From Dermatophagoides farinae (Eukaryota > Arthropoda > Arachnida > Sarcoptiformes > Pyroglyphidae), in assembly GCF_024713945.1 (NCBI RefSeq), contig NC_134681.1, forward strand, positions 5,352,025 through 5,416,024: a stretch of DNA of 64,000 nucleotides. The letters run 5' to 3'. Position 1 is the stretch's first letter. Every line of letters starts with the position of its first letter. Of this stretch, positions 1 through 64,000 are shown in pieces. The position numbers were made by a program, and so were the translations under genes. The notes under the pieces are model-generated. The model saw only the letters and a program-made list of their open reading frames with translations, did not search any database and had not been told where the DNA came from.

Positions 1-1524
1 TTTTTGCCTGAAATTATTATTATTATCATCATCATCAGAAACAAACAGATAGATTTTAATTTGAACAGTAAATTCATCATTATCATCATTATGATTAGAT
101 TTGAATGAAGAAAGAGACAGAGAAAAGGGATAAAATAAAACGATAAGCAAAGAAAAAAAAAAGCTTAAAGGAATCATCGAAAGAGAGAAACATTAAGATT
201 TAATGGATTTCTATCTATCTCTTTATTTCTATTGTCGATGATGTGCTTGATTGATTAATTTATGTATATTCAAACGAAACGAAATGAAATGAAAAAAAAA
301 TTCTATGGGAAACAAAACAAAAAAGCAAGTGCCCCACACACACACACACAAAAAACAACAACAACAAAGGCAACAATAGCAAAAAGGGTAATGAGAATAA
401 TTTACAATTTTTTTTTGTTGTTGTCGTTGTTGTTGTTGCAGCAATAATTTGATTTTGAATAATAAAAGTTATCCGGAGGCGTTAAAAGAATACAAGTAAA
501 AAAAAAGTTGTCAGATACAATTTAGCTGTGAAAGAGGTGATGAAAAAAAAATTTTTTTTTTTTTTTTTGAAACACCCACACAAATAGTTGAATAACAACA
601 GCAACAACAGAAAAAAAAGAATATTCTCCAAGCAATTAATGAATGAATGAATAAATGACAATTAGTAGATTGAATAAATATAGAAAACAACAACAAAATA
701 AAAAAAAAACCAAGTGGTTATTATAACAAATATTTCAAGAATGTGAAATAACCCATAAGAAAAGATGTGAAATCAAATGTGTCCACGTATTTTTTTTTGT
801 GTTGATTAATGATAATAAACACGTGAATTCGACATTAAACACCAAAAACAAATTGAACAAATTGAACAACACAGAATAAAACAAAAAAAAACAAGAGAAA
901 AAAATCAATCAATCAATCAATAATAATAATCAGAACACAGACCATTAATATATATATATATAATTGATAAATTGAAATTTAATTTGAATTTGAATTTTTG
1001 TTTTTTTTTTACATTTTCATTTTCTATTTGTCCGTTGTTTGTTGGTCATCGATATTCATCATCCATTTAAGCACAACAACGATGAATTTTTTATATCACA
1101 TTGTAGTTGAAGAATATAATGAAAGAAAAAGAAACGAATCCAACAGGCCTCGTTTTATAATATACGAAAACATACACAAACATATACCATACACGCACAT
1201 ACACACACTATACACATTAACAACAATCAACAATGATGATGATGATTATGAATACGACGACAACGACGACGACGACGATGAATGGGCAAACATCATCACC
1301 GTTAGAGTGGCTAATTCATTCTGAAATTGTATATATGGTTCGTATAAGTGTTCGTTCGATGAAGAAAGGAGAAAAAATTTTTTTTCTTTTCTTTCATTAG
1401 TTTTTCTTTTTTTTTCTTATGCTTCTTTTTTTTATAACACAAAACCCAATAAATAAAAATGCAAAGAAATGGTTTATATTCTTATTTTACAGTATATTCT
1501 CTATGTGATTCCCTATACAGCAAT

Positions 1525-1555
<31 letters not shown>

Positions 1556-3148
1556 GGATGATGATGATGATGATGATGAAATAAGAATCTACAGCTTGGT
1601 GTAGAATGGAGGAGGAAGAAGAATGTGGTGGTGGTGGTGGTGGTTATAGTGGTGACTATTTAGATTGTAGCGAATAAATTACTGCAACAGTAACACAACA
1701 GCAGCAACAACATTTACTACGATAATAACCTAAAACAGCAGCGTTAATAATAATAAAAATAAACGGGAAAAAAAATGAGATGATTTTATATTTTCACATA
1801 TAAGCAAAAGAAAAAAAAGCCAAAGGGGAAATTGAGATCAGATCAGATCAGATCTTTGATCACTAGTATCCAGTGATCGGTGAAATATCAAACTGAATTT
1901 TTTCTTTTTTTTTCTGTTTTTATTTTCCCCATTTTTCTGTTTTTTCCAGCTACCCCCTCAAAAAAAAATAGCTCTTGTCAATTCAGTTATAGATGGAAAA
2001 AAAAATTCGGGGCACAGAATCAATGAGGGGCCCGGTTTCATTTTGTGTGTGCATTTTGTGCATGTGTATCAAGCCGGCTGCTTAGCCATGAATGAATGTT
2101 GTGTGTGTGTGTGTGTGTTTCTCTCTCTTTTATTTTTTTGGCGCACGCCATATTCGAGCCGGGCGTCATAGAACCATTGCACATTTAATTTTTTTTTCTT
2201 CTCTCTTCGGTTATTCATCATTCATCTATACTACTACAAAAAAAAATAATGCAAACATGTGTTTTACGTCGACGTCGATAAGAATAAAATGAAACAAGCA
2301 ACATAATAATGATAATGATTTAGAATAGAATGCTACAAGCAACTTTCTTTAATAATATGGATGGAATATATAAAATAACATACGTGCGTAATTTAACCAA
2401 AGAAACAAAAAAAAAAGTGTACCAGTACCAATGGCCAAAGCAACCAAAACAACAACAACAACAACAACCACCACCACCACCACCACCACCTTCAACATAA
2501 AGAACAACAACGAAGAAAATCAGCTACCACCTTTTCAAATAGACCACACAAAACCTAAAAACCAACCATCATCATCATCATCATCATCCTCATGATGATA
2601 ATGATCCAAAGTGTTTTACGTCGCCGCTGTTTTGCAATATTGGATTTTATTTTATTTTGTTGATGATGATGATGTTGTTCACAATTTTTTTTTTCTTGAT
2701 TCTCCCTCTTTTTTTTCTATCTTGATCTAGAAATGATTTTTGAATGATGAGTGATCAAAAGTATGTGTGTGTGTGTGTGTTTATGTGCGTGAATCCAATT
2801 GATGAGGAGGATGAGAAAGAGTAGAAAAAAAAGAGGAAAAATAATGCATGCGCCAATCAAAAAAAAAATCAATTCAATTATATCATCACCAACATCATCA
2901 AAAAAAATTGATCAATTAGTATAATTATCATGATGATTAGGTTACTAATCGACATCAATTTCATAACCAAAAAAAAAAAAAAAAACAGCAACAACAACAA
3001 CAACCAAAGTTCAATAATATGGTAGGTTACATCACGAATAGGAAGAGCATGAGGAGAAGAAAAAAAGAGCAACAAAAAAAAAAATGAATCTTTATTTTCA
3101 AACACAACAACAACAACAACAAAAATGACAAAATTTCCATAGCAATAA

Positions 3149-3149
<1 letters not shown>

Positions 3150-3182
<33 letters not shown>
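3150..3182. repeat. (TG)n microsatellite
   Basis: Pure TG dinucleotide tract of about 16 units. It is one of many CA/TG repeats in the window and is listed because of its length. Confidence 0.95.
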
Positions 3183-3189
<7 letters not shown>

Positions 3190-6100
3190 GGCGTAATGGA
3201 TCACTTTTCAAATTGAGCTTCTGAAATTTTGAAAAAAAAAGTTTCACACTTAAACACACACACACACACACAAACAAATATATGAAAAAAAAAGATTTAC
3301 CATTTTTTTCAGTAAATAAAAAAAAAGAAAGAAAGAAATTATCGGAAAAGATACTCGTTGTCCAATATATATATAAATGAAATGTGTCTGCGTGTGTGTT
3401 TGTATCCTATTCACGTCATTCAAAATGAAGAATTTAAATTGAAAAATATTCTTGTTGCATTTGGCCAGGAAAAGAAAAAGGTATTGATATTGTCAGGATT
3501 AATGAACAATATATATATATATGAAAGATTCCATATACGCAAACAAAACAAAACAAAAAAAAATGAACGAGAGAATCAAAAGAAAGAAAACTTTCAAATA
3601 ATAATAGATTTATATATATTCAGATTCAGACTTTGTGAAGAAGGAAAAAAAAAATAATTAATGATACTAAAATTGAAAATTTCTTCTTCATTTATCCATC
3701 AACACCATATAATCTTATTATTATTATTATATAATATAAAAGTTATATAATAAAAACGAAAAATAAGCGTCTCAACGAATTTTTTTTTTTTTTTTTTTTT
3801 GGTCCTAGCTTAATTCACAAATTTTATTATTATGCTCTATTATTGTTATTGCTACTTATGTCACCACTACTACTACCATAACAACAACAACAACAACAAC
3901 AACAACGATAACTACTACTACTACTACTACTACTACCGCTACAATGATTATAGTTTGTGTTATGTAACTAACAAGTATACTTGATATGCATATATAACAA
4001 CAATGTTAGCAATAAGAAAAATATAACAAGTATATACACACATGAAAATAAAAAGAAGAAAAACATTAAGGCCATGGCCATGGCCAATTCAACAGACCAT
4101 TGTTGTTATTGAAGATTATTTGGTTGTGAGAGAAAGAAAGAAAGAAAGAAAAAAAAGGAATTACATTTACAACCTACACAAGCGCAAGCGTTGACGTGAT
4201 ATATAATATATCCACATTGATCGGAATGTACGAAATTTGAATTTTCAATTTCAAATGATGATGATGATAATATTTCACTAATGATGATGATGATGATGAT
4301 GATTGGTATGGATCAAAATAGATTTTTGATTCATTGTTTATATTGATCTTGATATAATATAATATTTTTTAAAATTATTAACCATGTGAATATGAATCAG
4401 CCAATATATATAGTGTTTCCGTTTGTTTACAATAAATTGATTGACTGTTATTGTAATTTTTGTTGAGTAAAAAAAAAAAAAAAAAATTATAATCGAAAAT
4501 TAACTGGAAAATTTTTGTTTGTTTGTTTTGTTTTGTTTGTTTGTTTTATTTTGTTGTGGTATGTAATTAAAATAAGCCAGAGCATGTATCGAAAATATTT
4601 TTTGGAATCATGAAACAAAACAAAACAAAACAAAAAAATTCTTAATTCTTTTTCAATCTAATTTAATTCTTATAATTCATTGGGTTTGTGTTGATTATCA
4701 CGGATTTTTTCTTTTTCTTATTATTTTTTTGTTTTGTTTTGTTTGGTTTGGTTTGGTTGTTGTAAGAAAATTAACATAAACTTTGTCCATGAAATAACTA
4801 CGTCGTATGATGTTGTTTTTTTCTCTGTGTGTATTTGATGTATGTGTGTGTGTATGTATGGAACATAACATAAAACATTGGAAAAACGAATTGCCTTGAA
4901 CTTGTCTTCGACAATAACACCAAAATAAAATGTGTTTATTTTGTGTGCAAAAAAAAAAAAGAAAAAAAACACACACAAGATATTTCCAATTTAAAAGTAC
5001 AAAATATGCAACTATGTTACATTGAGAATCGTTATTCTTTTTTTTTATATATTATTCTGAATTTTACTTTGTTTTTTTTCTGCTACAAATACTGAAGAAA
5101 AAAGGGACAACGAAAAAAAAAATATCTAAAAAATTTCAAATAATAGAAACAAATGATGAAGATGATGATGAAACGAAACGAAACGAATAAAAGATTAAAA
5201 CGAACAATAATCGATCAAATTGATCGATCAAACAATCAATCAATAGATCGATAGAGATCAATCGTTTGATCGATTTGATGAAGGTTACGGCTTGTGGGGT
5301 TACCAATTTTTTTTTCTTTTCTTTACTTTCAATTTTTTTTCTCTGTTGTTGTTGATGATGATGATGATGATGATATTTTTCTATCTATATTCTCCACCCT
5401 TCAATCTCTTTCTCTTTGTGTACATTTTTTTTTCAATTACCGTTTTTAGCATTCACAAAATTTTTTTGATTTTTTTAAAAAGCAAAAAAAAAAAAAAAAT
5501 TCCACCATAGAATAATTTCATTTCATTCAATTGGCAAAAAAAAAACTACTGTCATTTTGCTTTTTTTCCGACACAAAAATAAATAAAAAAAAAAGATCTC
5601 CAACATCATAACCCACGGGCTATTCATATATGAAAATGTGGTGAATTTTTCTATTTGACAATATTGCAAATGCGCAGAAAAATTTTTTCCAATGACAGTA
5701 TGACGGATGATAATAATGTCGTTTGTTTGTTTGTTTGTTTGTTTTTTTTTTCGTTGTTATATTACATTATAATGAAAAGGAAAAAAAAATTCTTTATCAA
5801 ATTGCGATTGCGTATGACGGATTTCGAGGACAGCCATATTGATCATCATCATTAATGAGTGGAAAAAAAAATTCAAGAATCGAACCACCTGACTACGGTA
5901 TTCCATAAAACAAACAATCACAAATTGGTATATAATGATAGTCAATCAAATTGACAAATAGGAGAACAGAAAAAAAATGATGACCGTTTAATACAGATAA
6001 TAAAGAGAACGAAAAATGTTCACAATTTTTTTTTCCTATAAATCAACAATTTCAATTATGATTTTTTTTTTTTTTTTTTTTTTTGGTTTTGCCATGGCAA

Positions 6101-6193
6101 TTAAATTTTTGTGACGAAGGAAATTGAATGAATTGAATAAATTGTGTACATAATAAAAATTCAATGTGATAATATTACATTGACGACATTATT

Positions 6194-6240
<47 letters not shown>
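6194..6240. repeat. (ATC)n trinucleotide microsatellite
   Basis: Uninterrupted ATC/TCA repeat of about 15 units, followed directly by a GAAGAT/GAAGTA purine-rich stretch. ATC/GAT is the commonest triplet repeat in this window. Confidence 0.95.
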
Positions 6241-8418
6241 GAAGATGAAGATGAAGAAGTAGAAGAAGAAGAAAAAGATGAAGATTGAATGTAGAAGTAG
6301 CATCATAGCTGTGTTTTTGTATCATCACCATCATCATCATTTCAAAGAATTCCCATTATTCAACTTATTGTGTATTAATATGATGAAAAAGAGAAAAAAA
6401 AATTTATTTCATGGCCATCACACTTTAGGACAACAACAACAACAACAACAACAGCAACAAACAAACAAAACAAACCGAAAATATTGCATTGAGGGTTTTT
6501 TCTATGTCATTCAATTAAATTCAGGCAATAATAGCAGTATAAAAGTGGGATAAAAGTTTTTTCTTCTCTCTCTCTCTCTCTCTCGCTTTTTTTCATTTGA
6601 TCATAATCATTTTATAATAAAAAATGTTGATGATGAAGGTTTTAAATTTTATTAATATTTCTGAATTCGGAATTTTTTTTTTGTATGTAAACGGGTTGTA
6701 AATGTGATGATGATGATGAATTTTGTTTATCCACTGATTAGAGATTCAATTTTTAATGTTGATGATGATGATGATGATGATGATTAAAGAAATGAAAATG
6801 AAAAATAAAAATAAAAATTTTTTTATTTTTTTACCTGTAATTTAAAACCATTGAATTGTTTTCAAATGAATCAATGAATCATTTTCAGAATAATTTTATT
6901 CTTTCATTTTTTTCCGTATAATAAGATCTATGTTATTTGAGAAATTCTTCTAAATACACACACACATCCCACACACACACACACACACACTGATACTTGA
7001 ACAACATTACAATGTTAAATTTAAAGTGAATCGGATCAGTGAAATGAATTTTCAATTTTATTATTATTATAAAACAAGGAATTTTTCACACAGTGAAAAA
7101 ATGTGTTAGAGTGATTTTTTTTGTGTAGAAAAAATTAGAAAAAAAACTGTTTTTTTTGTCATTTCCTAAATCCAATTGTGTGTGTGTGAGTGTGTGTAAC
7201 CACAAGAATTCTGCCTACCCAATAAATTTTTTTTTCTCGCCCACCACCATCATCATCGTAATCATCAGTGTGTCGGTTTTCTGATGACAATATGGATTTC
7301 ATCATAGAATCGTTTTCGGAATTTTTTTTTTTTTTTTTTAATTTTGTCAGAATAAAAATTTGTCACAATTTTTTTCATCATAGCCATGGTTAAATTAGCG
7401 AGAAAAAATTTGTACTTTTTTAAAATGAGACAAACAAAAAAAGTATATATATAGGAAATATTTTCCAAGAAATTCTTTCCATTCCATCCTATTCTCTCAT
7501 CTTCCCCCTCTCTCTCTCTCTCTCTCTCTCTTTGGCCCAGAAAATTTAATTTTTTTTTCTTCATCATTTAGTACATTGAATTACATGGCCAAATAAAATT
7601 GTTTGGATATAGGTACAACTTCTTTGTCTCCTGGCACTTTTATATATAATATGTATCAGGAACACGATGTGTGTGTGAGTGGTGGAACACTTGTAGCTAT
7701 ATTCTATTATATTTCATTAATTCTACTACTATTTTAATAATATCCAGCTCATCGTCATCATCATTATGGATAAGGGCCATGGACACAGTAACGGCCTTGT
7801 AATCGAATTCATATGAGTTGCGCATGTATCATTAAATTCTACAATATTCGGTAATGTTTATTCATCATCATAGAATTTGTTGCCCAAATCAATAATGAAA
7901 ATATGAATGAAGCCAATGAAATATCTGTTGAAATAAACTTTTGAGTGAGAAAAATTTTTTCATCCACATTTCAATTTGTCAATAAAGTGAATAGAAAATG
8001 AAACCAATTCAATTATTGATTATATATCTATCTCTTTATATCTTTGAATATATAACTTGCACTGTATAAACAAAATCATCAAAAACGTAAAAATCAAATT
8101 GAAATTGTACATTTTATTTATTTCAACAATCAATAAGATTCTTTAAAAGAATCGACAACTTTTTTTTTGTTCATTTATCCATTTACATACATTCACTAAA
8201 TATTGGCTGTGCGGCCATGAACCAATGGATTTACAAAAATAAGCAAACTTAAATCAAAAAAAGCCTAATTAAAATCATATATACACAAACACACACACAC
8301 ACATTTGGTATATTCTAGTGAATACAAAATAAAATGTACAGAATAATAAAGCAAAAAAAAAGTCATTAAATTAGCTAATAATCAAATGACTAGATCGAAC
8401 AACATTAAACACGAGAAT

Positions 8419-8542
<124 letters not shown>

Positions 8543-9291
8543 AGAAAAAACCTGTTGATAATCAAAATAAACATTATCAATCGATCGATCGATCGATCGA
8601 TTGATCAGTTGATGAAAGGATATGGATTATAGATTGGATTATAGTATGTTTTTTTTTCTTGTTTCAATGATAATAATGATGATGGAAATTTTTTTTTTTT
8701 TTTAATTCAATTCAATTCAATTCAAATCAACTTTTAAAGGAATAATTTTCATTTTATTTTGTTTTTGTTCATTCAATCATTTATTCATTATATATCTAAA
8801 TGATGATGATGATGACGACAATTATGATTGAAATTCTTTTTTCTGTTTCTATTTTTCTCTCTCTCTCTCTCTGTGTCTCTTTCTTTGAGTTGCCATGTTT
8901 AATAATATCTTGATTGTTGCAGATATGAATGAACTTAGAATCCAAACAGTAAAAAAAAAAAAAATAGAAAAACTATAAATACTAACAACGACTACAGTAA
9001 CAAAAAAAAACAACATCATCATTAATTCAATGAAATGAAAAAAAAAACACACACACACATACACACATCAAGGTCTTTACCAAAATGGCCGTATAAATTG
9101 CATCGTTTTTTTTATGTGTGTGTGTGTGTGTGTATGTGTTTGCGTTTGTTTGCCATACAAGATACAACACAATTCAATTCCATCAATTTGTTGCATTAAC
9201 TTTTCTTTTCTTTTTATTTTTACCACTTATTTACAATTTATATTTGGAATAAGTATGAAGTAAAATACAAAAAAAAAATAAATTGGCCAGA

Positions 9292-9378
9292 TTAATAATA
9301 AATGGATTTATTGAACGATTGATAATTACTATGCCAATCATTCATCAATGGATAATCAATGGGTTTAGTTTTCTTCAC
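9292..9378 (-). CDS. candidate terminal exon, unknown gene (weak)
   Basis: I do not recognise this gene. On the minus strand a pyrimidine-rich stretch with two AG dinucleotides (TTTTATTCCTTTATAG, then TATGTAG) leads into an 87-nt open frame that ends in TAA. It encodes 28 residues beginning VKKTKPIDYPLMNDW. The codons are varied, unlike the repeat-derived frames around it. No upstream partner exon was identified, and the frame lacks a start codon of its own, so it would have to be a last exon. It could equally be a chance open frame. Confidence 0.15.
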   Translation of the reverse strand: MKKTKPIDYPLMNDWHSNYQSFNKSIYY

Positions 9379-10635
9379 CTACATACCCATCTATAAAGGA
9401 ATAAAATCTTAGAAATGTTAGAAAAACAAAAACGTATAGAATTTTGATCACATGGCTTTTTTTGGCAATATTTTGCAATTTATTAGTTTAGTAGTAAATT
9501 TCCCTTTTTTACTACTTTCGATAGATGATGATGATGATGATATTTGATTTTATTGCCAATTTTTTTTCTCTCAATATTTGTGTCAATAATAAATTTTTTT
9601 TTTTTATAATCATTTTTGATTCATAGATCGATATTGATAGATGGATTTAATATTTGTGTGTGTGTGTCATTGTCATCAATGTTATGCAAGAATTTGTGTT
9701 AACAAAAAAAAAAAAACACAAACAAGAAAGAAATAAAAAAAAAATATTCCAGAATAATCTATATTGATTGAAATGATGATGAATGAATTGAATCGATTGT
9801 TTTGATGAACATCATCATTATCATTATTCTTGAATGAAACGTGTACCACAAAATTTTTTCCGGTGCAATTTTTTCTCTCTCGCTCTCTCTCTCCCTTTCT
9901 CTTCTTATACGGTTAATTTTTTTTCATGTACAAATTTCATTCAATGAATGAGAAAAAATAGACAGAAAATAATTGGCTGCGAAAAAAAAATCGAAAGTAA
10001 AACTGCCAAGAATAAGCAATTAAATCGACAAAAGAATGAATTTGAAATCAATTTTTTCATACAATCATTATCATCATTAGTACAGTACACACACACACAC
10101 ACACACAGTGTACACATATAGAGAATCAAATTCTTTTTTTTTTGGAATTTTTTTTTTGTCATTTCAATTTCTAACCATTTCTCATTTGTTGATCGAATAC
10201 GATAATGATGATGATGATTATCTGTCTATGTTTATGAGTGAATGAATTGAAAAATTGAATTTAATCGATAAGTCCTTGATGGATATTGGAAAGAAGAAGA
10301 AGAAGAAAAAAAAATTTTTTGTTTGTAATGATTATATTGATTTGAATCAATATGATGACGCCCAAAAAAACAAGCAACAAAAATAGCTTCGATTGTAAGT
10401 GATTGATGTAAGAATCTGACAATTAAATTTTATAGTTTTTTTTTCTTAATAACAATGACAATCACTAAAAAAAAGAAGAACTAGGTTATACCAATATGGA
10501 TTCTACCAAATTTGACGGAAAAAACACTATTGATTCAAATTAAATACAATGTTATTATTGGGAAAAAATTTTTTTTTTCCACTGTTCATCAAAATATTCT
10601 CATTTATATCACACATACATTGAATTGCTTCGTCT

Positions 10636-10666
<31 letters not shown>

Positions 10667-12692
10667 ATAGAGTGAAAAAACTTTTTTTTTTTTTTTTTTT
10701 GTTATTCTGATCTTGTGACACAATCATCATCATCATCATCATCATCATAAGATGACAAACGACTACATAAAAATAAAAATATATCTTTATTCATTCAAGG
10801 TAGAAAAGCATATGTGTAACCTTGCTCTACAATAAATGAATGTGAAAGAATGAATACTTTACTAAAAAAAAAAAAATTTTTGTTTCACTTTCACAACTAA
10901 GCAATCCATGTTGTTGTCGTTGCTGTTGTTGTTGTTGTGATTGCAGGCAATTTTTTTATTTTTTTTTGATCTTTTCAAAGAATCAGATGATGATGATGAC
11001 GATGACGATGATGATTGTGATTGTTATTTTGTTGGTAATGGGGATAGAGAGAGAGAGAATATCTATCTTTATCATGTCAAAGATGAAATCTCTTTTTGGA
11101 TTCTTACTCTTTTCATTCTAACATTTGAAATAAGAGCTGAATAATAATAATAATAAAAAAATTCTTTTCCACTTTCAAATAAATTCCTAATTGTACATAT
11201 GATGTGAAGAAATAATTTTGTACTTTTTTTTCTCTTAATTTGTTTTTTTTTATTTGGCTTCTGGATAATCCTTACGATGATGATGATGATGGTAATGATT
11301 CGTATTTTTATAATTACTATATCTTGCCAATTATTTTGTATTTTTTTTTATTCTTCGGTCTTTTTTTTTATATTCTGTGTTCTGTATATTTTTTTTTTTT
11401 TTTTTGCTGTTTATTATATGTGAATGTTTGATCCACGTGCGATCGTATTTTGATCTCTCATACTACGGACTATATGGCTTCAATTTGATTTAAATGATAA
11501 AAAAAAGCAAATTATTCTTACTCGAAAAAAAAGGATCGGATGGATTCCAATATGCCATTTAATGATGATGATGATGATGATGATGACGATGAAGGAATGA
11601 AGAGAGAAAAAAAAATCAAACACAATCTGATATTCATTGGCCATTCAATGATTCCGATGAATTTTTGTTTTTTTTCTGTTTTTTTTTTTCTCTCTCTCTC
11701 ATTCAGATGACAAACATAAATAAACAAACATGGAATAGAAGAGAAAATTGAAATTGTGTATACACAATATTCATGGAAACAATTTGTTGCGATAGTCAGT
11801 CTGTTGTGATGGTTGTCATCAATTTTTTTTTTCGCCTGAAAAGCGCTTGAAATGAAATGAATCAAGAATACTAGAGGTTTGGTCGATTTTATCAATGAAA
11901 TGAAATTTTTTTTTTTTTGATAATTTTGTTTGGTAGATCGATTGAATGGCAGTGCCAAAAAAAAATAGAAACGAAAAATATAGCTTTGTTTGGCCACACA
12001 CTTGAAACAACAGACACCCACGCACACAATCGAAGAATCGTAAGAATATTAAAAAAAAATTGAAAAAAATCAATTTTTTTCAAACATTTTTATGACATGT
12101 TGAAATCATTTTCTTTCACTTTTTCAATTTTTTTTTTGCTGTATGCAGCTCAATGAATAATGATAATATCATAAATTTGTTTCGGCTTTTTTTTATCCAA
12201 ACATTCAAATGTTATGTCGATTCATTTTCATCGACATTTATTTTCCGTTTTTTTTAAGAATTTGAACGTTATGTTATTCACTTTGTTACAATGGAAAAAT
12301 TCTCATGAAATGTATCATTTTTGTTCATATACAAATAATATTGATTTACAAAATTAAAAATAGCAATGATCCCAATGGCGCCATCTTTTTTGAATAGTTT
12401 TCAAAATTTCATTTCATTTCATTTCATTTTTTTTTTTTTTTTTGGAATTTCAATTCTATTCTATCTCAATTATATGTGTAGAATAAGAATATAAAAATTT
12501 ATTGATAATACTTGTCATTATCATGTTTACATCAAATCAAAAAAAATGAGAATGAAAATGAAAAATAGAAAATGGAGAAAGTGAGAGAGGAAAGGCTATG
12601 AAAAAAAAATGGTGAAAGAATCGATCATTTGTGAATAAAGTTAAAAATATTTTTCAAAAAATGGTTTCATTTCATTGAATAGAATAAATGAC
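9379..12692. other. gene-poor stretch
   Basis: Simple-sequence DNA with T-runs, GAT repeats and CA/TG repeats. The long frame on the minus strand at 11518-12027 runs through low-complexity sequence (poly-Ser from GAT repeats) and lacks domain-like features. A GGCGCCATCTT sequence at 12377-12387 resembles a YY1/Pho-type site but has no gene attached to it. Confidence 0.55.
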
Positions 12693-12735
12693 TAGTAGTA
12701 GTAGCAGTAGCAGTAGTAGTAGTAGTAGTAGTAGT
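12693..12735. repeat. (AGT/AGC)n trinucleotide repeat
   Basis: About 14 units of AGT with AGC interruptions, immediately beyond the 3' end of the ERG28-like gene. Confidence 0.9.
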
Positions 12736-12745
12736 TTGAATGAAA

Positions 12746-12751
12746 TTTATT
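12746..12751 (-). terminator. poly(A) signal for the ERG28-like gene
   Basis: AATAAA on the minus strand, about 85 nt beyond the stop codon of the four-exon ERG28-like gene. This is the first canonical signal in its 3' flank. Confidence 0.55.
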
Positions 12752-12835
12752 TATATCGATTTAAGAAGATTTTGATTTGATTTTTTCGTCATTTCATTAT
12801 TTGTCGTTTTTCCATTTTTCCATTTTTTTTTCATT

Positions 12836-13728
12836 TCAATCTGAATGAATTTTTCCATATCGATGATTGGTAATTGACGATGATGATATGGACATCCTAT
12901 CTGAATATTGATGATGATGATGATGATTTGATTTATGTCGTTTATTATGATGATGACCTTGATGATGTCCAGGATGTAATAAACAAGATTTAACAATATC
13001 TTCATTGATCTCAACATGAAGCCATGGTTTCCAAATAAAATGAAATAGAATTAACCATATTAATGATATGACTATGTTGTTGTCGGTGGTGTTGGTGAAG
13101 GATGATGATGATGATGATGGAAGGGTTTATGATTAAGAATGAATAGATCATAAATTAATGTCAATGAGAAAAAAAAAAAGAAAAATTAGATCATACAAAA
13201 AAAAACAACCGCCAAAACATACCGCTCATCATAAAAGGCAATAATGTTGCACCATATAAATCTAATGTACAATAATAGAATGATTCGACCATAATCAATG
13301 TGATGAAAACGATAAGTAAAAATATTGTTATCGTTTGTAATCTAAGTACATCAAAGATTAAATTTTTTTTTTTTTTGAAAAAAAAAGAAAATTCCGATTC
13401 AATTCCGTTAAATAGAATTGTGAATCGTTAATATTTACGGTATAACATAAAGATGTATGGCCGATTGTATCAATATAAATGCCTGAATGATTGAATAGCA
13501 GCCAAAATAATGTACGAATACCATTTCTATGAATTTGATTTGTTTTTTTTTTTTTTGATGAAAATAAAAAACATAATATTCTTATCACATACCTTTATGT
13601 ATTGTTGTATGAAAAATTTTTCCAAATAAAAAATTTGGATCAAAAAATGATCGTAAACATAGACCAATATGCATGAAAGCAAGAAAACTAAGCCAACCAC
13701 GTAATGAATAATCGGACCAATGGGCCAT
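12836..13728 (-). CDS. ERG28: ERG28-like sterol C4-demethylation scaffold protein
   Basis: ERG28 proteins are ER multipass membrane proteins that tether the sterol C4-demethylation enzymes. Four minus-strand exons join in frame: 13728-13593, 13526-13439, 13341-13223 and 13071-12836. Introns are 66, 97 and 151 bp, all GT-AG. They give 192 aa from the ATG at 13728 to a TGA at 12836-12838. Family signatures visible: an N-terminal RGWLSFLAFMHIG helix, then LRSFFDPNFLFGKIF (family pattern LxSFxDxxFLxxKLY), an FG-containing second helix, and a third/fourth helix block with ESFYYCT and GATLLPFM that matches the family's ELFVYGT...LAPLM. About four membrane helices are predicted. The core length fits the usual ~140 aa; the extra part is a hydrophilic His-rich tail (HPGHHQGHHH, then five His), which is unusual. 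Exon 4 was placed by phase: exon 3 leaves one base, completed by TC after the TAG acceptor. The family assignment is from remembered conserved positions. Confidence 0.85.
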
Positions 13729-15624
13729 TATTTATTTACTTTACTTTCTACTTTCTTATTATTTCACTTTGATAATTAGAATCATAGAACGATTATGATG
13801 ATTTGAATGAAAATAAAATTTACCCAAAAAAATTCCTTCAAGTATAAAATAATAATAATATTCGACACACACTCGATTGAATAAACATGAGCAATATGAG
13901 TTGTTGATGGAATTTATGAATTTTTTTTCCATACTATTTGAAATCCATATCACTAGATGGCAGATAGAATTTTCAACTTTTACAAGTGGAAAATTGAAAA
14001 CAAAACAAAAAACAAAACAAAAAAATCAATTCATTCAATTGCAAAAAAAAACCGAATTTATTTATTTTCATCAAATTTTCTTTTTTTCTTCATTGATAAA
14101 AAGGTATGTATTAAATAAAAAGATATTACGAAAACAATCAAGTTTATCAATCAATCAATCAATCAATCCAGAATAATAAAGATGAATTCGCGAATAAGAT
14201 TGTGCCTAAAAGTGTGTGTATTTGCGGCTATTATAAAATAATAATTGCAGAATTCAACTGGCTGAAATAACTTTTTTTTGTATGTTTGTGTGTGTGTGTG
14301 TATGTATGCTCAATCTGAATTACTAGATCTACATATATGATAAAACGGTATTGAAAGAAGAGGAAAAAAAATCAAATTTTTTGTTGTTGTTGTTGTTGTA
14401 TAAACATCATTAAATATATATAGTAGGTATAAATATCGATAGATGGCGATACAGTCTGGATTTATTTATTTATTTATTTAGAATTTAAAATTCGTTTTTC
14501 AAATGTGTGTGTGTAACAACAAATTGGATGTGCGTGTAAAAAAAATTTTTTTTTCTCTGAAGAAAAAATTTTGTGCCATTTTTTTAGAAAAATTTGTCAT
14601 TTTTTTCTTATTTGTTTGTCTTTGTTGTTGTTGTTGTTGTTGCTGTTGTTAATTATTTATTATTTAATGGTAAAAGGATTGCAAAAAAAGAAATGAAAAA
14701 AATGTTTCAAAAAAAAAAACAATGAGAAAAGTTTTTGTCCAGTATTTTTTTGTTTGTTTGTTTTTTTCGATTTGTTTTGTCAGTTGTACACATAGAATTG
14801 TGAAACCAAATTCACATCCAAATGTGTGTGTGTGTGTGTGTGTGTCATGTTGTCACAATAAGTTAACAATTAGGTCCCTATTTTAATCATAATCATCATG
14901 ATAATCAGATCATGAATATAGCAATATTGTTCAAAGTATTATTATAGATGATTGATGGATAATCGAATCTTGACTCATGAAAATGAAAAGAGTAAATCAA
15001 AAACAAAAAAACAAAAAAACTTTAAAATCAATAAATCAATAAACCTGGAATGTTTCTGGCTATCATTTTGTTGATTATCCAATTAATCAATCGATTAATT
15101 TGTTTATATCAATGATAATAATAAAGAAATACGAATATGAATGAGTAAAAGTGAATCAGAATAATATAAGGATGATTTATTCGTTTGTGTCTTTTTTCTT
15201 GTTTGTGTGTGTGTTTTTTTTTTATTGGAAAAATTCGACAGATTTATCGAATGAAGAACAAAAAAAAAAAATTTTTTTTTTTTGCATTAAGATCATATGG
15301 ACAACAATTCTATTATTTAGATTGAAAAAAAAGTTTGCATTGTTACCAATCAAGAATGTGTGAAAACAATTTTCGTTTATTGTATAGATTGAATAATCGA
15401 TTGATGATTTGAATAATAAAAATTCTATAAATAAATTGTCGTTGTTGTTGTTGTTGTTGTTTTTTTTTATACAATAGTAGGCGTTATATATGTGTGTGTG
15501 TGTGCTTGTGGGTGTACAATCGATCAACAAACAATAAAAATATCAAAATTCATTTGTGATGACCAGAAAAAAAAGAGAACAAAGAAAAATATGATCAATT
15601 CGAAAACATTTCGTTTCATTATCA
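13729..15624. other. intergenic region between ERG28-like and muscarinic receptor genes
   Basis: No supported gene. It contains short GT, GTT and ATT repeats, long A/T runs and a short (TTTA)n at about 14460. For the minus-strand receptor exon, the nearest AATAAA on that strand is at about 15377-15382. The 5' flank of the ERG28-like gene (13729-13800) shows no clear TATA box. Confidence 0.55.
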
Positions 15625-16235
15625 TTATGAATGAATATTTACAGTAGTGGCCGCTATGTTTGTTGATGTTGATGTTGTAGACGTTGATGCTGTTGCCGTT
15701 GTCGTTGTAGATGCTGTTGTTGTTGTTGTTGTTTTTAATTGTTGATGATTTTTACCATTTCCTTTTCCATTTGTTGTATTATTTGATTGCAATTGATGAT
15801 GTTGTTGTTGATCACGATGATGATGGCCAACAACAACACTACTGCCAGCAGCAGAAGCAACACTACCACCACCACCACCACCACTATGTATATGTCCATG
15901 TATACGATGAATACTTTGATGTATTGAACGTTGATTTTGATGTAATAGATCACGATGATGCATTAATTGTTCATTACGTTGTTGCTGTTGTTGTTGTTGT
16001 TGTTGTTGACGACGTGCATGATGTACAGCGGCTGCAGCTGATCCAATTGAACTTGGTTGATTACCACGACGAAATTTACAAGTTAATATTCTTATATATG
16101 TACGGCGAAAATTTGTATTACACAATGCATAAAGTAATGGATTTAATGTAGAATTAACATAGCAAAGAAAATATGCAAATTGCCACCAAACACCTTCTGG
16201 ATCGATTAAACCAGTATAGAATGTTTTCAATAATA
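15625..16235 (-). CDS. mAChR: muscarinic acetylcholine receptor, last exon (partial gene)
   Basis: Muscarinic receptors are class A GPCRs for acetylcholine in the plasma membrane. This exon starts after a minus-strand acceptor (TTTTCTCATTTTATTAG; first exon base 16235) with two bases completing a codon, and runs 202 codons to a TAA at 15625. The early residues are extracellular loop 3 and TM7: GVWWQFAYFLCYVNST followed by LNPLLYALCN. The YxLCYVNST block with the NPxxY motif is specific to muscarinic receptors among aminergic GPCRs and includes the two binding-site tyrosines (7.39 and 7.43). NTNFRRTYIRILTCKFRR then resembles helix 8. After that the cytoplasmic tail is unusually long (about 150 aa) and low-complexity: a 10-Gln run, His/Gln-rich parts, a five-Gly run and a Thr/Ala/Ser-rich end. 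The in-frame ATG codons upstream lie in the intron. TM1-TM6 must be in exons further along the minus strand; I could not find them. The subtype cannot be set. Confidence 0.85.
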
Positions 16236-19017
16236 CTAATAAAATGAGAAAAAAAAAGAATCGATTAGTTTTCATCATCAAGTTTAAGTAAAAAAAAAAA
16301 CATTGAATAAATTTGATTATGAGAAAAAAAAATGAAATTCAAATCACGAAATGTAAACAAATAAAATTGAAAAAAAACGAAAATTTTTCTTTCGATTCAA
16401 ATTCCAGTCATATATGACGATGACATTTAACTAGAGACCATAAAAAAAATGTCTAAACTTGTTGAAACAAATGTAGATCTACATCACAGAAATAAAAGTC
16501 ACTTCTGTTCTTGAAAACAGAATCAAGTTTTTCATTTGTAATTTGAACGGATTCAATACAATACTAATTCAATTATAAGTCATTCTTTTTTTTCCATTTT
16601 CACCATACACAAATATAAGTGTTTTTCAATAGAATAAAACTAAACCACATAAATTCACATAAATTCTTGATGATTCATTCTAAATGATTTCCAGGTAAAT
16701 GATTTTCGATACAAATTGAATCAATTATCACACAAATAAATCCGATCAATTTAAATGTGTCTGTGTGTGTGTGAGTGTGAAAAAACGAAAAAAAAATCAA
16801 TTTTCATCGAATTATCTCAGTTGGACTGCGCGGTTGGTGAAAAAAAAAGATAACAAGCAAAATACCGAAAAAATTTTCAATAGAAAAAAAACCCGAATTA
16901 CTTAAGCCTATTAATTAACCACATATTATTCAATTGTTTGCAATTGATTCAGATTTTTTTTCGCCACTAATAAATGTGTGTGTGGGATTTATTTTGTTTC
17001 GAACGAGAAAAAATATTGCCATCATTATCTCTGAGATGTCTGCGTGTGTGTGTGTGTTTTCATTTGTTTGAAAAGCAGAAAAAAAATTTACGAAAAAAAA
17101 CACCTAACATAAAAGTGAAAGTTTTTTTTTGTTCCATTATCATCAATGAACGAGCGGGGGTGGGGAAAAAAAGGCAGATTTAGACAATTTTTATCATCAT
17201 CAGCATCATCGTCGTCAGAATATAGAGAGAAAAAAATATATAAAATCGACCATTTTCTCTTTTTGCCCATTAATATCATCATCATCATCATCATTAGACA
17301 GACGTCTTTATTTTTATTTTTTTTTAAACTTATTGAAACTCATCATTTGTAACAGAAATCGGTGAAATAACGAATGAATGGTAAGGGCCGTGTGTGTGTG
17401 TGTGTAAGATATGGTAAGCCATTATGTTTGCTAAGCTTTTTATTGTCCAATTTTTTGATTCCCAAGAATTTTTTTTGATTCAGTTCTATTTTTTTTTGTT
17501 TTTTAGATCATGCGTCAAGAATATTACGTGTAAGAAAACAGATTATTTGAATTTTTTTTTCTCCCATAGTTTTATATACATACATCAAATGTGTAAAATT
17601 TTTTTTTTGTTTTTGTTTTCTAATACGCAATTCAGAATAATCTTTTGCAATTACTTCACTTAGTTTATATTTGGAAATGAAGATAACAACAACAACAAAA
17701 AAATGAGCAACAACTTCTTGAGCAAAAAAAAAAAAAATAAAAAATAAAATTCATGTCATCTTTTTTTTCCATGTTTTGTTTGTTTAAGCCTAATCAGATT
17801 TCTATCGAAAAAAAAAATTTGTTATGTATTAATCCATTTTTTTTACTTCCCTCGAACCCCTCCCCCCAAACAAATAGATATTTTCACCGATGGCTCTAGA
17901 TAAATAGAATTTACAGACTGGCCTTTGCATTTGAATGTTCAATCTTCCAAGTCGTATTGGCATTGGTATCTCTGTTGGCTAAAATCTATAATGATTTTTC
18001 AAGCAACCATCACAGCTGTGTGTACAGCAGCAAATACATTCGACATACACACACACACACACACACACACACTAAAGAAAACATAAAGGAAAATATGAAT
18101 CGAACAAAAATCGTGGAAAAGAATTGTGTAAATTGAAAATTTTTCGTAAATGGTTTGATTATCATACGACCCATATTCATTCCCCTATCGACAAATGAAA
18201 TCCGATATTCTGTATACAAACACAAGAATAAAAATGAATGTGTAATCATCTTCAAAATTTAAAAAAAAAAGATTTTCATTGTTTTTTTTTTGGCTACACA
18301 AAAACAGACGTTCAATTTTATCCAATCATCAATAACTTGTAATCATAAAATCATAATATCATTGACATGTGTGTATAATGAATTCACGAACTTGGCTATG
18401 ACAAAAGTATTTTTGTCAAAAAAAAATTCGGGCACTCACACAAAAAAAAAACAATCAACAATTCTTTCGATGGAATAATAGAAAAGAATTTTTTTTTTGT
18501 TAATACTTTCATTTGGTATGTTGAACACGATATATACACAATCACTTTATAATAATAAATTCAATTTTCGTTGTTGTTATTGTCGTTGATTACCGCAATA
18601 AAAAAGGAAAACAACACCACCACCAAAGACGTAGTTCAATTTTCACATATATATACAAAATACGACAAAAAAAATGAATTCTTCAAAAAAATCTATTTAG
18701 AATTCTGATGGTGTTGATCACCAAATGTATGTATATATGTGTGTGTGTGTGTGGTCAATTGATCTTACACAGGAACAGAATTTGAAAAAGCATTGACTTT
18801 TTTTTCTTGGTATCTGACACACCCGTACACACACATTAAAACGAAACTAAAAATAAATTCGACATTCCAATGAATTCGCTCTCTCTCTCTCTTGCTCTCT
18901 CTCTAGAAATCATCATCACATAAAATTTATTGATCATTATTAATGATTAAAATATCAAGGAAGAAGAAAAAAATAAAATTGGATGATAATTTTCATTGAA
19001 AAACATTCCATAACAAT

Positions 19018-19054
<37 letters not shown>

Positions 19055-21009
19055 TAGGAGAAAAAAAATCAATCAAATCGTACATCTCATTACATAGTGT
19101 TACAAAAGCAAAAAAAAAGCAAGATGGAAAAAAGAAATGTCAATTTAAGCAACATCATTTCCGATTTCGATAAATCAATTTTTTTTACTCTCTCTCTCTT
19201 TCTCTTTCTCTCTTGTTTTTTTTCTGAATCTAAATAGACATCTTTTTTTTATCTACTAAAGTTTTTCCAGTCTTTTGATTCGTTTACATATTACCATATA
19301 TATATATAATATATAAATATATGATTCACAATCTTCAAGAATTAGTTGATGATAAAAACGAAGAATTGAAAGTAATAGAGTGAATGAATCGTTTTTTTTT
19401 CTGCTTTAACACTTCTCTCTTTGATCCAAGATCGATAACGACAATGATGATGATGATGATGTTGGTAGCTCATTATCATCATTGTATTGACCAATTTTTT
19501 TTTATCTTATTTTCAACTAAGAATAAGTGTTTGTGTGATAAGAAATAAGTTTATTGTAAAAAAAGTTTTCTTCTTTTTTTCTGTTTTTTTCTGTTTGCTA
19601 CTTATTTCTTTCATCTGTGATTATTATATTCCACAATCCAAGAGAAAAAAAATCCATGATTCATTTCATTTTATTTCATCTTTCGTTCACTATCACACCC
19701 ACACATACACACATCAATCGATCGATTCAATGGAACCGATTTATATAAATGAATGAATGAATGAACAGAGAATAGAAGCGTAAAATAGAACAATCGCAAT
19801 AGTTGTATATATGGAACGATGGAAAAAAAATGGAAAATAAAAAATTTTTCGTAATCAGTAATGTTTCATCCACTGTTCTTTTTTCTTTTTTTTTTGTTGT
19901 GAATTAATTCCGTGGCAAGTGAATAGAATTAGAAAAAGAGAGTTAGTGTGTGAAACGAAAGAAAAAAAAATTGATGGTCATTACCATATAATGATGATAA
20001 TCAATTTTTTTTTGTTGCTGCAAAGATGATGATTTCTTGTCAGCTACATTCATCAACACGAAAATTATGATATGCACAATAATCTTATCACAATTGGAAT
20101 GTTATTGGGGAAATTTTTTTTTTTTTTTTTGATTTCATTCAAATAATAGGATTTTTTTTCTGTTTGAACATTTAAATTCTATTTTTCACGCTTCACTTTT
20201 TTTTAGGATCGATGAAAAGTTGTACATATGACAAATGGGGATCCAACTTGATACCAAATAATAGTTTATATATTCTATTTTCAATTTATTTTTCATTCAT
20301 TTCATTCAAATAATCCGGAGGCAAAATCAATGTGTAAGAATTTGAAAATGTAAACGATTTTTCTCTGTAATGATGATGATGGTGATGATGATAATCATTT
20401 TTTCTAATCATATGGTATCATATTGATGGATATATGATCCAGAGAAATCTCATTCCATTTTTTTTTCACCCCATTGACCATTTTATTGATGATTCAAATC
20501 AATCGATGATCGAATGGAACAAGACAAGTATTAATCATAAATAAATCAAATCAAATCAAATCATCATATATCACAGAAAGAGGTATAACTATAGAGATTT
20601 TCCTTTGTTTGTTTGTTTGTTTCATTCATTTCCGTAAACAGAATTCACAATTCTTTTTTATTTTTATATATATTGTCATTGACATCAACACAATGTTAAA
20701 GGTGGTCTCATGAGTATTTTTTTTTCTCTCTTTTTTTTCATTCTGTTGACACACACGCACACAAAAGACAAAAGTATTGAATGTATGAAAAAAAGTGTGA
20801 TTCTTACAATGGTGATTTGATTTGATTGTTGATATTTGATCCAATATCCAATATATACTTATTATTATTATTATATGGACAACAACAACAACAATAATAA
20901 TAATAAAAATGAAACTACCGCAATCACCAAAGAAAAAAAAAATATCGCAATATAATCATAATAGACTTTTCATCATCATCATCATCATCATCATTGTTTG
21001 TGTAATATT
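16236..21009. other. probable intron/intergenic DNA upstream of the receptor exon
   Basis: The earlier exons of the minus-strand muscarinic receptor gene would lie in or beyond this interval, but no TM1-TM6 motif was recognised. The sequence is mostly simple repeats and T/A runs. One more complex, relatively GC-rich patch at about 17895-18035 has open frames in several directions (see findings). A 216-nt plus-strand frame from 20909 runs into the left LTR of the retrotransposon. Confidence 0.45.
19021..19050. repeat. (AC)n microsatellite
   Basis: Fifteen uninterrupted AC units. Confidence 0.95.
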
Positions 21010-21014
21010 ATCAT

Positions 21015-21204
21015 TGTTGAAATATTTGCAACACAGTTGGTTAAGAATAAGAACAAGTGAAAAATATGCACAATTCAAACAAAAACAAAAACAGTTATAT
21101 TTCGGTTATAATATTAGCATATAAATATACTATAAACGGAACTATTGTTCCAATTAATTATAATAAACATTTGTTGACATAAATTAAATCATTATATTCG
21201 AACA
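21015..21204 (-). repeat. 3' LTR of the copia element
   Basis: Direct repeat of 24929-25118. On the plus strand it starts TGTTGAAATATTTGC and ends ATATTCGAACA. No mismatch to the other LTR was seen over 190 bp. Confidence 0.97.
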
Positions 21205-21213
21205 CTCCCCTTA
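21205..21213 (-). other. polypurine tract overlapping the stop codon
   Basis: On the minus strand the sequence TAAGGGGAG directly precedes the 3' LTR. Its first three bases are the stop codon of the Gag-Pol frame, so the plus-strand primer site and translation end overlap. Confidence 0.8.
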
Positions 21214-24200
21214 TGTCAACAAAGGATTTGTAATATTCCAGCATTTCAATAATCTCTCATGTTTATCTGGTGTTAACGATTTCGTAAACCAATCTGCCTT
21301 CTGTTTAGATGATTCGATCCATTTGATGTTTAAAAAATTTTCTGATATTAACTGTCGAACCATATGATATTTTATGTCTATGTGCTTCAATCGAGATGGA
21401 ATAGCAAGTTGTGTCAATTGAACAACTGCAGCTTGATTATCAACATGAATTATTGGACATATAAAAGAAATTTGCAATTCATTCATCATATTGATAACAT
21501 ATCGTAAATCTTTTGAACATGAACTACATGCAATGAATTCTGCTTCTGCTGTACTATCGACAATCACTTTCTGAACTTTGACACGCCATAGAATAGGACC
21601 ATTAACTACAATACAATAACCAGTAGTAGTTTTTCGAGTTAATTTGTCTCCAGCCAAATCTGCATCTGAATATGCTTCAAAAACTAGATTAACGTCTCCG
21701 CCCAGAATGATTCCAAAATTTGTTGTACCATGTAAATAACGGAAGATGCGTTTTAACGCTTCAACATGAATATCCAGCGGTTTGATCACAAATCTCGCCA
21801 GAAAGAAAACAGCGTAGCAAATATCAGGTCTTGTTTTCGTAGCCAAGTATAATAACGAGCCAATTGCCTGGCGATATGGATAAACATTGTCTTCTTTTGA
21901 TTCTGCAAACATGTCGTCTGTTGAACATGGTGACCGAGCATTTTTGCAATTTTCCATATTGAATATTTTCAACTTATCCAAAATATATTTCGATTGAGAT
22001 AAGTGAATAATTCGTTTTGATCTATTACGATGATATTCGAAACCAACGTACATATTGCTCTTAACTTCATTTACTTTGAAATATCGATTAAGAAAATTGA
22101 AGATTTTAAACACTTCTTCTTTATCAGTTGAACATATTATACCATCGTCTACGTATAATATTAGCATAGTTCTGTTGTTATTTTTACTATCAAAATATAG
22201 ACATGAATCAAAAGCTGAAGCTTTTAGTCCATATTTCTTGATTATATCATCAAACCGTTTATTCCAAGCTTGAGGACTTTCTTTTAAACCATAAAGACCA
22301 CGTTTTAATTTGCATACACGATCACTATTGTCATTATATCCCAAAGGCTGTTCAATGTACACATCATGACTGATGAAACCATTCAAGAATGCTGTTGAGA
22401 CATCAAATTGAATGAAATCCATATCATATGTAGCAATCAACGAGAAAATAAATCTAATAGTATCAGTATTCACAACTGGTGCATAATTGCTCCAAAGATT
22501 ATCTTCATCCGCCTCAAAACCACGAGCAACTAAACGTGATTTATAACGTCCATCTTCTTTTATTCTATAAAGCCATTTAACCGTGATTACTTTCTTATCA
22601 ATAGGTCTTGGAACAAGCTCCCAAGTGTCGTTATCAATAAGAGCTTTATATTCAGCTTCCATAGATAGTTTCCATTTATCAGCTTCTTCACAATTACTAG
22701 CATCATCAAAGGAGATCGGTACTGTGCCAGCCACAGCAAGTCCAAGAATTTTATGAGAACGTAATGATGCTAATTTTTCATCAATATTAACAACTGTGTC
22801 ACTATTTGATTCAACATCAATTGATTTAAGTCGACACTTTGTAGTTTCATCAAACTTCACTGATGATGATAGCTTAATACAACGACGATCTGGACAATAA
22901 ACACGATATATATTTGACCCTTTATAGCCAACCATAAAAACAGGTTCGGATTTCGTTGAAAATTTGTTACCATGCTTAGAAATCCAACTCTCCCCTTTCG
23001 AGCCAAACACACGAAGATTTGAAACATCAACAGATTTACCAAAATACTCTTCGTATGGCACAATATTCTTCGAGTTTAAAGTACGATTCACCACATAAAC
23101 AACATGATTTAGAGCTTCGTCCCATAAATAATGAGGTAAACCACTATTGTTGAGAATCGCCACTGCACGTTCAGAAATTGTTCGAATGAATCGTTCAGCT
23201 TTGCCATTATGCTGAGGAACACCAACCACACCTAACTCATGTATGATTCCACGATCACGGAAATACGATTGAACATTCTTCGATGTGAATTCAGACCCAT
23301 TGTCTGAGCGAACCACCAGTACATCTTTACCAGTGTCAATTTTGACTTCATTGATAAATAATTTCAATTTATCATAAACTTCACTTCTTTGCTTCATAAA
23401 ACCAATTTTTAAATATGATGACGAATCATCAACAGCTAATAAATAGTATTGATTTCCATGAATAGAAGGCTTCATGTAACCACCAATGTCTACATGCAAT
23501 TTCATTCCAGAAACAATATTTTCATTGACAGAAACAACTGGTTTGTGACTAACATCTGTCATTTTACCAGTATGACACGTTGAACAATAAACAATATTAT
23601 TACGAATATCTTTCGGTAAACCAATAATAGTCTTGAGAGCAACCATCCTTTCCAACACTGATGTAGAACAATGGCACAATCTTTCATGCCATATCGCAAA
23701 ATCATCAGAGGAAGCAGATGCCATGGTTATATTTTTGTGGACAGGACGAACATTTAGTTTATACAAATTTCGAATCTCACTAGTCTGTTCTCCCGTTAGA
23801 ATTGGTTCTCCAAAACGATATACTGTTAGTTTTCCATCTTCTTCAACGACCTTCATTCCGGAATGAATACGAGGATTGGTTAAATTGCCAGATGATATCA
23901 AATTAAACGGTTGATTTGGTATAAACGCTACATCTAATAATTTGATATCTAACCAAACAGAACCATTGAAGAACTGACATAGCAATGTACCAAACTGTAC
24001 ATTCTCTTCAATGCCATGTATTGAATCAATACGAACATTACTTTTACGCACATCAGTCAACAAACTACGATCATTCACTATATGATAAGAAGCACCACTA
24101 TCGCTATAAAAGCTCGAATTATTTGATGGCATTATTCCAGTCCAATTAACCAAAGTGATTGGATTAGCGGCGGCGCCACTTGGATCAACGTTTTGTTTCG

Positions 24201-24924
24201 GACGTCGACAATCTTTCGACATATGTCCAATCAAACCACAATTATAACACTTACCACCAAAACGCTTCTTTTTCGTTTGTTTCTTTGTTTGTTTGGATGA
24301 CGATGCTGACAAACCAACGTTTTCTGTTTCAGCAACCAGTTTACTATCAGTATTTAGATTTCGTTCCAATTCTAGCAAATGCGACTCAAATGCGGTATCA
24401 GACATCAAATCACTGTCATCCTTTCCAGTGTTATAAACAGCGAGAACTTGTTGAGCTGATTCATACTCCTTAGGCAACAGATTGCTAATGATCGCATTCA
24501 TTAGACTTTCTGGCAAACACACATTTTTGTTCCTTAATTCCAGAAAAACACGTCGAATTTGAGAAAATAGATCAATAATTGAATTGTTAAACTTCGTTGT
24601 TTGCAATTCCTTGAACAGTTCGAAAATATTTTTCGCTTTTGGACCACGATACTTGTTTTCAAGAACTTTCATAATATCAATTGGATTGCTGCACGGAATA
24701 ATCTGCATCAAATCTTGTTGACTCAAGGCATCTCCAATAATCGATTTGACCTTATCTATTTCTTTCAAATTTTTCTGACTCAATGAACGTTCATAGATCG
24801 CAACATCTTCAACGTAGTTCTTCAAACCTAGGCTTCCAAGTGCCCATTTTACACGTTCTTGCCAAATAAAGAACGGAATTTCGCCCAACTGCGGTATACG
24901 AACGTTAGCGTTGGCTGAACCCAT
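21211..24924 (-). CDS. copia Gag-Pol polyprotein (1237 aa)
   Basis: Single frame encoding the structural and enzymatic proteins of a Ty1/copia element. The start used is the ATG at 24924, the first ATG inside the 5' LTR; the frame stays open a few codons into the LTR without an ATG. Approximate residue positions: Gag 1-225, CCHC zinc knuckle CYNCGLIGHMSKDC 226-239, aspartic protease DSGAS near 275, integrase HHCC zinc finger 413-451, integrase DDE at 479 (LHVDIGG), 541 (RSDNG) and 577 (KAERF). Reverse transcriptase follows with FDVSTAFLNG at 840-849 and YVDD at 924-927, then RNase H with YSDADLAGD, STAEAEF and DNQAAV. The order integrase before reverse transcriptase identifies the copia superfamily. 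No frameshift or stop separates Gag from Pol, so the Gag:Pol ratio must be set another way (splicing or processing). All key catalytic residues are present. Confidence 0.97.
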   Translation of the reverse strand: MGSANANVRIPQLGEIPFFIWQERVKWALGSLGLKNYVEDVAIYERSLSQKNLKEIDKVKSIIGDALSQQDLMQIIPCSNPIDIMKVLENKYRGPKAKNIFELFKELQTTKFNNSIIDLFSQIRRVFLELRNKNVCLPESLMNAIISNLLPKEYESAQQVLAVYNTGKDDSDLMSDTAFESHLLELERNLNTDSKLVAETENVGLSASSSKQTKKQTKKKRFGGKCYNCGLIGHMSKDCRRPKQNVDPSGAAANPITLVNWTGIMPSNNSSFYSDSGASYHIVNDRSLLTDVRKSNVRIDSIHGIEENVQFGTLLCQFFNGSVWLDIKLLDVAFIPNQPFNLISSGNLTNPRIHSGMKVVEEDGKLTVYRFGEPILTGEQTSEIRNLYKLNVRPVHKNITMASASSDDFAIWHERLCHCSTSVLERMVALKTIIGLPKDIRNNIVYCSTCHTGKMTDVSHKPVVSVNENIVSGMKLHVDIGGYMKPSIHGNQYYLLAVDDSSSYLKIGFMKQRSEVYDKLKLFINEVKIDTGKDVLVVRSDNGSEFTSKNVQSYFRDRGIIHELGVVGVPQHNGKAERFIRTISERAVAILNNSGLPHYLWDEALNHVVYVVNRTLNSKNIVPYEEYFGKSVDVSNLRVFGSKGESWISKHGNKFSTKSEPVFMVGYKGSNIYRVYCPDRRCIKLSSSVKFDETTKCRLKSIDVESNSDTVVNIDEKLASLRSHKILGLAVAGTVPISFDDASNCEEADKWKLSMEAEYKALIDNDTWELVPRPIDKKVITVKWLYRIKEDGRYKSRLVARGFEADEDNLWSNYAPVVNTDTIRFIFSLIATYDMDFIQFDVSTAFLNGFISHDVYIEQPLGYNDNSDRVCKLKRGLYGLKESPQAWNKRFDDIIKKYGLKASAFDSCLYFDSKNNNRTMLILYVDDGIICSTDKEEVFKIFNFLNRYFKVNEVKSNMYVGFEYHRNRSKRIIHLSQSKYILDKLKIFNMENCKNARSPCSTDDMFAESKEDNVYPYRQAIGSLLYLATKTRPDICYAVFFLARFVIKPLDIHVEALKRIFRYLHGTTNFGIILGGDVNLVFEAYSDADLAGDKLTRKTTTGYCIVVNGPILWRVKVQKVIVDSTAEAEFIACSSCSKDLRYVINMMNELQISFICPIIHVDNQAAVVQLTQLAIPSRLKHIDIKYHMVRQLISENFLNIKWIESSKQKADWFTKSLTPDKHERLLKCWNITNPLLT

Positions 24925-24928
24925 AACC
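24915..24928 (-). other. primer-binding site, initiator-tRNA fragment type
   Basis: Directly inside the 5' LTR the minus strand reads GGTTATGGGTTCAG. Drosophila copia uses GGTTATGGGCCCAG here, pairing with the anticodon-stem region of initiator tRNA-Met rather than its 3' end. The two CC to TT changes still allow G-U pairs. The Gag-Pol ATG lies inside this site. Confidence 0.8.
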
Positions 24929-25118
24929 TGTTGAAATATTTGCAACACAGTTGGTTAAGAATAAGAACAAGTGAAAAATATGCACAATTCAAACAAAAAC
25001 AAAAACAGTTATATTTCGGTTATAATATTAGCATATAAATATACTATAAACGGAACTATTGTTCCAATTAATTATAATAAACATTTGTTGACATAAATTA
25101 AATCATTATATTCGAACA
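24929..25118 (-). repeat. 5' LTR of the copia element
   Basis: Partner of 21015-21204. It should carry the element's promoter; the minus strand shows AT-rich sequence including TTATATGC and TATTTATATG stretches, but no certain TATA box can be chosen. Confidence 0.97.
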
Positions 25119-26345
25119 ATCATTAATGATAAAATTGTCGATAGAAAAAAAAATAAATAAAATCCATCCATCTATATATATACACACACGGAAAAAAAGT
25201 GAAAATATTAGGTTTTGAAACGAGAATCTGGTCATCTTTTACTTGAACACACACACACACACACACATACACATGGTTTTTGAATGCCATACTTTTCAAA
25301 TCAATTATTATTATATATACATGGGTGTGTATGTGTGCATGTCTTGGTGATGATGAATTGTAGTGTGGTATTTGTGTGTGTGTGTGTGTGTTCATTGTCC
25401 ATCACCAATTTTTCATCAATAGTTCAATAATGTGAATCAAAAGGGATTTGAAAATAAGAAAAAAAAACTATCAATGGTCTATTGAAGAAGAAAAAAAAAT
25501 ATGAAAAATATATATTGGCTCAATAAACTGACCAAATCATCAACAACAACAACAACAATGATTGACTGTGTGATCAACAATGAACAATTGAATGAATCAG
25601 TAAGAGAGAGAGAGAGAGAGAGCGAAAAAAAAAGAATAGAAAACCCAGACCATTGACCAAAATCAAAAAAAAAAATATATTCTGTCCATAGTGTCAGTTA
25701 ATTTTTTTCCCATTATCTGATATTGCATGTTATTGGCCAAACAAGAAAAAAATCTATAGTCACTCATCGAAACGATTCGGTTGAATAGACAATCTGAATA
25801 GTTGGAAAAAAATGAGAAAAATAAATTGATTCTGTTTATCATTGTCGAGAATTGAAAATTGTTGAAAACAAACACTTCAATGGAGAGGAAAAAAAACTGA
25901 GAATAAGAATAAGAATTTTGAAATCAAAGTTGAAAATTTATTGAGGTCATCTCATTGTTTCTCATTTTTATATATATATATTTTTTTCACTTTTTTTTCC
26001 TGACTTTCCTGATTTCCAAAATATAAATTGTCATCATGTTTAACATGGAAAACAAATACAAAACAATCAATCTTTTGAATATAATTCAATTGGAATTTTT
26101 TGCTGTTGTTGTTGTTGTTGAAAGTTAACACTGACAAAACTAAAAAATAAAAATAAAATAAAATTCTCATGAAAAATATGAAAAGAATCAAATACAGAAC
26201 CAAATCATCAAATTATATTGTTTTTAATTCAATCACAATCAATGTTGGTACAATACGAATGTGTTTCAATGAAATTATCATCAAGAAAATTTGTTGGACC
26301 GGCACATAGTTGATTGTTTATGGTGATGATGATAATGGAAAGTGA

Positions 26346-26699
<354 letters not shown>

Positions 26700-29600
26700 C
26701 GTTTTGTAACTCGATTTCATGGATGGAAAGGATATAATTGTAATGAAACAAAATAAACAACTGAATCAAGAATCATTGAAAATGATGATAATGCGTTTTA
26801 TTTTTTTTTTCTTTGCTTTGTTTCATCACTACAAACATTTTGCCCATCGAATTGCCAATAATGATGATGATGATAATGTCTACAAAAGACCCAATGAAAA
26901 TAAATAATCTCTTGGGATCAAAGAGGTGCATATCATGAAAAGGTGAGCAAAAAAAAAAATAAATAAATAAATAAACGAATTTTTCTCTCCCCACTATGGC
27001 TATAAAGATGAAATTCTAATCAGAATGCATTCAGGTATATATAAATTATTTGAAATTTGTTCATTTTTTGACTTTTTTGATCGACAGATTTCAAAACATT
27101 ATTATTATACAAGCGAATAAAAAACCAGAAAAAAATCGGAAAATTCATTTGAAATAAAACCTGCTAGTTGGCAAATTTTTTTTTCATCATTCCTTTTGAT
27201 GTCAAGTTGAATCAAATGTTAAGAGAAAAAAATTTTAATAAAATGAAATCGCTTAAATGAGAAATGCATTCTAATTTCAGATCCATCTGTGTGTTTCTGT
27301 GGGTGTTAAATGTGCCATCGATCCTTTCATTCAAATATTTTCAATTCATTTTACATTTTATTAGTTTGACACCCGACAACCACAACTATCTTATCAAATA
27401 TTAAAGAAAAAAAATTAGCTTTTTCTGGTGTTTTTTTCCAACAAATTCCACCGATATTTTTTTTCCAATGAAATCAAACATTGAAAAACCAACAACCATA
27501 AAAAACCATAACCAAAACATTTCACGCGTTTTCCAAGAATTTTATTCATTCAAAATGGTTATAAACTAAAAGAGAAAGAAAAAAATCTAAAAATAATTGC
27601 TAAAAGAAAAAAAAAGAAAAAATTTCTTTTTTCTGCTACAATAGTAGTTGGTGGATGATGTTGCATTAACTATAAAGTGTGGAACTGTCTTGATATGAAC
27701 CACAGAACAACATACAAGTCATGTTGTTGAATAATAACATGAGAAAAAAAAATTTTCATATGTAACTTGTATATATAGAATTTAACATTGAACAGAATAA
27801 CCGTTTCTTTTTTTTCTATCTATTCACATAATAAAACAAGCAACGAACACACGATTGTTGTTTTTGCTTTACATCTTTTTCTCTTTTATTTGTTTCTGAA
27901 ACCTTACGGGCATCTGGTTCTTATCTATTTGATTTTTCTTTTTCTTTTTTTTGGTTCCAAACATATATGGTGATAATAATATTTTTATGTACATAACCAG
28001 ATCATACGAATGAAGGAATGATGTAAACTGGCATCTCGTACGCCTAAAGGAATTGTATATATATATATATCAAATCCGATCACTGATCAACTGAGAGTTT
28101 TTGGTTTGCCATATTCTTATGCTAAATACTGTAAGCTAAAAAAAAAATTCTTCTACATTCCATAAGTTAGCGAAAAAAAGACGATTCGGTTAGAGGCAAT
28201 AATTGTTATTCATTCTGTTTATAATTCGATTTTTTGTTTTGTTTTGTTTTGGCAATTACAGCTGACAGAATCAATGAAATTGGGTTATTTTTTTGATATT
28301 TTTTTTTGTTTCAACGCTGATGATGATGAAAATAATAGAGATGACGGCGAATTTTTTTTCAAATTTTTCTTTTTTTTCTATGTTTATTGTCTAAATCATC
28401 AGAATTTCATGTGTTGTTTATGAAGAGAAAAAAAAATCATTATTTAAGAACTCGAAAATTCATATTTTGACAATTTAAGACCATAATGATAACAATGACA
28501 AGTGAAAAAAAGAAAACGTCACCGATGGATAATTCACGGTGAAACTAAGAAAAAAAAATGTCGTTAGATTCTTTACACGCATATTCTATGCCTATATTTT
28601 AGCCAGCTATTTTTTTTTTTTTTTGGCCATCTGCTTGCTTTCAACCGATGGCTTGATCAATTTTAATCAATTTAATGATTGTTTTTCAATTCAATTCAAT
28701 TCAATTCAATTGATTGAAAATTGTGACAATAGTGAAATTGATTTTGAAACAGAACAAAAAAAATAACAAAATGTTTATATCGATTTTCAATTTTATTTAG
28801 TGAATTCTATATTGTTCTGAATTTTTGGTTTTTTTTTCGTAATATCTCAATATGTTTGATATTGATTTTTGTTTCTTTTAACATTCATCAACAAACAACC
28901 AACATTATCATCGTCATCATCATTGTTGAAAACAAAACAAAAAACATGCAGCAACCAAAAAAAAAAAAACATCAATAATTTGACAACCATGAAAAATATT
29001 CAAATTCTGTATTCAGTCATAAAGAAGAAGATGAAATCTCTTGTTGTTGATATAAATATCAGCTGAATATGAGAACATATTGGATTTGTTTGTTTGTTTT
29101 TTTTGGACGTTTGAATCTTTGTCGTCGTTGTTGTTATTATTGCCGGAATTAAATATTCGTATATTTGCTGTTTATTTGTTACATTAACAACAACAACAAC
29201 AACAACAACAATAACAGAAAATAAAATGAAGAATTTTGTGGAGACAAAAAATTTTAAATTAAATGTTCTTAAGAATCCAATTTCGTTTCGTTTTTTTTTT
29301 AGTTTTTGGTTTTATTCCAAAAAAATGCACCAATTTTATCATATGATGAAACTTTGTTTCAACAAAGTTTTTTTTTATATCTTTCTCATATTCTTATATA
29401 TCATCATCGAATGTACAAATGTCGTCATGTGTATATAATAAAATACATTGGAAATGAATTAAGAAATGGAAAATCTTTTTCATCATTGTCTTTTAGAAAG
29501 TAGATAGTTGCCGGGCGAAAAAAAACATATATAACAATGATGAAGAATTAAAAACAGAATAAAATGGTAAAAGACCAACGTTGTAGCAACGATAAAATTT

Positions 29601-31304
29601 GTAAATCATATATATTCCATATCATATACGACAATAAAAATAGTTTGTATTTTTTTCATTTCATTTTCATTGAATCTTAATTAATTCAGCTTGCCTTGTA
29701 TCTATATTCTTATTCTCATTTTTTTTGTTGCGCTAATTCTTTTTTTCCCTTTTTTTCGATCGTTTTTTTTCTGCTGTTGCCATTTATCGAACTTAAATTC
29801 TGGCCTACAACAAAAAAAAAAAAAACGATCGCTAACGCTCAATGTTCAATGTGATTAGTCGATTTCCTGCTATATTTTCTTCAGGCTTTTTTTTGGTGGT
29901 GGTGGTGGTGGTTTTTCTGCGGAGGTTTGGGTGTAGTACTGAAAAACAGACAAAAAAAAACCTTAAGAAAAATACAAATGAAAAAAAATAAACATGGAAA
30001 AAAAGAAGGAAAACTAATTTTGGATCCAACAAGAATAAATTCTTTTTCCATTCATTTTCAAGTTGAATTTAAGCTTTGTTACTTCAGGCACACAAAAATA
30101 ACAACAACGATGATGATGACGACTACAACGACAACGACAACGATAATGATGATGATGATGATGATGATGGGAAAACCCGAATAAAGATTGTTGGAGAAAA
30201 AAAATCAAGAATTAGTTAGGAATATTGAGCAAGAAATTGCAAAATTTGTATATTAAGTAAATAATTATCATATAATTTGACAACGAATTTTTCGTTTCAT
30301 TTTATTTTAGAATACATTATGCAAGTTTCAAGATTTTTTTTTTTTGTTTTTGGTATCTATTTATTCTTTATTCTGTTCATTATTATCATTAAATTGTTGC
30401 TTGCCATTTGTTTTCTACATTAGGTGTATGGAAATTTTTTTCTGGTTATTCTGGCTTTTATTTGATTCGGGTATCTGAACATTATCATTATCAACTGCCG
30501 ATATATCTAAAAATACTCAACATGTAATTTTTGGATAAAAATAGTAGGTTTTTTTTGGATGTAAACAAAACGTGCTGAAAAAAAATTCCGGTGTTTATAT
30601 TTGTATAAATTTGTCATTGAAATGAATAATTAATCACACCATACAAAACATATTTTTTTTTGTTTTTTGGTTTTGTTTCATTTGGAACCAACCATGAATT
30701 GAATGTTCATCTCAAATCCAATTCATGTGAAAAAAAAGAAATGAAAGAAACCTACATAAATGTATATATAATGGATTTCATATGAGAATGGACGATACGA
30801 TATACAGAGAGGAAAAAAAATGACAGTCAAACACGGAAAAAAAAGTCAACATATAACATTTACTTTTGTCCTGTGATTATGATGATGATGATGATGATGA
30901 TGGAAACATGTGCTTGATTCTGAAAAGTTATGATAATTTTTTTTTTTGTTCCAACCAACACATCTCTATTGACCATATATTTTGTTTATATCATCATCAT
31001 CATCATCACCATCAACGTTTTCTATGCAATTTTTGTTATTCCACTAATTCTGATAATTTTGTTTTTTTTTCATAAACATATAAAGACCTACACACACACA
31101 CACACATAGAGAAAAAACATACATACAGGACACGCATTGAAACAGGAATAATAATAATAATAAAAAATGAAAACTGTGAATAAATCCAGACACAGAACCA
31201 AAAAAAAAAAATGAGAAGAAAAAAAAACTAGACAAACACTATTTGTTTAGTTTATTCACGAATTTCTTTCACAGTATATAATAATGTGACATGGAAAACA
31301 AAAC

Positions 31305-31524
<220 letters not shown>

Positions 31525-32284
31525 CGAAAATAAATTGTCATATATATACTATATATTTGGTAACGTAGAAGAAGATCATTTTGAAAGATAAAATATATAT
31601 GGATGGATAAAAATGATTACGATGATGTGATTATAGAGTTTGAATGAATGATATGGCAATATTCCGTGTTTTTTTTTTTTGTGGGGGGAGGAGGGTATGT
31701 GTATCATGAACAACAACAACAACAAAAAACGCAGAGATAATCGAGTCATTGTCTGTATTATAGTTTTATATTCTATTATCCTCTGTATGTATGTGTGTGT
31801 GTTTATTTATTTCCATACAATTTTCTTTTTTGTTGTTCTGGAATCTATACGAAATATTTACATTTATGAATTTTGTGAGTGTGTGAAACTAATGTTTTTT
31901 TTTTTAGATGCATATTAGAAACTGTCATAATGAATGTTCGACCCATCGACCGACCGACGGTAATAGATGTGTGAATAGAACAAATTTTCAAACCACTACT
32001 CAACAATCTTTTCAATATTTCTTATTTTTTATATTTTGAACGCCTTATTTGTCATCGGTTTTGATATTCGAAGATTCAATGTTAGAAAGTGATGATGATG
32101 ATGATGATAATGGTGTGTGTGTGTGTGCCTCTAAAAGAATCTCAGATAGAATGATGATGATGATGATAATAATAATAATAATAATAAAAACACAGGACAA
32201 AGGCCAACATTGACGACAACTTAACATCGTCAATTTAACATAAAAATAAAGTTGAAAAAAAAGAAAACCAGAGATAGAGATAAA

Positions 32285-32485
<201 letters not shown>

Positions 32486-32547
32486 GAAGGAGATGGAAAT
32501 ATAAAAAAAATTCCATGTGTACAATATGAATGAATGTATGTATGCAT

Positions 32548-32576
32548 ATGATGGATCGATTCCATCGATCCATCAT
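32548..32576. repeat. perfect 13-bp inverted repeat (hairpin)
   Basis: ATGATGGATCGAT, a 3-bp spacer TCC, then its exact reverse complement. It lies 67 bp to the right of the (AG)n tract. No gene end is nearby, so a role as terminator is not supported. Confidence 0.9.
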
Positions 32577-33744
32577 CGATCAATCCTATCGATTATTGTT
32601 CTTGTTTTTTATTTCATACAATACAATATATATACATCACAATGTCTTTGAATATGAGTCCATATCTATTTAGAGATTGCATGTGCGTGTTTGTTTTTCG
32701 TGGCATGAAAAAAAATTTTTCTCATTTTTTTTTGCTAAGAATTCTTTTCGTTGTTTTTATTGTTGTTGTTGTTGTTGTTGTTGTGATACATAAAAACATT
32801 TTGTTTATTTATTTTTTTTTGTTTAGATTTTTCACTTGTTTTGCATGTGTAGATTATCCATGTTTTTTTTTTTTTTTTTTTGGTGTGATGACAATTGTCC
32901 AATCAAATAGAAATAAAATCTTTTAATTCATTCAATCAGTTATCTAAATCTGTATAGTATTAGTTTACATAAAATCGGCTTCTTTTCGGTAATTTTGTGT
33001 GTATGTGTGTGTGTGTTTTTTTTATATATAAATTTTTCTTTTCAATTTGCTTTTGTGTTTGTATATTGAATGTCAATTGTTATGGTTTGGAATATGCAAG
33101 CTGATGATAGATTTTATGGAAACCAAAGTTGAGCATCGAAATAAAAATTTTGCCTTCAGGGTGATGTCTGGTATCTCGGAATTTTTATTTTTATTTTTTT
33201 TTTGTTTTGTTTTCTCATGACTAAGCACATACATTCTGCTTGATCATACATATTTTTTCCATTATTTACACACACACACACACACAGACAGAATTGTGAT
33301 GATGGAATAAAAATTTCACAACATCATCATCATCATCATCAACGTTAAATGGAATTTTAAAATCCATTTTTTTAAATTTAAGTCAAATAAAAAACAAAAT
33401 AAAATCATTTGAAAAAAAGGATGAATGACGTTGTTTTTCAATGGTGTTAGGAAAATTCTTTATTTATTTTTTTTTTTTTAGTTTTCACAAGAATTTCCAA
33501 TGTGCTAAGATGAGAGATTAAACACTTAATGTAATTATATATTATTCTTGGATTCTTGGATAATAAGGCATTTGAATGAATGAATGAAAAAAGATTAAAT
33601 TGAATTAAATTAAATTAAATTACATGGATGTTTGAGTGATTAAATCAAATTTTCCTTTTTCTTTTTGCTTTATTTATCATTTTCAATGAACACAAGAATG
33701 ATTCGTGAAACTTGAAAATTGTCTTGATGCAACATGTTGATGCA

Positions 33745-33791
33745 CAGCGGTGGATTTACCATTTGCCCATGGAATGGTTGATCCACCACTG
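33745..33791. mobile_element. hAT-like fold-back remnant, 47 bp
   Basis: The left end CAGCGGTGGATTTACCATT and right end AATGGTTGATCCACCACTG are imperfect inverted repeats (16 of 19 positions pair). They resemble the CAGTGGCGGATTTACC-type termini of some hAT transposons. The flanking 8-mers TTGATGCA and ATGATGGA agree at 6 of 8 positions, as an old 8-bp target duplication would. Almost nothing remains between the ends, so it is two fused termini or a solo fold-back. Confidence 0.5.
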
Positions 33792-36700
33792 ATGATGGAA
33801 ATTATTTTTTTCATTTTCTTTTGATTTCCTAATTCTTTCAAATATATGGATCGGTTTTTTTTTGTTTTTTAAAACAAAATCGATCGATCTGTCATCATCA
33901 TCATCATCATCATAATTCCTGATAAATTTCCAAAGGCAAAATTTTCACTTTTGTTGTTCCGGTTTCTGTTTGTCATCAATAATAATATGATGATGATGAT
34001 AAAACAACAACAACGACAACAATATTCTTGTCGTGTTAATTTTTTTTTTACTTGTCTTTTATTCATGAAAAAAAACATCGATTCATCAAAGATAATTATC
34101 ATCCCACAAATCCACATATAAAGTGACAGTGTGAAGAACATATAAACACACACACACACTGTACAGAATACATGCTTTGATCAAAAACAATAAATGACGA
34201 GCCAAAAAAAAAATATCCAGAATCAAGTTGAATTCTGGTGAATCCAAATAAACATCATCATCATCATCATCATCATCGAATGGGAAAAAAACATGAATGA
34301 ATGAGACACACACACACACCGGGTGGATCTTTTTCTTTTTTTTTCTTCTTTTGAAGCCCCGTTTTTTTTTTTAGACTAGACACACGAAGGTTATGTTTGT
34401 GGAACAGAACAAATTTTCATTTTTCTTCTTTTTTTTTTACTATAAAATCCATAGTAGTCGATATCCATCATCATCATCATCATCATTGATTAATGATTAT
34501 ATTTCGAAAACAAAAACAAAACGATGAATGATGTTTCATGTTGACGATAATAATAATAATAATAATAATAGCTATTATATCAAATGTTGATCCAGTGTTG
34601 ATTGTTGTGAACATGTGTATCAGAAAAAAATAGAAGAAAAATAAAAGAAATGAACAAACGAAAGATTCCCAGCTGAGAATTGTTCCCGAAAAATTAAAAA
34701 AAAAATAACAAAATGAATAATTATTTGGAAATCATTTTGAAGAAAAACATACACATACAAAAAAGGAATGAACAAGAAAAAAAAATCAATAATAATAGAA
34801 AAGAAGATCTGTATGCGGATCTAGTAGTAATATAATAAGTAGTATTAAGATTTTCATTTTCATTTTTTTTTCACTGAAAAATTTATCCTTGTGTTCAAAT
34901 TGTTGTGAAACACTTGAAACACAAAAAAAATATTGGCACAAAAACCGCACACACTTGTGATTAAATTATTTAGTAGATAATATAAAGCAAAAAAAAAGGT
35001 CTCAAATCTCAAGTAGGGAATCAATTGATTATCAATATATCCTGGAAAATGATAATGATAATGATAAATTCAATGGCAGCAACCAATTAGATCCTGTTAT
35101 ACTCATCAATGACGTTTTTTTGTATTGATTCTACGTTTTTTTTGTTTTTTTTTTGTTCTGTTTCAATGACTATATTTTTTTTTTTTAATTGGATTCATTT
35201 TCAAGTCAAATCGATACAATCGATTCTTGTGTCTGTGTATTTTTTGAATCGTTCATTCTCTAATTATCAAGATTTGTCAACATTTTTTTTTTAATTCTAA
35301 ATGACCAAAATTAACTTGTCAACACTGACCATTCATTCATTCATTCATTCATTACAAACTAAACTTGACCAAATCATAATTAACACACACACAGAAAAAT
35401 ATTGATGCACAGAATAGATGCAAGAAAAAAAATGCAAAAACAACAACGAATATTTGATTAGAATTCAGTAGTGAAAAGCAAAAAACAAAATTGGATCGTA
35501 CAAGTATCGTATACCGTACTTGGTTGGTTAGTTAGTTAGTTAGTTAGTCAGTCAGTTTTGTTTGTTTTGTTTTTTTCTTTGTTTTGTTTTTTTTGCATAG
35601 CTTCATAAGGAATTTTCTTTTCAATCTCTTATTTTCTCTTTTTTTTAATATTCTATATGTTCCATAATGATGATGATGATGATGATTATAATAATATAAG
35701 AAAATGTGAAAAGAAAAAAATAAAAGAGTGGCTAAATTATTATGAAGCATAATGAGATCTTTAGACTGATGATGATGATGATGATGATGACTCAAACTTA
35801 ATAAGCTAAAATGAGACTATGAAGAGGAAAAGAGAAAATCTAGATTCTAGAAAAAAGGCTTCATTCAACAACAACAACAACAATAATAATGAAATTTTGA
35901 TGAACTGAAACGCCGGCTAACGGAAAGCATCCAAGACCTATTTAGGTGATGGTGTGTTTGTTTGTTGTTGCCATAATATATTCTTGACAAAAGACTTTGA
36001 CTTTTGACTATACGATTATGCAAATGGATCGTCATCATCATCATCATCAACAACAACAACAACAACAGACAAGCTAAAAATGTTTTTTTTTCGAGATTCA
36101 AAAAATAAATAAAAAAATCTTTTACATTCAACATTTTACATGTGAATGTTGCTAAGATATATTTTTTTTGTCTCCATTTTTCAAGTTTTTCATATTGCAA
36201 CATTATTCAAGATAAAACTGGCAATAAAAATTTTTTTTTTTTTGGATTTACTTCTTTCAGTATGAATCTGATATTTAAAAAAAACAATTCAAGATGCTCA
36301 AAAATCAGATCAAGCCAAATGAATGTATTATCACCATCTCATCAGACAAATAATTAGTTACCGAGAATGGATAGTAGTTGAATTATATTGTTACTATCAT
36401 CATTATCAATCATCATCATTATTATTACGATAATAACTCGTTAGTTTCATTATAAGATAATAATGATGATAATGATTACATTTTCCACATTGATATTCTA
36501 AAAATTACTATGAAAAATTTGTCATCATGGTTCCCGAAATGAATCTAGCCTAGGAAACATGATCGTTGAAATCTATGAATACAAACAACAAATGAATATT
36601 AAAAAAAAATTTAAGAATGAGAAAACAATGTTGATGAATAAATCTTATTCATTCGTTCATTCATCGATCGGAATTGTAATGTTATTGCATCAATTCGATA

Positions 36701-37164
36701 ATAGCAAACAAGTCTGTAACGAAGAAAAAAATAACTACAAAAAATTATCACTAATACCTAAATAGATATATTTTCAAATAGATCGTTAGGATAATGAAAA
36801 ACTTTTTTTTTTCTTGGCAATCTTTTGATTGAAAAATTTTCAAGAAATATTCTAAATTGAATTTCAATTTAAAAATGACGAAAGAATCGCTTAATTTAGA
36901 TATATGAAACATATGATGATGTAAATTATAAGAAAAAATTAAGAAATCTTATATTTGGAATGAAAGAAAAATATGAAAATTTTTTTCACTAGAATCAAGA
37001 TTCTAGATACATTTTGTTTGCGTAATTTCACAAAAAAAATTTACACTATTTATGCAATCATAATATGGCAAAGAATTGAGCCAATTGTTTAATCGTCGAT
37101 TTATATTATCATTATTAACATTTTTTTTTTTTTTTTTTTTTTTGATTATTATCATCATCATCAT

Positions 37165-37313
37165 CAGGGCCGGCCCAGAAAATCGCGAGGCCTTGTGCAA
37201 AAATAGGGTGAAAAGTTGGAGCTGCGAGGCCCTTGCCAATACAGCGGAAAGGGGGAAGGCAGCGCGAGGCCTTGTGCGGTGCACAGTTTGCACAGGCACC
37301 TCGGCCGGCCCTG
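37165..37313. mobile_element. hAT-type MITE, 149 bp
   Basis: A GC-rich block in AT-rich surroundings, with 11-bp perfect terminal inverted repeats CAGGGCCGGCC / GGCCGGCCCTG. It is flanked on both sides by ATCATCAT, the 8-bp duplication expected of hAT elements; this sits in an ATC repeat and so is only moderately informative. There is no transposase frame, so it is non-autonomous. Inside, CGCGAGGCCTTGTGC occurs twice (37184-37198 and 37263-37277), with a third variant at 37223-37237. Confidence 0.75.
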
Positions 37314-37471
37314 ATCATCATTATTATGAATTATTCAAGCGTAAACCACAGCCGCCGTTGCTGTCATTTTCATCACTGCTTTAAGTTTAACACAATTACT
37401 AACAATCATGATGCTTTTCAATGTTATTTCATTTTTGTTTTTTGTTTCTCCTTTTCTTATTATTTTCATAG

Positions 37472-37594
37472 ATTGCGAATTTATTAATACAATTAAAAAA
37501 AGAAAATAATAATTCTATACCAATTAAACGATTGAACCTTTCATATAAAATGTTATTATCATCTGATTTATCAATTAAATGTTGTGATGATTAA
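37472..37594 (+). CDS. candidate terminal exon, unknown gene (weak)
   Basis: I do not recognise it. A pyrimidine-rich acceptor (TTTCTCCTTTTCTTATTATTTTCATAG) leads into 40 codons and a TAA, starting IANLLIQLKKENNNSIPIKR and ending SIKCCDD. The codon mix is more varied than in repeat-derived frames. A second coding-like patch lies just upstream (37325-37385, with ELFKRKPQPPLLSFSSLL in one frame). No complete gene could be assembled, and the MITE at 37165-37313 would sit in or beside it. Confidence 0.18.
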   Translation: MANLLIQLKKENNNSIPIKRLNLSYKMLLSSDLSIKCCDD

Positions 37595-38071
37595 CATTTT
37601 TTTTTTTTTTTTTTGATTTATAATATCGATTGTTTGTCCGGATGGACACTCACGTCTATAGCTCGTAAGCATCTTACATACATAAATTATAACTGACTGA
37701 TAACAATCAGACATTGATGATGATCAATTTGCAATCTTTAGGGAATTTCTAAATTAAAAATGACAAACCAAACGGATGATTCAATGATGATAATAAGGTG
37801 AAATTTAAAAACATATAAAATTATAATATTAATCCAAGGTTCAATCGACCGACTTTTAATGATGAGTGAAAATTTCGTATCCCAAGAAACCGTAAGTAAA
37901 TTTATTATTTTTTTTTTTTTTGATTATACCGGATTCTATTAATTAGTTTTATCAATTTTCCGTCATGTGAAAGATAGATTCGCATAAAAAAATTAGAATG
38001 ATGATGCTCATGTTATCTCAATCATTAAATATGGAGGAATATCGATCAATCGATCAATCAATTTTTTTCCA

Positions 38072-38079
38072 TATATAAA
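38072..38079 (+). promoter_or_regulatory. TATA box of cathepsin B gene 1
   Basis: TATATAAA about 79 bp before the ATG at 38151. A start site roughly 30 bp downstream (about 38102-38110) would give a short 5' UTR of 40-50 nt. Confidence 0.6.
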
Positions 38080-38150
38080 CCATAAAAATTGTACCATTAA
38101 GACATTGAGTTTTGTTCTGAAAAAAAGTCATCTATTTAGAAATTGAAAAA

Positions 38151-39261
38151 ATGCTCAAATCAATTATTTTGTTTGCCACCTTTGTGTCAATCACATTGGC
38201 TCAACCTGAACTGGCATCACTTGAAGCTGATGGTTTTCTTACCGATGAATACATCGATTATTTGAATAATATCAAATCCAGTACCTGGAAGGTTTGTTGT
38301 TGAAATTTTTCATAAATTGATTTTTGAATTTGTAATTAATTATTTTTCTTTCTACCTAATACAGGCTGGACGAAATTTCAACAAACATATTAATACCGAT
38401 TATGTACGTGGTTTATTAGGTTCACTTGATCAAACATTGCCATTGGAAACATCGTTGCCCACCAAATATGTTTCAAACATTGATACTAAATCAATTCCAG
38501 AAAATTTCGATTCCCGAACACAATGGCCAAAATGCAAAACAATCAAACAGATCCGTGATCAAGGAACTTGTGGATCATGTTGGGCTTTTGGTGCTGTTGA
38601 AGCTATTTCTGATCGTATCTGTATTGCTACAAATGGTACTACTGATGTTATGATCTCAGCTGAAGAACTATTATCCTGTTGTCGTAATTGTGGTTATGGA
38701 TGCAAAGGTGGTTGGACGTTGCCAGCATGGTCTTATTGGGTTTCAAATGGTTTGGTTTCCGGTGGCTTGTATGGAACAAGTGATACATGTGAACCTTACA
38801 CCATTCAACCATGTGAACATCATACTACGGGTCCATTACCACAATGTTCTCAACTAGGTGAATCCCGTACACCTAGATGTAAGCAACAATGCGTTTCTGG
38901 ATATACTAAATCATTCCAACAAGATAAACATTATGGACAAAAGGCCTATAATGTTATCAGGATGCAATCACAGATCCAACATGAAATTATGACCAATGGC
39001 CCGGTAGAAGCAGGTTATATTGTCTATTCAGATTTTGTAAACTACAAAAGCGGTGTATACCAACGACACAGTAGCCAAACATTAGGTGGTCATGCTATCA
39101 AAATTCTTGGTTGGGGCGTTGAAAATGGTACACCATATTGGTTGTGTGCTAATTCCTGGAATACTCGTTGGGGTGATGAAGGTTTTTTCAAAATTCGTCG
39201 TGGTACTAATGAATGTGGTGTCGAAAGCAATATTGTTGCTGGTATTCCAAGAACCAATTAA
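38151..39261 (+). CDS. CTSB: cathepsin B-like cysteine protease 1 (345 aa)
   Basis: Lysosomal or secreted papain-family (C1A) peptidase. Exons 38151-38291 and 38365-39261 are split by a 73-bp GT-AG phase-0 intron after TWK. A signal peptide ends near residue 17 (ITLA-QPE). The short propeptide has the cathepsin B form ([19 protein letters not shown]), and the mature chain begins near [12 protein letters not shown] (about residue 91). Active-site residues: Gln113 and Cys119 in [12 protein letters not shown], His290 in [11 protein letters not shown], Asn310 in ANSWNTRWG. The occluding loop keeps CEHH (His199, His200), and its partner Asp112 is present, so dipeptidyl carboxypeptidase activity is expected. 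The S2-pocket Glu245 of the human enzyme is Asn336 here (GVESNIVAG), which should reduce acceptance of P2 Arg. Length fits the family (human 339). It is the first of three tandem copies. The ATG at 38151 was chosen because it alone supplies the signal peptide. Confidence 0.96.
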
Positions 39262-39958
39262 ATGAAAAAAATTATTTCCAATAACTTTATTCATTCATTT
39301 ATAATTTGAAAATGAAATTCAATTAAAATTATTTAAAAAAAATAACCATTAAAAACAATCAAATTTTATCACACACACACAAAAAAAAAAACAAGAATAT
39401 ATTTTGCACGCGTAAAAATACCTGTACACAAACACACATACATACACTATTGATATGGTAAATGGCAAACGATTGTCTCATTGTTGTTGATGATTATCAT
39501 TGATTAAAAAAGAAAAAAAAACTGTCATATTATGATGAATTTTCTTGTTCATCTTTTATCAGAAGAAGAAGAAGAAGAAAAATAATGATAATAATTTACC
39601 TAAATAGAAAACTTTTTCTATACAATGTATGTCATTTTGAAATAAATGACAATTGAATGTGTGTGTGTATGTGTGTTTTATATCTATCTATCTATATATC
39701 CATATCTATGAATCTTTTTTATGATTGTGTGTGTGTGTGCGTACTTTTTTTCGAATAATCGACGCCCATTCCGACATAGACAAACACATTCATACTAATA
39801 AAAAAAAAATTGAAAATGCTCAAAAAAAAAAAAATTTGCACTCTAACATTATATATTGCATTAACGGAAAAAAAAGGTTGAAGAGGCACTCGTTTTAATT
39901 AAATCAAGATTGATCGTCTTGATTAATTGATTGGTTAGATTGGATTAGCGTAAAGGAA

Positions 39959-39989
<31 letters not shown>

Positions 39990-40245
39990 GTGATACTAAG
40001 GAATGAAATGATTCCATCAACTTGTGTGTGTATGTGAGAGAGAGAGAGAAAGAAAAAAGAAAATAAAACGAAGACAGGAGGCAGCCAGCGAATATATTTA
40101 GGGTTCAATATAATAGAAAGCTTGATCATTAAGATGGAAAATAGAAAATGATTCTCGACTTGGTTTCAATCTTGGTAACGTCCGGAATTAACGTTTTTTT
40201 TCTCTTCTCTTCATTTTTTTCTTTCATTTGTTTTTGAAAAAAGGC

Positions 40246-40276
<31 letters not shown>

Positions 40277-40956
40277 AGTGATATTCGTTCGTTTGCATTT
40301 CATTTTTGTCATCCTACTGCCAACCCTAAGAACCCACATACTCACACACACACTTTTCCCAATTTTCATACACACAAACACACACACACAACATGACGCC
40401 ATTTTATTCGCTATAACGAATTTCTCATCGCTTCATTTGCATAATTTACGATGTCGTATGATATGGTTGGATTTTTTTTTTATTTCTTATTTCCATAAGA
40501 TTTTTCTTCTTCTTTTTTTTGATTATACCACTTATATTTTACATTCATATTAGGCCACTTGACTCATTACGGATTTGTTTTTTTTTCTTGATCAAGATGC
40601 GTGCCTGTGTGTGTGTGTGTGTTTTTGGTTAATCCTTGAATTTTTTTTTTCTTCTACATTTGTTTTACAATTCAATTAGTTTGTTTTGCACACACACACA
40701 CACAATGTCTCATCATCATCATCATCAAATTGTCAACACAATTGATTAAATTTTAATTAGGGTCAAAGGACAAGGTGATATCCTGTTTGGATAATCCATA
40801 TAAATTATGAAAAAAATCACCTGATTAAACCAGGCTTATCGTGACAAGGATATGCATGTATTCAATGATAAAGAGATAAATCTACAGAAATAAATCTCAA
40901 GTATTCTTGATTATCTGATCTAACCTAATTGAAACAAAAACCACAAAACAAAACAA
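39262..40956. other. intergenic region between cathepsin B genes 1 and 2
   Basis: Simple-sequence DNA with CA/TG, GA and a (CTA)n run at about 39960-39990. No canonical AATAAA was found close to the gene 1 stop; AAAATAACC at about 39341 is the nearest A-rich variant. No coding exon seen. Confidence 0.6.
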
Positions 40957-40965
40957 TATATATAT
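40957..40965 (+). promoter_or_regulatory. TATA-like element of cathepsin B gene 2
   Basis: TATATATAT about 95 bp before the ATG at 41060. The spacing allows a start site near 40990-41000. This is weaker than for gene 1 because TA repeats are common here. Confidence 0.35.
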
Positions 40966-41059
40966 GGTCATTATAATGACGATGACAATCATCGATCACA
41001 CATTGTAATTGGCAGTTTGCTGATCATTTTATTAAAAAAAACAAAAGAAAACAAAAAAA

Positions 41060-42161
41060 ATGTTTTTCAAATTTGGCATTATTTTTGCCATTGCTACCGT
41101 TGCATTGGCCCGTCCAGAACCTGAACATGTTGATTTTTTATCCGACGAATACATTGAACATTTGAATAGCTTGAAAACTACATGGAAGGTAATTGCTTAT
41201 TTTTCTTTTATCTCTTTTTTTTCATTTAATTCAATTGGATTTATATACTATATTCTTTAATTATTAATAGGCTGGTCGAAACTTTGACCGCGATACACCA
41301 ATGGAACAAATTCGTGGCTTGATGGGTGCTCGTTTGGAAATTCCAGCTGAAATGGCATCTCGTATTCCCGTTGTTAAACATGATCATATCAGTGATGAAA
41401 ATATTCCAGAAAATTTTGATGCCCGAAAACAATGGCCAAACTGTAAATCAATTCAACAGATCCGTGATCAAGGATCATGTGGTTCATGCTGGGCTTTCGG
41501 TGCCGTTGAAGCTATTTCTGATCGTATCTGTATTGCATCTGGACAAAAAACTCAAGTAGAAATTTCGGCTGAAGATTTATTGACTTGTTGTAAAAGCTGC
41601 GGTTACGGTTGTCGAGGTGGTTATCCACCAATGGCCTGGGATTATTGGGTCCAAAGCGGTCTTGTTAGCGGTGGCTTATATCATGACAAAAATACTTGCC
41701 GACCATATACAATTGAACCATGTGAACATCATGTTGAACATGGTTCTCGGCCTAAATGCACTGGTTTTGTAAATACACCAGCATGTGTTCGCCAATGTCA
41801 ATCTGGTTACAATGGTACATATGAACAAGATCGCCACTATGGTCAATCAGCTTATCATGTACATCATGATGTTCAAGATATTCAAAAAGAAATAATGACC
41901 AACGGTCCAGTTGAAGCTACATTTTTAGTTTATGCTGATTTCCTTTCATACAAAAGTGGTATCTATCAACGACAAACTAATTCGATGGTCAGTGGTCATG
42001 CTATCAAAATTCTTGGTTGGGGTGTTGAAAATGGTACACCATATTGGTTGTGTGCTAATTCCTGGAATACTGATTGGGGTGAAGCTGGTTATTTCCGTGT
42101 ATTACGTGGCCGTAACGAAGTGAGCATCGAATCACAGATCTATGCAGGTTTGGCTAAATAA
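41060..42161 (+). CDS. CTSB: cathepsin B-like cysteine protease 2 (339 aa)
   Basis: Second tandem cathepsin B. Exons 41060-41188 and 41271-42161, with an 82-bp intron at the same TWK/AGRNF codon boundary as gene 1. The signal peptide ends near residue 17 (VALA-RPE). The mature chain starts near [12 protein letters not shown] (residue 88). Active site: Gln110, Cys116 ([12 protein letters not shown]), His286 ([11 protein letters not shown]), Asn306 (ANSWNTDWG). The occluding loop CEHH is intact (His196, His197) with Asp109. The human S2 residue Glu245 is Gln332. Odd feature: the near-universal CGxES of the C-terminus is VSIES here (Val327 replaces Cys, Ser328 replaces Gly), and the chain ends GLAK rather than GIPRT. 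Overall the closest of the three to vertebrate cathepsin B. An 80-nt segment around His286/Asn306 is nearly identical to gene 1. Confidence 0.96.
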
Positions 42162-42228
42162 TTTCATTTGAAATTTCATTATTTATTATCTGAAAACAAC
42201 AAAAAAAAATTATTTTTCAACATATTTG

Positions 42229-42234
42229 AATAAA
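42229..42234 (+). terminator. poly(A) signal of cathepsin B gene 2
   Basis: AATAAA 68 nt after the stop codon, within TTTGAATAAAAAAAAA. Confidence 0.6.
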
Positions 42235-42867
42235 AAAAAAATTCCCAGAAATAATTATCTGATTCAAAAGTGATCATCAATCAACTAGATTTAATGTGAT
42301 ATTTTCTAAATTTCAACACATGATAAACAAAAAATCACCGGCTAAAACTGGTTCCTGTTTATGCTTCACTATAGTGAAACAAAAATATCATATCCCGGAT
42401 AGATTTGAAAAAAAACAACAACAAAAAAAATAACAATTAAAACGTCAACATTTTGTTGTCTGTTGTTATTGTTTTTTCCGTTCTGGTTACCAAATGAAAA
42501 TGATTACATTCAATGCTTTTGATAGGAAATTGAAATTGGAATTTCATCATTTCTGGAAGCTACTGCTATTCATCATGGCAGAAAAAAAAACATCCTGTCA
42601 AGTCATAAGATTTTCTAAAAAAAAGAGTTAAGTTTTTTGTTTGTTTGTTTGAAATATGAACATGAAATATGAATGAAAAGATTTAAAACATAAATAATCA
42701 ACAATTTATCACGATGATCAACATTATCAACGAAATCGATGTCGTCAATATGCCTCTTTTTTAACAGTTAAAATCATTATGATTATGATGATGATTAAAT
42801 TTTTCAAATCATTTAAATACCAGCAATTAATCAACTGATTCAATGCATACACATAATTGAATGAAAA
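42235..42867. other. intergenic region between cathepsin B genes 2 and 3
   Basis: About 0.63 kb without exons. It holds a perfect 14-bp palindrome TTCACTATAGTGAA (42365-42378) and, nearer gene 3, TTTAAATA at 42812-42819, a possible TATA element 49 bp before the ATG. Confidence 0.6.
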
Positions 42868-43993
42868 ATGATTAAATACAATTCAATTCAAATCATATTG
42901 ATATTGGCTATTTTAACAGAGACAATTGCAGCCAATGTAACAGATGTTTCGATCAATCAAATTGAAGATTTTTTATCGGATAAATTTATTGATCTTTTGA
43001 ATCAATTGAATTCCACATGGAAAGTATGTTTTTTTTTGTTGTTTTGTTTAATTCAAATAGTTTACAAAAAAAATTCATTTTTTTTCAAAAAAATAGGCTG
43101 GACGTAATTTTGATCCCAAAGTGACAGCAAAGAATCTTAAATGTTTGCAAGGTTCAATTGAAGAAACAATGGAAGAATATCAACCGAAAATACGTAATCG
43201 ACGACAATCTATTATTAATGAATATCTTCCAGATTTTTTTGATGCTCGTCAAAAATGGCCACTATGCCGTACAATATCATTGATACCGAATCAAGGACAA
43301 TATTGTAGTTCATGTTGGGCTGTAGGTGTCGTACAAGCAATTAATGATCGTATATGTATTGGTTCAAATCAAAAAATTAATGTAGAAATTTCAGCTCAAG
43401 ATTTGCTCACATGTTGTAAAGAATGTACAAATAATGGTGAAGGTTGTCAAGGTGGTTTTCCAAGCCGTGGTTGGAGATATTGGGTTACAAATGGTTTAGT
43501 TACCGGTGGTCAACATGGTGATACTAGTACATGTCAACCAATGACTATTCCACCAATGAATTTGGCCACATTCATACCGTATCTTCAAGAGCCATATATA
43601 ATTCCAACACCTGTTTGTCAACAACAATGTGTGAATGGAAAAAATTATTTTAAAGATAAATATTATGGTCTTCATTATTATAGAGTATCAAGCGATGAAC
43701 AATCAATACGACGAGAAATATTTCATCATGGACCTGTTGAAGCACATTATCGTGTTTATGCAGATTTTCATCATTATAAAACTGGTGTTTATCAACATCT
43801 ATTAGGAACAGAATCGGTTGGACATAGTATAAAAATTATTGGTTGGGGTATAGAGAATGGTATACCATATTGGCTATGTGCAAATTCATGGACACCATTA
43901 TGGGGTGGTATGGGTGGATTTTTCAAAATACTACGTGGACAAAATCATTGCGGTATTGAGAGTCAAGTGTATGGTGGTTGGCCAAGATTATGA
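42868..43993 (+). CDS. divergent cathepsin B-like protease 3, no occluding loop (350 aa)
   Basis: Third tandem copy. Exons 42868-43023 and 43097-43993, with a 73-bp intron at the same TWK/AGRNF boundary. The ATG at 42861 is out (stop after four codons); 42868 gives a signal peptide ending near residue 22 (ETIAA-NVT). Catalytic residues remain: Gln118, Cys125 (CSSCWAVG), His295 (VGHSIKIIGWG), Asn315 (ANSWTPLWGG). Compared with the family there is one extra residue before the catalytic Cys (NQGQYCSSC), and Asp22 of the human enzyme is Asn117. The occluding loop is replaced: PCEHH and its closing Cys are gone, and PPMNLATFIPYLQEPY occupies the region. Glu245 is Gln342. An extra residue in LWGGMGGFF alters the last domain. 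It should be an endopeptidase lacking dipeptidyl carboxypeptidase activity. A poly(A) signal follows. The reading frame is intact, so it is not an evident pseudogene. Confidence 0.93.
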
Positions 43994-44129
43994 GCTATTA
44001 CATGAAAATGTTTCAAATGATATGGTGATGGATGGGGAAATAGGAAAAATGAAAGAAAAATTTCCACTGATAATTAATCATGATACTTGAAACAATTTGT
44101 TCATTTAAAAAAAAATATCAGAATTTTAC

Positions 44130-44135
44130 AATAAA
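44130..44135 (+). terminator. poly(A) signal of cathepsin B gene 3
   Basis: AATAAA 137 nt after the stop; a second AATAAA follows at 44143-44148. Confidence 0.55.
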
Positions 44136-44547
44136 TGAATGAAATAAAAAAAAAATTAACATTAAATGAAAAAAAACCCGAAAAAACGAATATTGATTTG
44201 TTTCTAGTCTGTTTTGTGCTAGTATTTATACTTCATTATTTATAATTCAGAAAAAAATGCCTAAAACATTGTTTCGATTGTATCCGGTTGTTTGATTTTT
44301 CTGTCATTTTTTTTCATTTTTTTTTTGGGTCCCATATCGGCTGACGTCAAACACCAAAAAAAAAACGGAAAACGAAAATAACAACGAACGAAACAAAATG
44401 AACAAGAAACTTTTCACTTCATTATTACAGACATTCGATAAGATTCGAAACAAAAAAATTCATTCCCAAATGATCTCAAATATATTGGATTGATGATTGT
44501 CAATTTCATGTTATTGAATATTTGTCTTTATATGATTTTATTATCAG

Positions 44548-44682
44548 GTCTTTGTCATCATTTACCATACATTATTGTTAATTATTCGTCATGATCCACC
44601 ATTCTTATTCGGCATTGCTAATTTTAGCCATAATCTATTGATATTTTTTGGTTCATCGTTTGCCGAAACGTTTGTCTATTGA
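44548..44682 (+). CDS. candidate terminal exon of a multipass membrane protein, GPCR TM6-TM7-like
   Basis: After a TTTTATTATCAG acceptor an uninterrupted frame of 44 codons ends in TGA. It starts with a hydrophobic helix (VFVIIYHTLLLII), then RHDPPFLFG as a short loop, then a second helix NLLIFFGSSFAETFVY. The pattern NLLxxxxSSxxxxxxxY recalls TM7 of FMRFamide-type neuropeptide receptors, but it lacks the Asn-Pro/NSS-NF consensus and any cytoplasmic tail. The sequence before the acceptor, in another frame, is also hydrophobic (LKYIGLMIVNFMLLNICLYM), so this may instead be a decayed receptor fragment with a frame break. No other exons were found, and identity is not established. Confidence 0.25.
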   Translation, partial: VFVIIYHTLLLIIRHDPPFLFGIANFSHNLLIFFGSSFAETFVY

Positions 44683-47305
44683 TATTTTCAAATCATCAAT
44701 ACAATTTTTCAATGAGTTTTATTTGAGTTATGTTACAAATATAAGAAAAAAAATATACTGAAATTGAAGTTCGATAAAAAAACGGAAGAATGATGATGAC
44801 AAAAAAAAAAGAAATGAAAAATTCATGGTTCGTTAGCCTAGTAGATTTGTCATCATCGATTTTTCTATTCTTGATTTTTTTTTCGTTTCTCTCTTTCTCG
44901 TTCATATTGTTGCCATATTATTTGGTTAGTTAGCCCAAGAATTTTTTTTTTCGTCCTTTTCATTCGTATACTTTGTCATAATTTTTCACTCATACTTCTT
45001 GATTATTAAGAATGTTCATAGAAATTCTAAAATCAGAAAATTGGCTTGCTTGTTGACTTTTTTTTCATGAATGACGATAACGTAAATTCGAAGCGTGATT
45101 TCAGTGGCCAAAAAAAAACACATACATTTACCACATATGTGTGTCACAGAAACAGAAAAATCTAATGAAAAACATGATAAAAAATGTATGAATAGAAAAA
45201 AAACTCTGGCTAGAATTTTTCTGATTTGATCACGATCATCATCATAATTGCATATGCATATGATCTGTGGTGATTTAAAGCCAAAAAAAAAATAGACAGA
45301 TTAGTTAATGTATAATGATAATGATGATAAAGATTGGATGGGACAGATGTTTCTTTTTGGCTTTTAATCATCATTATATTGATCAATATTATTGCGAAAT
45401 TGAACATTTAACATTTGTAACATGAACGTTTTTTCAAGATCAGATCGGAAAATATATTTTGATTAATTTTCATATAATTTTGTCGTATCTGTATTTGTCA
45501 TTCTAATTGATTGTGGTTGGAAAAAAAACAGAACAGAATAAAATTTTTTAACATTTTTTTTTAGCTCATACAAGAATCCAAAAAGAATATTCTGATTGAT
45601 GTATACGAATGATTGTTGTTGGTTTTTTTTCTGGTATTATTTTGACAAAAAAAAATAACAACACAATAGCTAACCGGATATGATGATGATGATGATGGTG
45701 AACAAAAAATCTATTGATAACATTATCAATATATTGATTTTATCGAACATCGTCATCATCATCATTATCATCATCATGATCAATATTACCATCATTATCA
45801 TCATTCATGCATGATCATCATTTATTTACTTCAAAATAGATAGATAAATAGAAAATTATTTATAACAATAAATAGAGAAAATTGAGAAATTATTGACATA
45901 GACAAAATATATACCCACACAACAATTGCAACAGAATTTTTTTTTATTTTTTTTTGCCAGAATGTAATCATCCAGAAAAAAAAGTAAAATTAGAAAAAGA
46001 AAATTAGCGACACACACACACACAAACACATTAAGTTTCACTGTTATTCAATGTAAACAAGAATCAATGGCTATAAATGTACTTATTATTATTATCATTG
46101 AATGATGATTAGATTCAATTGCCATGTTAAACAAGATTCATTCATTCATGTTTTTCTTGACAATTGTCGAATGAAAATTTCATGTCATCGATATCCATTC
46201 GAATATTCGCTGCCGAGGTATTTACAAAAAAAAAATTTTCATTTTTTTCCATTCATTTAAATTTTCTTCTTGAAACCAAAAACAAAGATTCAGTTTTTTA
46301 CTTCGGGATTTATTTTAAAATTTTATCAATTCTTTCCATTTCATCATTTGATCCATATACATGATGATGTGTGTATTATATGTTTTTGAGATCAATTTGT
46401 TTTTGACCAGAAAAAAAAGTAAAAATAGAAAGAGAGAGAGAAGAAAATAAGAGCAACAATAATAATAATTTCAACAACAACAACAACAACAATGGCAATA
46501 ACGACAACAAGAATTGGTTTGACAACAAATAATGGTTGAGTGGCTTTTCATGTAAAAAAAAGAAGAAAAAAATATAAAAATAAAACTCGTGGCCAATTTG
46601 GCTATTGGCAAATAAAGCAATGTTATTATTATTGGCGACAATGATGATGATGATGATGATGATGATGAGATAATATCGTTCTGGGCAATTCTGAGATTTT
46701 TTCTTCAAAAAAAATATAATATTCCACACACACACACACACGCACACACTTCAATACAATAATGTTGACATAAAACTTTTTGTTGTTGTTGTTGAATTTC
46801 CTGTTGTAAAATGTATAAAGAATTTTGTTGTTGTTGTTGTTGTTATTGTTTACAACTAAATTAAGTAGGAGAGAGAGAGAGGAAAAAATAAAATTTTATT
46901 TTTCAATTCAAATGGCAGACAATAAAACACACACACACACTTGAAATTGAAATCAATTTTAAAATTTGTATTTTTTTTTCTTTGAATGATTGAGGCATCT
47001 TTTTTTTGAAAAAATTGTACTAGTCAATTGTAAGACAATGTTCATCAATTTCATCAGTTTCATGAATTTATTTTCATCCATTACTTTTCAGTTCAGTTCA
47101 ATGGCCTAAATTTTTTTTTTGTAATGAAAACAAAAAACAGATCAATGATTGGAAAAGAAAAAACAAATGAATAAATGAATAGGACTAGGATAAAGGAAAT
47201 ACTAGTAGTATATAGTATCAGTTTAGGCTATAAATAACAAAAATATACAATTGACAACTCTACAAGCTAAATATTGTTTTCGGTTGTTTGATATGAGATG
47301 TGTGA

Positions 47306-47308
<3 letters not shown>

Positions 47309-47343
<35 letters not shown>
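47309..47343. repeat. (TG)n microsatellite
   Basis: About 17 TG units, interrupted only at the edges. Confidence 0.95.
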
Positions 47344-47347
<4 letters not shown>

Positions 47348-49642
47348 AAATGTTTTATTTGTTCCTGTGTTTCGAATATCACCAAAATTGAATAATGATG
47401 ATTACGAGAACAACATTTTTTTGTTTTGTTTTTTTTTTTTTTTTGATTATTTGGTTATCCATTCAAATTATTCCATTCATTATTACATTAATTACAACCA
47501 AAAAACCATAGTTCAAACTAAACCGAACAGGAAAAATGAATGAATGAATGAATGGACAAAAAAATGATTGTTTAAAGATAGAAAAAAGAAAAACCAACAA
47601 CATAAATTAAATCATTTATGTACTAAATTGTAATTACATTACAATCATCATTGTTTTATAAATGGGTGACAAACACATTTTTTTTTTGTTTTATATTTCA
47701 CAAACCAAAAAAAAATGTTCTATGATGATGATTCAGATGGCTACTGGAATCATCATAATAAAAGCGACATATATAGTTTCCAGATAAACATGAAAAACAA
47801 AACAATAATTTGTTATAACCATTTATTGTTTGGCCTTAAGAATCTTAAGGCCATCATTTTCATTGTAATATTTTCTGATCCATTAGCCGCGCACACACAC
47901 ACACGCACACATGGAGCAGAATAAAGAGAAAAAAAAATGAAAAAAAAATAAAAATAAAACCAAAAAGCTCAGCCAACCAAACAAGCACAAATACATTTTC
48001 TATATCAACAACAACAACAACAACAATATTTTCAACATGAAATGATGATGATGATGATGATTTGAAAACATATCAAGATATATATCAAAAAAAAACTAGA
48101 ATATTGAACATTTCTAAATGTATAATAGATATATATCATTCATAAAAAATTTAGTTACAAAAAAAATTGAATTGAATTGAATTTTGTAATAGCATTTTTT
48201 TTCATTCTGAAAGTTTTTTTTTGTTTTTTTTGTTTTGTTTTCTTGTCATCATCCATTCATTTACCTTTAAATTATAATCGGATAATCATTATCATTATTT
48301 CTTATCATACAAAATAATGAAATCACAAAAAATGTAACTTAATACCCACTGAAATCAACAAAACAAATAAAATGAAAAAGTAAAAGTGGAAGAAAAAATT
48401 CTTTATATTCAACGAAACCTAAACATGAATTATACGGAAACGGAAATGTTTTCCAGTAAACAATAGGAAAAAGTTGAAAAAACTTTTTTTTGTTTTGTTT
48501 TGTTTTGCAACAAAAATTACTAAAAACAACAACAACGAGATTTCATAATGAGCTAGTGTGAGAAACAAAAAAATTTTTTTTTTTTTTTTTGACAAAATCT
48601 TGAATGGTGTAATGTTATATATGTTCATATATAGGTTATTATTATTGTTTGGTTCGATCATCGAATTGTTCAATAACAACAATCAATTGTTTCGTATTTA
48701 CAAGCTATTTTAATTTGATTTGCTTTAACATTTCGTTTTGCATCAATGATTTTTTTTTTGAAACATAACGGAAAAGTTTAAATTCAATGATGATGATGAT
48801 GATATATTACCATTTTTCAAGTCCATACTTGAAGGTGAATGAAGAAACTAAAAAAAAAACATCAAAAAATAATCGAAATTCACTTGTGTTGTTTTTTTTT
48901 TGTTGTTTCTCCAATATTATAATTCATCATTCATTATTTGCAAAAATTTTTTTTTTACAAAAACGACATGTGATCATTGTCTGTTTGATTCTCGTGTGTG
49001 TGTGTGTTTGTGTGTATGTTTGCGTGTTTAAATCAATCAATGTGTCTAGTGTGTAAAATGTTAAATTATTATTGTCACCAATTCTCAAAGAATATTCTGA
49101 TCAAACAGATTGATTAATAGTATTTGTGTTAGTGTTGTATGACTGTGAATGTAATGTAATGTATTGTTGTCAGACAAACACATTTGAAAATCACGACAAC
49201 AACAACAACAACAACAACTATTAGAAAAAAAAACAATAACGACTTTTTCTGGAGAGAGTAAAAAAAACAAAAATAAATTGAAATTTTTTCACATTCTTTT
49301 TTCTTTCTTTCAATCCGATGGTGATGAATAAGTTTTTTTTCGCGTTGTTTGGACAGAAAGAAAAACGGAAATTGATTTTATTTATGAATTTTTTTTCTAA
49401 CTTCTTCTTTTTCTTCTAATTCAATATGAATATATTATTCATCATAATCTATTATCAATGATGATATTAAATTGAATTAGCTTGAATTCGGAATAGTATG
49501 ACTGAATCATGTTAATAGAATCAGAAGCCCGTTGGTCATGTTTTTTCATGAAATCTAAATATCATTCATTTGTCAATATAATATAACACTGAATAGAAAT
49601 GACATTTTTTATTTTTATTTTTTTTTTGGTTCATTCTTCCAG

Positions 49643-49693
49643 TTGTTCAACGTGGTGGTCAATACATTCAAAGTCAATTCTGTGGAAAAAAAA
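49643..49693 (+). CDS. candidate 51-nt exon (weak)
   Basis: Unrecognised. A T-rich tract and TTCATTCTTCCAG precede it, and GTATGT follows it. The 51 nt are a whole number of codons, so it could be a frame-neutral cassette exon. One frame reads VQRGGQYIQSQFCGKK with unusually GC-rich, varied codons; if the donor is not used, that frame runs on to SMSNFV and a stop, making it a possible last exon. A second frame (LFNVVVNTFKVNSVEKK) is also open. Confidence 0.22.
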
Positions 49694-50555
49694 GTATGTC
49701 TAACTTTGTCTAACAATACGCAAAGATTTTTATCACAATTTTTTCCTACTTGTTTAAAGATGGCTAATCAAATATGATGATGATGATGATGTGCATACGC
49801 ACATTCAGTCTGAGAATGAAGAAAACATACGATTGACCAAGAATTTTTTTTTCTCTTGCTTTCTTTGATTCTATATTTGTTTGGTTTTTTTCTGCTGAAT
49901 CTGCCAAAATATTTACAAAGACACAATACACAAACACACACATACACATACACACAGAAAATCATACGTAACATTTCATGGTGAAGGAAAAGGAAAAAAA
50001 AACAAGACTAAATAATGTACAAGCTTATATCATGTATCATCATCATCATCATCATCATTTTTTGTCGGACCGATTATATAACCCAGCGACAATATCAATA
50101 ATGTTTTTTTTTTGGAATCTAGCAATCTAAAAAATGTGATAAACAACTCTGGTCACCAGTAAAAATGAACGAGAGAAACAGAGAGAGAGAGAGAGAGAAG
50201 AATATCGTTGAATGAGGAGAAAAAAAAATGATTCGGTTGCTATTTTTTTTATTTATTTATTTATTTAGTTCATTTCATAATAATCATCATAATACTAATA
50301 ATAATACAAAATAGGAAAAAAACCAAACCAAATAAACATTCATAATCATTAATTCGAATCAGTTTTACTTTGCAAAAGTTTTTCATATCCAGTTTTCTTC
50401 ATTCATTTCAATCATCAGTTAACAATGGTTTCAAAAAAAATTTTTTTTTTTATTCCTATTCTGTTATACCATACCATTGCCGATTATTATGAAATAAAAC
50501 ACTGGTAATAAAATAATCGGACAAAACAAGTTCAACAAAAAAAATCGGAAGATTA

Positions 50556-50738
50556 TTAGCTTAGGTATTGGTACATCATTTTTTTCTTTCTTTCTTTTTC
50601 TTCCTTTAATCGGTCTATTTCGTCAATAATATCCGAAATCAATTCGATAATAACAATAGTGAGGTCATCACTCTTTTTTCCTTTTAATTCTAAAAGTGAA
50701 TCATTCGACATTTGAGTTTCATTTTCTCTCTCTCTCAT
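50556..50738 (-). CDS. small hydrophilic ORF, 60 aa (weak)
   Basis: A minus-strand frame from the ATG at 50738. The N-terminus MRERENE comes from a CT repeat, but after Met10 the sequence is varied and helix-forming: SNDSLLELKGKKSDDLTIV, then ELISDIIDEIDRLKEEKE, ending MMYQYLS. The heptad-like spacing of Leu/Ile suggests a short coiled coil. No family recognised. It could be a small gene, a last exon or chance. Confidence 0.2.
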   Translation of the reverse strand: MRERENETQMSNDSLLELKGKKSDDLTIVIIELISDIIDEIDRLKEEKERKKKMMYQYLS

Positions 50739-50779
50739 TCCATAAGATTCTTATTCTTTTTCTCTGCCTTTCATCTCGT

Positions 50780-50819
<40 letters not shown>

Positions 50820-53144
50820 ATTTTATCAATGTGTTCTAATCTTATTAATAATAATTAGACTCATTATTATTATTATTGGCTTTTATCTTTTTGAAAAGTT
50901 TTCTTTATTGTTGTTATTTGAGTATGTTTCACCAATAATATACACACACGCACACATCAAAAACCTATGGAAATTAATAGAAAGAATGAGAGAGAGACAG
51001 ACAGACAGAAAGAAAGAAAGAAAGAACAATGAATTGATGTACGAAAACATTTGAAATCAATGATTATGATCAAAATGATGGAAAAAAAATCGTTCAAGTA
51101 AATACGACCATCACATGGATCATTCATTTTGGATTCTCTGACTCCATATCTCTCTCTCTCTCTCTCTCTCTATATCACTTTTTCTCTTTAACATCTAGCT
51201 TCGTTACATCTATAACACGATGATGATGATGATGATGAGGATATCATTCAGGTCAACGAGTAAAATGGGCTCAAGTTTTTTTTTGTCACTCCCATTTTCA
51301 TTCTTTCTTTTTGCATTACTTATTATTGTTATGAGAAACTGTAGATTGCAAACGATTTTTCACTACTTTTTCTTTCCTGGTTACTTACTGGGTTTTTTTT
51401 TATAAATCATTAGGGTTTAATATGCTAGTTTTATAAAATAAAAAGAAGATGAAAACACACACACACACACACTCGAAACATTTTCGGAAATGAGCCCAGA
51501 CGAAAGAAAAAAAAACTCCACTTGAACGGGAAATTACTTGGAAAAAATAGGTTTTTTTTTATTTCTTTTTTTTTCAATAAAATGTGAAATCGATGATTTT
51601 ATACAACATAAGTATACATTTTTTTGGACATTTTTTTTCACTGAAAAAAAGGACTTTTAACTTTTTTTTTCCTGAAAATGATGATTTGAATTTCTGTGAT
51701 GAACTAGTATATGATTTTTTTTTATACCAGATTGATGATGATCATGATTTTTTTTTTTTGTATGTCGAACACTATATCTCACTAAATTAATGGAATAGTG
51801 AGATTTATTTATTTTTCAATCATTTCAAATGTAGATAGAATAAATATATAGGTTTTATAGTAGTCAATCATAGTGATGATAAAAACCCAATGATATAATG
51901 ATGATAATGGTGATAACGATTGGTCGGTCCCCAAAGAACACAAGACATTTTCATTACGTTTTTATCATTTTTTTAAAATTTAGATGGAAAAATGAACAAA
52001 ACGAAATAAATGTCAATAATGATAACAAATATGAAAAATAAAAATTATATATTCGAATTTAATCCCTTTCCTCCCCATTATTATCATTACTACTACTATT
52101 ACCACTGCCCATTAAACAAGAATTTAAAACTTTTCACATATAGAATACACACAAGATGATGATAATGGTGAATCATTATCATCGTAATCTTTTTTTATTA
52201 TATTTATATATCGATATCGATATATAATAATCATCATAAAAATAAAATGAAAAAAACAAAAATATCTTCAATCGATTGAAATGGCAAATAAGACTAAAAA
52301 TTTAAAAAAAAAAAAAAAAAAAAATACCAAACAGAATCCAATACACCTTAATGGTTTTGTATTTGAAAATAACAGCAGCAAAAAAAAAAATGGATTTCAT
52401 CGAAATGCAAATATATAATGTTCATGTTCCATCCATGATCATTATGTATGTTATGAATAAATTTTTTTTCCCAGAAAACACTCACACAACAAAACCAAAA
52501 AAGATTTTCAACCATTTTTATCGTTCATTAGATCATTTTTTTTGTGTTTTTTGGAATCCTCAAACAATCATTCATTGAAAATTCAACGTTGAAATTGGAT
52601 CCAAAATGAAAAAAAAAATAGAATTTCAATATTTTAAAACTTTTTTTTTACATTCTGTTTGTCATTCTGTGTAATTAATAATAGGAAGCTAATGATAATA
52701 ATAAACTAATGACCACCACATCAGAATTAGAAAAATCATTTCAAATATTCTATCATCATTGTTATTGTCATCTTCATCATCATCATCATCATTTGGTGAC
52801 ATTTAAATTATTTTTCCATTCCCTTTTTTTTGTTCTCCATTTTTTTTTGCCATTTTCTATCCAATATTCAATGCTGTGATTGTTGCCATTGTTGGTGATG
52901 ATGATGATGATGATGATGATGAATTTAGTTAAAAAGATACAGGAATCTCTTCATCATTTTGAATGTTTTTCATTTTTTTTCATTTTTTTTTTCATTATTT
53001 TTTTTGATGAAAAAAAACGAAACACCCTCCACTTTATTGTTCAGTATCAATTCATGTGTATTATGTGTATTTTTTTTCACTATTAATAAAAATTTTCCGT
53101 TTGACAGTCTATTTTTTTCGCTTAAATTTTTTTTTTTTTTTTAG

Positions 53145-53205
53145 TGTGACATTATAATTCATCGACATACAACATCATCAACAACAACGGGACAAAAGTG
53201 CAACC
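53145..53205 (+). CDS. candidate 61-nt exon (weak)
   Basis: Bounded by a 16-T tract plus AG and by a GTAAAT donor. Only one of three frames is open across it, reading CDIIIHRHTTSSTTTGQKCN. It would need a phase-0 upstream exon and leaves one base; the candidate at 49643 is phase-compatible, but the two are not shown to be joined. Confidence 0.15.
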
Positions 53206-55581
53206 GTAAATGATATATATCTATATATTATGAACCTATGATGATGATGATGGCAATAATTTTTGTTATTTCATTCAAAATTCAATGAAAAAAAAGAGAA
53301 AAATAAAAAAAAACAAAATGCACGAATTGACAAACGCTTAGTCCATAATAATAATATTCACGATTCCCAAAGTGATGGGCCTAATAGGAAATAAAACAGT
53401 GGGAAAAAAAATTCCAGTGGTTGAAACCTTTCGCATACACATCATCATCAGCATCATTATCATCGTTGTCAATGTTAGGAATTTTTTTTTCTCGTTTACA
53501 CAAAATAGAAAGAATGATAATTCCATGACTTAAATGACAAACATTCATATTCATTTTTTTTCATATCTATTACTACTTTTTTTCACATTTTCATTTTTGT
53601 TGTTGTTGTTGTTGTTGCGGCAAACAAATTTCTAACCTATTTTTGAATTGATATAACCGGTAGCTTGATGATTTTTTTCTCTACTTTTTTTCTGGTTATG
53701 AAAAAATGATGATGATGATGATGATGACATTTATCATTTAGTTTGGTTTTATGTTTCGGCCTAAATTTTTTTTCTTATTCCGTTTAGTAGTAGTAGTGGT
53801 GGTGGTTTTCTATATCATTCACAATTAATGTTTAAAATTGAATTTTATATGCATATTATTCAATGGACATTATATGATATATAATATAATAAGATATCCA
53901 AATAGATATATGGATAATAAGGTGGAACAAAAAAAAAATAATGCAAAGTTTTACCACTTTATTCTTTGAATTCTGTTCATATTTCCTGTATTTTATTCCT
54001 GTCATTTCACTATTTATATATTGATTATAATTTATGAAGTGTAAGTGTGTGTGTGTGTGTGTGTATTAAAAACATAAAAGTTTTATATTCACACTGACAT
54101 TTGACATCATCATTTTTATATCATTCGCTTCAAAACATTACGATAACAGTGATATATTTGGAAAAATTCTAAAGAAAAAAAAACCGTAGAGAATTGTCAC
54201 AAAATATGTCACCCACACACACACACACACACACACACGAAAAACACAGATGTCAAGTGAAATTTTTTTCTTTTCGTTTTCACTTTATTTTCACTATACA
54301 ACCAAATATGATAACAGTGATTTCGATGAAAATCAATCAAACTAGTAAACTCTTTCTCTCTTTTTCTTTTTTTTTCACCATGAAATTTTTTTTTAACAGA
54401 ATTTTCAAAGTTCTTTCACGTTTTTTAACCTTAAATTTCTGCATATTCTTACCTATTTTATTATTGCTATTCTGATGGGATAGAATCAACAAAAACATCA
54501 ACCAGAAGTGTTGAAAAAACGATGGTTTTTGTGGGAAAAAAGTGTTAAAGTTTTTTTTTTGTTATTATTTTGAATTCAACCATCTACCAAAGTTTCACTT
54601 TTCTCTACACATATATAGATTGATTAAATATCATATATATATATACAACAACAAACATTCGTCAGGAAAAAAAATTTTTTTCATCAAATAAAAAGCAAAA
54701 ATACAAAAAAAAAACTTTGATGTTTGAGACCGAATGAACTAAAGAATGGTAAAAAAAAAACTTTCACCAACAGCATACACACACACACACACAAATACAC
54801 ACCACACAACCCTAGTTGATGTATCGATTTTTTTCTTTGGCTTTTTCATTATTTACTTTCTGTATACATTCACAATCATTCAATATATTTTACTATAGTT
54901 TTTAAGAGTTGTTGATGTTTTACTTTTGTTATTCTTTTGATGTTGATGATGTTATTTTTTTTTCTTTTGGTCCCATTTTTTTCAATATTTAAACTATGTG
55001 TTTAGCTGGTGAAGAAAAAAAAATGAAAAATTTCAATAGAGCATTATCAATTTTTACGATAAAATCTTATTGTGTCACGCACACACACTTACACACACAC
55101 GAAAATGGAATATGAAGCAAAAGCAAAAAAATTGAAAAAATCATGTGACAGTGACTGAAAATCATACAAATCACATAAGCAGTGGAAAGATCCAAAAAAC
55201 AAAACAAATTCAAGATGTCTCCAACAACAACAACAACATTGATGATTGAAATTTTTGAATTTAAAAATCCGGATATAAAGTTATCGGATCCCATATATGA
55301 TCAAAGTTATGGAAATATCTTGAATTGAATAAAATAATTTCCGTTCACGTCACAACAATAGTTGTAGTATTATAGCAATTAATATTCAAAAACAATGAAC
55401 AAAAAAAAATACTAGTCAACTCCATAAAAGTGATGTTTATCTGATGACAAAATTTTGTTTTTTTTTTTTTTTTTTGATTGCCAACCATATAATATAATCA
55501 CTGTTACAATTTTACATCAAAAAAAAAAGTTTTTTTTCTCATTGTTTTTCTTTCAAATTCATCACTTCCTCTTGTCATCAG

Positions 55582-55663
55582 ATTCCGACGTGCAAGCGGA
55601 CAAAGTCAAAAATTGAAACGAAGACTTTATCATCATCGTCGTCGTCGTCGTTATGTGTGGTGA
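55582..55663 (+). CDS. candidate terminal exon, basic C-terminus (weak)
   Basis: A strong pyrimidine-rich acceptor (TTCATCACTTCCTCTTGTCATCAG) precedes a frame that reads FRRASGQSQKLKRRLYHHRR and ends after an Arg run at TGA, whose last base begins AATAAA. A basic tail like this fits the cytoplasmic end of a membrane protein, but there is no family match, and the other two frames are also open for some length. The (CGT)n run at its end is partly repeat-derived. Confidence 0.2.
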
Positions 55664-56547
55664 ATAAATTTGTGAATAACCAGTTGAAAAAAAAAGTTTT
55701 CAAACAAACAAACTAAACTAAACCAACAGAACAATATATATATATAGACATTAACAAACGGACAGAAAAAAAACAGATAGAAAGCAGATAGTTTAAGGCA
55801 TTTTTGTTTTTCGTTTATTTTTTTTTCTTTGCTCACTGTGTTACTATTGATCCAAAATATCTTGATATGATCCGAAGAAATGAGTTTGTTATGAAAAAAA
55901 ATCGAACGAACGAACGAAAGAAAACAAATGGTTCCCAAATGTATAATTTTTGTCTATTTTGTTCTGCTAATTTTTAATTCATTTTTTTTCAGTTTGTTTG
56001 TTTGCTCCAATATCATCATTGTCACATTATTATCATGGATCATGGAACAGTGGAAGATTAAAAAAAAAAGAAGTCAATTGTGAAACTGGTATTGGTGGTA
56101 GTTTATAAACTCATCATTGAATTTTTGATGAATTATCATTATATTATATATATTGTTATAACGTTTCCAAAGCAGCAGTCTAATTAACCATGATAAAATA
56201 ATAATTATTATTATTATTCGATACACAGAATACACAATTTACCATTAAATTCATATATAAATATAAATATTTAGTACTGGTCAGGGATTGGTTTTCGTTA
56301 CGATTTTTTTTTTCGTCCCCACAGAAACAAATAATAAAATCTTTTAGAAATTTTTTCTTTTACCAATCTGAATCGATGCTTTTATTATGGAAATTTTCAT
56401 TTTTATTCACTTGCAAAAAACTATTGTGTGTGTGTGTGTGTGCGTGTGTTTGCGTGTTTTTGTTGAGGAATGATGATGATGATGATAATAGTGAAATATT
56501 CATTCATGAAACGGGAATTTCGTTAAACTTTTTTTTCATTTGAATTT

Positions 56548-56583
<36 letters not shown>

Positions 56584-59500
56584 GAATTCATTCACGCGTG
56601 TTCGACCCAGATGAGAAAATCGGAAAAAAAGAGTGAAAATTGAAACCATTTTCATTTGTTTGAATATCATGATCGTAGTAGCTATGGAAAAAAAATCGTT
56701 AAACATAACAAAATTGAAAGGATTGTGAATGGAATAAAAGAGTCATACAGAATAGATGGAAATTGTGGATGATTATTTGTGAATTGTGAAATCCGATGAT
56801 GTCGATGTGAATTTTATCGTTCATTTTACATGAATACAGAATAAAAATATAGAGAGAATTGGCAAACATAGTGGAAAAAAATTCCACAAATCAATTAGGC
56901 AATTTTTTTTTTTTTTTTTGATTGCTACAGCTATATTCTCCGGGAAATTCTTTTTATTTTATTGTTTTTTAGAAATCAATCGTGAATGGAAACAAAACAA
57001 AACAAAATAAAAAAAAACTAAAAATTCAATTCAATTTAAACCATATGATGATGATGAGTAGAAAAAACTATTTCAACTTATTGTGGTCCGTGTTTGGTTT
57101 TTGAAAACAAAAAGTAAACAAATTTTATGCAAAAAAAAAGAGAATAGTTTTACATCCAAGAAAAAAAAATTCGAACAGATTTTTTTCGAACAGAACACAA
57201 ACAACGAAAAAAAAACCGATTGTGAACAAAAAAAAAATGTTAGAGAAAAAAAAGTAATTTGATAGTTGATCCAAAAAATTGTGAAAACAACAGAATAACA
57301 CACACACACACACACACAAAAACGACGCAAAGACATCGACAACATTTAAGCCATTATCATCACTTCAATATATATATGGTGAATATAATCGATTTTCTTG
57401 TTTTTATGCTTTTTCGTGATTGAAACCATAGTAAAATTGGATGAAAAAAAAATTTACGCTAATTGATGATCGACATTGTTCTGTGTGTGTGTGTGTGTGT
57501 GTGTGTTTGCATGCGGATTTGTGGAACGTCATTCAATAATACCAATTTTGTTTTTTTTTTTTTTTTTTGATGGCTCAATAGCTACTCGATAAACAGAAAA
57601 CGAATACGGTATTCCCTATTGGAAAATTTTTCTTTCAAAAAAAAAATTCAATCAATAAATGTGTTGTGGGTGTGTGTGTTTTTGTTTTCTTTTAATCAAT
57701 TAGTAAATTTTTTTTTGTTCTCTAATTTGACTTTACTAGATGACATTATTATTATTATTATTATGAGCAATTTGATGAAAAAAAATACAACAAAACAATT
57801 TAGTTTTGAATTTTTTTTTTTAACAAAAAAAGAAAATTTCATGTGTTGAATTTATATATTCCTATCAATCATCAAAGATTCTAATAGAAGAAAAGAAAAA
57901 GAATCTTCTGGCCATAAATAGATAGATGGATAGACATCAAATGAACCGTAACAAACAATGAAAAAAAACGGAAACTAAACTAATCGGGCTTCAACAACAA
58001 CAACAACAACAACGATGATGATGATGATGATAAAACGTAGAAAAACAAAATCAACCTAACCAGGCTAAATGTATGTCAATATTTGTTTTCACATATATCT
58101 GTGTGTATTTAGTAGTCTTATAAAAAGCAAGTTTTTTCGTTTTTGTCACGCTTATAATGATGATAATAAGAAAGAGAAAAAAAAATTCCATGTTCCAAAA
58201 AAAAAAAAACAGAATCCAAACCATCGTTATCATCATTATATATATATATATGGCTATTTGAAATAAGAAATCTTTGTTGAGTTGTTGATTCATTTGATTC
58301 ACAGTTTTTTGTTGTCGTATATATATATTCTCTATATCTTTCTTTGATGCGAAAAATTTTTTTTCTTTTTTTTTGCATCCAAACAGAACAAAAATAAGTT
58401 TACAATAATAACAACAGCATATTATTACTAGAATTAGGAAAGAATTTCGATATTGAACATTTTGTCATTGGCTTGGTCGTTGTCGTCGTCGTCGTTGTTG
58501 TCGACACCAATTATTAATGTTATATTCTTATACTGAATATTGATTTCTTTTTTCGTTCAATAAGATGATGAGATATTGAAATGAAAAAAAAATCGGAAAA
58601 AAATGCAGAAAAATTACAAAATTTTTTTTTCATGTTAAATGATAAATAAATAATCAAAAAAAAAAAAAAAAAAAGATGAAAACAAATCTAATAGGATTGT
58701 ATATATATACAGAATGAAATTTATTGACTAAAACTAATAATTCCTACCGCCGCCATCTTACTAATAATAATCAGAATAATAAAAACAAAAATTCAATAGA
58801 ATTATTCAATAATAAAGTTTCAGTATGGTAACAGAAAAAAAAATTTGAACAGATTGTGATCGAATCAATGTAAATGATTGCATCCTATTTATCGTTCAAT
58901 TGGATTTGACAAAGACTGGAATAAAAAAAAATCAATACGAGTTATATAACGGGTACTGTTATATTTTTTTCCCAACAAATTACATTTTCCGATTGGACAT
59001 AATAACAAAAAAAAATAGGTTGAAAAAAAATCCAGATTTGATCTATCAATGGACAAATAACCAATTTTGTCATATATAAACAAACAAACAAACAAACAAC
59101 TGAACAAAATGGTCAAGTTTTAGGCAAAATTTGACAGAATTTGTCGTCTGCAAAAAATTTTTCCTATCAACATGAAATCAATAGACCAACTCTTTAGCCA
59201 CTGAATATGTGATTTACACTACGAAACTCATAATACATCATAATGGTAATGTATTGACGAATAAATTTGAAGCACTAAAATCAATATTGACGAATATAGC
59301 AATCGAAATGGAACATTTCAATCGAATTAACACTCGAATTTTTTTTTAATATTTATTCCATTCCACTTCATTTCAGCATAATTTATTTTTTCTCTCTTTT
59401 TTTCTGATTGACAGTTTGTTCAACGGCAACAATATTGTGTTTTGTTTTTTTTCTAGATAGAATCTTGTTCTCTTTTTTTTCTATTCCTAATGGAAAAAAA

Positions 59501-61607
59501 TGGTAATTGATTCAATCTAATGGATTTTTTTTCTGTAAGGTAATTCGTGGCCATGTGTTTGTGTTTTGATTGATTGACCAATGATCATAGAAAACTATAT
59601 AAATTAATTCCTCATGTAAAATAATATGAATCAATCAGAAATAATTGATTTATCAGTTTATTTTTATCGGTGTAATTGTAACAAACATATATTGTATGAT
59701 TGAATTGATCTAATAATCGATTGGATCGAAAGAAAAATTATGAAAAAAAAAGAATCGGCAAAAATATGCATACAGAAAAGAAAAGAATTCTTTAAATTTT
59801 GAGATTAAAGAAGAAATCAAAATAAATCACTATATAATCAATTATCAACATTGAATGAATCGAATGACCACTGGTCAAAATTATGATGATGATGATGATG
59901 GCTAATAAAACAATTTTTGAATTGCAAAGATTCAATAAGACATTTTTTTTGACAAAACAAGTAGTCTATGGTTTATTATTGTTATTCTTCCGTCTATTCC
60001 GTTAGTCCACATCAAATTGTCAATAATAATAATAAAAAAAAACTAATAACTCATAATCATTGCCTGTGTATGCTGTTGTTGTTGTTGTGGAATGCAAGAA
60101 ATACGATATAAAACAGAAACAGAAATAAAAGAATATAAAAAAAGGACTGACTGAATTTTCCAAACAAATCCAGATATGAATAGAATTGAACTATCCATAT
60201 TCCAATAAAAGAATGATACAATAAAAAAAACGATATTTTAATTGCAGAAAAATGAAATAGTAGAAAAACAGAGAAAGAGAGAGAGAGAGAAATAGTCTCA
60301 ATGGATCGTTGAAGACAGAATGAATGAACGAATCAAATTTATGTCACGATAATCTGTCCTGGCAATGTTGTTGTTGTTGTTATTGTTGGTTCTATTGGCC
60401 AAATCATTCCATTTTTTTTTTGTTTAGTCTGTTATTATTGTTTGGTCGGTCAGATGACAAATGAGATGATTTTTGCCGAAATAGAAATGATTGAGAATTT
60501 GATTCTTTTTTTTCCAAATATTATTTTAGATGACCATTGTACAATTACAATATATATAATAAATGAATGAAGCAGAAAAAAAAACAATAATATTTATTGA
60601 ATTATTTTCAATCATTCTATTGATTTTAAATTAATAAATAAACAATTCGATAAAAAAAATAAGATGGTGATGAGTGAACGATAAAAAAAACTGAATAAAA
60701 TGATGTGAACATTGTTGAAAGAATGAGAATATTTATTAATATATTAATCAAACGAGGAAAAAAAATGATGATAAATATTAATTACAGATATACAATGATT
60801 GACACTCAAACACCCCAAAAAAGGTGATATCAGTGAAATGAGATATTAGTTTCACTTTCACTTTCTTTCTCTCTCGTTGAATATTGATTTTATTTATCAC
60901 ACTTCAACATTGAATCAATCTTTTTTTTTTGTTCTCTGATATCTGGTTATTTTACAACATTGGCATTGGTCTATTTTGTTTTTCATACTTTTCCATAATA
61001 ATAATGATGATGATGATGATGATGATAAAGAGAAAAAAATGGAATTTATCATTTAAAACAAAAACAAAAAAAAAAATGCTAACAAACCAATAGGAACGGA
61101 TGGTTGAAACCAGAATCCAGTGCCAAAAAAAGCCTTTTATTTCCATTTTGTTTTTTTTTGTTTGTTTGTTTGCTTGTTTTTAGATCTGGAAAAAATAACC
61201 AAGTGAAAAAGTAAAATGTTTTTTTTTCATCTTGTTTCTGGAACTTTTCACTCTCACTATACATTTTGAGACCATTCCTGTTTGTGTTGTGTTGTGTTGT
61301 CCTCGTCGTCTTTGTCGTCGTTGTTGTTGTTGTTGTTGTTGTTTTTGTTTCAAGCTAATGTTTTTAATACACATTTTCCAAGAGGTTTCAACGAGAAAGA
61401 AAAAAAAATTATGATTTTTCTTTCGCTATTTCGTTTCGACTCATATACTTTTTATTTTCACTTTTTTTCCATACTAGGTAGAATGGAGAATGATGATAAT
61501 GATAATGCTGATGATGATGTTGATGTTGATGTTGAAGCTACAGTTATGGAACAGAATTTTTTACCGTAAAAAAAAGAAGAAAGATACCAGAAACAAATGA
61601 ATTTTGT

Positions 61608-61745
<138 letters not shown>

Positions 61746-62548
61746 AAAGTGAGAGAGAAAGTCTGTAAAATGATTTATTTTTACCAAAGTCTAAATTGCC
61801 ACAGACACCGTTGAAAAAAAAAGAATATTAGAACATTGAAAACAAGCAAACACACACACACACACATACCAATAGAATGAGAATGAATAAAAACAAAACA
61901 GTGAAGAAATGAGATATATTCTGTAGTACAAGAAGCTTGAACAACAACAACGACAAATAACTAAGCATTATGTAGACTCGTAAACGAGAGAGAAAAAAAA
62001 ACGTAAAAACACTTTGCTGTCGAACAAGATTTGGCGACCTAAATGAAAAAAAAACGACAACTAATACTATCAGACACACACACACACACACACACACAAT
62101 GGATGATAATGATGACTACGTTTTTTTTTGTGTGATAGTAAGGGGAGGGGAAAAGCAGAGACACTATATCTGTAGAAATATGTGAATGTTCCAGGTTTTT
62201 TATTTTCATACTCACAATTATCCAATTTTTTGTTTTGTCTTGGTTCATTCATTCGGTTTTGGAATTCCATTTTTTTTTTGAATGAATGAATGAATGAAAA
62301 CGAAATAATGAATTTGAAAATGAAACCAACAAAAAAAAAACTTGTAAAGCCGAAAAATTTTTTGTTTCATAATTCTTAACGAAAAAAAGTGGATCATTTA
62401 AAAAAACAAATTTGAATTTGAATTCTTAAGAATGAGCAAATAAAAATTATTTCTTATACAAATCAATAATCATGCTGAATTTCATTGCGATTATCGTGAA
62501 ACAGAAAACATTAGACAAACATTTTTGTTTCATTTAGTTGTGTACATG

Positions 62549-62789
<241 letters not shown>

Positions 62790-63133
62790 CTTGCTCATAT
62801 TTGATTCCCCAAAGAATAATGTCATTTTTGGATGTTATAGAATTTCTTTTAGTCACTCTCTCATTATCTGTCTTTAAAAGAGATACGCTTTGTTTCTATT
62901 TTTTTTGTTTGCATGTCATGTAATTTAACTTACATAATACGAGAAAAAATATCTGAACAATAATAATAGTACACACACACACACACTTACATTGACAATG
63001 AGATGAAACAAACAACTAAACGAAAATTCCATTCTTTTATCGTGTGTGTGTGTTACACAAACATACATATGGATATATCTAAGGATAATAATCAGACAAA
63101 ATAAAAAAAACAACAATGTTTGGAACAAATTAA

Positions 63134-63167
<34 letters not shown>

Positions 63168-64000
63168 GCCAATATTATATTTGTCTGGTGTCATAATTCC
63201 AATTATAATTCGTATTTGTATTTCGCTTTTTTTCCCTATTTTTGTTTGGTTGTTTGTCGTTTTTCAAACAATGTTCATTGCTTTCTTAAAAACAAAAGAA
63301 AGAAAAAACAAATCTAGAATAACAATAATAATAATCATGATCCATATGATTCTATAGAATCGAATATTATTCTGGAAAAAAAGAATATTAGGATCTGCTA
63401 CATAATAATCCACTATTCTGGATATAGAAATGAGAAAAAAAACCAAAAATTCTTCAAAAAAAAAACAAACTAGAAATAAGGGAAAATTAGATTTCATGTT
63501 TGTTGCCAATCGAGAAAAACACCCACAAACTAGAAACAACAAAACAACCAAACATAAGTAAGAGAATGTAAAGAGCAAAAAGAATTACCGAATTTTTTTT
63601 CCATTTGTAACAAATCAAATACTGTTGTTGATGTTTTACAAGTACACGAAAAAAAATTTGAATATGAATCCATATGATTTGTGGCGGATCAAATCATTTT
63701 TTTTCCTTTTTTCGTTGTTGTTGTCGTTGCTGATCCGCTTGATTCTTTATTTATTAATATTTTACTATGTTTTTTTTTTTGCTGTTTTTTATTCTGTGGA
63801 TTTCTGCAATATCTTTTTTTGGATGTAACACACACACACGACAACAACAAATGATCAATGATGTGTGTGTGGGCTATTTTGCTGTTTTTTTCGTTTTCGT
63901 TTTTTTTTTTTTTGATGACAGTTTGTTTTCTCTCTTCCTTATCATTTTCTGGAAGTTTTTTTTTTTGCTCTGTATCCTTTAAGTTGATCGGAAAATCTTT

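Follow-up and report, generated by a model that had tools for sequence, protein, structure and literature searches.

Loss of occluding-loop function is already known among cathepsin B-like proteins of beetles and flukes, and published accounts of these proteins, cited throughout for the parts of each source consulted, provide the closest comparisons for the gene described here. Two ion pairs of the loop, Asp22-His110 and Arg116-Asp224, are named in PMC2882330 and PMC7054455. Cathepsin B-like peptidases that have no histidine pair in the loop, and in which the loop is shortened, are reported from tenebrionid beetles (PMC4336737). The peptidases of Tenebrio molitor and Tribolium castaneum resemble our subject, the third of three tandem cathepsin B genes of the mite Dermatophagoides farinae (hereafter copy 3), in being arthropod cathepsin B paralogues that are encoded by clustered genes and lack the loop histidines. 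They differ from it in having a shorter loop, of about 15 residues as compared with 20 in copy 3, which thus falls outside the short-loop group of that study. The beetle enzymes are gut peptidases with a predicted loss of exopeptidase activity, and their position 245 (205 in papain) is mostly non-acidic (PMC4336737). The word "insertion" is absent from the main text of PMC4336737, so that an insertion between the oxyanion-hole Gln and the catalytic Cys, a feature of copy 3, is not treated by that paper under this term.

The paralogue TrCB1.6 of the fluke Trichobilharzia regenti carries changes of a loop histidine, of Asp224 and of Glu245; its reactivated form shows endopeptidase but no exopeptidase activity, and a possible role in cystatin sequestration is considered (PMC7054455). 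TrCB1.6 lacks the catalytic Cys, whereas copy 3 retains it, has no loop motif at all and has an extra residue ahead of the Cys. TbCatB, for which the logic of the loop ion pairs is discussed in PMC2882330, has Tyr at position 116, as does copy 3; unlike copy 3, it possesses the His-Asp pair and both loop histidines, in a loop three residues longer than the mammalian one. Human cathepsin B and two of the mite paralogues (copies 2 and 4) share with copy 3 the fold family, the catalytic residues and five disulfides, but differ from it in having the CEHH motif, Asp22, Arg116 and Asp224.

Peptidase family C1 of astigmatic mites provides a further comparison. The SMIPP-Cs of Sarcoptes scabiei (PMC5956821) are, like copy 3, C1 paralogues with altered active sites; however, they are relatives of the group 1 allergens in which Cys and His are mutated, whereas copy 3 is a cathepsin B in which both are retained. 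In two of the scabies SMIPP-Cs the catalytic Cys is replaced by Ser and the His by Gln, and the group is described in that source as unreported in house dust mites. We observed the same two replacements in a C1 gene of D. farinae (L028/L038; C3:1764619-1765373, minus strand), which reads CGSSW at the catalytic Cys and NQYVQIIGWG where the His is expected. According to PMC10722327, D. farinae has 25 C1 genes, 22 of which are called active by their Cys-His-Asn triad and 3 are counted as non-active; the words "cathepsin B" were not found in the main text of that paper. Titles and opening parts of abstracts in the open-licence literature yielded no mite cathepsin B without the loop motif, and the consulted parts of a spider-mite survey (PMC3407033) make no mention of a loop-less cathepsin B. 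What is new in copy 3 is therefore not the loss of loop function as such but a loop disabled in place rather than shortened, together with an unusual Gln-Cys spacing.

The D. farinae genome searched here comprises 62,435,336 bases in 22 contigs, and the window, i.e., the whole stretch of DNA that was analysed, is the final 64 kb of contig C5. One C1 exon of this genome (L033) agrees with a solved Der f 1 sequence at 69 of 69 residues and is distinct from Der p 1, which identifies the species. The chromosome-level assembly of this species (62.43 Mb) is described as Illumina-corrected, with a quality value of 36 (PMC11074847). The three cathepsin B genes of the window, each with two exons, are split at one and the same frame-0 site after Trp-Lys (Table 1). 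Copy 3 encodes 350 residues in an intact frame that is open to its stop codon, and its match to Propeptide_C1 (residues 36–74) crosses the exon junction. A fourth cathepsin B gene (copy 4, locus L004; C5:2286179-2287060) lies about 3.1 Mb away. Elsewhere in the window, a 1247-residue uninterrupted frame on the minus strand (21211-24954) contains gag, zinc-knuckle, integrase and reverse transcriptase-like stretches and, read by eye, resembles a Copia-type retrotransposon; long dinucleotide arrays at 26229-26772, 32045-32572 and 62444-62923 appear as Ser-Leu repeat frames.

Table 1. Features of the cathepsin B cluster, in positions of the 64-kb window; residue numbers in the first column are those of copy 3.
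Feature	Position	Strand	Remarks
Copy 1	38151..39261	+	CEHH and Asp22 present; Arg116-Asp224 pair lost (Leu, Arg)
Copy 2	41060..42161	+	Both loop ion pairs and CEHH present; Cys240 replaced by Val
Copy 3, exon 1	42868..43023	+	Hydrophobic N-terminus (signal peptide, by eye) and start of propeptide
Copy 3, intron	43024..43096	+	Frame 0 after Trp-Lys, GT..AG; position common to copies 1 and 2; absent in copy 4, where the frame is continuous
Copy 3, exon 2	43097..43993	+	Remaining propeptide and mature peptidase domain; Peptidase_C1 E 5.4e-54
RNRR, residues 85-88	43193..43204	+	Furin-type RX[RK]R; begins 11 residues ahead of the mature start; missed by the first-pass annotation
Asn117-Gln118	43289..43294	+	Position 22 (Asp in the five other cathepsin Bs) and oxyanion-hole Gln
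Tyr121	43301..43303	+	Extra residue between Gln118 and Cys125; Q-x6-C, not Q-x5-C
Catalytic Cys125	43313..43315	+	
Rewritten occluding-loop segment MNLATFIPYLQEPYIIPTPV	43556..43615	+	Residues 206-225 (human 108-127); human length; no Cys, His or Arg
Catalytic His295	43823..43825	+	
Catalytic Asn315	43883..43885	+	
Leu320	43898..43900	+	Human position 224; Asp (partner of Arg116) in human, rat, copies 2 and 4

Family membership of copy 3 is evident from several comparisons. The Peptidase_C1 profile (PF00112) matches it with 184 bits against a cut-off of 20.7, and PF08127 matches the spliced protein with 46.1 bits against a cut-off of 32.7. The best 19 PDB sequences for copy 3 are all named cathepsin B, procathepsin B or cathepsin B-like. 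When the genome was queried with copy 3 in six frames, with matches scored for the best candidates only, at least 27 matches were obtained; besides copy 3 itself, the highest were copy 2 (50% identity), copy 1 (49%) and copy 4 (47%), and the remaining 23 among the matches listed were all at or below 41%. In a multiple alignment, copy 3 shares 46–49% identity with these three paralogues. Relatives or orthologues of copy 3 were not found in viral contigs, genome contigs or phages. Judged by its nearest relatives and its propeptide, copy 3 is thus a cathepsin B by descent. TINAG-type cathepsin B-like proteins have the catalytic Cys replaced and carry additional N-terminal domains; copy 3 is not of this type, since Cys125 is present and Pfam searches at E 0.1 return the propeptide and peptidase domains only. 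The same Cys125 separates it from inactive paralogues of the TrCB1.6 kind.

Disulfides and loop positions of copy 3 are given in the numbering of cathepsin B. Alignment to human and rat cathepsin B shows that the loop segment is still there and has been thoroughly rewritten: in copy 3, C108 is Met, E109 Asn, H110 Leu, H111 Ala, R116 Tyr and C119 Glu, and, away from the loop, D22 is Asn and D224 is Leu. Between positions 107 and 128 there are 20 residues in copy 3, as in human, rat and copy 4, and 21 and 22 in copies 2 and 1, respectively. The first-pass annotation had stated that copy 3 lost its occluding loop; this holds for the chemistry of the loop and not for its length. The accompanying observations stand, namely that PCEHH is absent, whichever of the three forward frames of the loop DNA is read, that both loop histidines and both loop cysteines are gone, and that Asn117 occupies the place of Asp22. 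The loss of D224, the partner of R116, had escaped notice. Hence the loop features that characterize functional cathepsin B are missing, both the His110-His111 pair (Leu, Ala) and the three anchors of the loop (Asn-Leu, Tyr-Leu and Met-Glu).

The changes are concentrated in the loop. Among the 112 invariant columns, defined as letter columns identical in human, rat and copies 1, 2 and 4, copy 3 differs at 27, which include 7/7 within positions 108–119 and 20/105 elsewhere (Fisher P = 2.5e-5). The other five disulfide pairs are present in all six sequences, and Cys108-Cys119 is gone in copy 3. The joint loss of two paired cysteines is in itself a weak point, because random loss of 2 of 12 disulfide cysteines would hit partners 1 time in 11. 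The Asp22-His110 pair is present in human, rat and copies 1, 2 and 4, and both of its ends are gone in copy 3; the Arg116-Asp224 pair is present in human, rat and copies 2 and 4, and both of its ends are gone in copies 1 and 3 (Tyr and Leu in the latter). No half-kept ion pair occurs in any of the six sequences, so that copy 2 may be described as fully locked, copy 1 as half locked and copy 3 as unlocked. These are states rather than a demonstrated order, since the protein tree leaves the place of copy 3 unresolved. The joint loss of interacting partners, previously put forward as a sign of selection in copy 3, is not peculiar to it, as copy 1 also lost both ends of Arg116-Asp224 while retaining CEHH. 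Nor is Asn at position 22 strong evidence: among the 23 C1 cores read in the genome that are not cathepsin B, 8 likewise have Asn directly ahead of the oxyanion Gln.

Copy 3 keeps the complete catalytic set Gln118, Cys125, His295 and Asn315; the residue numbers assigned to these and to Asn117 in the first-pass annotation, with the coordinates and the two-exon structure, proved exact. Two features of the core had been passed over there. The core reads NQGQYCSSCW, as compared with DQGSCGSCW in human cathepsin B, and thus has one added residue; moreover, Ser replaces Gly27, a residue that all five other cathepsin Bs compared (human, rat, copies 1, 2 and 4) have in common. There are further insertions after positions 67 and 227, and His occupies positions 173 and 181. 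Position 245, where an acidic residue goes with Arg at P2, is Gln in copy 3, a change that is not specific to it, being Gln in copy 2 and Asn in copy 1. Copy 2 has its own peculiarity despite a canonical loop, in that the free Cys240 and the adjoining Gly are gone (NEVSIES vs. human DHCGIES).

Of 27 C1 cores examined in the genome, 25 have the spacing Q-x5-C, a count that includes two loci without the catalytic Cys (L013 and L028); the exceptions, both x6, are copy 3 and L032. The latter (L032/L080; C3:7137111-7137847, minus strand) is a Der f 1-like paralogue with the core KKQIKNCGCCW, whose His and Asn are retained in a downstream exon (L080) that is presumably its own. Bacterial and archaeal contigs were scanned with a pattern of QG, two residues, C, any residue, and SCWAF or near, which gives no frequency. 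Of 35 stretches recovered, 17 are in-frame papain-family ORFs; the other 18 matched none of seven D. farinae C1 proteins by phmmer (E 0.01) and were dropped. Each of the 17 was aligned pairwise with three D. farinae C1 proteins; counting a residue as present when at least one alignment showed it, the catalytic Cys is present in all 17, the His in 16 (not in L045) and the Asn in 15 (Asp in L057, ambiguous in L059); one of these ORFs (L076) reads CSSCW, like copy 3. Given these 17 ORFs, we dropped the idea that Q-x6-C proves a dead enzyme: the insertion appears compatible with a kept catalytic set, and it does not exclude copy 3 from family C1. A slightly looser pattern found 5 stretches in viral contigs, none of them papain-like upon inspection of their translations, and no solved structure with Q-x6-C was found among 13 alignments read residue by residue.

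Other departures from the canonical core were observed in the same genome. A cathepsin L-like gene with an open frame (L013; C2:7367554-7368207, plus strand) has the core SMGDCGSGYAF, in which Met stands in place of the oxyanion Gln and Gly in place of the catalytic Cys; it lies directly upstream of L009, the core of which is intact. In three adjoining C1 genes (L024, L025 and L026; C6:4883586-4887553) the Trp after the catalytic Cys is Ala (CGSCAVF), and the gene that follows them, at C6:4889430, has NSCT at that site.

The furin-type motif in the propeptide of copy 3 occurs nowhere in the proteins of copies 1 and 2, nor in copy 4 within 45 residues upstream of the mature domain. Among shuffled propeptides, 0.4% carry such a motif in their last 20 residues; since it is one of several features inspected, it may nevertheless be due to chance. 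Across the genome, RX[RK]R occurs within 45 residues upstream of the mature start in 4 of 24 C1 loci, i.e., copy 3, L007, L020 and L021. The last three have REKR, RSKR and RLKR, respectively, which begin 17–19 residues ahead of the mature domain and may mark a group of mite C1 proteases activated by convertase-type cleavage.

The copies are old, as synonymous sites among the four are saturated (dS 0.78–1.18 by NG86, reaching 33–43 by maximum likelihood), and for this reason pairwise dN/dS ratios were set aside. In a branch model over 290 codons, ω = 1 on the branch of copy 3 was rejected under all three topologies (2ΔlnL 58.8, 56.1 and 58.2). The estimate for this branch (ω 0.042–0.044) is about 1.5–1.7 times that of the rest (0.025–0.028), a weak difference (2ΔlnL 4.2–4.6). 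Several branch lengths reached their upper limit (20.09), and of these results we rely on the rejection of ω = 1 alone. By the time a simulated neutral copy of copy 2 exon 2 has diverged by 0.1 substitutions per site, it has acquired a mean of 5.9 stop codons, and 0.15% of runs are free of them. In the protein tree the branch of copy 3 measures 0.96, as compared with 0.35, 0.32 and 0.48 in its siblings; without the loop columns it measures 0.72, as compared with 0.32, 0.30 and 0.44. Supports for its placement among the four mite copies are 45 and 54 (52 and 65 without the loop columns), and the shared intron unites copies 1–3 against copy 4 only if presence of the intron is derived. Copy 3 departs at 34–37 of the 127–134 columns conserved in the four others, and its siblings at 10–17; its GC content at fourfold sites (0.101) is lower than that of any other among the 16 C1 exons measured, L024 coming next with 0.107. 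These last two features fit weak expression or relaxed constraint. Thus, the branch of copy 3 has been constrained over its history and is faster than those of its siblings. The suggested selection for an endopeptidase does not follow from this: although a neutral branch is rejected (2ΔlnL 56–59), synonymous sites are saturated and the branch is 2–3 times as long as those of the siblings, so that adaptive loss and relaxed constraint are not separable here.

In our opinion, copy 3 would best be read as a cathepsin B paralogue unlocked in place: a presumably expressed, protein-coding gene from an old tandem duplication whose product would be a secreted or lysosomal endopeptidase. We give this reading a probability of about 0.52. 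It is favoured because the 350-codon frame is intact and contains propeptide and peptidase domains, because the losses are concentrated in the loop whereas the remaining five disulfides are all retained, because ω = 1 is rejected and a neutral copy would gather about six stops (P of none 0.0015), and because the tenebrionid peptidases without loop histidines set a precedent (PMC4336737). It is weakened by the rarity of altered Gln-Cys spacing in the genome, by the replacement of a Gly27 that is invariant elsewhere and by the wide departures of copy 3 from conserved columns.

The mechanism that this reading proposes is as follows. The loop segment stays, but the exopeptidase lock, i.e., the disulfide, the two histidines and both ion pairs, has been dismantled. 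The unanchored loop would then be mobile and expose the primed side of the cleft, much as it is exposed in endopeptidases, and the enzyme would cut inside proteins instead of removing C-terminal dipeptides. An open primed cleft with loss of carboxydipeptidase activity appears highly probable, since the loop histidines, ion pairs and loop disulfide are gone and the disulfides of the fold and the catalytic set are retained; the earlier proposal of such a loss is in this sense the natural reading. Copy 3 may also bind cystatins and its own propeptide more tightly, and the higher cystatin affinity proposed before is plausible by the argument given in PMC7054455. Tyr121 and Gly27Ser adjoin the oxyanion hole and S1 and would probably alter specificity or rate; the label "pure endopeptidase" overlooks both and leaves the activity itself in question. 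Release by a furin-type convertase at RNRR, rather than by self-cleavage, is the predicted route of activation. A slow or altered endopeptidase is the reading we prefer, the main rival being a decoy that does not cut.

As a decoy, copy 3 would be a pseudoprotease whose oxyanion hole and S1 are disrupted by Tyr121 and Gly27Ser and whose cleft is laid bare by the unlocked loop; it would bind cystatins or propeptides but not cut, and would thereby shield its active neighbours. We consider this somewhat unlikely. The idea draws on the Gln-Cys spacing, which is unaltered in nearly all C1 cores of the genome, on five cystatin-domain matches in the D. farinae genome, and on published analogues: inactive TrCB1.6, with its changes at His110 and Asp224, binds chicken cystatin (PMC7054455), and across six astigmatic mites 169 of 214 C1 genes are called active, so that 45 are not (PMC10722327). 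Yet a decoy would have no need of the Cys, His, Asn and Gln that copy 3 retains, the same insertion occurs in prokaryotic ORFs that mostly keep Cys, His and Asn, and human cystatins B and C formed complexes with no TrCB1 form, inhibition of the active forms by cystatin having failed as well (PMC7054455). A pseudoprotease by geometry, with the catalytic residues present and silenced by the insertion, and with the open cleft capturing cystatins to the protection of the two tandem neighbours, seems to us unlikely; were it true, annotation based on the triad, as in PMC10722327, would label copy 3 active.

Relaxed constraint on a gene heading for loss, with loop function the first to go since exopeptidase activity is supplied by copies 1, 2 and 4, would agree with the long branch, the somewhat raised ω, the low GC content at fourfold sites and the several insertions near the active site. 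However, 350 codons without a stop, frameshift or splice lesion at saturated dS, and the retention of the five disulfides and the whole catalytic set, argue against it; decay may have set in recently. We regard this explanation as quite improbable. Indels do occur in long-read assemblies, and an error of sequencing, assembly or reading, such as a compensated frameshift, might in principle mask a normal CEHH loop, a possibility that the first-pass annotation had named as its own refutation. CEHH is, however, encoded in no forward frame of the loop DNA, the assembly matches in size the one described as Illumina-corrected, with the quality value given above (PMC11074847), and the changes at D22, D224, G27 and other positions would each require an error of their own. 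Wrong-frame peptides of the loop score within the range of shuffles when compared with real loops (P 0.36 and 0.94; true frame, P 0.27), for which reason a compensated double frameshift was rejected as the sole cause of the rewriting, and plain DNA alignment of the loop gave no consistent pair of single-base gaps. Error is thus extremely unlikely.

The tandem trio represents a natural series of exopeptidase-lock states, with both ion pairs in copy 2, one in copy 1 and none in copy 3. Copy 3 would separate the presence of the loop from the locking of the loop, which the beetle enzymes with their shortened loops do not. Lastly, in D. farinae, which has a major allergen among its cysteine proteases, activity calls based on the Cys-His-Asn triad alone may be unsafe where the spacing of the Gln is altered.
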